Origin: Arenibacter sp. 6A1
Lineage (GTDB): Bacteria; Bacteroidota; Bacteroidia; Flavobacteriales; Flavobacteriaceae
Direction: 5' to 3'
DNA: 64,000 nucleotides
NCBI RefSeq assembly: GCF_012272855.1
Contig: NZ_JAAXCQ010000001.1
Location: 186,001 to 250,000, forward strand
Shown here: positions 1 through 64,000 of the stretch, piece after piece
How positions within the stretch are numbered: the first letter of the stretch is position 1
Layout: every line of letters begins with the position of its first letter
Made by a program: the position numbers and the translations under genes
Notes under the pieces: model-generated
What the model was told of the DNA's origin: nothing
What the model saw: only the letters and a program-made list of their open reading frames with translations
The model's database searches: none

Positions 1-1067
1 ATAGAGGCCAAGGTAGCTGTTACTATGATCCCCAATTGGGTTGCAAAACTTAAATCCATACCAAAAGCCTGGGCGATAAAAACTGCTGCAACTGCCTGGT
101 ATAGGCTCGTACCGTCCATATTGATAGTTGCCCCGATAGGAAGTACAAAACTTGCCACTTCTTCTTCAACCCCAAGGTGTTCTTCTACCCGTTCCATAGT
201 CACTGGCAAGGTAGCGGCGCTAGAACTAGTTGAGAAGGCCAAGAGCTGAGCAGGGGAAATCCCCTTTAAAAAGAAGGAAGGACTTCGCTTTGTAAACACC
301 CATACAAGCAGCACATATGCCGTAATCATAAGGGTCAGCCCTAGCACTACACATAAGGCATACCATGCCAAGGCCTTAAACAGATCTAAGCTGGGCGATT
401 CTACTATTAACGCTGCCAACAAGGCAAACACCCCATAAGGGGCCGCTAACATGATAAGATCGATCAGTTTTAGGATTACCTCGTTAAAACCGTCAAAGAA
501 TTTCTTAACAGGACTCGCCTGTTCTTCGGGTATCAAAATCAATCCAACGCCAAAAAAGATAGCAAAAAAGATTACCTGCAACATATTGCCATTATCGCTG
601 GCAGCGCTGAAGATATTACTGGGCACCAAATCTTCCAAAGCCTGTAAGGGTCCCGATTCCTTTTGCTTATTGGCCTGTGCAATTTTTGAATCTGCATCTC
701 CTTTATAGTTTTCAACAAGCTCGGTTCTAGTCTCTTCACTTATCGAATTCCCCGGCTTTATAAGGTTCACAAGGGTCAACCCTATAGATACCGCTATAAC
801 CGTAGTAAGAATATAGATCCCTATGGTCCTCCCCCCCATTTTAGAGAGTTTGGAAATATCCTTTAAATCGGAGACTCCTTTTATCAGTGAGCCTAGAATT
901 AATGGAACCGCAATTAACTTTAAGGAATTGATGAAGATATTACCGAATGGCTTAACCCAATCCGAAACGACCTTAGGTCCCCATTCAAATTGAATCATCA
1001 GCAGTGCAAAAAGCACACCGCCAACCATTCCCAATAAAATTCGCCAATGCAATTCCAGTTTTTTCAT
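1..1067 (-). CDS. Dicarboxylate/amino acid:cation symporter (3' end outside window)
   Basis: This is an inner-membrane secondary transporter of the DAACS (GltP/DctA/EAAT-like) family, which couples uptake of C4-dicarboxylates or acidic amino acids to Na+ or H+. The start MKKLELHWRILLG begins at 1067 and the frame runs open to base 1, giving 355 codons, so the C-terminus is missing. Visible hallmarks are the serine-rich re-entrant motif FSTSSSAATLP at about residue 280 and GATINMDGT at about residue 314, plus many hydrophobic helices. The exact substrate cannot be read from the sequence. It lies 62 bp downstream of aroC on the same strand with no hairpin terminator between them, so partial co-transcription is possible. 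Confidence 0.93.
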   Translation of the reverse strand, partial: MKKLELHWRILLGMVGGVLFALLMIQFEWGPKVVSDWVKPFGNIFINSLKLIAVPLILGSLIKGVSDLKDISKLSKMGGRTIGIYILTTVIAVSIGLTLVNLIKPGNSISEETRTELVENYKGDADSKIAQANKQKESGPLQALEDLVPSNIFSAASDNGNMLQVIFFAIFFGVGLILIPEEQASPVKKFFDGFNEVILKLIDLIMLAAPYGVFALLAALIVESPSLDLFKALAWYALCVVLGLTLMITAYVLLVWVFTKRSPSFFLKGISPAQLLAFSTSSSAATLPVTMERVEEHLGVEEEVASFVLPIGATINMDGTSLYQAVAAVFIAQAFGMDLSFATQLGIIVTATLAS

Positions 1068-1129
1068 AAAAATTATTTTTGAGCTGGTAAGATACTATTT
1101 TGCAGCACAAAGCTCCAAGAAAGCCTCTT

Positions 1130-2194
1130 TTAAAATTTAATCGTCCTATTTAACAAAGTATAATCTGCCATCACCAATGCAGCCATTGCTTCTACAATGG
1201 GCACTGCCCTTGGAACCACACATGGGTCGTGTCTTCCTTTTCCTTGAGTGGCAACTTTATTCCCTTCTTTATCTATAGTATCGTATGCTTGTATAACTGT
1301 GGCCACAGGCTTAAAGGCTACATTGAAGTAAATATCCATACCATTGCTTATACCGCCCTGTATACCTCCGCTATAGTTGGTTTTGGTAGTCCCATCGGTA
1401 TTAAACTGGTCATTATGTGCGCTACCTTTCATTTTTACCCCTTCAAAACCGCTACCATATTCAAAGCCCTTCACGGCATTTATAGACAACATGGCCTTTC
1501 CCAGTTCTGCATGGAGCTTATCGAATACAGGTTCTCCAAGACCTATTGGGACATTTTGGATCACACAGGTAATGACACCACCTATAGTATCGCCTTCTTT
1601 TTTTATTTTTTTGATATACTCCTCCATTTTGGCGGCAGTCTCTTGATCTGGACAACGTACAGGATTAGCCTCTATCAGGGAGAAATCTAATTCCGTATAA
1701 TTTTTATCCAATTGCAGTTCCCCTACTTGAGAAACAAAGGCGTTTATTTTCATATCGCCCAAAAACTGTTTCGCTATAGCACCGGCCACCACCCTACTGG
1801 CGGTTTCACGTGCCGAACTTCGTCCTCCTCCACGATAATCTCTAAAGCCATACTTCTGATCGTACACATAATCGGCATGAGAAGGTCTGTAAGAATCCTT
1901 GATATGCGAGTAATCATGTGATTTCTGATTAGTATTGTGAATAGCAAAACCAATGGGGGTCCCCGTTGTTTTCCCTTCAAAAATCCCGGAATAAAATTCT
2001 ACCGTATCGGGTTCTTTTCGCTGGGTTACAATGGCCGACTGACCTGGTTTACGTCTCTCCAAATCATTTTGAATTGCTTCTAAGTCCAAGCTAATTCCTG
2101 CCGGACATCCGTCCAACACCCCTCCTATTGCCACACCGTGCGATTCGCCAAAAGTGGTCACTTTAAAAAGGTTCCCAAAAGTATTTCCTGCCAT
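1130..2194 (-). CDS. aroC: Chorismate synthase
   Basis: The enzyme converts 5-enolpyruvylshikimate-3-phosphate to chorismate, the last step of the shikimate pathway, using reduced FMN. The 354-residue product has the expected family length. The N-terminal signature FGESHG lies at residues 15-20, [13 protein letters not shown] at roughly 123-135, and [17 protein letters not shown] near the C-terminus. The frame extends upstream to 2242, but the family normally starts at MAGNTFGN, and a promoter -7 box at 2256-2263 would leave almost no leader for the longer version. I therefore placed the start at 2194. Function is secure and the start is likely. Confidence 0.97.
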
Positions 2195-2255
2195 TATTGT
2201 AATTATGTTATTGGTAATATATGAGCTCACTGCCCATCTCATGCGCTAAGCGACC

Positions 2256-2285
2256 CAAAGGTAAATTTTAAAAAAGAAATACAAA
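2256..2285 (-). promoter_or_regulatory. Bacteroidota-type promoter for aroC
   Basis: On the minus strand TTTG is followed after 18 bases by TACCTTTG. This matches the Bacteroidota -33 TTTG / -7 TAnnTTTG consensus. A start site near 2249 would give a leader of about 55 nt before the chosen aroC start. Confidence 0.65.
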
Positions 2286-2425
2286 AATTAAGCCTTTCTT
2301 ATTGTACCTAAAATTTATAAATGACACAAATTAATGGAAACTTAACGTATTCCTGTTTTTAACTTATCACTGCCTTCACCTTCACTTTACACAGAACTCC
2401 TTAGTTTGTGTAAATACTTCTACTA

Positions 2426-3340
2426 TTGAAAAAGAGACAGATAGAATTAGCGGTCATTTCAGATGTTCACCTAGGCACTTATGGTTGCCATGCCGACGAA
2501 TTATTAACCTATTTAAGCAGTATAAACCCTAAGACATTAATCCTAAACGGGGATATCATAGATATGTGGCAGTTTAGCAAACATTACTTCCCGGCCTCCC
2601 ATTTAAGGGTTTTAAGAAAAATTATAGGCATGGCCGCCAATGGCACCGAGGTGTACTATATCACCGGGAACCACGATGAAATGATGCGTAAGTTTAGCGG
2701 CGCCTCTTTGGGCAATATACACATCAGGGACAAGTTAATTTTGGATCTTGACGGAAAAAAGGCATGGTTTTTTCACGGTGACGTATTTGATATTTCTATT
2801 CAAAATGCGAAATGGTTGGCAAAAATAGGTGCCTATGGATACGATATGCTTATTGTTCTAAACAAACTAATCAATTGGGGCCTTCTTAAAATGGGTAAAG
2901 AGAAATACTCCTTGTCCAAAAAAATAAAGAACAACGTAAAAGGAGCCGTGAAATTTGTCAAGAATTTTGAGGATACCGCTAAGGAACTGGCCATAGCCAA
3001 TGAGCACGACTATGTTGTTTGTGGTCATATTCACCATCCGAAAAAGGAAATATTCGAAAATGAAAAAGGCAGATGTACTTATTTAAATTCTGGCGATTGG
3101 GTAGAAAACCTGACGGCCTTGGAATACACCTTTAAGCGCTGGAAAATATACCGCTACAACGCCGACAAACTATCGCCTTTCTTTGTAGACGAAGCATTAA
3201 AGGCCATGGATATTCACGAATTGATCGCTACTATTACCACCAATATCCCCAAGGACAAAAAAAACAAGAAAGCAAAGAAAGTAAAGAAGGCAGCTAAAAA
3301 AGAAAAAAAAGGCTCTCAGAACGGCAATGCCGCACTGTAG
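2426..3340 (+). CDS. UDP-2,3-diacylglucosamine diphosphatase-like metallophosphatase
   Basis: This is a calcineurin-like metallophosphoesterase of the LpxH-related group, which in lipid A synthesis cleaves UDP-2,3-diacylglucosamine. Metal-ligand motifs are all present: DVH at residues 13-15, NGDIID at 41-46, GNHDE at 81-85, FHGD near 117 and GHIHHPK near 200. The 304-residue protein ends in a lysine/alanine-rich tail of about 35 residues that has no counterpart in the catalytic domain. Translation appears to start at TTG (2426), because the first beta strand begins directly after it and no in-frame ATG fits. Assignment to LpxH rather than a general LpxH-like phosphatase is inferred. The last codons carry a terminator for the opposing gene. 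Confidence 0.85.
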   Translation: MKKRQIELAVISDVHLGTYGCHADELLTYLSSINPKTLILNGDIIDMWQFSKHYFPASHLRVLRKIIGMAANGTEVYYITGNHDEMMRKFSGASLGNIHIRDKLILDLDGKKAWFFHGDVFDISIQNAKWLAKIGAYGYDMLIVLNKLINWGLLKMGKEKYSLSKKIKNNVKGAVKFVKNFEDTAKELAIANEHDYVVCGHIHHPKKEIFENEKGRCTYLNSGDWVENLTALEYTFKRWKIYRYNADKLSPFFVDEALKAMDIHELIATITTNIPKDKKNKKAKKVKKAAKKEKKGSQNGNAAL

Positions 3341-3347
3341 AGCCTTT
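3303..3347 (-). terminator. Intrinsic terminator embedded in the convergent gene's 3' end
   Basis: The arms AAAGGCTCT (3308-3316) and AGAGCCTTT (3339-3347) enclose an inner CGGCA/TGCCG stem. Read on the minus strand the hairpin is followed by eight T residues (3303-3310). It would terminate the oxidoreductase gene that ends at 3363, although it lies inside the coding end of the plus-strand phosphatase. Confidence 0.75.
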
Positions 3348-3362
3348 ACAGATGTATATTTA

Positions 3363-6272
3363 TTACAGTAAAGCTTCCTTAAATATAGATATAGGATGCT
3401 TTGCTTTTCTTTCTGTACCATCATAAATTTGATGCCTACAGCTAGTACCGTTTGCGGCGATAATTACATCGGAGGACGTTTTGCGTACCGCAGGGAACAA
3501 TTTCAGCTCTCCTACCTGCATACTTATCTCGTAATGTTCCTTTTCGTACCCAAACGACCCTGCCATACCACAGCATCCAGAGTTGATTATGGACACTTCA
3601 TAATTCTTGGGTGCGTTTAATATATCAAAAGTCACCTTCTGATTGGAAATAGATTTTTGATGGCAGTGATTATGAATTTTCACGGTTTTCTTTTCCGCAG
3701 TAAACAAGTCTGCCGTCAACACCCCATTGGCAATTTCTTTGGCCAAAAACTCTTCTATCAAAAAAGAATTATTTGCAATGGCTTCCATCTCTTTTTTATC
3801 AAATCCAAAGCGCTTGTATTCATCTCTAAAAGTAAGGACCGCAGAAGGCTCTAGTCCTAATACAGGCAAGCCTTTTTCAGAAAACTCCCGTAGCTTCTCC
3901 ATATTTTTCACGGCCAATTTTTTGGCTTGTTTTAAAAAACCTTTGGAGATATAGGTACGTCCGCTTTCGGCATAAAAAAGCGTTACCTCGTACCCTAAAC
4001 GCCCCAACACCTCAATAGCATCGCGCCCCAACTCTACATCTAAATAGTTTGTAAACTCATCTATATACAACACTACCTTGGAGAGGGATACATTATTCTG
4101 ATTTTTAACAGTTTTAAGATGACTGTCAAAATCAAAGCTTGAGACTTTAGGCAAGCTTCTTTGCGGGGCTACCCCTACCGATTTTTTAAGCAGACCGCCT
4201 AATAGTTTTGATTCATACACGCTATTGGTAAGTCCGGCCACCTTACTCCCTAATTTATTTAAAGCTGTGTTGTAAGCAAATAGTTTTGCCCTTAAAGGGT
4301 AGCCGTTTTCTTCTTGGTACTGATAGAGAAATTCAGCTTTTAAGGTAGCGATATCCACATTACTGGGACATTCACTAGAACATGCTTTACAGCTTAAACA
4401 CAGGTCAAAAACTTCTTTGAGCTCTTTGTTGTCGAACCGATTCGTTTTTTCGGTACTCGTTAAAAACTCACGCAAGGTATTAGCCCTTCCTCTGGTAGTA
4501 TCCTTTTCGTTTTTTGTAGCGTGATAACTAGGACACATAGCCCCGGACATATGATGGGTCTTTCTGCAATCGCCACTTCCGTTACATTTTTCGGCGGCTT
4601 TTAAAATACCTTCGCTATCCGAAAAATCGAGCAATGTTTCTATTTCCGGTTCTTTTCTATCAACTTCGTACCGCAAGGACTCGTCCATGGGGTAAGCCTC
4701 TACAATTTTACCTGGGTTAAAAATATTAGTAGGGTCAAAATAGGTTTTAACCCTTTTTAGCAGCTCGTAGTTTTTATCGCCTATCATTAAAGGTATAAAC
4801 TCTGCTCTTACAATCCCATCACCATGTTCCCCACTAAAAGAGCCGTTGTATTTTTTGGTAAGCTTGGCAACATCTGTTGTAATAGCCCTAAACAAGGCTA
4901 CATCCTCGGATTTTTTCAGGTTTAGGATAGGCCTTAAATGTAATTCTCCCGCACCGGCATGAGCGTAATAAACAGCTTCTTGCTCATAATCCTTCATGAT
5001 CTGGGAAAATTCACCGATAAAATCTTTTAAATCTTCTAGAGCAACGGCAGTATCTTCAATACAGGCAACGGCCTTACGGTCGCCAACAATATTCCCTAAC
5101 AGCCCTAGGCCTGCTTTTCTTAGTTCTATCGCCTTGTTAATATCTCCCCCTTTTAAAACAGGACTAGCATAGCTTAGCCCAGAAGCCATTATAGTTTGTA
5201 AAAGCTGCTCCAACTGTAGTTCTAAATCTTCTTCGGTATTCGATTTCACCTCTAACATCAACAATGCTGCCGGATCGCCCTCTACGAAGAATCGGTTTTC
5301 CAATTGGGTCCGGTTATTTTTGGTACAATCCAAAATCACCTTATCCATCATTTCACAGGTATGCAGGGTGTTAACCATCAAGGGCGCCACATCGCTTAAA
5401 CAATCCTCCAAAGTTTTATAGTGGGTAACCACCATTGCGGACAAACTAGGCGGAATATCATCGAGCTGCAGAACAATTTCCGTAGTAAACGCCAAGGTCC
5501 CTTCACTTCCACTTAATAACTTACACAGGTTTATACCTTCGTCCTCTTGCCCAAACACATTGTTTTTAAGAAGTTCATCAACGGCATACCCAGTATTCCG
5601 CCTATGGATTTCAGGCTTGGGAAACTCCCTAATAATCTCTTCTTTTATTTCATTGTTAGACAACTCCCTATGAAGGTTATTGTAAATTTCCCCTTCAAGA
5701 TTCTCAAGGGACATTTTTCCCAAAAATTCATTTAGGGACAGGGTTTTAAATTCGGCCCTACTCCCATCGGATAGATAAGTTTTTAAAGACACTACCTTGT
5801 CTCGGGTAACACCGTACTGAATAGAGGTAGTCCCAGAAGAATTATTCCCTACCATTCCGCCTATCATACAGCGGTTAGAAGTAGAGGTATTAGGTCCAAA
5901 AAACAAGTTATAAGGTGCTAAAAACAAATTCAGCTCATCGCGAATAACACCTGGTTGTACAGTGACTTGTTTTTTATCGGTATCAACGGAGATTATTTTG
6001 GTAAAATACTTGGAAACATCTACCACAATTCCATCTCCCACACACTGACCAGCCAAGGAAGTTCCTGCGGTTCTTGGAATTATTCCAATGTTGTTTTCTT
6101 TTGCAAAAAGAATTATTTCTTCAATATCCTTATCAACTTTTGGATAGGCTACGGCCATGGGTAGTTTTCTGTACACAGAAGCATCGGTCGCATATAATGT
6201 AGTTGTTAATTTATCTACAAACAACTCCCCTTCCAATCGTTCTTTTAATTTATTTAGCATATTTTTATCCAC
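3363..6272 (-). CDS. FAD-linked oxidase / Fe-S oxidoreductase (YdiJ / D-2-hydroxyacid dehydrogenase type)
   Basis: The product is a 969-residue three-part flavoprotein. An N-terminal FAD-binding type 4 domain (about residues 35-220, with PRTAGTSLAGQCVGDGIVVD) is followed by an FAD-oxidase C-terminal domain with SGEHGDGIVR near 480. Next come two ferredoxin-like clusters, CNGSGDCRK...MCPS and CLSCKACSSECPSNVDIA, and a C-terminal CCG-type cysteine-rich domain (HNHCHQKS and NSGCCGMAGSFGYE). E. coli YdiJ and related respiratory D-lactate or D-2-hydroxyglutarate dehydrogenases share this fusion. The substrate cannot be decided from the sequence. The gene stands alone, converging on the phosphatase gene. 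Confidence 0.9.
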   Translation of the reverse strand: MDKNMLNKLKERLEGELFVDKLTTTLYATDASVYRKLPMAVAYPKVDKDIEEIILFAKENNIGIIPRTAGTSLAGQCVGDGIVVDVSKYFTKIISVDTDKKQVTVQPGVIRDELNLFLAPYNLFFGPNTSTSNRCMIGGMVGNNSSGTTSIQYGVTRDKVVSLKTYLSDGSRAEFKTLSLNEFLGKMSLENLEGEIYNNLHRELSNNEIKEEIIREFPKPEIHRRNTGYAVDELLKNNVFGQEDEGINLCKLLSGSEGTLAFTTEIVLQLDDIPPSLSAMVVTHYKTLEDCLSDVAPLMVNTLHTCEMMDKVILDCTKNNRTQLENRFFVEGDPAALLMLEVKSNTEEDLELQLEQLLQTIMASGLSYASPVLKGGDINKAIELRKAGLGLLGNIVGDRKAVACIEDTAVALEDLKDFIGEFSQIMKDYEQEAVYYAHAGAGELHLRPILNLKKSEDVALFRAITTDVAKLTKKYNGSFSGEHGDGIVRAEFIPLMIGDKNYELLKRVKTYFDPTNIFNPGKIVEAYPMDESLRYEVDRKEPEIETLLDFSDSEGILKAAEKCNGSGDCRKTHHMSGAMCPSYHATKNEKDTTRGRANTLREFLTSTEKTNRFDNKELKEVFDLCLSCKACSSECPSNVDIATLKAEFLYQYQEENGYPLRAKLFAYNTALNKLGSKVAGLTNSVYESKLLGGLLKKSVGVAPQRSLPKVSSFDFDSHLKTVKNQNNVSLSKVVLYIDEFTNYLDVELGRDAIEVLGRLGYEVTLFYAESGRTYISKGFLKQAKKLAVKNMEKLREFSEKGLPVLGLEPSAVLTFRDEYKRFGFDKKEMEAIANNSFLIEEFLAKEIANGVLTADLFTAEKKTVKIHNHCHQKSISNQKVTFDILNAPKNYEVSIINSGCCGMAGSFGYEKEHYEISMQVGELKLFPAVRKTSSDVIIAANGTSCRHQIYDGTERKAKHPISIFKEALL

Positions 6273-6368
6273 CTAAAACAATTAGGCCACTAAATTAAGT
6301 TTTTATTGTTTTAACGAAACCATGAAGTTTCCTTTTTTAAATAATTAATAAATAGAACCCCTTATGTT

Positions 6369-6881
6369 ATGAAAATCCTGAAATTATTTGCTTTATTGCT
6401 GTGTTGTTCTTGGTATTCTGGAAATGCCCAAGAAATTTCCGACCATGCGCTTGGATTGCGTCTGGGAGATAGCGATGGTTTTGGAGCTGAGATTTCCTAT
6501 CAAAAATCGCTCTTTGAATTCAACCGTTTAGAGGCCAATTTAGGGTGGCGCGATAGTCGTTATTTTGATGCCTTTAAGGTTTCGGCCCTCTACCAATGGA
6601 TTTTCCCGATAGAAAACAACTTTAACTGGTACTATGGTGCTGGTGCAGGTCTGGGCAATGTTGACTTTGCTCCTGTCCCCGGCAGCGAACCCGGTAATAC
6701 AAGGACACCAGACGGCGGTCTGTTTGTTTTTGCAGCAGGAGATATTGGGGTCGAATATTCATTTGACATCCCTTTATTGCTTTCTATAGATTTTAGACCG
6801 GAAATTGGATTGGTAGGATATAAAAACTTCTCCGACAATTTTGATTTCGATATCGCCTTGGGGATCCGCTATAAGTTTTAA
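6369..6881 (+). CDS. Small secreted outer-membrane beta-barrel-like protein, function unknown
   Basis: The 170-residue product has a cleavable signal peptide ending near YSGNAQ (residue about 21). The rest alternates short hydrophobic, aromatic-rich strands with glycine/aspartate turns and ends in an aromatic residue (GIRYKF), as small Bacteroidota outer-membrane barrels do. No enzymatic motif was seen. It is followed 103 bp later by a thioredoxin-like lipoprotein gene that has its own promoter box, so the two are probably transcribed separately. A name beyond a porin-like or OmpW-like fold would be a guess. Confidence 0.72.
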   Translation: MKILKLFALLLCCSWYSGNAQEISDHALGLRLGDSDGFGAEISYQKSLFEFNRLEANLGWRDSRYFDAFKVSALYQWIFPIENNFNWYYGAGAGLGNVDFAPVPGSEPGNTRTPDGGLFVFAAGDIGVEYSFDIPLLLSIDFRPEIGLVGYKNFSDNFDFDIALGIRYKF

Positions 6882-6956
6882 TAAATTCTGCCAGTTGCGC
6901 AGTAACTCAGAAGCCATTCCCGGTAGAACCTTATTTTTTTATTTAACATATATAAG

Positions 6957-6964
6957 TACATTTG
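6957..6964 (+). promoter_or_regulatory. -7 promoter box (TACATTTG)
   Basis: TACATTTG matches TAnnTTTG and lies 20 bp upstream of the thioredoxin-like start codon at 6985. No convincing TTTG was seen at -33. Confidence 0.5.
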
Positions 6965-6984
6965 CACAATTTAAAAAATTAAAA

Positions 6985-8115
6985 ATGAAAAAAATTATAT
7001 TATCCCTTGCTGTTATTGTTGGAATAGTAGCCTGCGACAACAAACCAGAAGGATTTGTTATTAACGGAACGCTATCTGGCAATGTAGAGGATGGAACAAA
7101 AGTTTTTATTCGTAAGATCAATGAAAACAATCAGCCGTACGATATAGATACCACCATGGTCCAAAATGGAAAGTTTAGCATAAGCGGACCTGTAGATGCG
7201 CCAGATCTAGTATACCTTTTTGTAGGAGATATCCAAGGATACAGCCCTATCGTTATTGAAAAAGGCACCATTGAATTTACTGCCCAAAAAGACAGTTTAA
7301 ATTTTGCCAAAATAGAAGGAACTCCACAAAACAAAATATTCGAGAAGTATATTAAACATTCTCGTGAGTTATCGGACAAGGCCATGTCTATCCAAGGCGA
7401 TTTGCAAAAAGCTACCATGGAAGGCAAAGAGGCTACCGTAAATTCTTTGCGTGATGAGTTTGCAGAATTACAGGAAGAATACAAAAACTTTGAGCTTAAT
7501 TTTATCAAGGAAAACCCTGAAGGTCTTATTACCGCTTTGTTAATAGACAAAGGTGTGAACACTAAAATAATAACCACTGAAGAAGCTCAGCAAATGTACG
7601 ATGCTTTAACTGCCGAAATAAAGGCAACCGAAGCAGCTAAGAAAATTCAAAAAAGCCTTGATATTGTCAGGGACCGTGAAGCTAAAGGAAAAAGCACTGA
7701 AATTGGTGCAGTAGCCCCAGATTTTTCAGGACCAACACCAGATGGTGGAGAGTTGTCTTTAAAAGAGGCTATGGGGAAAGTTACCATCATAGATTTCTGG
7801 GCAGCTTGGTGCAAGCCGTGTAGAGTAGAAAACCCGAATGTGGTAAATATCTACAACAAATACCACAGTAAAGGTCTAAATATTATTGGTGTTTCTTTAG
7901 ACAGAAAGGCCGAGGATTGGAAAAAAGCCATTGCTGATGACAAACTTACTTGGAACCATATTTCCAGCTTGGACTATTTTGATGATGCCATCGCTCGCCT
8001 ATATAATATTGACGCAATTCCTGCGACCTTTATCTTGGACGAAAACGGTGTTATTATAGCAAAAAACCTAAGAGGACCTGCATTAGAGGCTAAAATAGCC
8101 GAGCTTTTACAGTAA
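6985..8115 (+). CDS. TlpA-family thiol-disulfide oxidoreductase lipoprotein
   Basis: This is a periplasmic, lipid-anchored thioredoxin-fold protein of 376 residues. The start MKKIILSLAVIVGIVACDN gives a lipobox with cysteine at residue 15. A frame extension to 6841 is ignored because it precedes the promoter box. Residues about 20-110 resemble the DUF4369 beta domain common in front of Bacteroidota TlpA proteins, then comes a helical linker (about 120-230). The AhpC/TSA-thioredoxin domain carries WAAWCKPCR near residues 271-279, with a redox-active CxxC, and a cis-proline region AIPATFILD near 350. Its role is probably disulfide reduction in the envelope. The client proteins are unknown. Confidence 0.9.
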   Translation: MKKIILSLAVIVGIVACDNKPEGFVINGTLSGNVEDGTKVFIRKINENNQPYDIDTTMVQNGKFSISGPVDAPDLVYLFVGDIQGYSPIVIEKGTIEFTAQKDSLNFAKIEGTPQNKIFEKYIKHSRELSDKAMSIQGDLQKATMEGKEATVNSLRDEFAELQEEYKNFELNFIKENPEGLITALLIDKGVNTKIITTEEAQQMYDALTAEIKATEAAKKIQKSLDIVRDREAKGKSTEIGAVAPDFSGPTPDGGELSLKEAMGKVTIIDFWAAWCKPCRVENPNVVNIYNKYHSKGLNIIGVSLDRKAEDWKKAIADDKLTWNHISSLDYFDDAIARLYNIDAIPATFILDENGVIIAKNLRGPALEAKIAELLQ

Positions 8116-8144
8116 AAAAAACTGTTCCTAATTATTCCTAAGAA

Positions 8145-8179
8145 GGCTCATAACCATTTTGTTATGAGTCTTTTTTTTT
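8145..8179 (+). terminator. Intrinsic terminator after the TlpA-like gene
   Basis: GGCTCATAAC (8145-8154) pairs with GTTATGAGTC (8161-8170) around a six-base loop, with one G-T pair. A run of nine T residues follows (8171-8179). Confidence 0.9.
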
Positions 8180-8376
8180 GCATTTATTTTTATAAAAAAG
8201 ACCATTCCCCGCACCCCTTTTACGATGCAACAACCTATAGATCCCCTACGATATTACTAAAACAGCCCCTAAAAAAGACACCCTATTAATACCGCTCAGC
8301 AGATGAATTTAAAAACTATGAGAAGCGGTCGCTGTTATTCTAAATACCTTATGGCCCATGATAAGAACAATAATTT

Positions 8377-8453
8377 GGGCGTTCCCCTAACGGGGCGGGC
8401 TCTTCGCTATATCCCTTGCCCTGCTGCAGGGATGCCGCTGCGATCCCTAACGC
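8377..8453 (+). repeat. Dispersed structured intergenic element, copy A
   Basis: This 77-bp copy shares the blocks CGCTATATC, GATGCCGCTGCGATCCC and TAACGC with two other copies (34020-34111 and 51822-51901). An outer stem GCGTT/AACGC closes it, with inner hairpins CCCC/GGGG and CCCTG/CAGGG. In this strand orientation it lies downstream of the TlpA-like gene, like the other copies relative to their upstream genes. It may correspond to a known flavobacterial RNA motif (for example Flavo-1 in Rfam), which I could not check. Confidence 0.7.
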
Positions 8454-8835
8454 AAAAATAATACAACAGTAAACCGTATATTTTTAATGCTTAAAGCATC
8501 GTTTTCTTAAGTTTTACTACCAAGAACCTAATCCCTAGGAATCTACCTAAAAACATATATAGTAAAAAGGGAAAAATTCATCACAATGGGCCTTCTAGAC
8601 ACTGATAGCTATACTTTATTTTTTACTGGTGTAAGAAACTATCAAAAGCACTGGTAATACTGCCTCAGGAAAACCTATCTTAATTTCTTTTTTGTAAGTA
8701 AGAATAATACTATATAATTTCCTATATTGTAACATAGATACAGTTTTCTAGCAAGAAAAGACACAATGTCAGCCGTTGAATGTATTTAATTGACAAAAGA
8801 CTTCTACCTAAATTTCAATTTAAAATCGAACTTTA

Positions 8836-9528
8836 ATGAGAACAACACTTTTGAGTCTATTCATTTTATGCTCCCTGACAGCTTGTAAAACAAGTAATGA
8901 CCAGCGTATCCGATCTGAATCTAGCACAATTCGCGAGGTTGTAAAGGCAGATGTCAATACTTCCTCTGATCCGTCTAAGAATCAATCTGTTTTATCGTCT
9001 GTAGCTCTTCATGACAATGACAGTGAGGTAAGGAAGTTCGCCGTAGAGAAACTCAGTTTACAATCAACCTTATCGAGCGTAGCCCTTCATGACGAAGACA
9101 GTGAAGTAAGGAAAATGGCCGTAAAGAAAATCAGCTCACAATCTACCTTATCAAGTGTAGCACTTCATGATAAAGACAGTGAAGTAAGGAAGTTGGCCGT
9201 AGAAAAACTTAGCATTCAATCGACGCTGTCCTCCGTAGCCCTTCATGACAATGACATTGAGGTCAGGAAGTTGGCCGTAAAAAAACTCAGTCTACAATCT
9301 ACCTTATCGAGCGTAGCCCTTCATGACGAAGACAGCGGAGTAAGGAAGCTGGCCGTGGAAAAACTTAGCATTCAATCATCGCTGTCCTCCGTAGCCCTTC
9401 ATGATGAAGACTGTGGAGTAAGGAAGCTGGCCGTGGAAAAACTTACCATTCAATCGACGCTGTCTTCCGTAGCACTACATGACAAGGACAGCGAGATAAG
9501 AAAATTGGCTTTGCAACGGTTGAATTAG
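8836..9528 (+). CDS. HEAT-like tandem-repeat lipoprotein
   Basis: The 230-residue product is a probable lipoprotein (lipobox LTAC, cysteine at about residue 17) made almost entirely of seven copies of a 26-residue unit. The unit consensus is VALHDxDSEVRKLAVEKL followed by S-[IL]-QSTLSS. The alternating helix pattern with D-x-EVRKLAVEKL is typical of HEAT/PBS-lyase-like repeats, which usually form protein-binding superhelices. The repeat is equally clear in the DNA as a 78-bp period starting at 9001. The last unit is cut at LQRLN by the stop. No catalytic motif is present, and the partner is unknown. Confidence 0.8.
   Translation: MRTTLLSLFILCSLTACKTSNDQRIRSESSTIREVVKADVNTSSDPSKNQSVLSSVALHDNDSEVRKFAVEKLSLQSTLSSVALHDEDSEVRKMAVKKISSQSTLSSVALHDKDSEVRKLAVEKLSIQSTLSSVALHDNDIEVRKLAVKKLSLQSTLSSVALHDEDSGVRKLAVEKLSIQSSLSSVALHDEDCGVRKLAVEKLTIQSTLSSVALHDKDSEIRKLALQRLN
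9001..9525 (+). repeat. 78-bp tandem repeat array inside the HEAT-like gene
   Basis: Seven units begin with a GTAGC(T/C/A)CTTCATGA-like block; the first two start at 9001 and 9079, 78 bases apart. The variable residue in HD[N/E/K]D runs N, E, K, N, E, E, K along the array. This suggests that a block of about three units was itself duplicated. Confidence 0.85.
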
Positions 9529-9603
9529 ACCCCTAAACTAATTATCTTCTTAAATGAATTTGCCAAAAAGCACCGCCGTTAATACCAATAAACGTACTTT
9601 TTT

Positions 9604-10164
9604 ATGAAAACAATACTATACATCGTAGTGTTTGTACTGTCTCAATCTTTATTCGGTCAAGTTGTTTACCAACCAACATTTATAGATCAATGTACCAATA
9701 AACCTATAAAAGAAGTCATGTGGATGATATCAGATTCTACTCAAATTTATGGTAATGAGTATTTGGGGATGGATTATGCAAAGCTGCCAAGATTAGGCAA
9801 TTACGAATTGAATTGCACTAGTATTTCCGATACTCCAATGAAGATAAGGATAGCTCATAATGAAACTGTTAAGGATACATTTTTCTTAAAACGACTCCTG
9901 ACTGTTATACAATTAAACCATGATAAAACTTATAGCGATACACCGCCCAAATATTATGTTTGTAATGCAGACAGTTTGGCCAATGGAACCGTTATTGATT
10001 TTTACAGCAATGGAAAAATAAGAGACAAAGGCATCTTTGAAAAAGGGAAACTGATAGATACTCTTTACACATATCACAGAAATGGAAAACTTTCTAAGCT
10101 TACTATACCCCATAAAAAGGGGTATAAAACCATCCATTATCCTGCTGAAAGCCTAAAAAGATAA
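9604..10164 (+). CDS. Secreted protein with MORN/YwqK-like repeats, function unknown
   Basis: The 186-residue product begins with a signal peptide (cleavage near LFGQ, residue about 19). The middle looks like a short beta domain without a recognised family. The C-terminal 60 residues contain two segments of the type NG-hydrophobic-FYSNGKIRDKGIFEKGKLID and YHRNGKLSKLTIPHKKG. These are the pattern of MORN-variant repeats found in YwqK-like proteins of Bacteroidota. It follows the HEAT-like lipoprotein gene by 75 bp and may belong with it. No function can be assigned. Confidence 0.72.
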   Translation: MKTILYIVVFVLSQSLFGQVVYQPTFIDQCTNKPIKEVMWMISDSTQIYGNEYLGMDYAKLPRLGNYELNCTSISDTPMKIRIAHNETVKDTFFLKRLLTVIQLNHDKTYSDTPPKYYVCNADSLANGTVIDFYSNGKIRDKGIFEKGKLIDTLYTYHRNGKLSKLTIPHKKGYKTIHYPAESLKR

Positions 10165-10170
10165 AAATCG

Positions 10171-10205
10171 AAAAAAAATAAACCTACCAAACAAATCTGG
10201 TAGGT
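10171..10205 (-). terminator. Intrinsic terminator downstream of the rhomboid gene
   Basis: ACCTACCA (10182-10189) pairs with TGGTAGGT (10198-10205). Read on the minus strand the stem is followed by TTTATTTTTTTT. It lies between convergent genes and best serves the minus-strand rhomboid gene. Confidence 0.75.
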
Positions 10206-10300
10206 CTATATATAAATCCATTATGAAAAGCTTACAAAGAAGGGTACTCGTAAAGCACTCCTATATAATTAAATCACGATATCGGTCTTAACCGACTGTT

Positions 10301-10951
10301 TTAAATTTTCCCTAGTTTTCCTAAAACAAATAAGATAATGATCGGAATTGCCAATAATAGCACCATCCAGGTATCTGTAAGTAACAGTTCCGGTTTAAAT
10401 AATAAGGTCGTCAAATATCCACCGATTGCTCCACCAAAATGGGCCGTATGCCCTATATTCCCCAATCTGCTTTTCATTCCATAGATAGAATAGAACAAAT
10501 ACAAAATTCCCAGCACATAAGCTGGCAACGGAATTGGTATAAACATAATCCCCAAACGCATATCGGGCTGCAACAGGATAGCGGCATACAAAATTCCCGT
10601 CACGGCCCCACTGGCACCTACAGCACTGTAAAAAGGTTCTTTTTTATGAAAAAACAAGGCCAAAATACTTCCGGCGACCAGGCTGATAAAATATATGATC
10701 CCAAATTTAGCCGGCCCCAACCAACCAATCACCACATCGGCGAAAAAATATAAGGTAAACATATTAAAGAAAAGGTGGGAAAGATCTACATGCAGAAACC
10801 CAGAAGTTATCATTCTGTCTTTTTGCCCAGCTTGTATCGCCCCAACTCCGAATTTATAACGTTCAAAAAATGATTGATCCTTGAACCCCTTAAAGGATGC
10901 CAGGACATTGGCGGCCATAATAGCCATTGTTGCCAAATGTATATTATTCAT
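10301..10951 (-). CDS. Rhomboid family intramembrane serine protease
   Basis: The 216-residue polytopic protein cleaves membrane proteins within the bilayer. The catalytic serine lies in GASGAVTG and the catalytic histidine in GHTAHFGGAIGG. The HVDLSHLFFNM segment matches the conserved HxxxxHxxxN helix. Six or so hydrophobic segments are visible. The frame extends 27 bases upstream, but MNNIHLATMAI at 10951 fits better because a -7 box lies at 10976-10983. The gene is divergent from the acyltransferase gene, with the two promoters nearly touching. Substrates are unknown. Confidence 0.9.
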   Translation of the reverse strand: MNNIHLATMAIMAANVLASFKGFKDQSFFERYKFGVGAIQAGQKDRMITSGFLHVDLSHLFFNMFTLYFFADVVIGWLGPAKFGIIYFISLVAGSILALFFHKKEPFYSAVGASGAVTGILYAAILLQPDMRLGIMFIPIPLPAYVLGILYLFYSIYGMKSRLGNIGHTAHFGGAIGGYLTTLLFKPELLLTDTWMVLLLAIPIIILFVLGKLGKI

Positions 10952-10975
10952 GTATAAAACAATTAATTTTGGTTC

Positions 10976-10993
10976 CAAATATAGTTATATTTG
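10976..10993. promoter_or_regulatory. Back-to-back divergent -7 boxes
   Basis: TATATTTG occurs on the minus strand (10976-10983) for the rhomboid gene and on the plus strand (10986-10993) for the acyltransferase gene, only two bases apart. The two start codons are 59 bp apart. Two polymerases could hardly bind together, so the promoters probably compete. Confidence 0.6.
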
Positions 10994-11009
10994 CCCTAAT
11001 TTAAATTTC

Positions 11010-11897
11010 ATGCAGCTTTTAGTATATCTTTTGGCCTACCCTTTTTTATGGCTTATTTCCATATTGCCTTTTAGGTTGTTTTACCTCTTTTCCGACTTTA
11101 TATATGTGTTGGTTTTTCATGTTGTCGGCTACCGTAAGGAAGTCGTTTACAACAATTTAAAACTTGTATTTCCCAAAAAAACCGAAGAAGAAATCCTTAA
11201 GATCCGGAAAGGTTTTTACCATCATATGTGCGACACTTTCCTAGAAATGGTAAAGACAATGTCGCTTTCTAAAAAAGAAGCTTTTAGGCGTTTTAAAATA
11301 ACCAATATTGAGGTCTTACAGGATATTTCAAAAAACAAAAGCGTCCTTGTAGTTTGCTCGCACTATGCCAATTGGGAGTGGTTAATTAGTACTAATAACC
11401 ATGTAGATGCCAAGGGATATGGAGTATATCAAAAAGTAGGCAATAAACATTTCGATCGCTTGATAAAAAAAATTCGGGCCAAATGGAATACGGAGCTAAT
11501 TTCGCAAAGAGAAACCGTAAAAACAGTCGTCGGAAATGCCAGAAACGGAGTTTTAGCTGTGTACGGAATGGTAAGCGACCAGTCTCCTAGGGTGACAAAA
11601 AACCAATATTGGCGAGAATTCATGGGGGTTAAGGTTCCGGTTTTCAACGGGCCTGAAAATTTAGCCAAAAAATTAGACCTAGCCGTTTTATTCATGAAGG
11701 TAAGCAAAGTAAAAAGAGGGTATTACTCTGCTGAAATCATTCCTATCACCCTTTCTGGAAAAGATACCGAGAAAAATGAAATTACGGACGAGTTTTTCAG
11801 ACTCACCGAAAATCAAATTAAGGAAAGACCAGAACATTACCTTTGGTCGCATAGACGTTGGAAGCATAGGGATAAAGTTCCGAAGGAGTACCAATAG
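11010..11897 (+). CDS. LpxL/HtrB-like lipid A acyltransferase
   Basis: The 295-residue membrane-anchored acyltransferase belongs to the lysophospholipid/lipid A late acyltransferase family. It has an N-terminal hydrophobic segment (residues about 3-30). The catalytic HxxxxE motif appears in CSHYANWEW near residue 119, and NGPENLAKKLDLAVLFMKV corresponds to the family's substrate-binding region. The start at 11010 (MQLLVYLLAYPFLW) agrees with the -7 box at 10986; the frame continues upstream but through the promoter. It most likely adds a secondary acyl chain to lipid A, though aminolipid or ornithine-lipid acylation cannot be excluded. Confidence 0.88.
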   Translation: MQLLVYLLAYPFLWLISILPFRLFYLFSDFIYVLVFHVVGYRKEVVYNNLKLVFPKKTEEEILKIRKGFYHHMCDTFLEMVKTMSLSKKEAFRRFKITNIEVLQDISKNKSVLVVCSHYANWEWLISTNNHVDAKGYGVYQKVGNKHFDRLIKKIRAKWNTELISQRETVKTVVGNARNGVLAVYGMVSDQSPRVTKNQYWREFMGVKVPVFNGPENLAKKLDLAVLFMKVSKVKRGYYSAEIIPITLSGKDTEKNEITDEFFRLTENQIKERPEHYLWSHRRWKHRDKVPKEYQ

Positions 11898-12314
11898 GCC
11901 CTCCTAAACTACTACCCTCTAAATTCTACTGGCTTAAAACTCCGCAGCACCAGCCCTTTCCTTTGCTAGTGGGGTAAAACTATTATGGCTTCATTTAAAT
12001 TCGCATTTCATATGCTACATCAGGATTTTAACCTTATCCTTTGATCTTAATTGCACACAGTAATAACAAGTTTCTACCAAATCGACTTCTTTTTAAAGCA
12101 AATAACTTACTTCCAAGAAAAAATATGCTTTGTCTTGAATAGCCCCTATAGCTGCCCTTTTGTATAAAAGTTTAGGAATTCTATTGGTCTATCAATTTCC
12201 TAAACTGAATATCAATAGACTAGAAAAATTCGGTTAAATACATCGCTAAATTTTGCAGTTTTACAATTTAAATATACCTTCAAAGCTGTAACATTAAAAA
12301 CAGCTATCAGGCCC
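11898..12314. other. Gene-free stretch, only a weak hairpin
   Basis: About 417 bp with no convincing frame. A hairpin with arms TTTAGGAATT (12171-12180) and AATTTCCTAAA (12194-12204) is present with one bulge. No terminator T-run, RNA gene or promoter consensus was recognised. Confidence 0.5.
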
Positions 12315-13328
12315 ATGGATATTTTGCAAACCTTATATAACGAAATCATTGGATTTCTTGGAGTTTCACAGGTATGGGAGATATTAAAAACCGGAAACTA
12401 CAGTAGTTTTACCACCTATGATGGTATAGTAGCCTTAATATACCCCATAATTCCTTTGCTGATTCTCCTTGAATTTATACTAGGGTTAGTCTACAAGAAA
12501 CCACAAACCAAGGTATATAAAGTCAATTTCCTTATCTATATCTTTAATAGATTCATTGGAAGGTTCATTGCAATTGCCATGGTTGTATTAATCATAGGAG
12601 CATTGCAATCCTATGCCTTGTTTCAAACCAAAATGACGTGGTATTGGTTTATTTACGGCTATATCATTTGGGAGTTTGGGCATTTTATCTACCATTACTT
12701 AGGTCATAAAGTGCGATTATTCTGGTGTTTGCATTCTACCCACCATGCCCCCGAGGAAATGAATCTTTCGGTAACCCATGCACATTTTTTTCTGGAAGCT
12801 CCTTATGCGGATACGATAAGAACAACGGTTTGTATTTTATTGGGAGTAGATCCTGCCCTGCTTTTTTTAATTATGTTTATTGATGGTACTTACGGAGCAT
12901 TTATCCATGTGGGAGAGAATTTGATGAAAAATGGCCGAATGGGTTTTCTGAACAAAATAATCTTAACCCCATCGCACCATAGGGTACATCATGCTAAAAA
13001 CCCACTATATATGGATACCAACTTTTGTAATTTATTAAATATATGGGATAAGCTTTTCGGCACCTATCAAAATGAGGAAGCAGATATTGCGATTGAATAT
13101 GGTATCACCCGAGAAATAAATTCTGGCAATTTCTTGGATGTTTATTTCGGTGAATTTGTAGCCTTGTTCAAGGACATCGCAAGGGCACCTGGCTTAAAAA
13201 ACAAGCTTTTGTATACCGTAATGCCTCCCGGATGGAGCCATACGGGAGAACATCAAACGGCAAAAATTGTACGGAACGCGCATTTACAACAAAATGTTCC
13301 TTCACAAAAAAAGGTGGCTAAGGTGTAA
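12315..13328 (+). CDS. Sterol desaturase / fatty acid hydroxylase family protein
   Basis: The 337-residue integral membrane di-iron enzyme carries the three histidine boxes of the family: HFIYHYLGH (near residue 119), HSTHH (near 140) and HRVHH (near 229). Three or four hydrophobic segments precede the first box. Family members hydroxylate or desaturate lipids, including alkylglycerol monooxygenase-type reactions. The bacterial substrate is not predictable here. Its last 11 bases overlap the end of the convergent gene on the minus strand. Confidence 0.9.
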   Translation: MDILQTLYNEIIGFLGVSQVWEILKTGNYSSFTTYDGIVALIYPIIPLLILLEFILGLVYKKPQTKVYKVNFLIYIFNRFIGRFIAIAMVVLIIGALQSYALFQTKMTWYWFIYGYIIWEFGHFIYHYLGHKVRLFWCLHSTHHAPEEMNLSVTHAHFFLEAPYADTIRTTVCILLGVDPALLFLIMFIDGTYGAFIHVGENLMKNGRMGFLNKIILTPSHHRVHHAKNPLYMDTNFCNLLNIWDKLFGTYQNEEADIAIEYGITREINSGNFLDVYFGEFVALFKDIARAPGLKNKLLYTVMPPGWSHTGEHQTAKIVRNAHLQQNVPSQKKVAKV

Positions 13329-14106
13329 ACACCAAAGTGGCCATAATAATACAATGATCGGTAGCATAGTTTTCACATAGCACCTCATACTCTATAACCT
13401 CCCATTTTTGGGGCATATTCACTAAAATATGGTCAATACAAACCGATGGGTTTTCTGAAGGCCAAGTCGGCTTAAAAGCTTCCGGATGTACTGTTTTCGT
13501 ATATTCCTTCTGTAAAATCCTCATAGGCTCACTGTCGGTTTCTGCATTTAAATCGCCCACAATAAGGGTTGGCAAAGGGGAGTCCTTAAAGGTATCTACC
13601 AGGGCTTTTGCTTGCATCACTCTATCCGTATCATCTTTTAAATGATCTAAATGTGTTGCCACAAATTGGATGGTATTTCCTTGTTGGGTCTTTACCCTAG
13701 TTACCAAGGCTGCCCGTGGCTCTGAAGTAGGCAAATGCGGCAATGCTACATTTTCACTACTAATAAAGCTATATTGGGACAAAACCCCTTCCCCGTATTC
13801 ACCGCCATCATAATACATGGCCCGGCCAAAAAGGGATGCCATTTTTGTCCTATATCCAAGCTCTGTTGGCAAATCGTATTCTTTGGCCCTTTTGGTTTTA
13901 AAATCTACCTCCTGCATGGCCACTAAATGGGGCTTATAATGGTTAATGACCCCGGCAAGGGTATCTAGGTTAAAATCGTTTTTTGTGGTGGCCCCATGTA
14001 AGATATTAAAGCTCATCACCCTCAAGGTATCGGCTTGGGCACTGCTGTAAAGAGACAGGCTAGCGACAAAAACAAAAAGAGATATTTTTAAATTGGTCAG
14101 ATTCAT
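13318..14106 (-). CDS. Secreted endonuclease/exonuclease/phosphatase-family protein
   Basis: The 262-residue protein has a signal peptide (residues 1-25, ending SSAQA) and the EEP fold. Conserved motifs are SFNIL near residue 33, the metal-binding glutamate in MQEVD, GDLNAETDS, a C-terminal IDHILV, and TDHCIIM with the terminal histidine. It is therefore expected to be a Mg-dependent phosphodiesterase in the envelope, acting on phospho-sugars, lipids or nucleic acids. Its leader from the ATG to 14196 is homologous to the leader of menC. Confidence 0.88.
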   Translation of the reverse strand: MNLTNLKISLFVFVASLSLYSSAQADTLRVMSFNILHGATTKNDFNLDTLAGVINHYKPHLVAMQEVDFKTKRAKEYDLPTELGYRTKMASLFGRAMYYDGGEYGEGVLSQYSFISSENVALPHLPTSEPRAALVTRVKTQQGNTIQFVATHLDHLKDDTDRVMQAKALVDTFKDSPLPTLIVGDLNAETDSEPMRILQKEYTKTVHPEAFKPTWPSENPSVCIDHILVNMPQKWEVIEYEVLCENYATDHCIIMATLVFTP

Positions 14107-14196
14107 ATGTTGATTTTATTGTTTTTTAAAGATCATATGTAATGGGAATAACCAAAGTCATATTGTCGACAAGTTTTCGGTCATGCCCATTTCATA
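14107..14196 (-). repeat. Leader repeat, copy 1 (shared with menC leader)
   Basis: The 90 bp immediately before the start codon aligns with the 89 bp before menC (51203-51291). The best block is CGACAAGTTTTCGGTCATG followed by two variable bases and CATTTCATA. TTATTGTTTTT and ATGTAAT also match near the start codon, all at equivalent distances. Confidence 0.65.
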
Positions 14197-14202
14197 ACTT
14201 AT

Positions 14203-14238
14203 AAAAAAATAGGGCCGGCAGTATAAAACCCCGACCCT
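14203..14238 (-). terminator. Probable intrinsic terminator after glmM
   Basis: The arms AGGGCCGG (14211-14218) and CCCGACCCT (14230-14238) pair with one mismatch. On the minus strand they are followed by seven T residues (14203-14209). Confidence 0.65.
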
Positions 14239-14257
14239 TAGCTAAACTTTATGTATG

Positions 14258-15646
14258 TTAGATTCCTGCTACCGTTTTTATTTCGGCGATAATCCTATCG
14301 GCCAAAGCATCGGCATCGGCCTGACTCTTGGCCTCGGTATAAATCCTGATAATAGGTTCGGTATTGGATTTTCTCAAATGCACCCAATTCTCTGGAAAAT
14401 CAATTTTCACCCCATCAATGGTAGAAATTTCTTCATCCTTATATTTTCCGGCCATGGCGGTTAAAATACCATCGACATCCAATCCTGGGGTTAATTCAAT
14501 TTTCTTTTTGCTCATAAAGTAACTAGGATAGTTAGCTCTTAGCTCGCTAACCGTACCTCCTCTTTCTGCCATCAGCATTAAGAACAAGGCTGTCCCTACA
14601 AGCGAATCCCTACCGTAATGGCTTTCTGGGTAAATGATCCCTCCATTACCTTCACCGCCTATAATGGCATTATTGGCTTTCATCTTGGCTACAACATTTA
14701 CTTCTCCTACTGCCGAAGCCTCATAAGAACCTCCGTGTTTTAAGGTAATATCCCTTAGCGCTCTTGAAGAAGAAAGGTTAGACACGGTATTTCCTTTAGT
14801 TTTTCCTAAAACATAATCGGCACAAGCAACCAAAGTATACTCTTCCCCGAACATTTCTCCTTCATTGGTTATAAAGGCCAAACGGTCTACATCCGGATCT
14901 ACAACAATTCCAAAATCGGCTTTTTCTTTTACTACCAGCTCACAAATATCGCCTAGGTGTTCTTTTAAAGGTTCTGGGTTATGCGGAAAATGTCCGGTAG
15001 GGTCACAATAAAGTTCCACTACCTCAACGCCTAGTTCTTTAAGCAGTTTTGGAATGGCAATCCCTCCGGTAGAGTTGACGCCGTCGACAACCACCTTAAA
15101 TTTGGCAGCTTTAATAACTTCTGCATCCACCAATGGCAGGTCTAACACTTCATCGATATGGATATCTATATAAGAATCATTTCTGGTGATACTCCCTAAA
15201 TCGTCTACCTCAGAAAAAACAAAGGCTTCCTGTTCTGCTATTGCCAAAATTTTAGCTCCTTGTGCGGCATCTAAAAACTCGCCTTTCTCGTTTAACAATT
15301 TTAAGGCATTCCACTGTTTTGGGTTATGGCTTGCAGTAAGAATGATCCCACCATCGGCCTTTTCTAAGGGAACGGCAATCTCTACGGTAGGAGTAGTAGA
15401 AAGGTCTAGATCTACAATATCTATTCCAAGACCTACAAGGGTAGATACCACAAGGTTTTGTATCATTTCTCCAGATAAACGAGCATCCCTACCGATCACG
15501 ACGGTTAATTTTTCTTTATTGGAATACTCCTTTAGCCAAATTCCGTACGCGGCTGCAAATTTTACCGCATCAATAGGAGTTAAGTTGTCTCCTGGCTGCC
15601 CGCCAATGGTTCCTCGAATACCTGAAATAGATTTTATTAAAGTCAT
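14258..15646 (-). CDS. glmM: Phosphoglucosamine mutase
   Basis: The enzyme interconverts glucosamine-6-phosphate and glucosamine-1-phosphate on the route to UDP-GlcNAc for peptidoglycan and lipid A. The 462-residue alpha-D-phosphohexomutase has the phosphoserine loop TASHNPKQWNALK near residue 100, the metal loop DPDVDRLAF near 243, the sugar-binding GEGNGGIIYP near 327 and the phosphate-binding RKSNTEPIIRIY near the C-terminus. I started it at MTLIKSISGIRGT (15646), since a -7 box is found at 15669-15676. The family also contains phosphomannomutases, but the GlmM-type length and IGG-rich N-terminus favour GlmM. Confidence 0.88.
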   Translation of the reverse strand: MTLIKSISGIRGTIGGQPGDNLTPIDAVKFAAAYGIWLKEYSNKEKLTVVIGRDARLSGEMIQNLVVSTLVGLGIDIVDLDLSTTPTVEIAVPLEKADGGIILTASHNPKQWNALKLLNEKGEFLDAAQGAKILAIAEQEAFVFSEVDDLGSITRNDSYIDIHIDEVLDLPLVDAEVIKAAKFKVVVDGVNSTGGIAIPKLLKELGVEVVELYCDPTGHFPHNPEPLKEHLGDICELVVKEKADFGIVVDPDVDRLAFITNEGEMFGEEYTLVACADYVLGKTKGNTVSNLSSSRALRDITLKHGGSYEASAVGEVNVVAKMKANNAIIGGEGNGGIIYPESHYGRDSLVGTALFLMLMAERGGTVSELRANYPSYFMSKKKIELTPGLDVDGILTAMAGKYKDEEISTIDGVKIDFPENWVHLRKSNTEPIIRIYTEAKSQADADALADRIIAEIKTVAGI

Positions 15647-15668
15647 AGTGTATGTTAATGTTTTTTTA

Positions 15669-15676
15669 CAAATATA
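15669..15676 (-). promoter_or_regulatory. -7 promoter box for glmM (TATATTTG)
   Basis: TATATTTG on the minus strand matches TAnnTTTG and lies 22 bp upstream of the chosen glmM start. This implies a short leader. Confidence 0.5.
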
Positions 15677-15742
15677 AGAGATAGGCTTAAAACCTAGCCT
15701 CTTAATTCGTAAATTCGGATTTAATAACATTTCTAGCTATTT

Positions 15743-16348
15743 ATGAATTTTTTAGCACACATTTACCTATCCTTTAATAACGATAATTTAACTATTGGAA
15801 ATTTTATAGCGGATAGTATTAGAGGTAATAAATACTTGCATTTTCCGGAGGAGATACAAAAAGGGATTCTGTTACACCGTGCTATTGATAGTTTTACCGA
15901 TGCCCATCCAACGTTTCGAAAAAGCACCAAACGCCTACATCCCAATTACAGTCATTATAGCGGGGTCATTGTCGATATTTATTACGATCATTTTCTTGCT
16001 AAAAACTGGTCGGCCTATTGCGATATTCCCTTGGTTGACTATACCGAAAATTTTTATTCCCTTTTAGAGAACCACTATAGCATACTTCCAGAACGGGTAC
16101 AACATATGATGCCCTATATGGTTTCTGACAACTGGATCTATAATTATTCTAAACTAAAAGGTATTGCTACGGCCCTGACCAATATTAACCGACGTACGAA
16201 ATACAAATCCAACATGCATTTGGCCATAGGTGACCTAGAAGAACACTACGTCGATTTTGAAGCTGAGTTCACTTCTTTTTTTGAGGAATTGATTACCTTT
16301 TCCAAACAAAAGCACCATTCCTTAAGAAATGGTAAAAGTGTATTTTAA
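15743..16348 (+). CDS. Acyl carrier protein phosphodiesterase (AcpH/DUF479-like)
   Basis: The product (201 residues) matches the AcpH family, which removes the 4'-phosphopantetheine arm from acyl carrier protein. The start MNFLAHIYLSF and the motifs GNFIADSIRG (residues about 19-28), HRAIDSFTDAHP (about 45-56) and VDIYYDHFLAKNW (about 75-88) are the family's metal-binding HD-like segments. The gene is divergent from glmM and overlaps nothing essential. The next gene starts 19 bp after its stop. Biochemical activity in Bacteroidota homologues is inferred from the family. Confidence 0.85.
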   Translation: MNFLAHIYLSFNNDNLTIGNFIADSIRGNKYLHFPEEIQKGILLHRAIDSFTDAHPTFRKSTKRLHPNYSHYSGVIVDIYYDHFLAKNWSAYCDIPLVDYTENFYSLLENHYSILPERVQHMMPYMVSDNWIYNYSKLKGIATALTNINRRTKYKSNMHLAIGDLEEHYVDFEAEFTSFFEELITFSKQKHHSLRNGKSVF

Positions 16349-16367
16349 CTATTTAAGAAAACCATAT

Positions 16368-18056
16368 ATGCAGGCAAAACATTTTTTTAGCATTCTATTT
16401 ATCCTTTCTTTAATTGGTTGTAAGCAAGAGACAAAGCCACTAACAGGTTTAATCACTGAAAAGGCAATGGTAGTTTCTGCCCGTGAAGAGGCCTCTAAGA
16501 TCGGAACTGCCATTTTACAACAGGGAGGCAATGCCTTTGACGCCATGGTGGCCACGGAATTGGCTTTGGCCGTTGCCTATCCCTATGCAGGAAATATTGG
16601 TGGTGGTGGATTTATGGTATACCGAAAGGCCAATGGCGAGACAGGCGGATTAGATTATAGGGAAAAAGCCCCTTTGGCTGCCCATAAGGATATGTATTTA
16701 GATTCTTTGGGTCATGTAATCCCCGAAAAAAGCACCTTGGGGGCTACTGCTGTTGGAGTGCCAGGAACTGTAGCCGGAGTGATGGCCGTTCACGAAAAAT
16801 TTGGTACTCTAAGTCTACAAGAAATTTTAGCCCCAGTCATTCAATTAGCCGAAAAAGGAGTGGTGGTTACCCAAAAACAAGCAGATCGATTGGCAGAATA
16901 CAAGGATATTTTTATACAAGTAAACGGAGATAGTACCTTTTTTGCCAAAACCTACCACACTGGGGATACTATAAAATATCCTGCCTTGGCTTCGACCATG
17001 AGAAAAATTTCAGATCAGGGGAAGGCCGGCTTCTATCAAGGAGAGGTAGCCCAAAAACTAGCCCGTTTCATTCAGGCGAATGGCGGTTATGTTACCGAAG
17101 AAGATTTGGCCAAGTACCAGGCTAAATGGCGCGACCCTATTGAATTTGAATATAAGGAGCTTAAAATTGTATCTATGAGTCCGCCCAGTAGTGGTGGATT
17201 TACCATACATCAAATCTTTAAAATGATGGAGCCTTATGAGGTGTCCGAATTTGGACATAATTCTGCCAAAACCATTCAGTTGTTTACCGAAGCTTCCCGC
17301 AGGGCTTATGCCGATAGAAACTACTATTTAGGGGATCCTGATTATGTAGATATCCCTATGGAGGCCTTGTTAAATGAAGGCTATTTAAAGGAAAGGATGC
17401 AGGATTTCTCCTTTGAGAAGGCTACAAAATCATCTGAGGTAGCCCATGGCGAGGTCCAAATAATTGAGAGTACCGAAACCACCCACTACTCTATTGTAGA
17501 CCAATATGGAAATGCAGTTTCTGCCACGACCACCATTAATGCTGGCTATGGCTCTAAATTGTATTGCGATGAACTCGGCTTTTTTCTAAATAATGAGATG
17601 GATGACTTCAGTGCCAAACCGGGTGTCCCCAATATGTTTGGATTAGTAGGTGCCGAAGCCAATAGCATTGCTCCAGAAAAACGTATGCTGAGCAGTATGA
17701 CACCGACCATAGTAGAAAAAGACGGTAAATTATGGATGGTTGTCGGTACACCGGGAGGTTCTACCATCATTACGGCAGTAGCCCAAACCATATTAAACAC
17801 CTATGAATTTGGCATGGGCATGCAAGCGGCTGTCAATGCTCCCCGTTTTCACCATCAATGGCTACCCGATGCCGTTGTTTTTGAGCCTAACGGATTTGCT
17901 CCTAAACTCATAGACGAACTTAAAGCAAAAGGGTACCAAATTAACGAACAAAACAATCCGATCATAGGAAAAGTCGATGCCATCCTAGTTCTGCCCAATG
18001 GTAGCTTGGAAGGAGGCGCCGACAAGCGTGGAGACGATACTGCGGTAGGATTTTAA
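16368..18056 (+). CDS. ggt: Gamma-glutamyltransferase lipoprotein
   Basis: The 562-residue enzyme hydrolyses or transfers gamma-glutamyl groups from glutathione and related peptides in the periplasm. The start MQAKHFFSILFILSLIGCKQ gives a lipobox with cysteine at about residue 18. The autoproteolytic threonine sits in TTHYSIVDQYGNAVS, directly after a linker, and the GxxxxxxGSTIITAVAQ and SSMTPTIV segments of the small subunit are intact. The large-subunit motif GNIGGGGFMVYR is also present. All features of an active, self-cleaving enzyme are visible. The frame upstream overlaps the previous gene and was not used. Confidence 0.93.
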   Translation: MQAKHFFSILFILSLIGCKQETKPLTGLITEKAMVVSAREEASKIGTAILQQGGNAFDAMVATELALAVAYPYAGNIGGGGFMVYRKANGETGGLDYREKAPLAAHKDMYLDSLGHVIPEKSTLGATAVGVPGTVAGVMAVHEKFGTLSLQEILAPVIQLAEKGVVVTQKQADRLAEYKDIFIQVNGDSTFFAKTYHTGDTIKYPALASTMRKISDQGKAGFYQGEVAQKLARFIQANGGYVTEEDLAKYQAKWRDPIEFEYKELKIVSMSPPSSGGFTIHQIFKMMEPYEVSEFGHNSAKTIQLFTEASRRAYADRNYYLGDPDYVDIPMEALLNEGYLKERMQDFSFEKATKSSEVAHGEVQIIESTETTHYSIVDQYGNAVSATTTINAGYGSKLYCDELGFFLNNEMDDFSAKPGVPNMFGLVGAEANSIAPEKRMLSSMTPTIVEKDGKLWMVVGTPGGSTIITAVAQTILNTYEFGMGMQAAVNAPRFHHQWLPDAVVFEPNGFAPKLIDELKAKGYQINEQNNPIIGKVDAILVLPNGSLEGGADKRGDDTAVGF

Positions 18057-18120
18057 ATATGAGCTTCTAAAAAATGAGAAACAATTACCATTATCCACTA
18101 GGTGAAACCATTCATTATCT

Positions 18121-18828
18121 GTGAAAAAACCAAGAAAAACATATCGGATAATGGCGGGCTCCCTTTTGCTTTTTATTCTTGCCCTAGGATTATTGTTTGC
18201 CTTTTATAATGAAGAACTGCCCAAAGGGGAACAAGGCCCAAAAGCAGATGCCTTGGCAAAGAAAATGCTGACAGCAATACAGGAAGACCATTATAAAAAC
18301 ACTTCAATATTAGAGTGGTCTTTTGCCAGGGGGAAACATCAATATGTATGGAACAAGGAAGAAAACACAGTTAGGGTCCTATGGGACGAATATAGGGTCC
18401 ATTTAAATTTAAAGCATCAAGGCAAAAGTAGGGCATATAAAAATAATAGGCTTCTCAAGATCGAGAAACAGCAAAAAATAATACAAAAAGCAACTGATTA
18501 CTTTAATAACGATTCTTTTTGGTTAGTTGCTCCTTTCAAAGTTTTTGATCCTGGCACCGAACGTCGTTTGGTAACTTTAAAAGATGGCTCCCAAGGATTA
18601 TTAGTGACATATACCCAAGGAGGAACGACCCCTGGGGACTCATATTTGTGGTGCTTAGGACCAGATGGCGTTCCAAAAAGCTTTAAAATGTGGGTACAAA
18701 TTATTCCGCTAGGCGGATTGGAAGCTAGTTGGGAGGGTTGGAAAAAAACAGCAGCAGGAGTTCTTCTGCCTAGTTTCCACCAAATAGGCCCTATCACCAT
18801 TGGTATGGGAGCGGTGAAGGCCTATTAG
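18121..18828 (+). CDS. Membrane-anchored protein of unknown function (GTG start)
   Basis: The 235-residue product starts with GTG at 18121 and has one N-terminal transmembrane segment (about residues 10-30) preceded by basic residues. The remaining soluble part is predicted to face the periplasm. The C-terminal half contains repeated beta-strand-like segments (DGSQGLLVTYTQGG, DSYLWCLGPDGVPKSFKMW) reminiscent of lipoprotein-carrier-like beta sheets, but no family is recognised with confidence. It lies 64 bp after ggt on the same strand. A complete, intact frame and typical base composition support a real gene. Confidence 0.7.
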   Translation: MKKPRKTYRIMAGSLLLFILALGLLFAFYNEELPKGEQGPKADALAKKMLTAIQEDHYKNTSILEWSFARGKHQYVWNKEENTVRVLWDEYRVHLNLKHQGKSRAYKNNRLLKIEKQQKIIQKATDYFNNDSFWLVAPFKVFDPGTERRLVTLKDGSQGLLVTYTQGGTTPGDSYLWCLGPDGVPKSFKMWVQIIPLGGLEASWEGWKKTAAGVLLPSFHQIGPITIGMGAVKAY

Positions 18829-19047
18829 AAAATTTAAATCCCAGATACCATATTCCTCTTATACTTAAAGGGAAGACAGCAGCACCCATTCATAAGAGGA
18901 GTATCTCTATTGAGAAAACTAATTCCCGTGCAGTTCGCCTATAATTTGATTTAGACCCCATAAAAACCCTTATCTTAACAGGCGATCTTATAAGATCGTT
19001 CGTGCAAAAAATAAATTGCCGTCTATACCATCAAACCGCCAAAGGTC

Positions 19048-20013
19048 ATGAAACATTTTATCCCAATGCTATTTTCGCTATTCATCCTTTTGTCCTGTAA
19101 GTCTAAAAAAAAGGAACCTCTAAAAGAGTATATCATTGCTTATAATGTCTATGTCCCGGATAGTATCCATGACGACAACTATGATGTTTTCACCATGAAA
19201 ATGGATGGTAGCGACAAAAGAAACATCACCAACCATCCCGATGTTGCGTGGACCTATCTGGCACATGGCGATAAGATCTATTTTGTAAGTGATAGGGACA
19301 CTACTGCCAGAGCCTTGTTTCTTTATGAAATGGATCATCATGGCCAAGAAATCAAGAAGATCTCTAATTTCCGCTTGCAAGACAGTTGGATGGGAACCAG
19401 AAAGCAGGGACAAGAACTTATTGTGGTCCCTCACCATACGGTAGATTCTTTACTTTATTTGATAAATACCAAGGGAGAGATCTTAAAGAAAATAAATCCG
19501 GGCACCCCATATTTTTCCGATCCTTCTTTCTCCCCAGACGGAGAATGGATTGCCTTTGTAGGGAGTAATAAAAAATCGAAAAAAGAAGATGGATACCAGG
19601 CAGAAATATATGTCGTAAACACCGATGGTAACGGCCTGAAAAAATTAACCAACTACCCTGCTGCCGATACTTCTGCAGAATGGTATGCCTTCAAAGCCGG
19701 ACCACCGCGTTGGCATCCTACAGAAAACTTTATAAGCTTTCAAAGCAAACAACAGGGAAAATATAGTTTGTATGCAGTATCCCCGGACGGAAAGAAACAA
19801 TGGAGATTAACCAATAATAGCCAAAACGAAGGATGGCACAGTTGGAGTCCTGACGGAAAATGGTTGACCATGGAGGTTTTTGACGAGAAACAAGATCAAT
19901 TTCATATCGGTCTAATGAACTGGACCACCAAAGAGATGCAAGTTCTAACGGACACTAGTTTTAAATTCCAACAGGCCCCTGTATTTATGGAGGTTGATGG
20001 CAATAAAAACTAA
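19048..20013 (+). CDS. TolB-like WD40/PD40 beta-propeller lipoprotein
   Basis: The 321-residue product has a lipoprotein signal (LFILLSCKSKKK, cysteine at about 16). Several PD40-type blades contain DPSFSPDGEWIAFVGS, YAVSPDGKKQWRLT and HSWSPDGKWLTMEV. Such propellers resemble the C-terminal domain of TolB, but here there is no TolB N-terminal domain, so this is not the Tol-Pal protein itself. The following gene encodes a paralogue of similar design. A peptide- or partner-binding role at the envelope is inferred. Confidence 0.85.
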   Translation: MKHFIPMLFSLFILLSCKSKKKEPLKEYIIAYNVYVPDSIHDDNYDVFTMKMDGSDKRNITNHPDVAWTYLAHGDKIYFVSDRDTTARALFLYEMDHHGQEIKKISNFRLQDSWMGTRKQGQELIVVPHHTVDSLLYLINTKGEILKKINPGTPYFSDPSFSPDGEWIAFVGSNKKSKKEDGYQAEIYVVNTDGNGLKKLTNYPAADTSAEWYAFKAGPPRWHPTENFISFQSKQQGKYSLYAVSPDGKKQWRLTNNSQNEGWHSWSPDGKWLTMEVFDEKQDQFHIGLMNWTTKEMQVLTDTSFKFQQAPVFMEVDGNKN

Positions 20014-20063
20014 GAAGCTATACAGCTCAACCAATTGTTTTTTCACTTTAATCTATGTACGCT

Positions 20064-20999
20064 ATGAAAACGAAAAAAGTGTTGCTCCTACCCTTCCTGA
20101 TAATATTTACGTGTCTTTTAAGTTGTAAAGAGACTCCTAAACCAACCCAAAAAATTTCTTCCATAGAAACCCCTTCGGGTACCTTATCCTTTCTATCTAA
20201 CCGAGACGGGAATTTTGAAATATATACCATGACCGCCGATGGAAAGAATATAAAGAACCTTAGCAACAATAGTGCAACCGACTATGGAAACTCTTGGTCG
20301 CCCGATGGAAAACAGCTGGTATTTTATTCGGACCGCGATGGAAATAATGATATTTATATTATGAATGCCGATGGTACCGACCAAATTAATATTTCCAAAC
20401 ATCCTGCCAACGAATATGTACCAAGCTGGTCCCCAGATGGGCATAAACTAGTTTTCACCTCGGACAGGGACCACAAGTCCCGTGAAATCTATGTGATGAA
20501 CACCGATGGTTCTAAGGTAACACGCTTGACCCATGATGAGGATTATAACGAAAGTCCTTCTTGGTCCCCCGATAGGAGCCAAATAATTTTCACCAAACAA
20601 TTAAAAGATCCAAACGATCCTTCCCATGCTTCCAATGGGGAAATTTTCATCATGGACAGTGATGGCCAAAACGAAAAACGATTGACCCACAAAAAAGGAT
20701 ATGATTCAGGTGCTGTTTTCTCGCCCAATGGAAAAAAGATTGCTTTTTATGGCCTGAGCAAGCAAGATCAATGGGATCTCTTTTTGATGGATGCCAATGG
20801 CGACAACATTATTAATTTGACCAACGACAGCGCCGAAGATTATTCACCTTCTTGGTCACCCGACGGGAAATGGATTGCCTTCACTAGCGGACATCCCAAG
20901 CAGTACGATGTTTGGATTATACACCTCAGCACTAATAAACGATTTCGTTTGACCCAGGAGCCTACACGAAACCAAAGCCCGATTTGGCGCCCCCAATAG
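20064..20999 (+). CDS. TolB-like beta-propeller lipoprotein (paralogue)
   Basis: The 311-residue product begins MKTKKVLLLPFLIIFTCLLSCKE with a lipobox cysteine near residue 21; an in-frame start nine bases upstream is less likely. At least six blades carry the signature SWSPDGKQLVFYSDRDGN or close variants at intervals of about 40 residues, and each blade ends with IYxMNADG-N/L-T. This is a regular six-blade PD40 propeller. It is adjacent to and clearly related to the 19048 gene, indicating tandem duplication. No enzymatic domain is attached. Confidence 0.87.
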   Translation: MKTKKVLLLPFLIIFTCLLSCKETPKPTQKISSIETPSGTLSFLSNRDGNFEIYTMTADGKNIKNLSNNSATDYGNSWSPDGKQLVFYSDRDGNNDIYIMNADGTDQINISKHPANEYVPSWSPDGHKLVFTSDRDHKSREIYVMNTDGSKVTRLTHDEDYNESPSWSPDRSQIIFTKQLKDPNDPSHASNGEIFIMDSDGQNEKRLTHKKGYDSGAVFSPNGKKIAFYGLSKQDQWDLFLMDANGDNIINLTNDSAEDYSPSWSPDGKWIAFTSGHPKQYDVWIIHLSTNKRFRLTQEPTRNQSPIWRPQ

Positions 21000-21101
21000 A
21001 ACAAACAGCGATTTTCTTTGACGAATACCTTATATTTAAGCTGCCGTTTAAAAGACCGAAGAAATGGTCTCGTTGCATACGAGTTATATCCTTAGACCGC
21101 C

Positions 21102-21953
21102 ATGAAAAGCACTCTATTACTTATTATTTTCCTTTTGCTTAGCCTTCCTTGTATGAGTCAGAAAGAAGCCTATGTTCTATATAACGCCAAAGGAAAGAAG
21201 GTTTCTTATAAAAAGATGCTCAAGACCCTGGCAAAGAAAGACATCGTTTTATTTGGAGAAATCCACAACAATCCTATTTCCCATTGGCTGCAATGGGAGG
21301 TTACCGCAGATCTCCATAAGGACCACCGACTTATTTTGGGAGCAGAAATGCTCGAGGCCGACCAACAAACGCTATTGGATGATTATTTGATCGGCCGTAT
21401 TAGCGCCAAAGAACTGGAAACAAATGGCCGCTTATGGTCTAACTACCAAACAGACTATGCTCCTTTGGTCAATTTTGCCAAAGAAAAACAACTAGCCTTT
21501 ATTGCCACCAATGTGCCTCGGCGGTACGCCAGGCTAGTTTTTAAAAATGGTTTTGAAGTACTGGACTCGCTTCCTACCCAAGAAAAACAGTGGATAGCTC
21601 CCTTACCGATCGCTTTTGACAGTGAGCTTCCTACTTATAAAAATATACTTAGCATGATGGGCGACCATGGTTCCCCTAAATTAGTTATGGCACAAGCCAT
21701 AAAAGATGCTAGCATGGCACATTTTATATTAAAGCACTATAAAAACGACCATGTATTCATCCATTACAACGGCAATTACCATTCGGACCATTATGAAGGT
21801 ATTTTATGGTATTTAAAAAAAGAAAACAACGCTTTAAAGTATGCCACTATTTCTACGGTTTCCCAGAAAGATATTACTGTTTTATTAGAAAAGAACAAGC
21901 ATTTGGCCGACTTTATCATTTGTGTAGATAGCGATATGACCACTACTTATTAG
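21102..21953 (+). CDS. ChaN-like haem-binding / iron-regulated protein
   Basis: The 283-residue product has a signal peptide (cleavage after CMSQ, residue about 19). It contains the ChaN-family core: DIVLFGEIHNNPISHWLQ near residue 48, GAEMLEADQQ near 81, NVPRRYAR near 142, and HYNGNYHSDHYEG near 222. Family members bind haem as dimers, and some are outer-membrane lipoproteins linked to iron uptake. This one lacks a lipobox and is probably periplasmic. It follows the two propeller lipoproteins on the same strand, but with gaps of about 100 bp. Confidence 0.87.
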   Translation: MKSTLLLIIFLLLSLPCMSQKEAYVLYNAKGKKVSYKKMLKTLAKKDIVLFGEIHNNPISHWLQWEVTADLHKDHRLILGAEMLEADQQTLLDDYLIGRISAKELETNGRLWSNYQTDYAPLVNFAKEKQLAFIATNVPRRYARLVFKNGFEVLDSLPTQEKQWIAPLPIAFDSELPTYKNILSMMGDHGSPKLVMAQAIKDASMAHFILKHYKNDHVFIHYNGNYHSDHYEGILWYLKKENNALKYATISTVSQKDITVLLEKNKHLADFIICVDSDMTTTY

Positions 21954-22541
21954 GCTGTACAGTGTTATAAGTAGTACTATAGGCTTATTTTTCTGAAAGT
22001 TTGTAAAAAGTTTTTTCTTACACACGACTTACCACACACAAAACACCTTAATTTATACATTTTAAGAACATTACCTATGAAAATAATATAATTATTCAAA
22101 ATAACAAGGTTGAATTTAACTTTATTTAAAGATTTTAATGTTTTTTTTCCGACAGTAAAACCATTCTTTTTACTTACAAAAGTAATTTATAATATCTTAG
22201 GATTCTATTTTCCTGATTTTTGCAATTCATACTTTTTCAACTTACCATATGCCTTTCCAATAATTGTATAAACCCCATAAAATCATGGGATATAGATGTT
22301 TTTTTCGATAAAATAAAAGCAAATACATCATTATATTAAAAAATAGTATTCCTTCTTTTTAACACAAAAATGGAGCATTAGATGTGAGTAATAGCTTCCA
22401 ATTTATATAGTACTTTAGTTTGTTTTAGCGAACAAACAATCGTGCTATTTATCGGATAAATTGGTCTTTTGTCTATTAAATAAAAGAGTTAATAGACAAA
22501 AGGAATAGGTTTATCGACAAATAACCCCTAACCAATCTAAA
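21954..22541. other. AT-rich 588-bp leader of the fibre-like cluster
   Basis: There is no convincing frame. The stretch is strongly AT-rich and contains the perfect inverted repeat at 22466-22502 just before the first gene of the cluster. Its length and composition suggest a regulatory region for the 22.5-28.5 kb cluster. No exact TAnnTTTG box was found. Confidence 0.5.
22466..22502 (+). promoter_or_regulatory. Perfect 14-bp inverted repeat before the first pilin-like gene
   Basis: CTTTTGTCTATTAA (22466-22479) and TTAATAGACAAAAG (22489-22502) pair perfectly around a nine-base spacer, ending 39 bp before the ATG at 22542. It could be a dimeric-regulator operator or a 5' leader hairpin. It lacks a T-run, so it is unlikely to be a terminator. 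Confidence 0.6.
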
Positions 22542-23081
22542 ATGAAAAAATTACTTTTTATTGCCCTTGCTTTTGTAAGCACCTCTATTTTTGGTCAAAC
22601 AACTGGCAACACTGAATTAACCGTTAGCATTGCTAAAACTTGCTCTATCACCGTTGGTCAGGCAACTGTGGCTATTGCCATGAATACACCCACGCATTTT
22701 ACAGGTGGCAGCGCATCAGGAAAGCTGACCGATCATCTCCAAATTTCATCTAGTGCAGCTTATACAGTTGCCGTCAAAGCTTCTGCAGCAAATTTCACGA
22801 AGGACGACTTAGCAACGGATTTGGGTGTATCGAATATTTCGGTTGTGGCAACCGATGCGGGAAATGACATTTCCACCTATCAATCAACATTGAGTACTGC
22901 CTCACCACTTACAGTTGCTGTATTATCTACCACTGATCAGAATGTCGTTACAACAACGGGCGGAGACTTAAACCGTGGATATGATGTAGACTACCAAATA
23001 TCCGCAGCAAATGCCGTAAACTTTTTAGATAGAACGGGAGAACATAAAACGACTATAACCTACACCATCACCACCCCATAA
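22542..23081 (+). CDS. Secreted pilin-like subunit (first gene of chaperone-usher-like cluster)
   Basis: The 179-residue product has a signal peptide (cleavage after IFGQ, residue about 19). The mature part starts with an alternating-hydrophobic segment (TELTVSIAKTCSITV) like a donor strand. It then has AAYTVAVKASAANF at about residue 72 and ends GEHKTTITYTITTP. The same three features occur in the 180-residue neighbour and in the C-terminal half of the 337-residue protein. Threonine, serine and alanine dominate, as in extracellular beta-sandwich subunits. It may fall in or near DUF4402. Being first and followed by a strong hairpin, it could be the major subunit. Confidence 0.7.
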   Translation: MKKLLFIALAFVSTSIFGQTTGNTELTVSIAKTCSITVGQATVAIAMNTPTHFTGGSASGKLTDHLQISSSAAYTVAVKASAANFTKDDLATDLGVSNISVVATDAGNDISTYQSTLSTASPLTVAVLSTTDQNVVTTTGGDLNRGYDVDYQISAANAVNFLDRTGEHKTTITYTITTP

Positions 23082-23113
23082 AATGAGTTAAACCCATAGA
23101 ATAACATTAAAAA

Positions 23114-23146
23114 AATACCGGCCGCTATTAACTGGGGGCCGGTATT
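23114..23146 (+). terminator. Intercistronic hairpin, possible attenuator
   Basis: AATACCGGCC (23114-23123) pairs perfectly with GGCCGGTATT (23137-23146), enclosing 13 bases. No T-run follows, so termination would be partial. It may instead stabilise the upstream message, giving more of the first subunit than of the downstream proteins. Confidence 0.6.
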
Positions 23147-23271
23147 AAAAATTTTAAAACTATACCCCAATTTTTAAATGGGTTCTTTAATCTCTTAGCC
23201 ACCATAATATGGTTAAGAGAAATAAAATAAGTACACTTATAAGTTCTTGTCTAAATTAAATCCCCCAACTA

Positions 23272-23814
23272 TTGAACACTTGTTTGTACACGAACTACCT
23301 ATCCCAATTTTCTTTCTTGTTGCTACTGTGTCTTTTCCTTCCTTTAAAGGCTCAAAATACGGCAGCGGCCCAGGTTAATATAACTTTAGCCCCTATCTTG
23401 TCCTTAGAAATATCCCAAGCTACGGTGAATATCGACATGTCTTTACCATCGCAATTTACACAGGGCAGTAGCTCTTCATTGCAAACTGATCATATAAAAG
23501 TTAGCACAACCTCGGCCTATACTATAAGTGTGAATACATCAACTGCAAATTTTGAGTTAACTGGCAGTAGCACTACCCTAGCCGTAAATACTGTTCAACT
23601 AGAAGTAAGCCCAAATGTGCCAAGCAATGTAATTACATATACACCAATTTATTTAAGTCCCACTTCAGAGGTTATTATCGATTCTAATGCAGAAACGGTT
23701 ACTCAAACTTTTAATGCCCAATACAGCATTCCAAATGCTAAGACACATCAATATTTAAATAGAGCATCGGGAAATTACAAAACTATGGTAGTATATACTA
23801 TTGCCCCTAAGTAA
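23272..23814 (+). CDS. Secreted pilin-like subunit 2 (TTG start)
   Basis: The 180-residue protein starts at TTG and has a long hydrophobic signal peptide ending PLKAQ (residue about 28). The mature sequence parallels the preceding gene product: a strand-like N-terminus AAQVNITLAPILSLEIS, then VNIDMSLPSQF (matching VAIAMNTPTHF), AYTISVNTSTANF and the terminal NYKTMVVYTIAPK. The match at the ends as well as the centre indicates paralogy, not just similar composition. A fibre subunit secreted by the adjacent chaperone and barrel protein is the simplest reading. Confidence 0.7.
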   Translation: MNTCLYTNYLSQFSFLLLLCLFLPLKAQNTAAAQVNITLAPILSLEISQATVNIDMSLPSQFTQGSSSSLQTDHIKVSTTSAYTISVNTSTANFELTGSSTTLAVNTVQLEVSPNVPSNVITYTPIYLSPTSEVIIDSNAETVTQTFNAQYSIPNAKTHQYLNRASGNYKTMVVYTIAPK

Positions 23815-23869
23815 CCAACGAAATAACAAGTATTAACCGATCATATTTTACAGAATAAATATAGCCCTT

Positions 23870-24670
23870 ATGAAAACACTTATTTTACTTTTCTCCTTAT
23901 TATTAATTCCCCTAATGACTATAAATGCTCAGGCCGGTATTGCCGTAACTCCTGGGCGGGTATTTTATACGGTAGCCCCAGGCGGAGAAAACATACAGAC
24001 CATAAAAGTGAACAATCCTACCCAAGGGGAGCTAGAGGTAGGGGTGTCTTTTGCCGATTGGGATTATGAAACCAACGGTAACAATAATATCGTTGAAGCC
24101 GGCACTTTGGAAAATTCCTGTAGTGATTGGATTCAAGTATTTCCAGACACCTATTTTATTTTATCAGCGGGGGAATCTAAGGATGTGCAGGTAATGATGA
24201 AAGTCCCATCGGAGCTAGACCATACCATTCCTGTACATACCTCCATGTTGTTTTTTACCCAGTTAAATCCAGGACAGAGTCAGAACAAAGAAGGAGCGGC
24301 CATACAGGTCACGGTACGAATGGGGGTAAAAATTTATCATAGTGCTGTATCGGAACCCATTCATGAGATTGATATCGTAGACTTTAAAAAGAATGAAGAC
24401 GGTGCTGAGAAGAAGCAGGTTGCCCTTCATTTAAAGAATATTGGAGAATCGTGGACCAATGGGGCCGTTGTTTGGGAAATTATGAACAAGTCTACTGGTA
24501 AAACTATCAAAATGCCCAAATCGGAGTTTTACACACTTCCTGCAGACCTACGGGTGGTAACACAACAATTACCCCAAGATTTATCGCCGGGGAATTATAC
24601 CTTATCGGCCACGGTGACTTATGGAGATAACGATGTCATTAATATTGCCGAGATGGACTTTAGTATATAA
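23870..24670 (+). CDS. PapD-like periplasmic pilus chaperone
   Basis: The 266-residue product has a signal peptide (cleavage after INAQ, residue about 21) and two immunoglobulin-like domains. Domain 1 (about 22-150) begins AGIAVTPGRVFYTVAPGG and contains the alternating hydrophobic strand MLFFTQLNPG, corresponding to the PapD G1 donor strand. The region ESKDVQVMMKVPSEL matches the F1 strand area. Domain 2 (about 155-266) ends in an ordinary beta strand. The chaperone cleft residues of classical members (Arg8/Lys112 in PapD) cannot be assigned reliably. It lies 55 bp after the second subunit gene and five bp before the next. Confidence 0.75.
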   Translation: MKTLILLFSLLLIPLMTINAQAGIAVTPGRVFYTVAPGGENIQTIKVNNPTQGELEVGVSFADWDYETNGNNNIVEAGTLENSCSDWIQVFPDTYFILSAGESKDVQVMMKVPSELDHTIPVHTSMLFFTQLNPGQSQNKEGAAIQVTVRMGVKIYHSAVSEPIHEIDIVDFKKNEDGAEKKQVALHLKNIGESWTNGAVVWEIMNKSTGKTIKMPKSEFYTLPADLRVVTQQLPQDLSPGNYTLSATVTYGDNDVINIAEMDFSI

Positions 24671-24675
24671 TAAGG

Positions 24676-25689
24676 ATGATAAAAACACTTTTAAAATACG
24701 GAGGTTTCCTTCTTTTCGTCTTTTTCACCGCCCATATACAAGGACAGCAATTTTTAATTACACAAAATGGCTACCCTGTATTTAGTTCTCAGAATAATTT
24801 GGATACTGGAGTAACACAGTCTAACCAAATAAGTATTCAAATTATCAACACTAATAATACCACCCATAATAACAACCATTTACTTAACCCCAGAGTAACC
24901 GTACGGCTATTAGATAGCTTTAGAAACACTTCTGCTAGCGCTTCTTCAATAGGTCCGAATATAGGGCAGTTAAGTTTTAACATGAGTACTATCCCTTCTC
25001 AGGGCGTAAATATAAACCCGCAGCATACCTCCGTATCCTTAAGTTTAGCAGAACAAGTATTATTAGTTGGTAATGATAGATTAAAAAGAGATGAAAGCAG
25101 TTATGTGTTTTATTACAATTTAGATATCTCTAGCGATCCATTGTTAAACACTATCCCTGACGGCAGTTATAGGGCCACATATGAGTTTAAGCTTTATGAT
25201 GGTACGACACTATTAAAAACAGTCCAAGTTATTCAAGGAGCGGGTTTTGACAAAAATATGGCTCAGACCGAAAGTATTGTACTTCAAAACGCCGCCAATC
25301 TTCTAAATTTTCAATTTTCCACGGCAAGCGATTATACCGGAGAAAAATCTATAGACATCCAAAATGGTCTGAAGGTAACTTCGATTAACAATTATCAAAT
25401 AACGGTTAAAGCGTCCAATTCCGATTTTATCTCTCATACGCAGTCCACCACTTTTCCGGTGTCTGTTTTAAAGGTAGTAGCCTCCAAAGCCGGTGACCAG
25501 AGCAATGTCGCTTTTAACGGCCCATTACAGCTATCTACCAGTAATCAGACGCTGATTACAAGGAGCGCTAATATCCCTCAAACCCTGGAGTATAATCTGC
25601 GTTTTTTTATGCCACCAAATTCCATTCAAAATTCGGTTGAAAGAGGAGATTACACTACCGATGTAACTTTTTCTTTAGTCCCTAACTAG
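24676..25689 (+). CDS. Two-domain secreted subunit, possible tip adhesin
   Basis: The 337-residue product has a signal peptide (cleavage after HIQGQ, residue about 24). Residues about 25-195 form a domain without recognised relatives. The C-terminal part (about 200-337) resembles the two small subunits: a core block YQITVKASNSDF and a C-terminal strand DYTTDVTFSLVPN. An N-terminal unique domain on a pilin-type domain is the layout of chaperone-usher tip adhesins. The gene starts five bp after the chaperone gene, so they are translationally close. Receptor specificity is unknown. Confidence 0.65.
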   Translation: MIKTLLKYGGFLLFVFFTAHIQGQQFLITQNGYPVFSSQNNLDTGVTQSNQISIQIINTNNTTHNNNHLLNPRVTVRLLDSFRNTSASASSIGPNIGQLSFNMSTIPSQGVNINPQHTSVSLSLAEQVLLVGNDRLKRDESSYVFYYNLDISSDPLLNTIPDGSYRATYEFKLYDGTTLLKTVQVIQGAGFDKNMAQTESIVLQNAANLLNFQFSTASDYTGEKSIDIQNGLKVTSINNYQITVKASNSDFISHTQSTTFPVSVLKVVASKAGDQSNVAFNGPLQLSTSNQTLITRSANIPQTLEYNLRFFMPPNSIQNSVERGDYTTDVTFSLVPN

Positions 25690-25707
25690 TACTCAATAGA
25701 AGATTGA

Positions 25708-28467
25708 ATGCCTCATTTTTATAAAACAACTATTCTATTCCTTCTTATTCTCGGGTTTTCCCTAAACCAAGGATGGGCGCAAGATGTTGTAATGAGCAGT
25801 ACTTCTTCTTCTATTACCACCACCAACGGCGCGTTGATTACCCTTAGCTTGAAATTAGAAAACAAGCGTAATACGCCCATAGCTACAAAACTCTCCTTTA
25901 CTTACGATGAAGAGGTTCTACGTTTTGTAAATATGTATCCCGATGGCTTTTCTTTAGCGCCCAACGAAACGCTATTTGTTCCAATAAAGGCCATCGTCTC
26001 TAGAAACGCCGCTTCTTTAGATAATGCTATTATTGGCCTGGGCTTATTATCCCTGGACGGGCAGTTGTTAAGCAAGCTGGACTTCCCTTTAAAAATAAAA
26101 GAGAAAAAATTAGTAAGACTGCAGCTATTAAATCAAAAACTTACTTTTGAAAAGGGAGGGGATACCCTTACTATTCCTGTTAAACTAAGCAATATGGGCA
26201 ACACTCCACAAAAGATTAACTTAGTCACTCGTTTTTTTGAAAAGTCGCACAAAAAAGATTTTGAATTACTGAAATTTAATTTGGAGGCCTTTAGAGATAC
26301 CCTACTCTATATCTGCAAAATTGTAGATAGTAAAACCCTTAAGGAAGACGAATTAAAAATAACGATTAAAGGGCTATATAGTGACGGCTCCATTTTTGGA
26401 AACAGTACCCTTTTCGCCAGTGCCATTAAAGAGTCGAGACGCTTTAAGCATCGGACAGAAGGGCTAAACCCTAGCAGCATGGCACGAAACAACCAAATAC
26501 GTATTAGTATATTAAAAAATGGTGATTACTATCAATACTACCTATTGGCCAATAACCAGTTTAATTTAAAAAAAGGCACTTTGGAGTCCAACCTAGATAT
26601 TAACTACATGGCCAATAACCAGCAGTATCTTATTCGAAATTCAAGACTTTCCTACGACTCGGAGTTTTATGGTCTTAGCGCTGGCAACATATATAATTCC
26701 ACTGGTTTATTAAACCTAAACGGGCGCGGGGGTAGCGCTTATTATGAAGACCCAAACAATAGAATTGAATTGGGGGCTTTGGATAAGACCTATAATTTAA
26801 TGGACGCCCGTAATGCCAGTAACGGAAGATCGGCGTGGGCAAATTTCACCCATAATGGTGGCTGGTTAAATAAGGGGTATGAAGTTTCTATGCTCTATGA
26901 TACCGATGCCTTTAATAATTCTAAAAGCTATATAGCCGCAACAAAAGCCAGTATTCTAGACCAAGAAAATTTAAAGCTTCGGATAGGTGGCGCGCTATCG
27001 CAATTGCAATCTACAGGGAGCGAAAACGATTCAGAACTAGGGGGTATCGGAGAATTAAACTTCTTGGCCAAAAATGAAAATTTATCTTTTTCAAGTACCA
27101 ACACCTATAGCAGCGCTTATTTTGCAGGATATCAAAGAGGGGCCTTTAATACCAGCGAAAGAATTAGCTATTCTAAGGAAAATTACAACCTATGGGGGTC
27201 TTATAACCTATACCGGTATTCCCCTAAACCCTTTGGGGACAACTATTTTATGAGTTCCGATTTTTTAAATCAACGCTTTGATATAGGGGTATCCAAAAGT
27301 TTTAAAAATTTCCATCTCTCCTTAACCCCTACTTTGGTCAAGGAAAAAAGAAATGAGCTAGAAACTGCCTTTCAAAATTCTGAAAGCTATCAAATGACTA
27401 CCAAGGATATTATGTTCGGATTTAGTTTTTCCGATTTTCACAGCAAACAAAATCTGTCTTTAAATATAACCGGGGGTATTTTCCATTCGAACATGAACCC
27501 TGATTATCAGAAACATCTAAAAAGCTCCTTAAACTACAGCTATAAAAACTTTAGGGTGCATGCTTATTATCAAAAAAACCAGTTCCAAATAGGCGAAATT
27601 ATTTCCCTATCCCGCTTAGGGACCCAAAAGGGCTATGAATTATTTAGTATAATGCCCTCATACCATCATGATTTTTGGGACAAAAAACTCCAATTACGAG
27701 CAGGCTTCAACTATAATAAAACACCCTTTGGTCCGGCACAGATAAATTTTAACGGCAGGGCAGATTACCACTTCAATAAAAATTTAAAACTGTTCTTTAA
27801 CACCTACTATTCCGGGTTTGAATATAATTATTACCAAACTGCCACCATGGAGTTTGGGGTGGTAAAAAGTTTTTCGAAGATTTTAATGGATGAAAAAAAG
27901 CACCAATTACAGGTGTATGTATACCGTACCCTTGATACGGGGAAGGGCCTTCAAAAAGTAGCTGCTGAGGGAGAAATGGTCTTTATTGACAACAAAGCCT
28001 TTAGGACCAACGACAAAGGTATCATCACCTATAAAAAATTACCAGAGGGCACTTATAAGGTTCATGTTTCTAGCAAAAAAGACTGGTATGTTGCCGATGC
28101 TCGAGTAGATTTATTTGAAAATAAAACCATTGCTATGGAACTGACCAAAACGAGTACTATAATGGGCAAAGTGGGTTATAAATTTACCGCATTAAGCTAT
28201 AAAACGTCCAAGGAGCTACACGGCTTCCCTATTATTTTGACCGATAAGGACGGAGATACACATTACACCAGAACGGATAACAATGGAAATTTTAGGCTGT
28301 ATGTGCCCGAAGGCAGTTATACCATACAATTAGACAAACCTGCATATTTAGATATGATAGAAGTACCGGACAACCACCAAAACCTTGAGGTAAAATCCGG
28401 TGAGTTACAGCAGGTGAAATTCACCCTGAACATAAAAGAGCGACGCGTAATTCGCAAAAAATTCTAA
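25708..28467 (+). CDS. Usher-like outer-membrane protein of the fibre cluster
   Basis: The 919-residue product has a signal peptide (to about residue 25). It has two N-terminal beta-sandwich regions (about 25-135 and 135-245), and a long region (about 260-760) of short alternating strands rich in Tyr, Asn and Gly (for example NGRGGSAYYEDPNNRIELG), as in a large outer-membrane barrel. Two carboxypeptidase-regulatory-like domains follow (about 750-830 and 830-910; FIDNKAFRTNDKGIITYKKL and TRTDNNGNFRLYVPEGSY). Canonical FimD signatures are not obvious, but barrel size and position after chaperone and subunits fit an usher. Possible alternatives are a TonB-independent barrel transporter. Confidence 0.65.
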   Translation: MPHFYKTTILFLLILGFSLNQGWAQDVVMSSTSSSITTTNGALITLSLKLENKRNTPIATKLSFTYDEEVLRFVNMYPDGFSLAPNETLFVPIKAIVSRNAASLDNAIIGLGLLSLDGQLLSKLDFPLKIKEKKLVRLQLLNQKLTFEKGGDTLTIPVKLSNMGNTPQKINLVTRFFEKSHKKDFELLKFNLEAFRDTLLYICKIVDSKTLKEDELKITIKGLYSDGSIFGNSTLFASAIKESRRFKHRTEGLNPSSMARNNQIRISILKNGDYYQYYLLANNQFNLKKGTLESNLDINYMANNQQYLIRNSRLSYDSEFYGLSAGNIYNSTGLLNLNGRGGSAYYEDPNNRIELGALDKTYNLMDARNASNGRSAWANFTHNGGWLNKGYEVSMLYDTDAFNNSKSYIAATKASILDQENLKLRIGGALSQLQSTGSENDSELGGIGELNFLAKNENLSFSSTNTYSSAYFAGYQRGAFNTSERISYSKENYNLWGSYNLYRYSPKPFGDNYFMSSDFLNQRFDIGVSKSFKNFHLSLTPTLVKEKRNELETAFQNSESYQMTTKDIMFGFSFSDFHSKQNLSLNITGGIFHSNMNPDYQKHLKSSLNYSYKNFRVHAYYQKNQFQIGEIISLSRLGTQKGYELFSIMPSYHHDFWDKKLQLRAGFNYNKTPFGPAQINFNGRADYHFNKNLKLFFNTYYSGFEYNYYQTATMEFGVVKSFSKILMDEKKHQLQVYVYRTLDTGKGLQKVAAEGEMVFIDNKAFRTNDKGIITYKKLPEGTYKVHVSSKKDWYVADARVDLFENKTIAMELTKTSTIMGKVGYKFTALSYKTSKELHGFPIILTDKDGDTHYTRTDNNGNFRLYVPEGSYTIQLDKPAYLDMIEVPDNHQNLEVKSGELQQVKFTLNIKERRVIRKKF

Positions 28468-28692
28468 TGGCACGCTAGCCTAGTGAACAAGGTAAGCAAA
28501 GCCCTCAACCTGGTAGCTGTTTTTTTTTAAAAATTAAAGCAACTCAAGTAGTAGCCAAAGTACTTTGGTTTCTTAATTCAGCCTCCTATTCTATTTTTAG
28601 CAGTTCGTCCTACTAATTCTACAAATCGGTAGCAAAAGATTTCTTATAGTCCTTTTTATAACGAACTTGATACTAACTAAAAAACGCATACT

Positions 28693-29325
28693 ATGAAGCT
28701 TTTGATCATTGGCGGGACAGGAAAAACGGGACGTCAACTTATAGCGCAGGCACTAGAACAAGGACATGAGGTAACTGCCATGGTACGCCAACCCGATAAG
28801 GTAAAGTTGACTCATTCCCACCTTCGAGTATGTAAAGGCAACGTGCTATCGTTACAGGACTTAGGAGCGGCCGTTAAAAACCAAGACGCTGTACTATCGG
28901 CACTTGGACATAAACGGTTCTTTATTAAAACCAGCATCCTGTCTCAAAGCAGCAAGAATCTAATTTTGGCCATGGAAAAACAGCACGTAAAGCGTCTTAT
29001 AGCCATTACTTCCTTAGGAATTAACGATAGTCGGTATAAACTTGGGCTATATTATACCCTTTTTGTGATCCCGGTAATTCTATGGTTTTATTTTAAGGAT
29101 AAATCCAAACAAGAAAAGCTTATCATGCAAAGTAATTTGGAATGGATTATTGTTCGTCCTGGACAACTGACCAATGGAAAAAAGAAATCCAATTACCAAG
29201 ATGGAGAAAAATTAGGCCATTATATTCTTACTCCTTGCATCTCTAGGGCCAGTGTAGCCGACTTTATGCTAAAACAATTGTATGACAACACCTATGTACA
29301 CAAAACTCCCACTATAATAAATTGA
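28693..29325 (+). CDS. NAD(P)-binding atypical SDR (NmrA-like) protein
   Basis: The 210-residue Rossmann-fold protein begins MKLLIIGGTGKTGRQLIAQAL, the glycine-rich dinucleotide motif GGTGKTG of atypical short-chain dehydrogenases. AVLSALGH near residue 72 and ITSLGIND near 110 follow, with IIVRPGQLTNG near 150. Such proteins reduce flavins, quinones or biliverdin, or act as redox sensors; the substrate cannot be inferred. It stands alone after the fibre cluster, separated by 225 bp with no clear terminator. Confidence 0.85.
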   Translation: MKLLIIGGTGKTGRQLIAQALEQGHEVTAMVRQPDKVKLTHSHLRVCKGNVLSLQDLGAAVKNQDAVLSALGHKRFFIKTSILSQSSKNLILAMEKQHVKRLIAITSLGINDSRYKLGLYYTLFVIPVILWFYFKDKSKQEKLIMQSNLEWIIVRPGQLTNGKKKSNYQDGEKLGHYILTPCISRASVADFMLKQLYDNTYVHKTPTIIN

Positions 29326-29395
29326 TTTGGATATAGGCAAAGGCGTTTCACATCTTATCCTAGGACGAAACCTTCTTCCATACTGGTTTATTCAT

Positions 29396-29403
29396 TAATT
29401 TTG
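29396..29403 (+). promoter_or_regulatory. -7 promoter box (TAATTTTG)
   Basis: TAATTTTG matches TAnnTTTG and lies 50 bp before the acetyltransferase start chosen here (29453). No clear -33 TTTG. Confidence 0.45.
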
Positions 29404-29452
29404 TAGCTTATCAAATCACTTATATTACTGGGCCTTGGTCCACTTTACTACT

Positions 29453-30028
29453 ATGAATACTACATTAACTTTTAGAACCGCAAAACCAGCAGACAAAACT
29501 TTTGTTGCTCCGCTTATGATTCAGGCCATGGAAGAATTGGCCTTAAAATTTGTGAATGGGAAACAGACCTCTGATGCGGTTGCTGTTTTTGAGCATTTTT
29601 TTGCACAGCCCCAAAACATCTATAGCTACGAAAACACCTTGGTAGCCGAAGACCATACGGGGATTGTAGGTTCTATCACCGCTTACGACGGAGGTCTGTT
29701 TCAGCAACTGCGACAGTCCTTTACAACATACTTAAAGGAGCATTACAACTTTAGCATGGCCTTGGAAAATGAAACTACGGAAGGGGAATATTATATTGAT
29801 ACCATCAGTGTAGCGCCCAACAAACAGGGCTTGGGAATAGGAAAAGGGCTTATCAGCACTTTAATACAACATGCTACAAAAAGAGGCTACCACAACATAG
29901 GCTTATTGGTCGATGTTTCTAACCCCAATGCTAAACGCTTGTATGAAAAGTTGGGCTTTACGACCATGGGGATCAAAACCCTCTTGGGCGAAGCTTATGA
30001 GCATATGGTGTACCAAGTGGGAGCTTAA
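29453..30028 (+). CDS. GNAT family N-acetyltransferase
   Basis: The 191-residue protein has the GNAT acetyl-CoA-binding motif A, with YYIDTISVAPNKQGLGIGKG (about residues 118-137; the key Q/R-x-x-G-x-G/A is QGLGIG), and motif B with LVDVSNPNAKRLYEKLGF at 160-177. The start at 29453 (MNTTLTFRTAKPADK) suits the fold; a TTG in frame 18 bases upstream is possible. The substrate is unknown. The gene ends before a bidirectional terminator shared with the thi operon. Confidence 0.9.
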   Translation: MNTTLTFRTAKPADKTFVAPLMIQAMEELALKFVNGKQTSDAVAVFEHFFAQPQNIYSYENTLVAEDHTGIVGSITAYDGGLFQQLRQSFTTYLKEHYNFSMALENETTEGEYYIDTISVAPNKQGLGIGKGLISTLIQHATKRGYHNIGLLVDVSNPNAKRLYEKLGFTTMGIKTLLGEAYEHMVYQVGA

Positions 30029-30043
30029 TATTTTTTTCACTCT

Positions 30044-30090
30044 TAAAAAACCACAACCATGGTAGCTATAGTATGGTTGTGGTGTTTTTT
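30044..30090. terminator. Bidirectional intrinsic terminator between GNAT gene and thi operon
   Basis: ACCACAACCAT (30050-30060) and ATGGTTGTGGT (30073-30083) form a perfect 11-bp stem. Six T residues follow on the plus strand (30085-30090) and six on the minus strand (30044-30049). It overlaps the thiH stop codon. Confidence 0.9.
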
Positions 30091-31192
30091 ATAAATAATG
30101 TTCCCAGTCTTTCCAAACCACCTCTAGACCCTGCGCCTTTAACATCTCAGTTACGGCTTCGGTACTGCGTTCATCAGAAATCTCGAACTGTTCCAAGGAT
30201 TGTTTTTCTACTGTATAGCCCCCGGGGTTGGTTTTAGATTCTGCACTGATAGAGGTAATCCCCAAATTAACGATATGGTTTCTAAATATTTCACTTTCTC
30301 GGGTCGAAATAGAAAGCTCTACATCCTCATCTAAGAGTCTATAGGCACAAATAAGCTGTACCAAATGGGGATCTGTCATAGCTACTTTTGGCTCTAATCC
30401 CCCGGAATGGGGTCTTAGTCTAGGAAATGAAATAGAATACTTTGTTTTCCAATAGGTCTTTTGGAGATATTTTAGATGCAGGGCCGTAAAAAAACTATCG
30501 GCACGCCAGTCTTCCAAACCAAATAATGCGCCAAGGCCAATTTTATGCACCCCTGCCTTTCCCAACCTATCGGGCGTCGCCAACCGATAATCAAAATTGG
30601 ATTTTTTTCCTTTGGGATGGTGTTTTTTATATTCATCCCTATGATAGGTTTCCTGGTATACCAACACCGCATAGAGGCCGCTACTCTTCAGTAACTCATA
30701 ATCTTCCTGATCTAAAGGCTGTACTTCTATAGTGATATTAGAGAAGTGCGAACGAATCAGTTGAATAGCATTCTCTAAGTAAGCTACCTCTACGGTAGTA
30801 TTGGCTTCCCCGGTGACCAGTAAAATATGGTCGTAGCCTTTAGATTTTATATAAGCTACTTCTTGTAGTATTTCTTTATCGCTAAGGGTTCTTCTAGGGA
30901 TTTTATTGGTCAGGCTAAAGCCGCAATAGGTACAGATATTTTGGCATTCGTTGCTCAAATACATGGGCGAATACATTTGTATGGTATTCCCGAAGCGTTT
31001 TTTAGTAAGCATACGGCTTAACTGCGCCATTTCTTCTAAAAAGGGGGCCGCTGCCGGAGAAATCAAAGCCTTAAAGTCTTCCAAATTTCGGTTCGGATTA
31101 TCTAAAGCGTTTCTTACGTCCCTTGTTGTTTTAGCATAGATGCTTTTTAGGGTTTCGTCCCAATTATAGGTATCGAATAATTCTTGAAACAT
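30089..31192 (-). CDS. thiH: 2-iminoacetate synthase (thiazole synthesis)
   Basis: This radical SAM enzyme cleaves tyrosine to give dehydroglycine (2-iminoacetate) and p-cresol for the thiazole ring of thiamine in anaerobic-type pathways. The 367-residue protein carries the radical SAM cluster motif CQNICTYCGF (CxxxCxxC) near residue 82, and HSGGLEPKV and the ThiH C-terminal region around NPGGYTV are present. It is the last gene of the operon, 7 bp after thiG. Presence of ThiH rather than ThiO shows the tyrosine-dependent branch. Confidence 0.93.
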   Translation of the reverse strand: MFQELFDTYNWDETLKSIYAKTTRDVRNALDNPNRNLEDFKALISPAAAPFLEEMAQLSRMLTKKRFGNTIQMYSPMYLSNECQNICTYCGFSLTNKIPRRTLSDKEILQEVAYIKSKGYDHILLVTGEANTTVEVAYLENAIQLIRSHFSNITIEVQPLDQEDYELLKSSGLYAVLVYQETYHRDEYKKHHPKGKKSNFDYRLATPDRLGKAGVHKIGLGALFGLEDWRADSFFTALHLKYLQKTYWKTKYSISFPRLRPHSGGLEPKVAMTDPHLVQLICAYRLLDEDVELSISTRESEIFRNHIVNLGITSISAESKTNPGGYTVEKQSLEQFEISDERSTEAVTEMLKAQGLEVVWKDWEHYL

Positions 31193-31199
31193 GGGCTAT

Positions 31200-31976
31200 C
31201 TAATTACTTAAAAAGCTGGTTAGTGGACTACTAGCGGCCGCCATTTGAACTACGGGTGCCAATTTGGCCTTATAGGCAATTCTACCGGCCTCTACGGCCA
31301 TTTTAAAGGCTTTTGCCATAGCTACGGGGTTCTGGGATACTGCAATAGCCGTGTTCACTAAGACCGCATCGGCCCCTATCTCCATGGCCAAGGCGGCATG
31401 GGACGGACTTCCGATTCCGGCATCTACGATGACAGGCACCTTGCTTTGGGCTATTATTATTTCTAAAAACTCCAAGGTTTTTAAACCCTTATTACTTCCT
31501 ATGGGAGCTCCTAAAGGCATTACACATTGTACCCCAACATCTTCTAGTCGTTTGCACAAAACAGGATCGGCATGGATATAGGGCATGACCACAAACCCAA
31601 GCTTTACCAGTTCCTCGGCTGCCTTTAAGGTTTCTATAGGATCTGGTAATAAGTATTTGGGATCGGGATGTATTTCTAATTTTATCCAATTTGTCTCGAG
31701 GGCCTCCCTAGCCAATTGAGCAGCAAAAACAGCTTCTTTTGCCGTTCTTACTCCAGAAGTATTGGGTAACAAACTGATGTTTGGGTGCTTGAGATGGGCT
31801 AAAATATCATCGTTTTTATCCTTTACATCTACCCGCTTAAGAGCCACGGTGGCCAACTCGCTTTCCGAGGCCAACAAGGCTTCCTTCATTAAAAGGGAGG
31901 TGCTAAATTTACCAGTTCCGGTAAACAATCTAGAATTAAATTCCTTTCCTGCAATGGTGAGTATATCGTTGTTCAT
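31200..31976 (-). CDS. thiG: Thiazole synthase
   Basis: The enzyme forms the thiazole phosphate from deoxyxylulose-5-phosphate, dehydroglycine and ThiS-thiocarboxylate. The 258-residue TIM barrel begins [24 protein letters not shown], and the Schiff-base lysine lies in VALKRVDV (near residue 46). [24 protein letters not shown] near 180 forms the phosphate site. It sits between thiE and thiH in the operon and is functionally paired with thiH and thiS. Confidence 0.95.
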
Positions 31977-31994
31977 GAATGCTTTTTAGTTATT

Positions 31995-32651
31995 TTAATA
32001 CTGTGTATTTTCTATGCTCCTAGTCGCCTTATACCCCTCTTGGACATATTGTCTTAGTTGGCCTATTCTTTCTGCCGATGTATTGGTTAGAAGTCCGGAT
32101 ACGGCAAGGCCATAAACTCCGGTTTCAAACAACACCTCAACATCTTCCTCTACAATTCCCCCTATGGCGTACACAGGCACCTTATGCCCATTATCCCTAA
32201 GAGATGAAACTATCTTTTGGATACCGTCTGCCCCCAAAACTGGACTTAGGTTCTTTTTGGTGGCCGTAAACTTATAGGGGCCCAATCCAATATAATCGAC
32301 ACCCGCCTTTATGAGCTCTAAACAATCTTCCAAAGTATTGGCGGTACCCCCAATTATTTTAGTAGTTCCCAACAGTAAACGGGCATCGGCAATATCGCTA
32401 TCGGTCTTCCCTAAGTGTACGCCATCGGCATTGATGGCATGTGCTATTTTGGGGTGATCGTTTATTATTAAGCATGTATCGTTACCATTACAAATTAACT
32501 TTGCCGCAATGGCGGTTTCAAGAATCTGATCTTGGGGTATTTCTTTTAATCGCAGTTGTACCAAGCGGCAACCGCCTCGCACAGCTGTTTCTATATTTGT
32601 TAAGTGTTCCTCGGGAGTTTTTCCCTGGGAGATATAATATAAATGATTCAT
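31995..32651 (-). CDS. thiE: Thiamine phosphate synthase
   Basis: The 218-residue TIM barrel couples hydroxymethylpyrimidine diphosphate to thiazole phosphate. Typical motifs are VQLRLKE (residue about 31), INDHPKIAHAINADGVHLG (about 61-79), IIGGTANT in place of the common IGxS, and DYIGLGPYKFTATKK. The catalytic layout is complete. It lies 18 bp after thiG on the complement side and is distinct from the shorter paralogue at 33414. Confidence 0.92.
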   Translation of the reverse strand: MNHLYYISQGKTPEEHLTNIETAVRGGCRLVQLRLKEIPQDQILETAIAAKLICNGNDTCLIINDHPKIAHAINADGVHLGKTDSDIADARLLLGTTKIIGGTANTLEDCLELIKAGVDYIGLGPYKFTATKKNLSPVLGADGIQKIVSSLRDNGHKVPVYAIGGIVEEDVEVLFETGVYGLAVSGLLTNTSAERIGQLRQYVQEGYKATRSIENTQY

Positions 32652-32661
32652 TTTCTTTTTT

Positions 32662-33405
32662 TCAGTGATAGCCCAATAGGCTGGAATTAGAGTTCAGAAA
32701 GGATTCTATATTGATTTTAGCCTTTTCACAGGCTTGATGCAAGGGTTGCCCTAATGCCAAATAACTCGCTATATAAGAAGACAGTACACAACCAGATCCG
32801 TGTTTTGGAAAAACCTTATCGACCTTTGGAAGAAAGCTATGCACCTCATCGTTCTTTAGATATAATACATCTTCTCCTCTTCGGTTTGGATGATGTCCGC
32901 CTTTCAGTAAAAGGTTGGTTCTTTGGGTGATTTCGGCTATATTTTTAGCGATATCCCGGTCTGGAAATAAATCTTGCACCTCCAAATAATTAGGGGTCAG
33001 CAAGTATATTTTTTCTAAAACCTGATAGAATTCTGTCGTATCCGAATCGTGGAAACAATAGGAAGTACTGGAAGAAAGGACAGGATCGAGCACTATTTTT
33101 ATCCCTTTATTTTTTTGATGCAAAAGGGTTAGAATACTGTTTAATACTGTCCAGTTTTCTACTACCCCAATTTTTACAACCGTTATGGTAAATCGTTCGA
33201 AAAGGATGTCTATTTGTTCCAATATAACCGCTAAGGGCGTCCAATAAACCGCCTTTAAAGACACATCGTTTTGGACGGTATTAGCGGTACAGACTGATAA
33301 ACCGTAACATTTTAAGGCCTCCATAGCTTTTATATCTGCGGTAATACCTGCACCACTTGAAGGATCTAGTCCGGCTATTGTCAATACATAAGGGCGATTA
33401 TCCAT
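32662..33405 (-). CDS. thiD: Hydroxymethylpyrimidine/phosphomethylpyrimidine kinase
   Basis: The 247-residue ribokinase-like enzyme phosphorylates HMP and HMP-P. Motifs are GLDPSSGAGITADIKA (residues about 13-28), VLDPVLSSSTSY near 110, LLTPNYLEV near 135, and the anion hole KHGSGCVLSSYIAS near 201-214, with the catalytic Cys in GSGC. It is located between thiE and the TenI-like gene in the operon; spacing of 10 and 8 bp indicates co-transcription. Confidence 0.94.
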   Translation of the reverse strand: MDNRPYVLTIAGLDPSSGAGITADIKAMEALKCYGLSVCTANTVQNDVSLKAVYWTPLAVILEQIDILFERFTITVVKIGVVENWTVLNSILTLLHQKNKGIKIVLDPVLSSSTSYCFHDSDTTEFYQVLEKIYLLTPNYLEVQDLFPDRDIAKNIAEITQRTNLLLKGGHHPNRRGEDVLYLKNDEVHSFLPKVDKVFPKHGSGCVLSSYIASYLALGQPLHQACEKAKINIESFLNSNSSLLGYH

Positions 33406-33413
33406 AAGTGAAT

Positions 33414-34013
33414 TTATTTAATGCATGCCCTATAGGCCTGTTGTATCCTTATAAAACTTTTTATAGGCTCCTTGGATTGCCATATAGCACCCAACACCCC
33501 AATACCGCTATATCCTAAAGCTACCGTCTGGGCTATTGTTTCCTCACGGATTCCCCCCAAACCGATGATCTTTTTGGGTACATGGCCTATGTTAAAGCCC
33601 TTCCCCTGATATCCTTGTTTGGAAATGGAAGTAAAAACCGGACTTAACAAACAGTAATCAAATGGAATTTTACAGTCAGACAAAGCCTCTGGTTCATGAA
33701 AAGAACTGCTAACTGTAAAGCCTTTGTCCCGATAGTTTTGCACATAGGGCAGCAGCCCTTCCTTTAAATCGGTTCGCAGCTGTTCTTTTAAATGTACTCC
33801 CTTTAGGGTGTATTCCTCGGCCAGGGCATGAAAACCATGCGTTACAATTCTGGCGTGGTATTCGGAATCGATTAGATCTAAAAACCGACGGCATTCTTCC
33901 AAGGATTTTGCAGGTTTCCTAAAGTGATAGCTTGCTAGGCCTGCTTTAAACAATTGGTTAAGGTGGGCGGTTTCATTTTCCAGGTCTTTTTCTGATGCTA
34001 TAAGAAGTATCAT
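33414..34013 (-). CDS. Second ThiE/TenI-family protein
   Basis: The 199-residue protein shows the ThiE/TenI fold (GVHLKEQL near residue 70, LSPVFTSISKQGYQGKGF near 125, IGLGGIREETIAQTVALGYSGIGVLGAIW near 155). The usual ThiE diphosphate-binding segment is less conserved than in the thiE at 31995. This favours a TenI-like thiazole tautomerase or a specialised phosphate synthase. Position between thiC and thiD supports a thiamine role. The final assignment between ThiE2 and TenI is an inference. Confidence 0.75.
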   Translation of the reverse strand: MILLIASEKDLENETAHLNQLFKAGLASYHFRKPAKSLEECRRFLDLIDSEYHARIVTHGFHALAEEYTLKGVHLKEQLRTDLKEGLLPYVQNYRDKGFTVSSSFHEPEALSDCKIPFDYCLLSPVFTSISKQGYQGKGFNIGHVPKKIIGLGGIREETIAQTVALGYSGIGVLGAIWQSKEPIKSFIRIQQAYRACIK

Positions 34014-34019
34014 ATTTAT

Positions 34020-34111
34020 GGGTTAGGGATTGCAGCGGCATCCTTTTTTATTTTTATAAAAAAGATATAGCGGAAAGCCCGACCACGCCATCTGATGGCG
34101 TGGGGACCTCC
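34020..34111 (-). repeat. Dispersed structured intergenic element, copy B (inside thi operon)
   Basis: It fills the gap between the thiC stop (34121) and the next gene (34013). In the transcribed sense it has CGCTATATC and GGATGCCGCTGCAATCCC blocks like the other copies. The outer stem has changed to GGGTT/GACCT with wobble pairs, one inner hairpin is CCACGCCATC/GATGGCGTGG, and the other is an A/T stem of about ten pairs. Base pairing is kept while sequence differs from copies A and C. Confidence 0.75.
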
Positions 34112-34120
34112 TAAAAAAGT

Positions 34121-35989
<1,869 letters not shown>

Positions 35990-36063
35990 TTATGGCACAG
36001 GCTACAAGGATTTTTCCTACAGCCCAAGCACAGTTATACTTCGTGTTAAAAAAATGGAACCTC

Positions 36064-36267
36064 CTAGCCGCCTTGAGTGGCAGTAATGACCAAAACCTTG
36101 TCGTTCTGACATAAACTGGTCTTGGACCAATGGGCTTTTGAAATGATTTGTTGATTTACAGCTACGGCAATGCCGTTCAAAGAAAATTGTAGCTGGTCCA
36201 AAACCTCGTCGAGCGAAGGAGGTGTTTTAAATTGATGCTCTTTGTCGTTTACTCTAATTGTAACCAT
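36064..36267 (-). CDS. thiS: Sulfur carrier protein ThiS
   Basis: The 67-residue ubiquitin-like protein ends in TQGG, the double glycine that is adenylated and converted to a thiocarboxylate. The core pattern ITIRVND-like start (MVTIRVNDKEH), GIAVAVNQQIISKAHW and NDKVLVITATQGG fits ThiS. It is the first gene behind the TPP riboswitch. The activating enzyme ThiF is not encoded in the window. Confidence 0.95.
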   Translation of the reverse strand: MVTIRVNDKEHQFKTPPSLDEVLDQLQFSLNGIAVAVNQQIISKAHWSKTSLCQNDKVLVITATQGG

Positions 36268-36360
36268 ACGAATAAAACCTTCCGCTTAGGAAAAGCCGTT
36301 TTTAACGTTCATAATTAAATTATGCAAACCAAAAAGGAAGTGTGTGGAAATATAAAAGTG

Positions 36361-36389
36361 CAGGGCACATCATTGCATGAAGGTGCCTG
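36361..36389 (-). promoter_or_regulatory. Probable expression-platform hairpin
   Basis: CAGGCACC and GGTGCCCTG-like arms (36382-36389 with 36361-36368, one bulge) lie just downstream of the TPP aptamer in the transcript. Without a strong U-run it may work as part of a switching stem rather than a plain terminator. Confidence 0.45.
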
Positions 36390-36390
36390 T

Positions 36391-36469
36391 AAATTTTCCC
36401 TACGTTGGTATCAACCAAATCAGGTTCTAAGGATATTTCTCAAACTATTGCTAGTTACTCCCAAAGTTT
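36391..36469 (-). ncRNA. TPP (thi-box) riboswitch
   Basis: On the minus strand the aptamer contains TTTGAGA (the CTGAGA position) and the near-consensus block CTTAGAACCTGATTTGG followed by TTGATACCAACGTAGGGAA. These are the hallmarks of the TPP element. The closing stem is AAACTTT with AAAATTT, with one mismatch. It precedes thiS by about 125 bp and would repress the whole thi operon when TPP is plentiful. Confidence 0.95.
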
Positions 36470-36632
36470 ACATGGCGAATATATCATTAAAAATTAAACT
36501 CCGCTAATTATTTACAATTTAAGCAGCTGTTGTGAATTTTATAAAGTCGCACTTTAAATGCTTTGGATAAGGCAATAGCCTATTTATACTTTCATCGCTA
36601 ATGACTACCTTTGTATGGTTTTTTAATATACT
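36470..36632. other. Intergenic region between thi riboswitch and mutS2-like gene
   Basis: Holds the unlocated thi promoter and the mutS2-like promoter box at 36606-36613. A minus-strand TAAACTTTG at the aptamer 5' end is one base too long for the consensus. No other element was seen. Confidence 0.5.
36606..36613 (+). promoter_or_regulatory. -7 promoter box (TACCTTTG)
   Basis: TACCTTTG matches TAnnTTTG and lies 19 bp before the mutS2-like start, leaving a leader of about 12 nt. Confidence 0.55.
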
Positions 36633-38834
36633 ATGAATAAAATAAGCTCCAAGACACTTCAAGATTTAGAATTCAATACGGTTTTAAAACAACTTTCGGT
36701 TCGTTGTACTACCGAATTAGGAAAGGAAGAGGTTTTGCTTTTAACCCCCTTATCGAGCAGGGAACATATATTGGATGCTTTGGGGCAAACCTCGGAGTAT
36801 CTCTCTTCTTATCAGAACGACAATAGCATTCCCCACCATGGTTTTGATTCGGTAAATCAGGAATTAAAACTCTTAAAAATTGAAAATACCACCTTAGAAA
36901 TTGGAAGTTTCAAAAAAATTGGCAGCATCTTCCATAATGTGGCCACCCATATAAAATTTTTCAAGAAATTTAAGGACTATTATCCCTTGCTACATAAGGT
37001 TTCCGAGACCGTACATTTGAATACGGAGGTGCCTACAAAGATAGATTCGGTCATTGATAAGTTTGGTGAGATTAAGGACGATGCCTCTAATAATTTACAC
37101 CAACTACGAATAAACATCAATACGGTAAAAGGCAAGATCAACCAAAGTTTTGCCTCGGCCCTAAGCACTTATCACGCCTCTGATCTTTTGGACGAGATAC
37201 GAGAATCTGTGGTAGACAACCGGCGTGTACTTGCCGTAAAGAGCATGTACCGTAAAAAAGTAAAGGGTGCGGTTATGGGGACTTCCAAAACGGGAAGTAT
37301 TGTTTATATAGAACCGGAGGCTACCTTGCGTTATAGCCGCGAATTGGGAAATTTAGAATTTGAAGAACGTGAGGAGATCCGAAAAATCCTGAACGAGCTT
37401 ACCAATTTCATTCGCCCTTATGCCCCCGATTTATATGCTTATCAACAGTTTCTAATACATATAGACATTACCGCTTCCAAGGCGAAATATGCCTTGGAAA
37501 TGAATGCGCTCTTACCGACCATTAGTGAAAATAGGGAAATGTATTTAAAAGATGCATATCACCCATTATTATTTTTGAGCAATAAGTACAAAAACGAAAC
37601 CACCTATCCACAGACCATTGAGCTACATGAGGAAAATAGGATTATCGTTATCTCGGGTCCCAATGCAGGTGGTAAGAGTATTACTTTAAAGACTATCGGA
37701 CTTTTACAGTTGATGTTGCAAAGTGGGTTATTGATTCCGGTTCATGAGCGGTCCAAGGTATGTTTGTTCGACCATATTTTAACGGATATAGGCGACAACC
37801 AATCTATAGAAAACCACCTGAGCACCTATAGTTACCGTCTTAAGAACATGAATTCCTTTTTGCGGAAGTGCAATGACAAAACCTTGTTTCTTATTGATGA
37901 ATTTGGAACAGGTAGTGATCCCGAACTTGGCGGCGCTTTGGCCGAAACCTTTTTGGAGGTGTTTTATGAACGGGGCGCTTATGGGGTCATTACTACCCAT
38001 TATGCCAATTTAAAGCTATTGGCCAACGAATTGCCATATGTTACCAATGCCAACATGCTTTTTGACGAAAAGTCCTTAGAGCCTACCTATAAATTGGTTT
38101 TGGGACAGGCCGGTAGCTCGTTTACGTTTGAGGTAGCCCAGAAAAATGGAATTCCCTACAGCCTGATCAATAAGGCCAAGAAAAAAATAGAACGAGGCAA
38201 AGTTCGTTTTGATGCCACTATTGCCAAATTGCAAAAGGAGCGCAGTAAAATGGAAAAAACAGGCTCGCGATTGCAAGAGGAAGAATCCAAGGCAAGGACA
38301 GAGGCTCAAAAACTGGAAGATCTTAATTCGAAGATAAAATCGAAACTAGAAAACTACCAGGAACTCTATGATCATAACCAGCGCATGATCTATTTGGGGA
38401 ATAAGGTAAACACCCTGGCAGAGCGCTATTTTAACGACAAGAAAAAGCGCAGTATGATTTCGGACCTGCTACAAATAGTAGAGACCGAGAATAGCAAGCG
38501 CAAAAAACAAACGGTCAAGGAAATAAAGGCCAAAAAAGAGAAAAAAGCCAAGGTAGAGCAAGAGGTCAACAAAAAAGTTGAAGTTATTCGGGAGGAAAAA
38601 AAGATTAAGAAAAAGAAGGCAGAGATCACCGAAAAAAACAAGCCGCGCCCAGTTTTTAAAATTGGGGACCGGGTACGTTTATTGGACGGAAAGGCCATAG
38701 GCAGTATTGATAAATTAGAGAAAAACAAGGCTTTTATCAATTATGGGCTGTTTACGACCAATGTCAGTGTCGATCAGCTAGAACTGGTAAATTCAGCGGC
38801 AAACATAGCCAAAGGAAAAGGCGTTAAAAAATAA
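36633..38834 (+). CDS. MutS2-family ATPase lacking the Smr domain
   Basis: The 733-residue protein matches MutS2: the N-terminal clamp/lever part (about 1-300), Walker A GPNAGGKS near 341-348 with ITLKTIGLL, and Walker B LIDEFGTGSDPELGG near 420-434. A long charged coiled coil (about 510-670) follows. MutS2 proteins usually end in a C-terminal Smr nuclease domain. Here the last 70 residues are a small KOW-like domain (RVRLLDGKAIGSIDKLEKNKAFI) and the protein stops without Smr motifs. Roles may be ribosome rescue or recombination control rather than nuclease action. The stop is followed 10 bp later by the next gene. Confidence 0.9.
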   Translation: MNKISSKTLQDLEFNTVLKQLSVRCTTELGKEEVLLLTPLSSREHILDALGQTSEYLSSYQNDNSIPHHGFDSVNQELKLLKIENTTLEIGSFKKIGSIFHNVATHIKFFKKFKDYYPLLHKVSETVHLNTEVPTKIDSVIDKFGEIKDDASNNLHQLRININTVKGKINQSFASALSTYHASDLLDEIRESVVDNRRVLAVKSMYRKKVKGAVMGTSKTGSIVYIEPEATLRYSRELGNLEFEEREEIRKILNELTNFIRPYAPDLYAYQQFLIHIDITASKAKYALEMNALLPTISENREMYLKDAYHPLLFLSNKYKNETTYPQTIELHEENRIIVISGPNAGGKSITLKTIGLLQLMLQSGLLIPVHERSKVCLFDHILTDIGDNQSIENHLSTYSYRLKNMNSFLRKCNDKTLFLIDEFGTGSDPELGGALAETFLEVFYERGAYGVITTHYANLKLLANELPYVTNANMLFDEKSLEPTYKLVLGQAGSSFTFEVAQKNGIPYSLINKAKKKIERGKVRFDATIAKLQKERSKMEKTGSRLQEEESKARTEAQKLEDLNSKIKSKLENYQELYDHNQRMIYLGNKVNTLAERYFNDKKKRSMISDLLQIVETENSKRKKQTVKEIKAKKEKKAKVEQEVNKKVEVIREEKKIKKKKAEITEKNKPRPVFKIGDRVRLLDGKAIGSIDKLEKNKAFINYGLFTTNVSVDQLELVNSAANIAKGKGVKK

Positions 38835-38844
38835 TAATAAAACA

Positions 38845-39255
38845 ATGGAAGTCCCACAAGGCAAGAAAATTATCCTCTTCGATGGCGTTTGCAATCTTTG
38901 CAATGCTTGGGTTCAGAATGTTATTAAGCACGATGCTGCCGATACTTTTAGATTCGCAGCCCTGCAGAGTACTATAGGTCAAAAATTAGTAAAGGAACGC
39001 GGTATAGATGCTACTAAAATAGATTCTATTGTTCTGATAGATCCGGGGGTAGCCTATTACACCAAGTCTACCGCCGCGATACAAATTGTAAAATCCTTTG
39101 GAGGATTATGGAGTGCATTAATGGTGCTAGAATGGATACCGGAAGGGTTTAGAAACCTTATCTACGATTATGTTGCCAAAAACAGGTATCGTTGGTACGG
39201 GAAGAAAGAAAGCTGTATGGTTCCCCATGTAAGCTTGCAGGGGAAGTTTCTTTAA
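38845..39255 (+). CDS. DCC family thiol-disulfide oxidoreductase (DUF393)
   Basis: The 136-residue thioredoxin-like protein has the family motif FDGVCNLCNAWVQ at residues 11-23, whose DGVCNLC carries a CxxC pair. FRFAALQST near 34 and YTKSTAAIQIVKSFGGLW near 71 match the family. Members occur widely in bacteria without a known partner. The gene starts 10 bp after the mutS2-like stop, so the two are probably co-transcribed. Confidence 0.9.
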   Translation: MEVPQGKKIILFDGVCNLCNAWVQNVIKHDAADTFRFAALQSTIGQKLVKERGIDATKIDSIVLIDPGVAYYTKSTAAIQIVKSFGGLWSALMVLEWIPEGFRNLIYDYVAKNRYRWYGKKESCMVPHVSLQGKFL

Positions 39256-39355
39256 AATAAGACGGACTAGGTAAGTAGAAAGAAATCGGGGTCTGTTATT
39301 TTACAACAAATCTTATAAATATAAATTGTAATTCACTATAAACGTAATATATACT

Positions 39356-40753
39356 ATGGAATACCGTATAGAAAAGGACACCATGGGCGAGGTTAAAGTT
39401 CCGTCCGATAAGTATTGGGGAGCACAAACAGAGCGCTCTAGAAACAACTTTAAAATTGGTCCATCGGGCTCTATGCCTTTGGATGTAGTTTACGGTTTTG
39501 CATACTTGAAAAAAGCCGCTGCTTACACCAATCACGATTTAGGGGTATTGAGCAAGGAGAAAAGGGATTTGATCGCGCAAGTGTGCGATGAAATTTTAGC
39601 CGGAAAGCACGATGATCAGTTTCCGTTGGTTATTTGGCAAACAGGTTCTGGAACCCAAAGTAATATGAATGTCAACGAGATGGTTGCCAACCGTGCACAT
39701 GAATTGGCAGGAAAAAAGATCGGCGAGGGCGAAAAAACCATTCAGCCCAACGATGATGTCAACAAATCTCAGTCTTCCAACGATACTTTCCCTACTGGGA
39801 TGCATATTGCGGCCTACAAAAAGATTGTAGAAGTTACCATTCCAGGGGTTACCCAACTTAGGGACACCTTACACAAGAAAGCGCAGGAATTTGCCAAGGT
39901 CGTAAAAATAGGACGTACCCATTTAATGGATGCTACCCCTCTAACCTTGGGCCAGGAATTTTCTGGTTATGTTTCTCAGCTAGACCATGGCTTAAGAGCC
40001 TTGAACAACACTTTGGATCATTTAAGTGAAATGGCTCTTGGCGGTACAGCTGTAGGAACCGGATTAAACACTCCGAACGGATACGATGTATTGGTTGCAA
40101 AATACATTGCCGAATTTACAGGACTACCTTTTAAAACGGCTGAAAACAAGTTTGAGGCCCTTGCTTCCCACGATGCCATTGTAGAAAGTCACGGTGCATT
40201 AAAACAATTAGCCGTAGCCCTTAACAAGATTGCCAATGATATTAGAATGATGGCTTCTGGACCTAGATCGGGCATCGGGGAAATTATCATCCCTGCCAAT
40301 GAGCCTGGAAGTTCTATTATGCCAGGAAAAGTAAACCCTACCCAAAGTGAGGCATTAACCATGGTTTGTGCACAGGTTATGGGGAACGATGTAGCGATCA
40401 GTGTTGGGGGAACCCAAGGCCACTACGAGTTAAATGTCTTTAAGCCTATGATGGCGGCCAATATTTTACAATCTGCCCAATTACTAGGGGATGCCTGTGT
40501 TAGTTTTGAAGAAAACTGTGCGGCAGGAATAGAGCCAAACCATCAGGTTATAAAGCAATTACTGAATAATTCTCTAATGTTGGTAACGGCCTTAAACACA
40601 AAAATAGGCTATTACAAAGCAGCAGAAATCGCCAATACGGCGCATGAAAACGGCACTACTCTTAAGGAGGAAGCCATCAATCTTGGGTACGTAACGGCTG
40701 AAGAATACGACGAATGGGTAAAACCAGAAGAAATGGTGGGAAGTTTAAAATAA
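39356..40753 (+). CDS. fumC: Class II fumarate hydratase
   Basis: The enzyme reversibly hydrates fumarate to malate in the TCA cycle. The 465-residue protein has the superfamily signature [16 protein letters not shown] at about 318-333 and [11 protein letters not shown] near 137-147. [17 protein letters not shown] near 183 supports fumarase rather than argininosuccinate lyase or aspartase. The start [16 protein letters not shown] is typical. A strong bidirectional terminator follows. Confidence 0.96.
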
Positions 40754-40784
40754 TTTAGTTCAGTTGCCAAAACGCTATGTATGA

Positions 40785-40816
40785 AAAAAGGCCAATCTGA
40801 AAAGATTGGCCTTTTT
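40785..40816. terminator. Bidirectional intrinsic terminator with GAAA loop
   Basis: AAAAAGGCCAATCT (40785-40798) pairs perfectly with AGATTGGCCTTTTT (40803-40816) around GAAA. It serves fumC on the plus strand and the coiled-coil protein gene on the minus strand. Confidence 0.95.
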
Positions 40817-40836
40817 ATTTTAATGGGTTTTAGGTC

Positions 40837-41727
40837 TTATTTTAGTTGAAACTTAGAAGTCCCCAAAAGTTTTAGACGGTTATCATATACATTCACCATA
40901 TAATTTCCTTTTTGAAATTCTCCAGTAGCAGGTTTGTCTATAAAGTCACAAACATCCAAAGCGCGGTTTTCATAGTAAAATCCGGTTGCCTTGCTATAAG
41001 TCACCATTCCGCCTGCATCGTTTGTTTTAGAAAAGCTCTCTCCCAAAACATTTCCTTGTGGGTCTAACACTTCTATAAAAAACTCCCTATCTCCGGCCTG
41101 TGTAATAATATTATCGGCTACGGTAAAACATACTTTCAATTTGTCCGTTGCCTTGGCTCTTGAGGTAGAAACTAGCTTTCCACTAGAACGCTCTTTAATA
41201 GCATCAACCGAAAACTTGGATAAGTTTAAGGCCGACCCTTTTTCAACAGCATCGGCTAATTGGGTATTTTGAACTACAAGTGAATCATTAAAAACAGTTT
41301 GTCTTTCCAATTCGACATACGTACTATCGCGTTGCATGGCCAAATAAGAATTGGATCTTGTCAAAGAATCCACTTTTCTAAGCAGTTGCTCTCTTTCCTT
41401 GGTCAATATTCCCACTTGCTTTCTATAGCGGTAAAGAGAACTGATGTCAGCTTTCATTGTTTGTACCGAGTCTATATATTTAGCGATATTGTCACGTGCA
41501 GAAACCAACTCTTCGTTGGTGGCATTACTTTCTAAGATTGCCTTATCGTACTCCGACTTCAAACTTGTCAGATCTTCAACGACCAATTCTTTTTCCTTGG
41601 TCAACAAAGCAGTAGTCTTTTGTTTGTCCTGATATAAACTTACCGTATAGATCAGCACTCCAATTAAGACAACCCCTAATAAACCCGCGATAACTTTTAA
41701 TCCATTATTGCTTTTTGCTTCTGTCAT
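40837..41727 (-). CDS. Membrane-anchored coiled-coil protein, function unknown
   Basis: The 296-residue product has one transmembrane segment (about residues 10-28) near the N-terminus, then a coiled coil of heptad-like leucine/charged residues (about 30-165). The C-terminal region (about 180-296) contains short beta strands (KVCFTVADNII, REFFIEVLDPQGNVLGESF, NYMVNVYDNRLKLLGTSKF). The last part may be a small periplasmic beta domain. No known family was recognised. It stands alone between convergent and divergent neighbours. Confidence 0.75.
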   Translation of the reverse strand: MTEAKSNNGLKVIAGLLGVVLIGVLIYTVSLYQDKQKTTALLTKEKELVVEDLTSLKSEYDKAILESNATNEELVSARDNIAKYIDSVQTMKADISSLYRYRKQVGILTKEREQLLRKVDSLTRSNSYLAMQRDSTYVELERQTVFNDSLVVQNTQLADAVEKGSALNLSKFSVDAIKERSSGKLVSTSRAKATDKLKVCFTVADNIITQAGDREFFIEVLDPQGNVLGESFSKTNDAGGMVTYSKATGFYYENRALDVCDFIDKPATGEFQKGNYMVNVYDNRLKLLGTSKFQLK

Positions 41728-41892
41728 AATCTAAATTATTATTTATTTCTTTTGTTATTTTTTTATTAAAAACATTACAACCATAGGTATATACGATCTA
41801 ATTATGTTTTTAGATTCCTACAGTATAAAAATATTTTCATACCAAATTTATAAAATGAATTGTTAACTTTATACTTATTATTCTTTTATTCT

Positions 41893-42360
41893 ATGAAGTC
41901 GTTAAAAATCCTTCCTTTTAGCTCACAATATGCTGCAGATTTCAAAAATCTTAACATAGCATGGCTAGAGCAGTACTTTTATGTTGAACCAAAAGATATC
42001 AATCTTTTGGAAAACTGCGAAGAAACCATCATAAATAAGGGCGGATTCATCTATTTTGCGCAATACAACGATGAAATTGTAGGATGTTTTGCATTGTTAA
42101 AGTTGAGTCCCACAGCATATGAACTTGGAAAGATGGCCGTGACCACCAAATATCAAGGATTAAAAATTGGGCAGGCACTTATGAACTTTGCCATAGAATT
42201 TGCCCAGGAAAAGCAATGGCACAAACTTGTTTTATATTCTAGCACCAAATTAGAGAATGCCCTACATATCTATAGAAAATATGGTTTTAAGGAGGTGGTC
42301 CTAGAAAGCGATATCCCGTATGATCGCAGTGATATAAAAATGGAGTTGGTACTGGATTAA
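41893..42360 (+). CDS. GNAT family N-acetyltransferase
   Basis: The 155-residue protein shows GNAT motif A as ELGKMAVTTKYQGLKIGQAL near 76-95 (acetyl-CoA loop QGLKIG) and motif B as NALHIYRKYGFKEV near 123-136. The start MKSLKILPFSSQYAADF at 41893 was preferred over an upstream in-frame codon. The substrate is unknown. Next on the plus strand is the MBL lipoprotein gene at a gap of 38 bp. Confidence 0.87.
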   Translation: MKSLKILPFSSQYAADFKNLNIAWLEQYFYVEPKDINLLENCEETIINKGGFIYFAQYNDEIVGCFALLKLSPTAYELGKMAVTTKYQGLKIGQALMNFAIEFAQEKQWHKLVLYSSTKLENALHIYRKYGFKEVVLESDIPYDRSDIKMELVLD

Positions 42361-42398
42361 AACCGTACTTCTTCTTACTAATTTAAAATAACATAGTC

Positions 42399-43199
42399 AT
42401 GACCTATACGAGCAAAGCAATCATCTTTAATATTTTAGGCTGTGTACTGTTATTTAGCTGTAAGGAAACGCCCAAGACATCTCAAAAGGAAGCTGAAGCA
42501 TCCCCAGTCACTACTCATCAAAAAGAACTCGGCTTGACCATTGTACCAATAGAACATGCTACAGCTGTTCTGCAATGGGACGATATCACCATTTATATTG
42601 ATCCGGTTGGTGGAAAAGATGCCTTTACGAATCAGAAAAAAGCAGATTTGATTTTGATTACCGATATCCATGGTGATCATTTTAGCCTTTCTACCCTGGA
42701 AGCATTAAACACCCAGAAAGCAAAATTAATTGTCCCACAGGCCGTAGCCGATAACATCCCTTCTGAATTTACACCTCAATTGGATATTCTAAATAATGCC
42801 GAAAGCAAGGAACGCTACGGCATTACCATAGAAGCTATCCCTATGTACAATCTTCGGGAAGCTGCCAAAGACTTTCATCCCAAGGGTCGCGGCAATGGTT
42901 ATGTACTTAGTAAAAACGGTACTCGGATATATTTTTCCGGGGATACCGAGGACATTCCTGAAATGCGCGCGCTACAAAACATAGACAAGGCTTTTATTTG
43001 CATGAACCTACCCTATACCATGACGGTCGAAAGCGCCGCCGATGCTGTATTAGCCTTTAAGCCCAAGGAAGTCTACCCTTATCATTACAGAGGTAAACCC
43101 GAAGTTAGCGATGTCCTTCAGTTTAAAAAGTTGGTCCATGAAAAGGATTCAACTATAAGGGTCGTACAGTTAGATTGGTATCCTAAGGACGACTACTAA
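42399..43199 (+). CDS. Metallo-beta-lactamase-fold lipoprotein
   Basis: The 266-residue product has a lipobox (LLFSCKE, cysteine near residue 21). An UlaG-like/MBL hydrolase domain contains the metal motif ITDIHGDHFS near residue 87 (HxHxDH is reduced to HGDH), YFSGDTED near 185 and YPYHYRGKPE near 226. It resembles the UPF0173-type fold found also at 51979. A role as an envelope hydrolase is inferred; the substrate is unknown. The gene precedes the ettA terminator. Confidence 0.85.
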   Translation: MTYTSKAIIFNILGCVLLFSCKETPKTSQKEAEASPVTTHQKELGLTIVPIEHATAVLQWDDITIYIDPVGGKDAFTNQKKADLILITDIHGDHFSLSTLEALNTQKAKLIVPQAVADNIPSEFTPQLDILNNAESKERYGITIEAIPMYNLREAAKDFHPKGRGNGYVLSKNGTRIYFSGDTEDIPEMRALQNIDKAFICMNLPYTMTVESAADAVLAFKPKEVYPYHYRGKPEVSDVLQFKKLVHEKDSTIRVVQLDWYPKDDY

Positions 43200-43238
43200 A
43201 AAAAAACGGATCCCTAAAAAGATTCTTTCAGGGATCCG
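43198..43238 (-). terminator. Intrinsic terminator after ettA
   Basis: CGGATCCCT (43207-43215) pairs with AGGGATCCG (43230-43238), with an inner AAAG/CTTT extension. On the minus strand it is followed by nine T residues (43198-43206). Confidence 0.85.
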
Positions 43239-43261
43239 CGGTATTAAAGTTACAACAACTA

Positions 43262-44953
43262 TTATCTAATTAACTTCTTATACTTAAGTCGCTTAGGGAT
43301 TAAATCGCCGCCCAAACGTTTCTTTTTGTTTTCTTCATATTCCGAGAACGACCCTTCAAAGAAATACACTTGCGAATCCCCTTCGAAGGCCAAAATATGT
43401 GTACAGATCCTATCTAGGAACCAACGGTCGTGGGAAATCACCACGGCACATCCGGCAAAATTTTCCAAACCTTCTTCTAAAGCTCGTAAGGTATTTACGT
43501 CCAAGTCGTTGGTAGGCTCATCTAATAACAACACGTTACCTTCTTCTTTTAAAGTCATCGCCAAATGCAAACGGTTACGTTCCCCTCCAGAAAGCATGCT
43601 TACTTTCTTGTTTTGTTCGCTTCCCGAAAAATTAAAACGACTTAAATAGGCTCTTGAGTTCACTTGTCTCCCGGCCATCATAATCAGTTCTTGCTCATCG
43701 CTAAAGTTCTGCCATATAGTTTTCTCAGGATCAATATTTGAATGGCTTTGGTCTACATAGGCTATTTTTGCTGTTTCACCTACGATAAACTCACCTTTAT
43801 TAGGTGTCTCCTCTCCCATTATCATTCTAAAAATAGTTGTCTTACCAGCACCGTTAGGTCCAATAACCCCTACTATTCCCGCCTGTGGAAGTTTAAAATT
43901 CAAATCTTCATAGAGCAATTTGTCGTCATAGGCCTTACTTACCCCTACGGCTTCAATAACATTGGTTCCCAATCTTGGGCCATTGGGGATATAAATCTCC
44001 AATTTCTCATCCAATTGTTTTTGATCTTGACTCATTAATTTGTCATAGTTCTGCAAACGCGCCTTTTGTTTGGTTTGGCGTCCTTTGGCCCCCTGACGTA
44101 CCCAATCGAGCTCTCTTTCCAATATTTTCTGGCGTTTGGAAGCTGTTTTGCTCTCTTCGGCCATTCGCTTAGATTTCTGATCTAACCAGCTTGAGTAATT
44201 TCCTTTCCAAGGAATACCTTCGCCTCTATCCAATTCCAAGATCCAACCAGCAACGTTATCCAAGAAGTATCTATCGTGGGTTACGGCGATTACCGTTCCT
44301 TTATATTCGGCCAAATGATGCTCTAACCAATGTACCGACTCGGCATCCAAGTGGTTGGTAGGCTCATCGAGCAATAATATTTCTGGCTCTTGCAATAATA
44401 ATCGGCATAGGGCCACACGTCTTCTTTCCCCTCCAGAGAGAACACTTATTTTCTTATCTCCATCGGGCGTACGCAAGGCGTCCATCGCTATTTCTAGCTT
44501 GGTATCTAGTTCCCATGCATTAGAGGCGTCAATTTTATCCTGCAACTCTGCCTGTTTGTCCATAAGTTTTTGCATTTTATCTGCATCCTCATAAACTTCG
44601 GGCAAGCCAAACATATCGTTTATCTTGTTGTACTCGTCCAAGATAGCAACGGTTTCGGCAACACCTTCTTTGACTATTTCCAATACTGTCTTGTTCTCGT
44701 CCAATTGGGGTTCCTGTTCCAAGTACCCTACTTTATACCCTGGCGAAAAAACGACATCACCTTGGAAGTTTTTGTCTACCCCGGCAATAATTTTTAACAA
44801 GGTGGATTTACCAGAACCGTTCAGTCCTAAAATTCCAATTTTGGCGCCATAAAAGAAACTTAAATAAATATTCTTTAATACTGGAGTATTCGCAGTCTTA
44901 TACGTTTTTGTAACCCCAGACATGGAGAAAATTACTTTCTTGTCGTCTGACAT
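43262..44953 (-). CDS. ettA: Energy-dependent translational throttle protein (ABC-F)
   Basis: EttA binds the ribosomal E site and gates entry into elongation according to the ATP/ADP ratio. The 563-residue protein has two ABC domains: Walker A GLNGSGKSTLLK near residue 40 with signature LSGGERRRVALC near 170, and GPNGAGKTTIFRM near 355 with LSGGERNRLHLAM near 455. The characteristic inter-domain linker and arm are present. Start at MSDDKKVIFSMSGVTK agrees with the family. Confidence 0.94.
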   Translation of the reverse strand: MSDDKKVIFSMSGVTKTYKTANTPVLKNIYLSFFYGAKIGILGLNGSGKSTLLKIIAGVDKNFQGDVVFSPGYKVGYLEQEPQLDENKTVLEIVKEGVAETVAILDEYNKINDMFGLPEVYEDADKMQKLMDKQAELQDKIDASNAWELDTKLEIAMDALRTPDGDKKISVLSGGERRRVALCRLLLQEPEILLLDEPTNHLDAESVHWLEHHLAEYKGTVIAVTHDRYFLDNVAGWILELDRGEGIPWKGNYSSWLDQKSKRMAEESKTASKRQKILERELDWVRQGAKGRQTKQKARLQNYDKLMSQDQKQLDEKLEIYIPNGPRLGTNVIEAVGVSKAYDDKLLYEDLNFKLPQAGIVGVIGPNGAGKTTIFRMIMGEETPNKGEFIVGETAKIAYVDQSHSNIDPEKTIWQNFSDEQELIMMAGRQVNSRAYLSRFNFSGSEQNKKVSMLSGGERNRLHLAMTLKEEGNVLLLDEPTNDLDVNTLRALEEGLENFAGCAVVISHDRWFLDRICTHILAFEGDSQVYFFEGSFSEYEENKKKRLGGDLIPKRLKYKKLIR

Positions 44954-45174
44954 AATTTTAGTTGTTTAAAATTTTAATTTTTGTTTTGTTCGTTTTGAAA
45001 TTACTCATTTATAGTTTTAACACTTTGGACAGTAATTGCATATCATTATGGATTTAATTTCTGGCCATAGCACAATCTCCAAAGAATAGAAGTAAAAAAC
45101 TCCTTGCTTTTGGAACTATGAACGAATACCTTTTAGGCTCCTAATTGCCTTAGACCGGAAATTGCATCCTATAC

Positions 45175-45351
45175 TTACACTCTTCCTTTTAGCGCATTAA
45201 AAACCCAAGCAATTGCAAAGAAACCAATGCCAACCGAGGCAAATCCCCATCCTGCGACATCATCGTATCTAAAAGCCCCTAAGGCAATAAGTGCCAGACC
45301 TACGACTATCATAATAAAGGTTGCCCAAGCAAGTACTGTGTTCTTATTCAT
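45175..45351 (-). CDS. Small CAL67264-type membrane protein
   Basis: The 58-residue protein MNKNTVLAWATFIMIVVGLA and onward has two transmembrane helices joined by YDDVAGWG. It matches the small protein family known from Bacteroidota as CAL67264. The function is unknown. Short frame length alone would be weak evidence, but the two hydrophobic segments and family resemblance make it a real gene. Confidence 0.8.
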   Translation of the reverse strand: MNKNTVLAWATFIMIVVGLALIALGAFRYDDVAGWGFASVGIGFFAIAWVFNALKGRV

Positions 45352-45431
45352 TCCCATCTTTTAATTGGTTTAATTTGTAGCGTTCAAATATCGTAATTTT
45401 TAGATAATATCATCCTTCTAAAACGAAAACT

Positions 45432-46415
45432 TTAGGGTTCAAAAGGAAAGACGATCCCACTTTGCCTGCGCACCAAATCCAATATCCCTATTAAATCCAA
45501 ACTATTTTGATGACTCCAAAGGTCACTCTGAAGTTTTCCCTGTCTAATACAATCGTTTACTTCCATGATTTCATAATAGTACCCTCTTCCTTCTGTTGGC
45601 ATTGGAAAATTCTCTATTTCATTATTTTTTTCCACGCTATACCCCTGTGCCTCATGCCATCTGGGCTGTATACAGACAACTCCTTTATCTCCATAAATTT
45701 CGGCTTTCATAGAAGATTTACTAGTAAAACCCGAATACAATACGGCCTGTGCCCGGGGATATTTAAAAATCATTGACGTTTGTACTTCCACACCGTTCTC
45801 ATAAAAACTAGAAGTTGACAGGACTTTCTCCGGTACACCTAGTAATATATAGGCTAAAAAAGCAGGATAAATTCCAATATCAAGAAGAGAGCCACCGGCC
45901 AATTCTGGGTTCAGCACCCTTCCCTTTAAATCCCTATCCATGGCATAAAACGCAAAATCGGCATGTACAAAAGCAATATCGCCTATTTCTTTGGCATCTA
46001 CCAACTGTTTTACTTTCTGAACCGCGGGGTTAAACCTACTCCAAAGTGCCTCCATTAAAAACACTTTATTTTCTCTGGCACAGGCAATCACCCTTTCCAC
46101 TTCATCCGTATTTACCCCTAATGGTTTCTCACAAAGCACATTCTTTTTGTAGTTCATGGCCATGAGTGCAATACTGACATGGAAGGTATGGGGAGTCGCA
46201 ATATACACCACGTCTACTTCCTCACACTGCAATAAAGATTCATAGCTCCCAAAAGATTGTTTTACACCATATTGGGCTGCAAACTCGTTTGCCTTTACTA
46301 TATTTCTCGATGCTACTGCGATAATTTCTGCATCGTTCACCATGGCCAGGTCCTTCACAAAATGATGTGCTATATTACCTAAACCAATAATACCCCAACG
46401 TATTTTTTGTCCCAT
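45432..46415 (-). CDS. Gfo/Idh/MocA family oxidoreductase
   Basis: The 327-residue NAD(P)-dependent oxidoreductase starts MGQKIRWGIIGLGNIAHHFV with GLGNIA as the dinucleotide loop. The family motif VLCEKPLGVNTDEVERVI near 93-110 contains the catalytic lysine region EKP. LLDIGIYPAFLAYILLG near 175 is also typical. In-frame starts lie upstream, but the -7 box at 46433-46440 puts the likely transcript start around 46426, supporting 46415. Family members act on sugars or inositols; the substrate is unknown. Confidence 0.87.
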   Translation of the reverse strand: MGQKIRWGIIGLGNIAHHFVKDLAMVNDAEIIAVASRNIVKANEFAAQYGVKQSFGSYESLLQCEEVDVVYIATPHTFHVSIALMAMNYKKNVLCEKPLGVNTDEVERVIACARENKVFLMEALWSRFNPAVQKVKQLVDAKEIGDIAFVHADFAFYAMDRDLKGRVLNPELAGGSLLDIGIYPAFLAYILLGVPEKVLSTSSFYENGVEVQTSMIFKYPRAQAVLYSGFTSKSSMKAEIYGDKGVVCIQPRWHEAQGYSVEKNNEIENFPMPTEGRGYYYEIMEVNDCIRQGKLQSDLWSHQNSLDLIGILDLVRRQSGIVFPFEP

Positions 46416-46432
46416 TTTGCAATTCATTTTGT

Positions 46433-46440
46433 CAAAGTTA
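46433..46440 (-). promoter_or_regulatory. -7 promoter box (TAACTTTG)
   Basis: TAACTTTG on the minus strand matches TAnnTTTG and lies 17 bp upstream of the chosen start of the oxidoreductase gene. Confidence 0.5.
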
Positions 46441-46488
46441 ATCAATATTACTCCTTATCTTTATTGCCCTATAGAAACTATAATAAGA

Positions 46489-48117
46489 ATGGATATCAAC
46501 TTCAATAAAAACGAAGATCACAATAAACTTCTTCTTTCGGGACTTAATAAAAAATTAGCAAAGGTGTATTTGGGCGGTGGCAAGGGCCGTATAGAAAAAC
46601 AACACGCCCTTGGCAAATTAACAGCTAGGGAGCGAATAGATTACCTACTAGACAAGGATAGGGACGCCATTGAGATAGGAGCCTTTGTTGGTGATGGTAT
46701 GTATGAGGAACATGGTGGATGTCCCTCTGGCGGTGTGGTGATAAAAATAGGCTTTATCAAAGGCCAGCAATGCATAGTGGTTGCCAATGATGCTACGGTG
46801 AAAGCCGGCGCTTGGTTCCCTATTACTGCGAAAAAAAACCTACGCGCTCAAGAAATAGCCATAGAAAACCGCCTTCCTATTATTTATTTGGTAGACAGCG
46901 CTGGTGTATACCTTCCTATGCAGGATGAAATTTTCCCTGACAAGGAACATTTTGGAAGGATTTTCAGAAACAATGCCGTGATGAGCAGTATGGGTATCAC
47001 GCAAATTTCGGCCGTCATGGGCAGTTGTGTTGCTGGAGGAGCTTATCTGCCAATTATGAGCGATGAGGCTTTGATCGTAGACAAAACTGCCAGTATATTT
47101 TTGGCGGGCAGTTATTTAGTAAAAGCGGCCATTGGGGAAGTCATAGACAATGAAACCCTTGGTGGTGCAAGTACCCACTGCGAAATTAGTGGGGTCACAG
47201 ATTACAAGGCTAAAGACGATAAACACGCCTTGGATACCATTAAAAATATAATGGACAAAATAGGTGATTTTGACAAGGCCGGTTACAATAGAAAGGCAGC
47301 TATAAAACCTGCTTTAAAGGAGGAGGACATCTATGGTATCCTCCCCAAGTCCAGATCGGACCAATATGATATGCTCGAAATTATTAAACGGTTGGTAGAC
47401 GATTCCAAATTTGAACAATATAAAGAAGGGTATGGTAAAACAATCCTTACCGGTTACGCCCGTATCGATGGCTGGGCCGTGGGTATTGTTGCCAACCAGC
47501 GCAAGGTGGTAAAAACTACCAAAGGAGAAATGCGCTTTGGCGGGGTTATCTATTCCGAATCTGCCGATAAGGCAACCCGTTTTATTGCCAATTGCAATCA
47601 AAAGAAAATACCATTAGTGTTTTTACAAGATGTCACCGGGTTTATGGTTGGCAGTAAAAGTGAACATGGCGGTATTATTAAAGACGGAGCCAAGATGGTC
47701 AACGCCGTAAGCAACTCAGTAGTACCTAAATTCACCATTGTGGTAGGCAACAGTTATGGCGCAGGGAATTATGCCATGTGTGGCAAGGCCTACGATCCTA
47801 GACTTATAGTAGCCTGGCCCAGTGCCGAACTCGCGGTAATGAGCGGAAATTCGGCCGCCAAGGTATTATTGCAAATAGAAACTGCTTCTCTTAAGAAAAA
47901 GGGAGAAACTATTACCCCGGAAAAAGAAGCAGAACTTTTTAACAAGATTAAGGCCCGATACGATGATCAAATATCTCCTTATTACGCAGCTTCCCGTCTT
48001 TGGACAGACGCCGTAATTGATCCTTTGGACACTAGGAAATGGATTTCTATGGGAATCGAAGCGGCAAACCATGCCCCTATCGAAAAACCTTTTAACATGG
48101 GGGTTCTACAGGTATAA
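46489..48117 (+). CDS. Acyl-CoA carboxylase beta (carboxyltransferase) subunit
   Basis: The 542-residue biotin-dependent carboxyltransferase resembles methylcrotonyl-/propionyl-CoA carboxylase beta subunits. It has ERIDYLLDKD (near 50), the oxyanion region SMGITQISAVMGSCVAGGAYLP near 163-184 and FLQDVTGFMVG near 378-388. GNSYGAGNYAMCGKAYDPR at about 419-437 is the second acyl-CoA binding motif. The start MDINFNKNEDHNK is chosen because upstream codons lie in the divergent promoter. Methylcrotonyl-CoA carboxylase of leucine breakdown is the best guess; no biotin-carboxylase gene is adjacent. Confidence 0.9.
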   Translation: MDINFNKNEDHNKLLLSGLNKKLAKVYLGGGKGRIEKQHALGKLTARERIDYLLDKDRDAIEIGAFVGDGMYEEHGGCPSGGVVIKIGFIKGQQCIVVANDATVKAGAWFPITAKKNLRAQEIAIENRLPIIYLVDSAGVYLPMQDEIFPDKEHFGRIFRNNAVMSSMGITQISAVMGSCVAGGAYLPIMSDEALIVDKTASIFLAGSYLVKAAIGEVIDNETLGGASTHCEISGVTDYKAKDDKHALDTIKNIMDKIGDFDKAGYNRKAAIKPALKEEDIYGILPKSRSDQYDMLEIIKRLVDDSKFEQYKEGYGKTILTGYARIDGWAVGIVANQRKVVKTTKGEMRFGGVIYSESADKATRFIANCNQKKIPLVFLQDVTGFMVGSKSEHGGIIKDGAKMVNAVSNSVVPKFTIVVGNSYGAGNYAMCGKAYDPRLIVAWPSAELAVMSGNSAAKVLLQIETASLKKKGETITPEKEAELFNKIKARYDDQISPYYAASRLWTDAVIDPLDTRKWISMGIEAANHAPIEKPFNMGVLQV

Positions 48118-48136
48118 CATACCCTTCTAGAACCAT

Positions 48137-49210
48137 TTAAGCCATGGCAAGGTGCAGGGTTTTTATCCTTTGCACCTTGCCATTTTTTGTTTCCACAAAT
48201 TCATTGACAGAAAAAATCTCCTTGGGTATTTCGAATTTAGAAAGTGTGTGCAGCGATTTAATACCTTGCCAAAGCGTTTCGACACCCCTATTCCCTTCTA
48301 TCACAAGCACTAATTTTTGACCCAAAGTTTTGTCTGGAATCCCGGCAACGAAGAACCTTTCCGATATCAATTCCGACAACTTGGCTTCTATTTGCTCTGG
48401 AACCAATTTGATTCCCCCTGAATTTATAATATTATCAAACCTTCCCAACCATTGGAATTCGGTATCCGAAACAAGGTTCACCACATCATTGGTCATCACC
48501 TTTTCATTGGATATTTGGGGCGCATCGATCACTAGGCAGTTTCTATTGTCCGTTGCCAAGGACACTTGTGGAAGGGCTATAAAATTACCCCTGCCTTCCC
48601 TAGCCGTATCATTGATCCTCTTTGCCGCGATATGGGTTATGGTCTCGGTCATCCCATAGGTCTCATAGATATGGGTTTGGAGGTGTTGCACGCTGTTTTT
48701 TAGTTCTATTGACATCGGTGCCCCTCCAATAATCAAAACCCCGATTTGGCTTATTTTATCCAAGGAATTCTCTAATTGCAATGGAATCATAGCCGAAAAA
48801 TCATAATATACACCCTTGGGAATCGACGGTTTTGAACTAGGCAGCACACATGTGATTTCCCAACCCAATACCATGGCTCTCACCAGCATCATTTTACCTG
48901 CTATAAAACTGCTCGGCATACAGTGCAATGCCTTTGTTCCCGGTCCTAGGTTAAAAAAACCTCCGGTAGCCTTAGCAGAATTGCACATCTTTATTTTTTC
49001 TAGGAAAACCTTTTTAGGCGTCCCGGTAGATCCCGAGGTATGTACTGAAATCATTGGGGAACCGTCACACCAATCCAATAAAAAATTACCTATAATCTTT
49101 TCAAAGTCCTCTCCCTCTTTTACCAAGGAATAGCCTAGTTCCTTTAAATCGGACTCCTGATAAGCGTGGCCGTTAAATTTAAATTTCGGATGAACCTTAT
49201 GGTAAGACAT
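48137..49210 (-). CDS. menE: o-Succinylbenzoate-CoA ligase-like AMP-forming enzyme
   Basis: The 357-residue adenylate-forming enzyme (compact as in MenE) has HTSGSTGTPKKVFLEK near residue 56, IYETYGMTETITHIAAKR near 183, and the adenylation motif FQWLGRFDNIINSGGIKLVPEQIE near 258. MenE activates o-succinylbenzoate for menaquinone biosynthesis. menC lies in the same minus-strand operon, which supports the call. The start was placed at MSYHKVHPKF (49210), overlapping the CPBP gene's stop by 14 bp. The 3' coding end also contains a terminator for the plus strand. Confidence 0.88.
   Translation of the reverse strand: MSYHKVHPKFKFNGHAYQESDLKELGYSLVKEGEDFEKIIGNFLLDWCDGSPMISVHTSGSTGTPKKVFLEKIKMCNSAKATGGFFNLGPGTKALHCMPSSFIAGKMMLVRAMVLGWEITCVLPSSKPSIPKGVYYDFSAMIPLQLENSLDKISQIGVLIIGGAPMSIELKNSVQHLQTHIYETYGMTETITHIAAKRINDTAREGRGNFIALPQVSLATDNRNCLVIDAPQISNEKVMTNDVVNLVSDTEFQWLGRFDNIINSGGIKLVPEQIEAKLSELISERFFVAGIPDKTLGQKLVLVIEGNRGVETLWQGIKSLHTLSKFEIPKEIFSVNEFVETKNGKVQRIKTLHLAMA
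48144..48189 (+). terminator. Intrinsic terminator embedded in the menE 3' coding end
   Basis: ATGGCAAGGTGCA (48144-48156) pairs perfectly with TGCACCTTGCCAT (48171-48183), followed by TTTTTT (48184-48189). It would terminate the plus-strand carboxyltransferase gene although it lies within the last codons of menE. Confidence 0.85.
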
Positions 49211-50159
49211 TGTCTGATGCATTTTCTGTTAAGAATTGCTCCTGAGGCATAACCTTTCCGGTAAGACGTTCTTTCCAATTGTTCCATCCGTATTTTTTCG
49301 AAAAAACAAGGAGTAAAATAGGATATACCACCAATACAGGAACAAATACATCCCATCCCAGTTCTGGTTCTGAAATATCCCTAAAAATAGAATTGGTCTG
49401 AAAGGCTGTCCAATCGGCCGTGACCAATAAGGCTGTTATTAAGTTATTGGCGGCATGAAAACCTATGGCCAACTCCAAACCTTCGTCCATTAAAGTTAAA
49501 ATACCTAGAAAAAAACCGGTCCCTATATAATACACCATAATGCCAAAACCTAGCTTTTCTACTTCGGGATTAAATAGATGTAGCAATCCAAAAACAGAAG
49601 AGGTAATCACCAAGGGAAACCACTTATTCCCGGCAATTAAACCCAAACCTTGCATTAGATATCCTCTCATAAAGTATTCCTCAAAACTTGTTTGGATCGG
49701 GATCAGTAGCACTGAAATTGCTAGTAGTATCAGAAACGGCTGTAATTCAAAATTAAAGGTATAATCATCTGGAGACAAATAAATATCAACCCCCATAATC
49801 ACTACCGTAATCACGGCCCAGAGTCCGAATGCAAAAAACACTCTCTTCCAATCTACTTTTTTTCTAGAAGTGGTTAGTGACACCAAGCTTTGGTTGTGCA
49901 AGAATTTGCAACTAATAAATGTTGCTATCAGGCCAAAGGCAAAGGAAAGCAGCATTAAAAACAAAAACAGGTTGCTACCGATAGCCTGGGACATCTGAGT
50001 GAGATCCATCGGAATCTCATTACCCCCCAAAGATTTAAAAATCACCACTCCAACAAGGGGTATCGCCCCAACAACCTGCCACCCTAAAAAAACAAGTAGC
50101 ACTCCTACAATGTAGCGCCATGATTCATGATTTCCCTTATACCCTTGTTCTATATACAT
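49197..50159 (-). CDS. CPBP family intramembrane metalloprotease
   Basis: The 320-residue polytopic protein has the CAAX-protease/Abi motifs: FEEYFMRGYLMQG (EExxxR) near 180, GLLHLFNPE (FxxxH) near 213, and FHAANNLITAL (HxxxN) near 258. Seven or eight hydrophobic helices are visible. Location between menC and menE, overlapping menC by 10 bp and menE by 14 bp, makes it part of that operon. Its substrates are unknown, and its link to menaquinone is only positional. The start MYIEQGYKGNHES at 50159 was chosen over one inside menC. Confidence 0.88.
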   Translation of the reverse strand: MYIEQGYKGNHESWRYIVGVLLVFLGWQVVGAIPLVGVVIFKSLGGNEIPMDLTQMSQAIGSNLFLFLMLLSFAFGLIATFISCKFLHNQSLVSLTTSRKKVDWKRVFFAFGLWAVITVVIMGVDIYLSPDDYTFNFELQPFLILLAISVLLIPIQTSFEEYFMRGYLMQGLGLIAGNKWFPLVITSSVFGLLHLFNPEVEKLGFGIMVYYIGTGFFLGILTLMDEGLELAIGFHAANNLITALLVTADWTAFQTNSIFRDISEPELGWDVFVPVLVVYPILLLVFSKKYGWNNWKERLTGKVMPQEQFLTENASDNVLP

Positions 50160-51202
50160 ATTTCTTCTATTAATTTTGTATCCCAATTTTTATTCTTATC
50201 GTAACTGATGGCCCCATTCCTAACTGTTAAAGGGCTCTCTATATTATTAGTGTACAGGCTACCGGTCCCCAGTCCCTGCGGCAAAGTATTCTTTAGGGTA
50301 TAGGTCCATTGTGTAATGGCATTTAGCCCTATATTGCTTTCCAGGGCACTGGTAACCCACCATTGAATCCCTAGTTTTTCTGCTATTTCTATCCATTGCC
50401 CGCTACCTTTAAACCCCCCAACCAAACTAGGTTTTAAAATTATATAGGGAGGCCGAATGGTTTGTAGCAGTTCTTCTTTTTTTGTTACATCGGTAATCCC
50501 TATTAATTCTTCGTCCAAGGCAATGGGCAGTGGTGAATTTTCACATAATTCTCTCATTGCAAGAGGGTTGCCCGGCTTTATAGGCTGTTCTATGGAATGT
50601 AAATTATATTTGGACAAACGCTGCAGTTTTCCCAAGGCTTCTTCTGGGGAGAATGCGCCATTAGCATCGACCCGAAGGGAAATTTCACTCTCGCTATACT
50701 CTTTTCTTATGGCTTGTAAAAGCAATAATTCGCGCTCAAAATCAATTGCCCCCACCTTCATTTTTATACAGTTAAAACCTTGTTTTAGTTTCTCCTGTAT
50801 TTGTTGGTGCATAAACTTTTCATCTCCCATCCATATGAGACCGTTTATGGAAATACTTTTATCTTTAGTGGTGAATTCTGAAGGAAATAATAAAAAAGGA
50901 TCAGCAGCATTTAGGGACAAGAAAGCCTGTTCTACCCCAAATTGAATACTTGGGTAGGGGAGCAACTTATCCCAAAGTTTATCTTTTCCCAAGCCCACAT
51001 TATCACAGGTCCATTGCAAAACCTCCTCATATTCTGGGCGATCATCAATACTCAAGCCTTTCAATAATCCACATTCCCCAATACCGTATTTTCCGTTATT
51101 CCGAAGGATAATAAACCAGGTTTCTTTTTGCACCAATATTCCCCTAGAAGTACCACTGGGGTTTTTAAAGTTTAAAACGTATTTTTTGTAACTAGCTTTC
51201 AT
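50150..51202 (-). CDS. menC: o-Succinylbenzoate synthase
   Basis: This enolase-superfamily enzyme dehydrates SHCHC to o-succinylbenzoate in menaquinone synthesis. The 350-residue protein contains CIKMKVGA (Lys near residue 149), LRVDANGAFSPEEAL near 174 with the metal Asp, HSIEQPIKPGN near 200, and ALDEELIG near 225. The C-terminal lysine segment ILKPSLVGGF near 252 completes the active site. It is first in the menC-CPBP-menE operon. The leader upstream is homologous to the leader of the secreted EEP-family gene. Confidence 0.92.
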   Translation of the reverse strand: MKASYKKYVLNFKNPSGTSRGILVQKETWFIILRNNGKYGIGECGLLKGLSIDDRPEYEEVLQWTCDNVGLGKDKLWDKLLPYPSIQFGVEQAFLSLNAADPFLLFPSEFTTKDKSISINGLIWMGDEKFMHQQIQEKLKQGFNCIKMKVGAIDFERELLLLQAIRKEYSESEISLRVDANGAFSPEEALGKLQRLSKYNLHSIEQPIKPGNPLAMRELCENSPLPIALDEELIGITDVTKKEELLQTIRPPYIILKPSLVGGFKGSGQWIEIAEKLGIQWWVTSALESNIGLNAITQWTYTLKNTLPQGLGTGSLYTNNIESPLTVRNGAISYDKNKNWDTKLIEEICI

Positions 51203-51291
51203 ATGGAGCTATTATTGTTTTTATCGGTCCTATGTAATTCACATAACTGAATTTGTCTTTGCGACAAGTTTTCGGTCATGTTCATTTCATA
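51203..51291 (-). repeat. Leader repeat, copy 2 (shared with the 13318 gene)
   Basis: Aligns with 14107-14196 from the start codon outward: ATG-proximal TTATTGTTTTT, ATGTAAT, then CGACAAGTTTTCGGTCATG and CATTTCATA. The genes behind the two leaders are unrelated. Confidence 0.65.
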
Positions 51292-51567
51292 TTGGCTGTT
51301 TGTTGTTCTGTGTCTTGTTTTTATAGCTTTTTTAGAGGTCTATAAAAGTCAAATTTAGGGATATTTTAATTCTTATAAAGGAGGAAAGAAGCATTATTAT
51401 AGCAGCAATCCCCAAGACACTACAATTGACCTTTTTAGGACCTTATCATCATTCATAGAAATTTTTATCGGGCGCCTTAAAAAGCCTCTTTCTGCTTTTT
51501 TAATCGATCATAGAAGCCAACAGGTTTAGAGTATTCTTAGTTGCTGGTATCCAACTAATAAACAGGA

Positions 51568-51616
51568 ATGCCCTTATATTATTGACGTAATAAAGTGGTC
51601 AATAACATAAGGGCAT
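51568..51616. repeat. 19-bp near-perfect inverted repeat
   Basis: The arms ATGCCCTTATATTATTGAC (51568-51586) and GTCAATAACATAAGGGCAT (51598-51616) pair at 18 of 19 positions around an 11-base loop. It has no T-run. Confidence 0.75.
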
Positions 51617-51821
51617 CCAATAAATTATAAAAGAAGCAAGGTAGGTTGGTTTTAAAACGAGACAGGGCTATAGCATCAAACACAAAAATTGGGCCTGAAT
51701 TGAATGCACCTTCTGCTTTGTAGAAAAGTTTCCTTGGTTCTCTTCTAACCCCCTTTTGTTTCCCAAGCACCTATGGGTACTTCCCTGATTAGTATTAATT
51801 GCCAATTGTTCCTGGCAACCC

Positions 51822-51901
51822 GCGTTAGGGATCGCAGCGGCATCCCCGAAGTGGAGCGAGGGATATAGCGCAGCGCCCGCCCGACGAAGGAGGGAACGCC
51901 C
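51822..51901 (-). repeat. Dispersed structured intergenic element, copy C
   Basis: On the minus strand the copy reads GGCGTT, a GC-rich hairpin, CGCTATATC, a second hairpin and GGATGCCGCTGCGATCCC followed by TAACGC. The outer stem GCGTT/AACGC is as in copy A. It begins 78 bp downstream of the MBL hydrolase stop in the same orientation. Confidence 0.72.
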
Positions 51902-51978
51902 AAAACAGTAACCAAAAAACGGTAAACAAGGATATTAACTATGTCATTTGTCAGATTTTCTAACACAAAAAATCTTTC

Positions 51979-52659
51979 TTACACCATCACGGACTCCCCT
52001 ATTTCTGGCAACAACAGCTCTTTTCCCGCATCAGAAAACTGTTTTAGGGCATCTTTTTGATCAATAACAATGTACCCGAAAGTATCGTAATGGTAGCCCA
52101 GAATCTTATCGCACTCTATAAAGTCCGATGCAATAACGGCATCTTTAATCCCCATCGTGAAATTATCACCAATAGGCAGCACTGCCAAATCTAAGCTGTG
52201 GGACAATGGAATTAATTTCATATCCATGGTCAATGCCGTATCTCCGGCAATATAGAGCTGCTTTCCCTCGGAAGAAATTATAAATCCGCCTGGCTGACCA
52301 CCATAAGATCCATCCGGAAAGGAAGACGTATGGATAGCATTAACGTACTTAAGGCTTCCAAAATCAAAATCGAAACTACCCCCATGGTTCATAGGATGCG
52401 CAGTAATTCCTTTATTGCCGTAATGGGTAGCAATTTCATAATTACTAATAACCACGGCGTTCGTTCTTTTAGCAATCTGTTCTACATCCAAGGTATGGTC
52501 TTGGTGGGCGTGGGTTACCAGAATATAATCTGGATCCAAATCATCGATAGCTACTTTTCCGGCCACTTTTTCAATGCCAGAAATAAATGGATCTACCAAT
52601 AATTTTTTACTATTGGCCAAAATCATTAGGGAGGCATGCCCTAGAAAGGTGATTTTCAT
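51979..52659 (-). CDS. UPF0173 metal-dependent hydrolase (MBL fold)
   Basis: The 226-residue protein starts MKITFLGHASLMI and has the family metal motif VTHAHQDHTLDVEQIA near 48-63 (HxHxDH). HPMNHGGSFDFDFG near 88, GDTALTMDMKLI near 140 and GYHYDTFGYI near 195 are also conserved. It lacks a signal peptide and is therefore cytoplasmic, unlike the MBL lipoprotein at 42399. It is 21 bp downstream of the histidine kinase gene and likely in the same operon. Confidence 0.92.
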   Translation of the reverse strand: MKITFLGHASLMILANSKKLLVDPFISGIEKVAGKVAIDDLDPDYILVTHAHQDHTLDVEQIAKRTNAVVISNYEIATHYGNKGITAHPMNHGGSFDFDFGSLKYVNAIHTSSFPDGSYGGQPGGFIISSEGKQLYIAGDTALTMDMKLIPLSHSLDLAVLPIGDNFTMGIKDAVIASDFIECDKILGYHYDTFGYIVIDQKDALKQFSDAGKELLLPEIGESVMV

Positions 52660-52680
52660 AGAATTTGTTTTTCCTCAAAG

Positions 52681-54660
52681 TTATTTAAAATTGAACCAAA
52701 AACGAACTCCTGCTGTAGTTTTATCGATGTTTAGTGTAGACTGTAATTGATTTACCAATCGATTCATAAGCCTTATTCCCATAGAAGAATTTGCTCTTTC
52801 ACTACTATCTTCTGGCAAACCTATTCCGTTATCCGTATATTCAAAATACCCCTTCTCCCCGTTCTTACTTAAATGGATATGTATTTTACCGTTCTCATCA
52901 TTATCTGGAAAGGCATATTTAAAGGAATTTGAAACAAGTTCGTTCAATATCAGTCCAAACGGAATAGCTCTATCAATATCTAACTCGACCCCTTCTGCGT
53001 CTATAAATATATTTATATTATGCCCTCCTTTTTTATATACCGATTGCACACTATTGATTAGGCTTTCTATATACTCTTGCATTTCGATAACCGAAAGATC
53101 ATCGTTTTGATATAATTTCTGGTGTATTAAGGCCATGGCTTTCACCCTTGTTTTCCCTTCTTCCAAGGCTTGAATAGCGGCCTTGCTTTTGGTGTTTTTG
53201 GTTTGCAGACTCAACAAACTGGAAACCATTTGAAGGTTGTTCTTTACCCTGTGGTGAATTTCTTTCAACAAGGAATCCTTCTCTATCAGGGCCGATTCTA
53301 TTATTTGTTTTTGTTCTGCAATAAGACGTTGTGTTTTTATACTTTTTAGGTAGGCATACACCACCGCAGCAAATCCCAACAAGGTAAACACCAAGGAAAT
53401 AAAGACAATATTTATACGTTCGTCCTTTGCCTGCATTTCGTTTCTAGATTCTTCAAGGGCAATTTTTTGCTCATCCATTAACCTTTTAGAATACTCAATT
53501 TCCTGTCCTGCTACCGCAGCCAATTGCTGTTTTTTTAAGCCTGCATCACTATGGTTTAGGGAGTCCCGTATTTTTACTGTTCTTTTTAGGTACTCTGTGG
53601 CATTTTTAAAATCGCCCATTTTATCATAATACGCGGCCAACAGTCGGTTCCTTTTTATAATATTCTGAACTTTTACAGGGTAATCGCCATATAAAAGAAG
53701 ATCCTTGGCCTTTTCAAATTCTTCCACCTGTAAATAGACGTCTGCCAATTCTAAAGAGTTCTCTATTTTCTCGGAAGAATATTTATTGATACTATATTCC
53801 CCAATAATAGCTATGGCACTCTCTAGTTCAAAGACAGCGATATCGTATTCTTTTAACCGAGCGTAACACTTGCCAATATTTCCTTTAATAATCCCCTTAA
53901 GAAAGTTCCCTTTAATAAGTTCTTGTTCGGTTTTTTGTCGACTTATATCATTTAAGTACACATCTATAAATCCTTTTGCTTGTTTAAAATTGGTCAAGGC
54001 AACCGCTGTAGACATATCTAAAAGCAAATAGGTCCCTATATTGTTCAGATATTCTGCCTGGGCATAATAGTCACCTTCCCGAACGGTTTTCAGCATGTCT
54101 TTAATGTAATCTTCCATAGCCTTACGGTGTAGGCCCAAATTAGAATAGATATCGTAAAAAACAATTTTATCGGTAAGCCCCAGCTTTAGTTTCTCCTCCC
54201 TTATTTCAAACTGCCTGTCGAAAAGCCCTAACTTGGCATAGTTATGATCTATTAAATCTAGAAGGATACTTTTCGTAGGATCATCAAAATGTTCTTTGTT
54301 TTGATATAAGTCTTTGGCTATGTCGACACTTTTGCTATAATCGCCTATATCGTAAAAAAGTTGGGCTTGCATAAGCTCATATTTCATAGTACCTATGCTG
54401 TCATTTGCCTTTAGTGTATTAGTGTGATATGCATTTACCTTGGCTTGCCAGTCATAGGCAGAATTTTCCGAATAGCGGTTTGGAATATTAAAGAAAAACT
54501 GCAGTCTTTTTTCTGGGGTGGCAATGTTCTGAAATTCTTGAATCAGGCTTTGTTCTGGAATAGAGACCTGTGCATAGGAAGCGCTAATAGCCAGTATAAA
54601 AAAGAGTACACTCTTCAATACTTTTCTAAAAGCAACTTTTACCCTACCGTTGTTGTCCAT
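52681..54660 (-). CDS. TPR-containing sensor histidine kinase (HisKA_2 type)
   Basis: The 659-residue protein has a signal peptide, then a periplasmic all-helical region (about 30-400) with repeated tetratricopeptide-like helices (for example YSKSVDIAKDLYQN and CYARLKEYDIAVFELESAI). One transmembrane helix (about 415-440) and a coiled stretch follow. The kinase core has phospho-acceptor region LKEIHHRVKNNLQM near 465-478 and ATPase N-box NELVSNSFKYAF near 560. It is a HWE/HisKA_2 kinase, typical of Bacteroidota. No response regulator gene is adjacent. Confidence 0.92.
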   Translation of the reverse strand: MDNNGRVKVAFRKVLKSVLFFILAISASYAQVSIPEQSLIQEFQNIATPEKRLQFFFNIPNRYSENSAYDWQAKVNAYHTNTLKANDSIGTMKYELMQAQLFYDIGDYSKSVDIAKDLYQNKEHFDDPTKSILLDLIDHNYAKLGLFDRQFEIREEKLKLGLTDKIVFYDIYSNLGLHRKAMEDYIKDMLKTVREGDYYAQAEYLNNIGTYLLLDMSTAVALTNFKQAKGFIDVYLNDISRQKTEQELIKGNFLKGIIKGNIGKCYARLKEYDIAVFELESAIAIIGEYSINKYSSEKIENSLELADVYLQVEEFEKAKDLLLYGDYPVKVQNIIKRNRLLAAYYDKMGDFKNATEYLKRTVKIRDSLNHSDAGLKKQQLAAVAGQEIEYSKRLMDEQKIALEESRNEMQAKDERINIVFISLVFTLLGFAAVVYAYLKSIKTQRLIAEQKQIIESALIEKDSLLKEIHHRVKNNLQMVSSLLSLQTKNTKSKAAIQALEEGKTRVKAMALIHQKLYQNDDLSVIEMQEYIESLINSVQSVYKKGGHNINIFIDAEGVELDIDRAIPFGLILNELVSNSFKYAFPDNDENGKIHIHLSKNGEKGYFEYTDNGIGLPEDSSERANSSMGIRLMNRLVNQLQSTLNIDKTTAGVRFWFNFK

Positions 54661-55193
54661 GAATTAATCTCTACTTAATTAGTAGTAATGACTTACAAAA
54701 CCAGCAGTCATACCAAAAATAAATATCAGTAATCCTAATTACCGATACATCTAAATCCAGCTCCAAGACCATTTTTTTGCAAAAAAAAGAGGTTTAAACC
54801 TACCCTTATCAGGTTTTGCATTGAGTCCGGACAACTATAAACCTAAATAGTTGTCCTATAGATTTCTATAAACCTAAAGGAACTGCTGCTATTAGGCATA
54901 AGTAGAAATTAAAAAGATACTTCAATAGACACCACTTTTTAATTTGTGACAAGATTTTGGGAATCCAATTCAAGTTAAAAATATAAACTAGATCTTATAA
55001 GTGCTTCATATTGTTGTATAATTACCGTTTATTGTGGTAAAAAAGGAAGAATCACTACCGAAAGACATTTTAGTCGGATTTATATGCATTTCGTCGATAG
55101 TATCTTTGCGCCAATTTGATCATAAATGGCATAAAAACAACGCTTTTTAATCTTAAAAAATGGGATACCACAATAATTTAGCAGGGTACAGGC
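54661..55193. other. Gene-free stretch with a perfect hairpin and a short direct repeat
   Basis: GGACAACTAT (54829-54838) and ATAGTTGTCC (54847-54856) form a perfect 10-bp stem with an eight-base loop. TATAAACCTAAA occurs twice (54836-54847 and about 54870-54881). Nothing else was recognised in the 533 bp. Confidence 0.55.
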
Positions 55194-55961
55194 TTAATTT
55201 TTGACGTTTTTAAGTTGATTTTTTAGCTCCTCCATAGATTCCTGTAATTGTTTCAACAGTCCTCTTTCGGAAGTGGCATCTACTCCGAAGGTTATTTTAC
55301 TACTTACCTGCCAAAGTTCTTGTATCTGATCTATCTTAATACGGTACGGCGGATAGTTTTCGTTTAGGGAAATCAGGGAGATCTCCATAGGGTTGGGTGT
55401 TTTTTCTATTTTTTTCACCAATACAGCGTCATGCAGAACGACGACATACATTTTATTGGCACTGATAGCCTGCAAACCTTCTACCGCTTTTGCCAGCACC
55501 CATTCGCCCGGCCTTAAGTTTGGCAACATACTATCGCCTTCTATTTGAAAACCGCGATAGGAGGCATTTCGGAATTCTGGCAAAGGGATATCGAAAGCCG
55601 GTAATTGTCGGTACCAACTTACATCCTGTATATTTTGCGGATATCCTGCTGCTGCCTTAGCGTTCACCAAGACTATATTTTCTTTTTCAGAGGAATCTAC
55701 GGTAACCACTTTTGGTATAATACTGACTGTTGAAGTAGCTAAATATTTCTGGGTGTTTTCTCCAAAAAGCCAAAGGGGATTGATTTTAAATTGCTTTAAC
55801 AATTCTGCCACCACTTTTCCAGACAGCTTGGTTCGCCCGCGTTCGATATCGGCGGTAGTATTTGAAACTCCCAGCAATGCTGCAAATTCAGCCTGTGTAT
55901 ATCCCAATTCCCTTCGGATTTCAGAGAATCGTTTTATTGCTATTTCCATATCGTCATTCAT
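55194..55961 (-). CDS. XRE-S24 (LexA/CI-like) self-cleaving-type repressor
   Basis: The 255-residue protein combines an N-terminal helix-turn-helix (about 8-65; LGYTQAEFAALLGVSNTTAD) with a C-terminal S24/LexA-like peptidase (about 95-225). An Ala-Gly pair lies in KAAAGYPQN at 105-106, the nucleophilic serine in EGDSM (Ser144) and the general-base lysine in AVLVKKIE (183/184). This is the arrangement of LexA, UmuD and phage CI. A start at 55961 (MNDDMEIAIKRF) avoids the operator-rich region; the frame would continue to 56069. It is divergent from the putative repair operon at 56140 and likely controls both directions. Confidence 0.85.
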   Translation of the reverse strand: MNDDMEIAIKRFSEIRRELGYTQAEFAALLGVSNTTADIERGRTKLSGKVVAELLKQFKINPLWLFGENTQKYLATSTVSIIPKVVTVDSSEKENIVLVNAKAAAGYPQNIQDVSWYRQLPAFDIPLPEFRNASYRGFQIEGDSMLPNLRPGEWVLAKAVEGLQAISANKMYVVVLHDAVLVKKIEKTPNPMEISLISLNENYPPYRIKIDQIQELWQVSSKITFGVDATSERGLLKQLQESMEELKNQLKNVKN

Positions 55962-56052
55962 ACCATATATAATTTTATGCCAGTTTCTCGGCACCCCTTT
56001 GTGCCAATTCACCAGCTTGTTCATCCAATTATCCGTTCTCCAAATATACATC

Positions 56053-56124
56053 TTTTGGATATAATCCAAAAATAATCTTGGATTATTTCCATTATTTGGA
56101 AATTTTCCATAAATTTGGATTATC
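56053..56124. promoter_or_regulatory. Cluster of palindromic repressor-like operators
   Basis: The interval has TTTTGGATATAATCCAAAA (56053-56071, a palindrome with a three-base centre), TTGGATTAT (56078-56086), TGGAAATTTTCCA (56097-56109) and TTTGGATTATC (56114-56124). The recurring half-site is TTGGAT. It separates the S24 repressor gene from the divergent operon. Confidence 0.7.
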
Positions 56125-56139
56125 TACAAATTATGCCTT

Positions 56140-56328
56140 ATGACTTGTGATGATATCCAACAGACTTTAAACTTCTTGGTGTTTTCAGGAATGCAGGACG
56201 ACAACAATTCGTCAAAAGCAATTCCGAAATCCAAAAAAGAGAAACAATCCGTCAAAAAACCAAGAACTAAGAGCACTATTAGAAAGGCAACAAAAGACGA
56301 TAGCATACAGCTTAATTTATTCGACTAG
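56140..56328 (+). CDS. 62-residue protein with C-terminal beta-clamp-binding-like motif
   Basis: The small product MTCDDIQQTLNFLVFSG has a polar, lysine/threonine-rich middle (KKEKQSVKKPRTKSTIRKATK) and ends SIQLNLFD. QLNLF matches the sliding-clamp-binding pentapeptide (QL-x-LF) found at the ends of UmuC/DinB/ImuB-like polymerases and other clamp clients. It is followed by the next gene after two bases and shares the operator region with the repressor. No known family was recognised. Short length lowers certainty, but the operon position and motif support it. Confidence 0.65.
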   Translation: MTCDDIQQTLNFLVFSGMQDDNNSSKAIPKSKKEKQSVKKPRTKSTIRKATKDDSIQLNLFD

Positions 56329-56330
56329 TT

Positions 56331-57044
56331 ATGGAAAAGGCAAAAATTTTAATTTACGAAGGAGGTTTCAACGGATTCTTAACAGTTATTTATAAGTCTT
56401 TTAAAGAAAAATTAAATGTTTCCGATATCCAAAACCAACGCGATATCCAAAAGGGCCTTTTTTCAGACACAGAAACGGTCCATATGCAGTCAGACAAGGC
56501 CAAACGTGTTTGGGACGGAATTCAAAAAAAGGACAGGACTGCACTAAAGACCATATACTTTGCATATTTAAGTGAAAAAAAGGGGATAGAGCTTTTGCTT
56601 TACCAATATATCCACCATATGTTTTTTGGTGAGGCGAAGATATCTTCGGAAGCCATAAAGGATATATTTTTAAAACTACATCAATATGCCGGCATGGTGG
56701 CTAGAGAAAAGCACCGTATTGAGGCCATTGCTACCTTTAAAATTTCCCAGGATCAAATGCACTACACGGCAATTACCCCTTACCACGATGTTCTACCATT
56801 GTTATCGAGATACTACCGGTCCAAATTTCCCGGCAAAGAATTCCTCATCTACGATAAAAAAAGAAAATATGCCCTCCTATACAACCTGCTCTCCATAAGC
56901 TATATTCCTATGGAAATTCCGATCGATTTTTTCAGAACAGCGCCTTCATCAAAACCACTAAAACCATTGATTTCAAACACGGCCCCCTATCCATTTTCTA
57001 GAAGAACGAAATCCATCAAAGCAGATCAAAAAGCAGCGGTATAG
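56331..57044 (+). CDS. TIGR03915/DUF4130-family putative DNA metabolism protein
   Basis: The 237-residue protein begins with the family pattern ILIYEGGFNGFLTVIYKSF, followed by QSDKAKRVWDGIQKK near 53. HDVLPLLSRYYRSKFPGKEF near 155 and IYDKKRKYALLYN near 178 follow. Members (DUF4130) are usually next to, or fused with, a uracil-DNA-glycosylase-like domain and a radical SAM repair protein (TIGR03916). No such partner lies in this window. The gene is cotranscribed with the 62-residue ORF and faces the S24 repressor, suggesting damage-inducible expression. The C-terminal tail is basic and low-complexity. Confidence 0.8.
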   Translation: MEKAKILIYEGGFNGFLTVIYKSFKEKLNVSDIQNQRDIQKGLFSDTETVHMQSDKAKRVWDGIQKKDRTALKTIYFAYLSEKKGIELLLYQYIHHMFFGEAKISSEAIKDIFLKLHQYAGMVAREKHRIEAIATFKISQDQMHYTAITPYHDVLPLLSRYYRSKFPGKEFLIYDKKRKYALLYNLLSISYIPMEIPIDFFRTAPSSKPLKPLISNTAPYPFSRRTKSIKADQKAAV

Positions 57045-57255
57045 ACATGGTTTAGCTTGAACGATTTCTTGTTTTTAATTCCTGTTCATCAATTATTTCT
57101 AGCGGCTTTATTTATAAGGGAAAAGAAAACAATGACATTATTAGCTCCCTATAAGCCCCTCCTGCCTTAGCGCTGCGATTCGGACTAATTTAACCACATT
57201 TTTAGGGCTTCTCTATTTGGCACTTCAAGGCTTAAAACAGAAACCCCAAACAGGC

Positions 57256-57783
57256 CTACTTACTTTTTTCTCCTACAAAATTGTCACTCGGGTTTTTAAA
57301 AAGCACATTAAAGGTCGTGAGGCTACCGTATATACGGGTAATATACTGTTGAAGATCTACTTTTTCCTGGTCGTCTAAATTCTTGCTACTATTTATTTTC
57401 TGTTCCATCACCCTTATCCTATCGCGCACCATTACAATTTTATGAAAAAAGGCATCCAATGGAATTTCTTTTTCCGATAACTTGGCGTCTCCAGGTTTTA
57501 AAACGAGGGAACCTCCCTTCCACTTATCTGCTATGGGGGTTATCGCACTCGTGTCGCTCCACCGTCTTAAGATAGAAATTAATGACTGCTCTACTTCTGA
57601 AAAACTAATCGTAACTACGGCATCTTCAACACTTTCGACAATCTCAAAATCGGCATTTAAATCAATTGTCTCCAAACCGTTTTCAATAAAGGTTACCCAA
57701 TAATGTTTAGAGGTTACATTGGTAACTACTCCTTTACCAAATTCCTTGTGTTGTATACGCGAACCAATTCCTAAAAGCTGCAT
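57256..57783 (-). CDS. Conserved hypothetical protein with UvrD-C-terminal-like domain
   Basis: The 175-residue protein begins MQLLGIGSRIQHKEFGKGVV, like the Tudor/KOW-type module at the end of UvrD/PcrA helicases (GxxVxHxxFGxGxV). The rest is helical and ends in a charged tail, with no catalytic motif. It lies between the repair operon and uvrA but on the opposite strand. A nucleic-acid-associated role is suggested by the small domain only. The function is unknown. Confidence 0.72.
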   Translation of the reverse strand: MQLLGIGSRIQHKEFGKGVVTNVTSKHYWVTFIENGLETIDLNADFEIVESVEDAVVTISFSEVEQSLISILRRWSDTSAITPIADKWKGGSLVLKPGDAKLSEKEIPLDAFFHKIVMVRDRIRVMEQKINSSKNLDDQEKVDLQQYITRIYGSLTTFNVLFKNPSDNFVGEKSK

Positions 57784-57906
57784 CTATTCTAGTTTTAAAA
57801 TTTCAATTGCTAATGTATCGCTAAGCATTTAAACCACAAAATTCTACAAAGCCCCAACTTCATAATTAGAGGTCAATATCGTAACTTCGCATCTTTACGA
57901 AAGCCC

Positions 57907-60741
57907 ATGATTAATTACGAAGAAAATATAGAGGTTAAAGGTGCTCGCGTACACAACCTTAAAAATATAGATGTTACCATTCCTAGAGAGAAACTTGTTG
58001 TGATCACCGGACTATCGGGTAGCGGGAAGTCTTCTTTAGCCTTTGACACCATATATGCCGAAGGGCAACGTAGGTATATAGAAACCTTTTCAGCCTATGC
58101 ACGTCAGTTTTTAGGAGGCTTGGAACGTCCGGATGTGGATAAAATAGACGGACTATCTCCGGTAATTGCCATTGAGCAAAAAACCACCTCTAAATCGCCC
58201 CGCTCTACTGTTGGCACCATCACCGAAATTTACGATTTCCTAAGGCTCTTATATGCTCGTGCCGCAGATGCCTATAGTTATAACACTGGGGAAAAAATGG
58301 TCAGTTACAATGATGAACAGATCAAAGAATTGATCATTTCATCGTATAAAGACAAAAAAATAAATGTATTGGCCCCGGTAATTAAATCTAGGAAAGGGCA
58401 TTACCGCGAACTTTTTGAACAAATCGCCAAACAAGGGTTTGTCAAGGTAAGGATCGATGGTGAAATCAAGGATATTGTAAAAGGCATGAAAGTGGACCGT
58501 TACAAGACCCATGATATAGAAATTGTCATCGATCGCCTTAAGATCATTGAAAATTCGGACTTGGACAAACGCATTTCCGAAACTATCAACACGGCGATGT
58601 ACAGTGGCGATAATGTTTTGATGATTTTGGAAGAAGGCCGTGATGAGCCCCGGTATTTTAGCAGGGATTTAATGTGCCCTACCACTGGTATCTCTTACCC
58701 ATCTCCGGAACCCAACACCTTTTCTTTTAATTCCCCAAAAGGCATGTGTCCGGATTGTAATGGTTTGGGCCATGTTTTTGAAATTAATGAGCACAAAATA
58801 TTCCCTGACAAAAAACTTTCCATTAGCGGTGGTGGTATTGCTCCTTTGGGAGCTTACAAAAAATCATGGGCCTTTAAGCAGATCGAGACCATTGCACAAC
58901 GCTATAACTTTGACATGGCCGAGCCTATCTCAAAAATCCCCGAAGCGGCGATACAAGTTTTGCTTTATGGCGGCAAGGAAAGCTTTGAGGTAGATTCCAA
59001 GACCCTTGGTGTTAAGCGCACCTACAAAATAGACTACGAAGGGATTGCCCATTTTATAAAAAGCCAGTTCAACGAAGCTAGTTCAACCACTATTAAACGT
59101 TGGGCCAAGGAATACATGGACAAAATTGAATGTCCCAACTGCCATGGCAGCCGATTGCAACAAGCCTCTTTAAACTTTAAAATTGCCGAAAAGAATATAG
59201 CCGAACTTTCGGATTTGGACATTAGGGAATTGGCCGATTTTTTCAACGGACTCGAAAAAGAGCTGAATACCACCCAGTTAAAAATTGCAGAAGAAATTTT
59301 AAAAGAAATTCGCTCAAGAATTCAGTTCTTATTAGATGTAGGCTTGGATTACCTCTCTTTAGGACGCAGCAGCAAATCTCTTTCTGGCGGGGAAGCTCAG
59401 CGTATCCGACTAGCCACACAGATAGGCTCACAACTGGTGGGGGTTCTTTATATTTTAGACGAACCTTCCATCGGACTGCATCAGAGAGACAATGAACGCC
59501 TGATAAAGTCTTTGGAAGCTCTGCGCGACTTAGGGAATTCTGTCTTAGTAGTAGAACATGACCGCGACATGATAGAACGCGCAGACCATGTGATCGATAT
59601 AGGCCCTATGGCCGGGAAACACGGTGGCGAGATTATCTCACAGGGAAAACCGGCCGACCTGATCGAGCAACACACTCTTACGGCAGATTATATAACAGGA
59701 AAATTACAAATAGAAGTCCCCAAGACTCGAAGAAAAGGCAATGGAAAAAATATTGTTTTAACGGGCTGTACCGGGAATAATTTAAAAAATATTTCGGTTA
59801 GCCTTCCATTGGGGAAAATGATCGGAATTACCGGTGTTTCGGGCAGCGGAAAATCTACTTTGATCAATGAAACCCTTTACCCAATTCTGAATGCCTATTA
59901 TTTTAACGGGGTAAAGAAACCCATGCCGTATAAAAAAATCACCGGCCTTGAACACATCGATAAGGTTATAGATATCAATCAATCTCCCATTGGAAGAACA
60001 CCCCGTTCTAATCCCGCTACCTACACTGGAGTATTTAGCGAAATTCGCTCCCTGTTCACCAAAACCCAGGAAGCTGCTATTAGGGGCTACAAGCCAGGGC
60101 GCTTTAGTTTCAATGTAAAGGGCGGAAGATGCGAAACCTGTCAAGGAGGAGGCCTTAGGGTTATTGAGATGAATTTTCTCCCCGACGTTTATGTGGAGTG
60201 TGAAACCTGTAACGGGAAACGCTTTAACAGGGAAACCTTAGAAATCAGGTACAAAGGAAAATCTATCGCCGACGTGCTGGAAATGACCATCAACGAATCT
60301 GTGAAATTTTTCGAGAACATCCCCAAAATATACAGAAAACTAAAAACAATTCAAGATGTTGGCTTAGGCTACATCTCTTTAGGACAGCAATCGACAACCT
60401 TATCGGGAGGAGAGGCCCAGCGTATAAAATTGGCCACAGAACTATCTAAAAGAGATACCGGTAACACTTTTTATATTTTAGACGAACCCACAACGGGCCT
60501 TCATTTTGAAGATATCAGGGTGTTGATGGGCGTGCTTAATGAACTGGTTGACAAAGGAAACACCGTTGTGGTCATAGAACATAATTTAGATGTTATTAAA
60601 ACAGTAGATTATATCATAGACATTGGTTATGAAGGTGGCCGTGGAGGTGGAATGATAGTAGCCAAAGGCACTCCCGAAGAAGTAGCAAAAGACAAAAAAA
60701 GCTATACTTCTAAGTTTCTTAGGAAAGAATTAAGCCTGTAA
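57907..60741 (+). CDS. uvrA: Excinuclease ABC subunit A
   Basis: UvrA recognises bulky DNA lesions in nucleotide excision repair. The 944-residue protein has Walker A motifs [12 protein letters not shown] at 35-46 and [13 protein letters not shown] near 642-654, with ABC signature [13 protein letters not shown] near 487 and [13 protein letters not shown] near 830. The zinc modules have CPDCNGLGH near 282 and [17 protein letters not shown] in the 745-775 region. The start [20 protein letters not shown] is typical. It is preceded by a 123-bp gap with no exact -7 box. Confidence 0.97.
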
Positions 60742-60834
60742 ATAGTGGTTATCACTGTAAAAATATGTTAATTAGTAGAATATTATCTTACAATTTTTTT
60801 TGGTTAATAAATACATTAAACCCCATCGAAACGA

Positions 60835-61521
60835 ATGAGAAAAGAAAGACATCATAAAGGTTGGAACGAAATAAAAACTAATGATTCTTGGGCCCTTTTT
60901 AAGATTATGGGTGAATTTGTCAATGGATTTGAAAAAATGAGCGCCATTGGCCCTTGTGTTTCCATTTTTGGGTCGGCACGCACAAAACCCGGAGATAAAT
61001 ATTATGAATTGGCCACGAGTATTTCGAAAAGCATTTCAGAAGCCGGATATGGGATTATTACCGGTGGTGGCCCAGGAATCATGGAGGCAGGAAACCGCGG
61101 TGCTCATTTGGCTGGCGGAACATCGGTTGGACTCAACATAGATTTGCCTTTTGAGCAACATAACAATCCATATATAGACAATGACAAAAGTTTAGATTTT
61201 GACTATTTCTTTGTTCGCAAAGTAATGTTCGTTAAATACTCACAGGGCTTCGTTGTTTTACCAGGTGGTTTTGGTACGCTTGATGAACTCTTTGAAGCCA
61301 TTACCCTAATCCAAACCCATAAAATAGAATTGTTCCCTATTATTTTGGTAGGTACGGAGTTTTGGGAAGGCTTAATGGAATGGATTAAGAAAACAATGCT
61401 GACCATAGGAAATATAAGTGCCGAAGATTTAGATCTGATAAAAATCGTAGATACTGAGGAAGAGGTTGTAGAAATCATCGATGCCTTTTATAAAGGAAAC
61501 ATTCTCAGTCCAAATTTTTAA
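60835..61521 (+). CDS. LOG/TIGR00730-family Rossmann protein
   Basis: The 228-residue protein has the LOG-type phosphoribohydrolase signature VVLPGGFGTLDELFEAIT near 140-157 and the GSART and GGGPGIMEAGNRGA motifs near 44 and 79. Family members cleave nucleotide 5'-monophosphates (cytokinin-activating in plants, related pyrimidine/purine nucleosidases in bacteria). The native bacterial substrate is uncertain. The start MRKERHHKGWNEIKTN has a basic N-terminus without a signal peptide, so it is cytoplasmic. It is 93 bp after uvrA. Confidence 0.9.
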   Translation: MRKERHHKGWNEIKTNDSWALFKIMGEFVNGFEKMSAIGPCVSIFGSARTKPGDKYYELATSISKSISEAGYGIITGGGPGIMEAGNRGAHLAGGTSVGLNIDLPFEQHNNPYIDNDKSLDFDYFFVRKVMFVKYSQGFVVLPGGFGTLDELFEAITLIQTHKIELFPIILVGTEFWEGLMEWIKKTMLTIGNISAEDLDLIKIVDTEEEVVEIIDAFYKGNILSPNF

Positions 61522-61534
61522 TTAATACCATTAT

Positions 61535-64000
61535 TTGAAAACCAAAACCAACCAATTCATTCGCTTTTTATTCCTGATAGTTGTTCTGACAAGCGGCAAA
61601 AGTATAGCCCAGCATACCAACGTGCTTTCTGCAACATTGACCGAAGAGAATAAAGAGATCAGTATTCAACAAGCCCTAGAATATGTAAACGATTCTAGGG
61701 ACACCTTGTTATTGCTATATTTTAACGACTGGGCCAATGCGTATGCCGATAAAAATACGGCCTTGGCAAAACGGTTTTCTGAGGAGTTTAAAAAAGGCCT
61801 GCACCTGGCCAAAGACGAGGAACGAGGGTATACAAAGATTGTTAGCGTCGTAGACAATGATTATCAGGGATTAGACTGGAATTACACTTCGGGGCGGGAT
61901 ATAGTTAAAATAGATTTGAAGGAACCTTTGCTTCCTGGAAGCTCGGTAAAAATCTTCTTAACCTACAAGGTAAAGCTTCCTCCCAATAAGTTTACCCCAT
62001 ACGGCTATGACAACAGAAGGAATTTTTATTTAAAAGACTGGTACCTTACTCCAGCCGTCTATGACGGCACTTGGCATTTATATTCCAATAAGAATCTAGA
62101 AGATTTATATACAGGCATCACCAATACCACCATCAACCTATTTATTCCCAAGGACCTGTTTATAGCCTCTAATTTTTCTACCACCCATAAGGTCACACTT
62201 TCCCATGGAAAACATATTACCCTAACAGGCATCAGGCAAAAGAGTTGTGAAATTATCCTGGCTCCAGTAAATCATTTTACGAAACACCAAACCCCCAGTC
62301 TCACCCTGATTACCGATTTGGAAACCTTCCGGTATGATCCGATTGCCTCTGGAATTTCAATAAATAGAATTGCAGATTTTATTCAAAACAACTTAGGCGA
62401 TTACCCACATCCACAGTTATTGGTCAGTGAAATAGATTACAATAAGGACCCCTTGTACGGCATCAGCCAGTTACCGTCCTTTATCAGGCCCTATGAAGAG
62501 CAGTTTCAATTTGAGATGAAGGTTTTAAAAACTGCGCTTAACAGTATCGTTAAAGAAACTTTGTTCCTAAACCCGAGAACGGAAAAATGGGTTACAGACG
62601 CCATTGTAAACTACCTGATGATTGCTTTTGTGGAGGATTATTATCCAGATCAAAAATTATTAGGAAAATTGTCCTCCTTATGGGGGGTGCGAAATTTCCA
62701 TCTTGCCCAGATGGATTTCAACGAGCAATACCCCTTATTACAGATGTTGTCGGCCCGTAGAAATTCGGATCAATCATTAAGGACAGAAAATGATTCTTTA
62801 ATAAAATTCAACCAAAAAATTGCCAATAGATATAAAGCAGGCTTAGGATTAGCGTATTTGGCAGACTACACTGGCACCCATCAGGTTGATAATAGCATCA
62901 AGGCTTTTTACAAAAACTACCAGCTAAAACCGGTGACCGAAGCGGACTTTAAATTTATGGTTGTCGAAGGATCAAATAAGGATGTAAATTGGTTTTTTGA
63001 CGAATATGTATCGACGACAAAAAAAATAGATTTTAAGATCAAGAATGTTGAAAAGACCGCCGATTCTTTAAAAGTAACTCTAAAGAACAAGCAAGGAACC
63101 AACGTTCCTATTTCTCTTTTTGGCATCAAGAACGACACAGTAGTTTCCAAATATTGGTTTACCAACATCATTTCTGAAAAGACCATTGTGATCCCAAAAA
63201 ATGGTGAAGATCGTCTAGTATTGAACTATGACCAAACCATTCCAGAATACAACCAAAGAGATAACTGGAAGTCTTTAAACGGGTTTTTCTCGAGCAATAA
63301 AAAAATAAAGTTTCAATTTTTTAAGGATGCCGAAGACCCGTATTTCAATCAAGTCTTTTATGTCCCGGTTTTAACGTTCAACCTCTACGACGGATTGGCC
63401 CCGGGATTGCGCTTACATAATAAAACCCTTTTAGAGAGGCCCTTTGTTTTCGATTTTGCGCCCTCCTACGCTACTTCTGAAAAATCCCTGGTTGGGTACG
63501 GGAAATTTAATTACAGGGATTATCACGGCAAAAGCGGACTATATGTAACCAATTATTCTCTAAGAGGAAACACGGCACATTTCCAAAAAAATTCTAGATA
63601 CAGCACCATAAGTCCTGCCGTTGGTTTTGGATGGCGACCAAGCAATTTATTGCTCAACAAAAGATCTTCCTTAGTGTTGCGTTCTGTGAATGTTTTTAGG
63701 GATCTAGATCCGAATTTAGTAGAATCCGATTTGGAAACAGAACCAGATTACAGTGTTTTTAATGCCAAATACACCAATACTTCCAACAATATTTTAAACT
63801 ATTTATCATGGTCCGTAGATGCCCAATATTCTAATAAATTTAGCAAAATAGCCTACGAATTAGAATACCGGAAACTGTTTCAAAACAACAGACAGTTTAA
63901 TTTCCGCTTTTTTGCGGGGAAGTTTTTACGCAACGAAACTGCAGGGGAGACGGACTTTTTCAGTTTCGCACTAGACCGGCCAACCGACTACCTTTTCGAC
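61535..64000 (+). CDS. Secreted M1-aminopeptidase-like protein, degenerate active site (3' end outside window)
   Basis: The frame starts at TTG (61535, MKTKTNQFIRFL) with a signal peptide ending SIAQ and remains open for 822 codons to the window end. The N-terminal region (about 30-230) has the beta-rich M1 start with YGYDNRRNFYLKDWYLTPA. At the expected catalytic position (about residues 340-345) there is IVKETLF instead of HExxH, followed by WVTDAIVNYLMIAF where active members have the third zinc ligand. From about residue 580 onward, strand-like segments such as LVGYGKFNYRDYHGKSGLYV look like an attached outer-membrane barrel. It is probably a surface-anchored non-catalytic M1-fold protein. 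Confidence 0.75.
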   Translation, partial: MKTKTNQFIRFLFLIVVLTSGKSIAQHTNVLSATLTEENKEISIQQALEYVNDSRDTLLLLYFNDWANAYADKNTALAKRFSEEFKKGLHLAKDEERGYTKIVSVVDNDYQGLDWNYTSGRDIVKIDLKEPLLPGSSVKIFLTYKVKLPPNKFTPYGYDNRRNFYLKDWYLTPAVYDGTWHLYSNKNLEDLYTGITNTTINLFIPKDLFIASNFSTTHKVTLSHGKHITLTGIRQKSCEIILAPVNHFTKHQTPSLTLITDLETFRYDPIASGISINRIADFIQNNLGDYPHPQLLVSEIDYNKDPLYGISQLPSFIRPYEEQFQFEMKVLKTALNSIVKETLFLNPRTEKWVTDAIVNYLMIAFVEDYYPDQKLLGKLSSLWGVRNFHLAQMDFNEQYPLLQMLSARRNSDQSLRTENDSLIKFNQKIANRYKAGLGLAYLADYTGTHQVDNSIKAFYKNYQLKPVTEADFKFMVVEGSNKDVNWFFDEYVSTTKKIDFKIKNVEKTADSLKVTLKNKQGTNVPISLFGIKNDTVVSKYWFTNIISEKTIVIPKNGEDRLVLNYDQTIPEYNQRDNWKSLNGFFSSNKKIKFQFFKDAEDPYFNQVFYVPVLTFNLYDGLAPGLRLHNKTLLERPFVFDFAPSYATSEKSLVGYGKFNYRDYHGKSGLYVTNYSLRGNTAHFQKNSRYSTISPAVGFGWRPSNLLLNKRSSLVLRSVNVFRDLDPNLVESDLETEPDYSVFNAKYTNTSNNILNYLSWSVDAQYSNKFSKIAYELEYRKLFQNNRQFNFRFFAGKFLRNETAGETDFFSFALDRPTDYLFD

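Follow-up and report, generated by a model that had tools for sequence, protein, structure and literature searches.

A small protein that probably resembles both ends of a missing radical-SAM enzyme precedes a DUF4130 gene beside a LexA-type repressor in Arenibacter

The closest described relative of the locus reported here is the TIGR03916 (rSAM_link_UDG)/TIGR03915 pair, which is tied to DNA damage and occurs in several phyla. According to the accessible part of PMC3765255, DUF4130 is a predicted mutagenesis-related enzyme tied to SplB-like radical-SAM proteins and uracil DNA glycosylases. The pair is probably also the COG4277/COG1573 pair in the non-canonical LexA regulon of PMC8565304 (Sanchez-Osuna et al.). 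The part of that paper available to us reports that the non-canonical LexA of S. agarivorans binds GGA-N5-TCC by EMSA, that the LexA group with this motif comes mainly from Flavobacteriaceae, and that the predicted regulon includes dinB, splB, and the COG1573-COG4277 pair. A term search of the same part found no 'small protein', 'clamp', 'divergently' or 'Arenibacter'. A related arrangement is seen in the UdgX-type loci of Alphaproteobacteria. A radical-SAM gene lies directly upstream in all three records, and two of the three enzymes end in QLxLF, with QLALI in Paracoccus. The downstream product is annotated as UdgX in those loci, whereas the locus described below has DUF4130 alone, with no radical-SAM gene. 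Among the papers listed in searches of the open-access literature (most subscription papers lay outside the search) we found no description of the small protein that is our subject, no paper on the biochemistry of the TIGR03916/TIGR03915 pair, and nothing linking radical SAM with sliding-clamp binding or UdgX with a radical-SAM operon.

The locus was found in the window, by which we mean the whole 64-kb stretch of DNA that was analysed. The window lies on contig C11 of genome G000, which belongs to a marine bacterium of the genus Arenibacter and is 99.9% complete in 60 contigs. The features of the locus are as follows.

55194 to 55961, minus strand: non-canonical LexA-type repressor with HTH_3 and Peptidase_S24 domains (Pfam), divergent from the two genes, likely ATG start at 55961.
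56057 to 56067, no strand assigned: operator O1, GGA-TATAA-TCC, from a pattern search (motif by EMSA in the accessible part of PMC8565304).
56080 to 56090, no strand assigned: operator O2, GGA-TTATT-TCC, 23 bp past O1, from a pattern search.
56098 to 56108, no strand assigned: operator O3, GGA-AATTT-TCC, 18 bp past O2, from a pattern search.
56140 to 56328, plus strand: small protein of 62 aa, proposed mini-partner (adaptor) of the DUF4130 protein, from ORF calling and conservation.
56140 to 56199, plus strand: codons 1-20 of the small protein, in register with the TIGR03916 radical-SAM N-terminus (profile and hhalign; dN/dS 0.12).
56308 to 56322, plus strand: codons 57-61 of the small protein, the C-terminal clamp-binding-type motif QLNLF (residue conservation and dN/dS).
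56331 to 57044, plus strand: TIGR03915/DUF4130 protein of 237 aa, of the enzyme-less type without PxRYW, with a predicted DHH/RecJ-like fold (profiles and model).

An earlier note, made from the letters of this DNA, had held that the first product ends in QLNLF, that the second belongs to a family linked to radical-SAM and uracil-DNA-glycosylase partners, that the two genes lie two bases apart and face a LexA/CI-like repressor, and that the usual radical-SAM partner is missing from the neighbourhood. All of this was borne out. The small protein ends in SIQLNLFD and a gap of 2 bp separates its ORF from the next. The 237-aa protein matches TIGR03915 with 135.8 bits, above the curated threshold of 112.25, and Pfam DUF4130 with an E-value of 9.6e-19. 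The TIGR03915 match spans only profile positions 1-192 of 243; positions 193-243 and the PxRYW motif are absent. The divergent repressor matches PF00717 (1.4e-11) and PF01381 (5.3e-9) and is accompanied by the published GGA-N5-TCC operator. The missing partner is missing from more than the locus, since a profile search of all 60 contigs found no TIGR03916 radical-SAM gene. The small protein has no Cys cluster and no CxxxCxxC radical-SAM core, and Pfam and NCBIfam searches gave it no family. A PcfK match over residues 22-62 was rejected, its 14.1 bits (E 0.052) falling short of the cut-off of 27.

Our best reading is that the locus is a two-gene, LexA-type-controlled operon related to the known TIGR03916/TIGR03915 pair, and that the variant with the small protein is new. 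As in the known pair, the DUF4130-family gene comes second, and the first product starts with a segment resembling KLxxLA...D and ends in QLxLF; many loci of the known pair also have operators with this motif at similar spacing. Unlike in the known pair, the first gene encodes only about 60 aa and no radical-SAM core, and the DUF4130 protein lacks PxRYW. The repressor resembles the Bacteroidetes non-canonical LexA, as far as the accessible part of PMC8565304 describes it, in its HTH_3 and S24 domains, its occurrence in Flavobacteriaceae, and the operator in its own promoter. The same operator also precedes dinB-like and splB-like genes in G000, and comparison of architecture and operator with that part of the paper revealed no difference.

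The three perfect GGA-N5-TCC sites lie within 52 bp between the repressor and the small ORF, at -83, -60, and -42 relative to the small ORF start. The 64-kb window as a whole is not enriched in this pattern (17 sites against 12.9 expected from shuffles), and the three-site cluster is far above chance. A search of G000 with the longer pattern TTTGGAN5TCCAWA returned 10 rows at seven distinct places, and a reversed control pattern returned four rows. Two of the seven places fall in the small ORF/DUF4130 locus. Two more, L102 (DinB-like) and L105 (SplB-type radical-SAM), have a second site nearby at a promoter. At L102 (contig C23, near 331732), a DinB-like gene that contains QINLF internally and is followed by a PHP/DnaE-like gene faces a divergent SRAP-type gene across two tandem GGA-N5-TCC sites (gene names read from sequence); the whole looks like an SOS mutagenesis cassette. 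The single sites at L103, L104, and L106 look like chance occurrences, the first of them inside a coding region. The SplB-type radical-SAM protein (G000:C59:101519-102625) belongs to a different family from TIGR03916. Of 24 SplB-type loci fetched (L333-L356), 23 proteins were read, L351 having an internal stop; all 23 end in or near Q[LM]xLF, and two GGA-N5-TCC sites precede the gene in 17 of the 23 loci. This protein looks like a clamp-tagged SOS enzyme.

We surveyed DUF4130 loci in a family sample of 397 genomes, taken evenly from a larger group. In 137 of these genomes the DUF4130 profile found matches, at 138 loci in total, and each of these loci was read with 1.5 to several kb of flank. 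The loci are of two kinds, 101 with a TIGR03916 gene and 37 without, and the 101 genomes matched by the TIGR03916 profile are the same ones that hold the 101 enzyme-bearing loci. The C-terminal PxRYW of DUF4130 is present in 101 of 101 loci with the enzyme and in 0 of 37 without it. Similar counts came from a set of named loci, which are the best 80 of 542 found and whose strains partly overlap the family sample: PxRYW occurs in 51 of 52 loci with the enzyme and in one of 28 without. Maribacter sp. ACAM166 (L297:1635-3726) has the enzyme and a DUF4130 C-terminus without PxRYW. In Muricauda sp. CP2A (L306:2700-3777) the locus lacks the enzyme but retains PxRYW, the repressor, and the operators, which looks like a recent enzyme loss. 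Absence of the enzyme and loss of PxRYW are coupled in near-exact fashion.

A small ORF occupies the enzyme's place in 19 of the 37 enzyme-less loci of the family sample, and in the named set in 18 of 28 clearly and in one (L264) doubtfully. The other 18 of the 37 have no detectable small ORF, so DUF4130 persists without it. All 19 small-ORF loci are divergent from an S24 repressor, as are 17 of the 18 enzyme-less loci without a small ORF and 28 of 70 assessable enzyme loci; 33 of the 70 are neither divergent from a repressor nor behind an operator array. These geometry counts omit 31 enzyme loci, of which 27 lie near the fetched edge, three have a cut 5' end, and one has the enzyme on the other strand. 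Of the 19 small-ORF loci, 17 have a three-site array upstream of the small ORF, with sites spaced by 22-23 and then 18-20 bp; an array of this spacing also stands before the enzyme operon in 18 of the 28 enzyme loci that are divergent. The array lies mostly at about -80 to -40 from the first start codon. No small-family ORF was found in the 52 enzyme-bearing named loci with up to 3 kb of flank; the one motif match, in L296, comes from a mechanical ORF that lies within the DUF4130 gene region and is unrelated to the family. G224 and G403, which are two species of the same genus, carry a tandem arrangement (L160:2323-4583 and L161:2394-4639) in which the operator array precedes a small ORF ending in QLNLF, followed by a complete enzyme and a DUF4130 gene with PxRYW. 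These are the only places where the miniature and the full enzyme were seen together, in a survey that could miss small ORFs upstream of the enzyme in about 30 of the 101 enzyme loci. The tandem operons indicate that the small gene can coexist with the enzyme and need not replace it.

The small ORF is conserved. It precedes the short-type TIGR03915/DUF4130 gene in 17 of 18 Arenibacter genomes; the DUF4130 gene is present in all 18, and in G011 no small ORF was found before it. The small protein of the closest relative, G009, is 82% identical. Across the survey the small ORF occurs in 13 genera, 12 without the enzyme (Arenibacter included) and one with it. A profile of the small protein gave 14 matches in the 397 family genomes, 13 of them in a DUF4130 locus; the lone match elsewhere, in G150, is weak (E 0.004) and partial. 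A phylum-wide search of 375 genomes with 26 small proteins returned matches at an E-value of 0.1 in 11 genomes. Four of these are convincing (G000, G072, G224, and G403), all in Flavobacteriaceae, and this search found no distribution beyond the family. A chance ORF was considered and rejected: among 3350 mechanical ORFs of at least 40 aa in the survey loci, counted outside the three families, 22 have the C-terminal motif, and 21 of the 22 belong to the small family itself. The ORF behaves as coding sequence because its dN/dS, pooled over ten Arenibacter genome pairs that share genomes, is 0.23 overall. The value is 0.12 for codons 1-20, 0.33 for the linker, and 0.04 for the last eight codons; in the same comparison the first 100 codons of the DUF4130 gene give 0.04. 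Purifying selection on the small protein is strongest at both ends. Residues Q57, L60, and F61 are invariant in 26 of 26 small proteins, and M1, L10, A14, and D20 nearly so.

The two conserved ends have counterparts in the TIGR03916 enzyme. From the start codon, the small protein (MTCDDIQQTLNFLVFSGMQD) aligns without gaps with the enzyme N-terminus (MSFERIKEKLNILADAAKYD), sharing the register and part of the residues of the KLxxLADAAKYD segment. When 98 enzymes were scanned with a profile of 22 small proteins (three of the 101 were omitted because the start was cut or not found), this N-terminal register outscored every other window in all 98, although these counts are not independent tests since the enzymes are near-copies of each other. 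The median score was 16.5 bits, against a maximum of 5.1 for the N-termini of 279 other mechanical ORFs of at least 180 aa. With the Met and the Arenibacter sequences left out of the profile, the register came first in 86 of 98 enzymes and in the top three in all 98. Equally good scores for this reduced profile were reached by 50 of 102,047 windows of other ORFs and by none of 287 N-termini. At the other end, all 101 enzymes of the family sample carry Q[LMIF]x[LMIF]F within the last 25 residues. A Q-L-x-L-F type motif at a protein terminus is a type known from proteins that bind the sliding clamp. Of six enzymes from other groups, those of Spirosoma, Fusobacterium, Phaeobacter, and Azospirillum end in or near QLxLF, and the exceptions are Paracoccus (QLALI) and Gemmatirosa (QLSLW). 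Between the ends, the radical-SAM cysteines C67, C71, and C74 are invariant in 44 of 44 enzymes. A structure model of the radical-SAM protein was poor (mean pLDDT 58.4) and draws a low-confidence helix at residues 3-19; in a sequence search of the PDB, the radical-SAM profile matched only two RuvA chains.

The small protein is probably a miniature that resembles the missing radical-SAM protein at both ends, and the case is strengthened because the order of the two ends, the place in the operon, and the promoter agree. The earlier note had proposed a new partner that takes the place of the usual one, and this stands in part. The small protein does occupy the enzyme's place, but it is probably not unrelated to the enzyme, and one genus has both genes. 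The expectation that the small ORF would be conserved alongside TIGR03915 genes in Flavobacteriaceae agrees with the 13 of 14 profile matches in DUF4130 loci, the 17 Arenibacter genomes and 12 further genera, and the purifying selection at its ends.

We favour, with some reserve, the reading that the small protein is an SOS-controlled mini-adaptor that docks DUF4130 onto the sliding clamp and stands in for the radical-SAM enzyme. The resemblance of the ends suggests that the cell gave up the enzyme's chemistry but retained its ends for docking and clamp binding. DNA damage would trigger RecA-dependent self-cleavage of the LexA-type repressor, upon which the small protein and DUF4130 would be made together. 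The N-terminus of the small protein would dock on DUF4130, its QLNLF tail would bind the beta clamp, and DUF4130 would thus reach sites of stalled or damaged replication with no radical-SAM chemistry involved. The cleavage, the induction, both binding events, and a DUF4130 activity that needs delivery to replication sites are what we infer from sequence. More tentatively, and with rather less confidence, a radical-SAM DNA-repair enzyme may have been reduced to a two-motif adaptor of about 60 residues while its DHH/RecJ/Cdc45-like DUF4130 partner stayed useful, within an SOS regulon of clamp-tethered tools that comprises the adaptor, TIGR03916, the SplB-like protein ending in QLxLF, and the DinB-like polymerase. 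Enzyme-less lineages that keep DUF4130, often with a miniature of the enzyme's ends, amount to a natural experiment, and they predict a DUF4130-docking segment, clamp-mediated recruitment, and DUF4130 action without radical-SAM chemistry.

The main rival reading is a replication brake: on SOS induction the small protein would block the clamp by sitting in its binding pocket and so slow replication, and DUF4130 would be merely co-regulated. SocB is a replication inhibitor that blocks the clamp and would be the model for such a brake, and in other phyla a small gene next to lexA often encodes a checkpoint inhibitor. The short length of the protein, its position behind a LexA-type promoter, and the near-consensus clamp-type motif at its very end would all suit this role. 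A pure blocker, however, needs no conserved N-terminus, and that of the small protein is under selection (dN/dS 0.12) and matches the N-terminus of the radical-SAM enzyme. The tie to DUF4130 also speaks against mere co-regulation, as the one profile match outside a DUF4130 locus is the weak and partial G150 hit. We regard a replication brake as unlikely.

A second alternative keeps the adaptor function of the preferred reading but not the descent: a separate small gene would have gained DUF4130-docking and clamp motifs independently, working as the enzyme's ends do. Both motifs are short, and the linker of the small protein is variable and shows no evident similarity. The tandem operons of G224 and G403 show the small ORF as a separate gene. 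The hhalign probability is low, only 4.4 for the whole pair, so that the argument for homology consists of short matches plus context. Against convergence stand the residue register kept from the start codon, with hhalign pairing residues 1-30 with residues 1-30 at an E-value of 0.0094, the same order of the ends, and the similar operator spacing, and we consider independent origin quite unlikely. It is very unlikely that the ORF is a decaying relic or a leader that is translated only to bring ribosomes to the DUF4130 start. Such a role would fit the 2-bp spacing and the failure to find the ORF in Arenibacter G011 and in 18 of 37 enzyme-less loci but not the amino-acid-level selection concentrated at two ends or the presence of the ORF in 13 genera, the tandem genus included.

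On the adaptor reading with descent, the small gene would derive from the enzyme gene, perhaps by duplication and internal deletion. In a quick tree of DUF4130 (151 rows, with an outgroup from another family), the 24 small-bearing rows all fall into a single enzyme-less clade, which has 35 rows and a support of only 60; a 36-row version of the clade has a support of 28. Three further enzyme-less groups without a small ORF appear in the tree (G420 with G248; G212; and G070 with G319b, G442, and G286). In the repressor tree, by contrast, loci with the enzyme are nested among those with the small ORF. The tandem operons and this conflict between the DUF4130 and repressor trees weaken the case for a one-step deletion in place. 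The history would be either that of a small-enzyme-DUF4130 ancestor that lost pieces repeatedly or one of re-acquisition of enzyme-DUF4130 pairs. Three Arenibacter genomes (G001, G003, and G008) have an enzyme-less locus and a separate full TIGR03916/TIGR03915 pair elsewhere in the genome. In a fourth, a stretch at G004:C1:3818918-3819040 matches only TIGR03915 positions 201-241 (47 bits), contains one internal TGA, and is possibly a remnant of a lost enzyme-linked DUF4130 gene.

The DUF4130 protein of the window has no PDB relative by sequence search. We predicted its structure with AlphaFold2, using 73 aligned sequences; the model has a mean pLDDT of 87.5, and its tail is of low confidence from residue 219 on. 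The best Foldseek match in the PDB, and the only one with an E-value below 0.001, is the DHH-type PAP phosphatase 8a8k (E 9.6e-4, TM 0.44), followed by a second chain of 8a8k and by RecJ structures. VIA-align to 8a8k gives a Z of 9.9 over 186 residues (rmsd 4.1), and RecJ gives 9.3. The margin is modest, given that a best Z of 7 to 8 is usual for models that lack clear relatives. The first 26 rows of the VIA-align output comprise the PAP phosphatase, RecJ, a DHH-domain protein, Cdc45, and replisome/CMG chains taken as Cdc45. The model aligns with the DHH/DHHA1 phosphoesterases and Cdc45 over residues 4-216. It differs from the phosphoesterases in its low identity (8%) and TM score and in lacking a conserved His: none is found among the invariant or 90% columns of the 73 sequences, and the DHH metal-binding motif is absent. 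DHH-type catalysis is therefore not indicated, and a cautious reading of the model is that DUF4130 may have an inactive or altered DHH fold.

We also considered that enzyme-less DUF4130 proteins carry a clamp motif of their own, and rejected this because the motif occurs in 0 of 43 enzyme-less rows and one of 104 enzyme-linked rows. Downstream of the locus, an ORF of 175 aa (57256-57783, minus strand) has a sub-threshold match to the PcrA/UvrD tudor domain (E 0.018) and adjoins a uvrA-like ORF at 57907-60741, named from reading the sequence. The C-terminal tails of DUF4130 proteins, in the window (57027-57041) and in its relatives, often end in AV (EKxAV, AAV). A loose form of this pattern is matched by 20 of the 37 enzyme-less DUF4130 proteins and by 29 of the 101 enzyme-linked ones, and we take these tails to be reminiscent of a weak ssrA-like degron.
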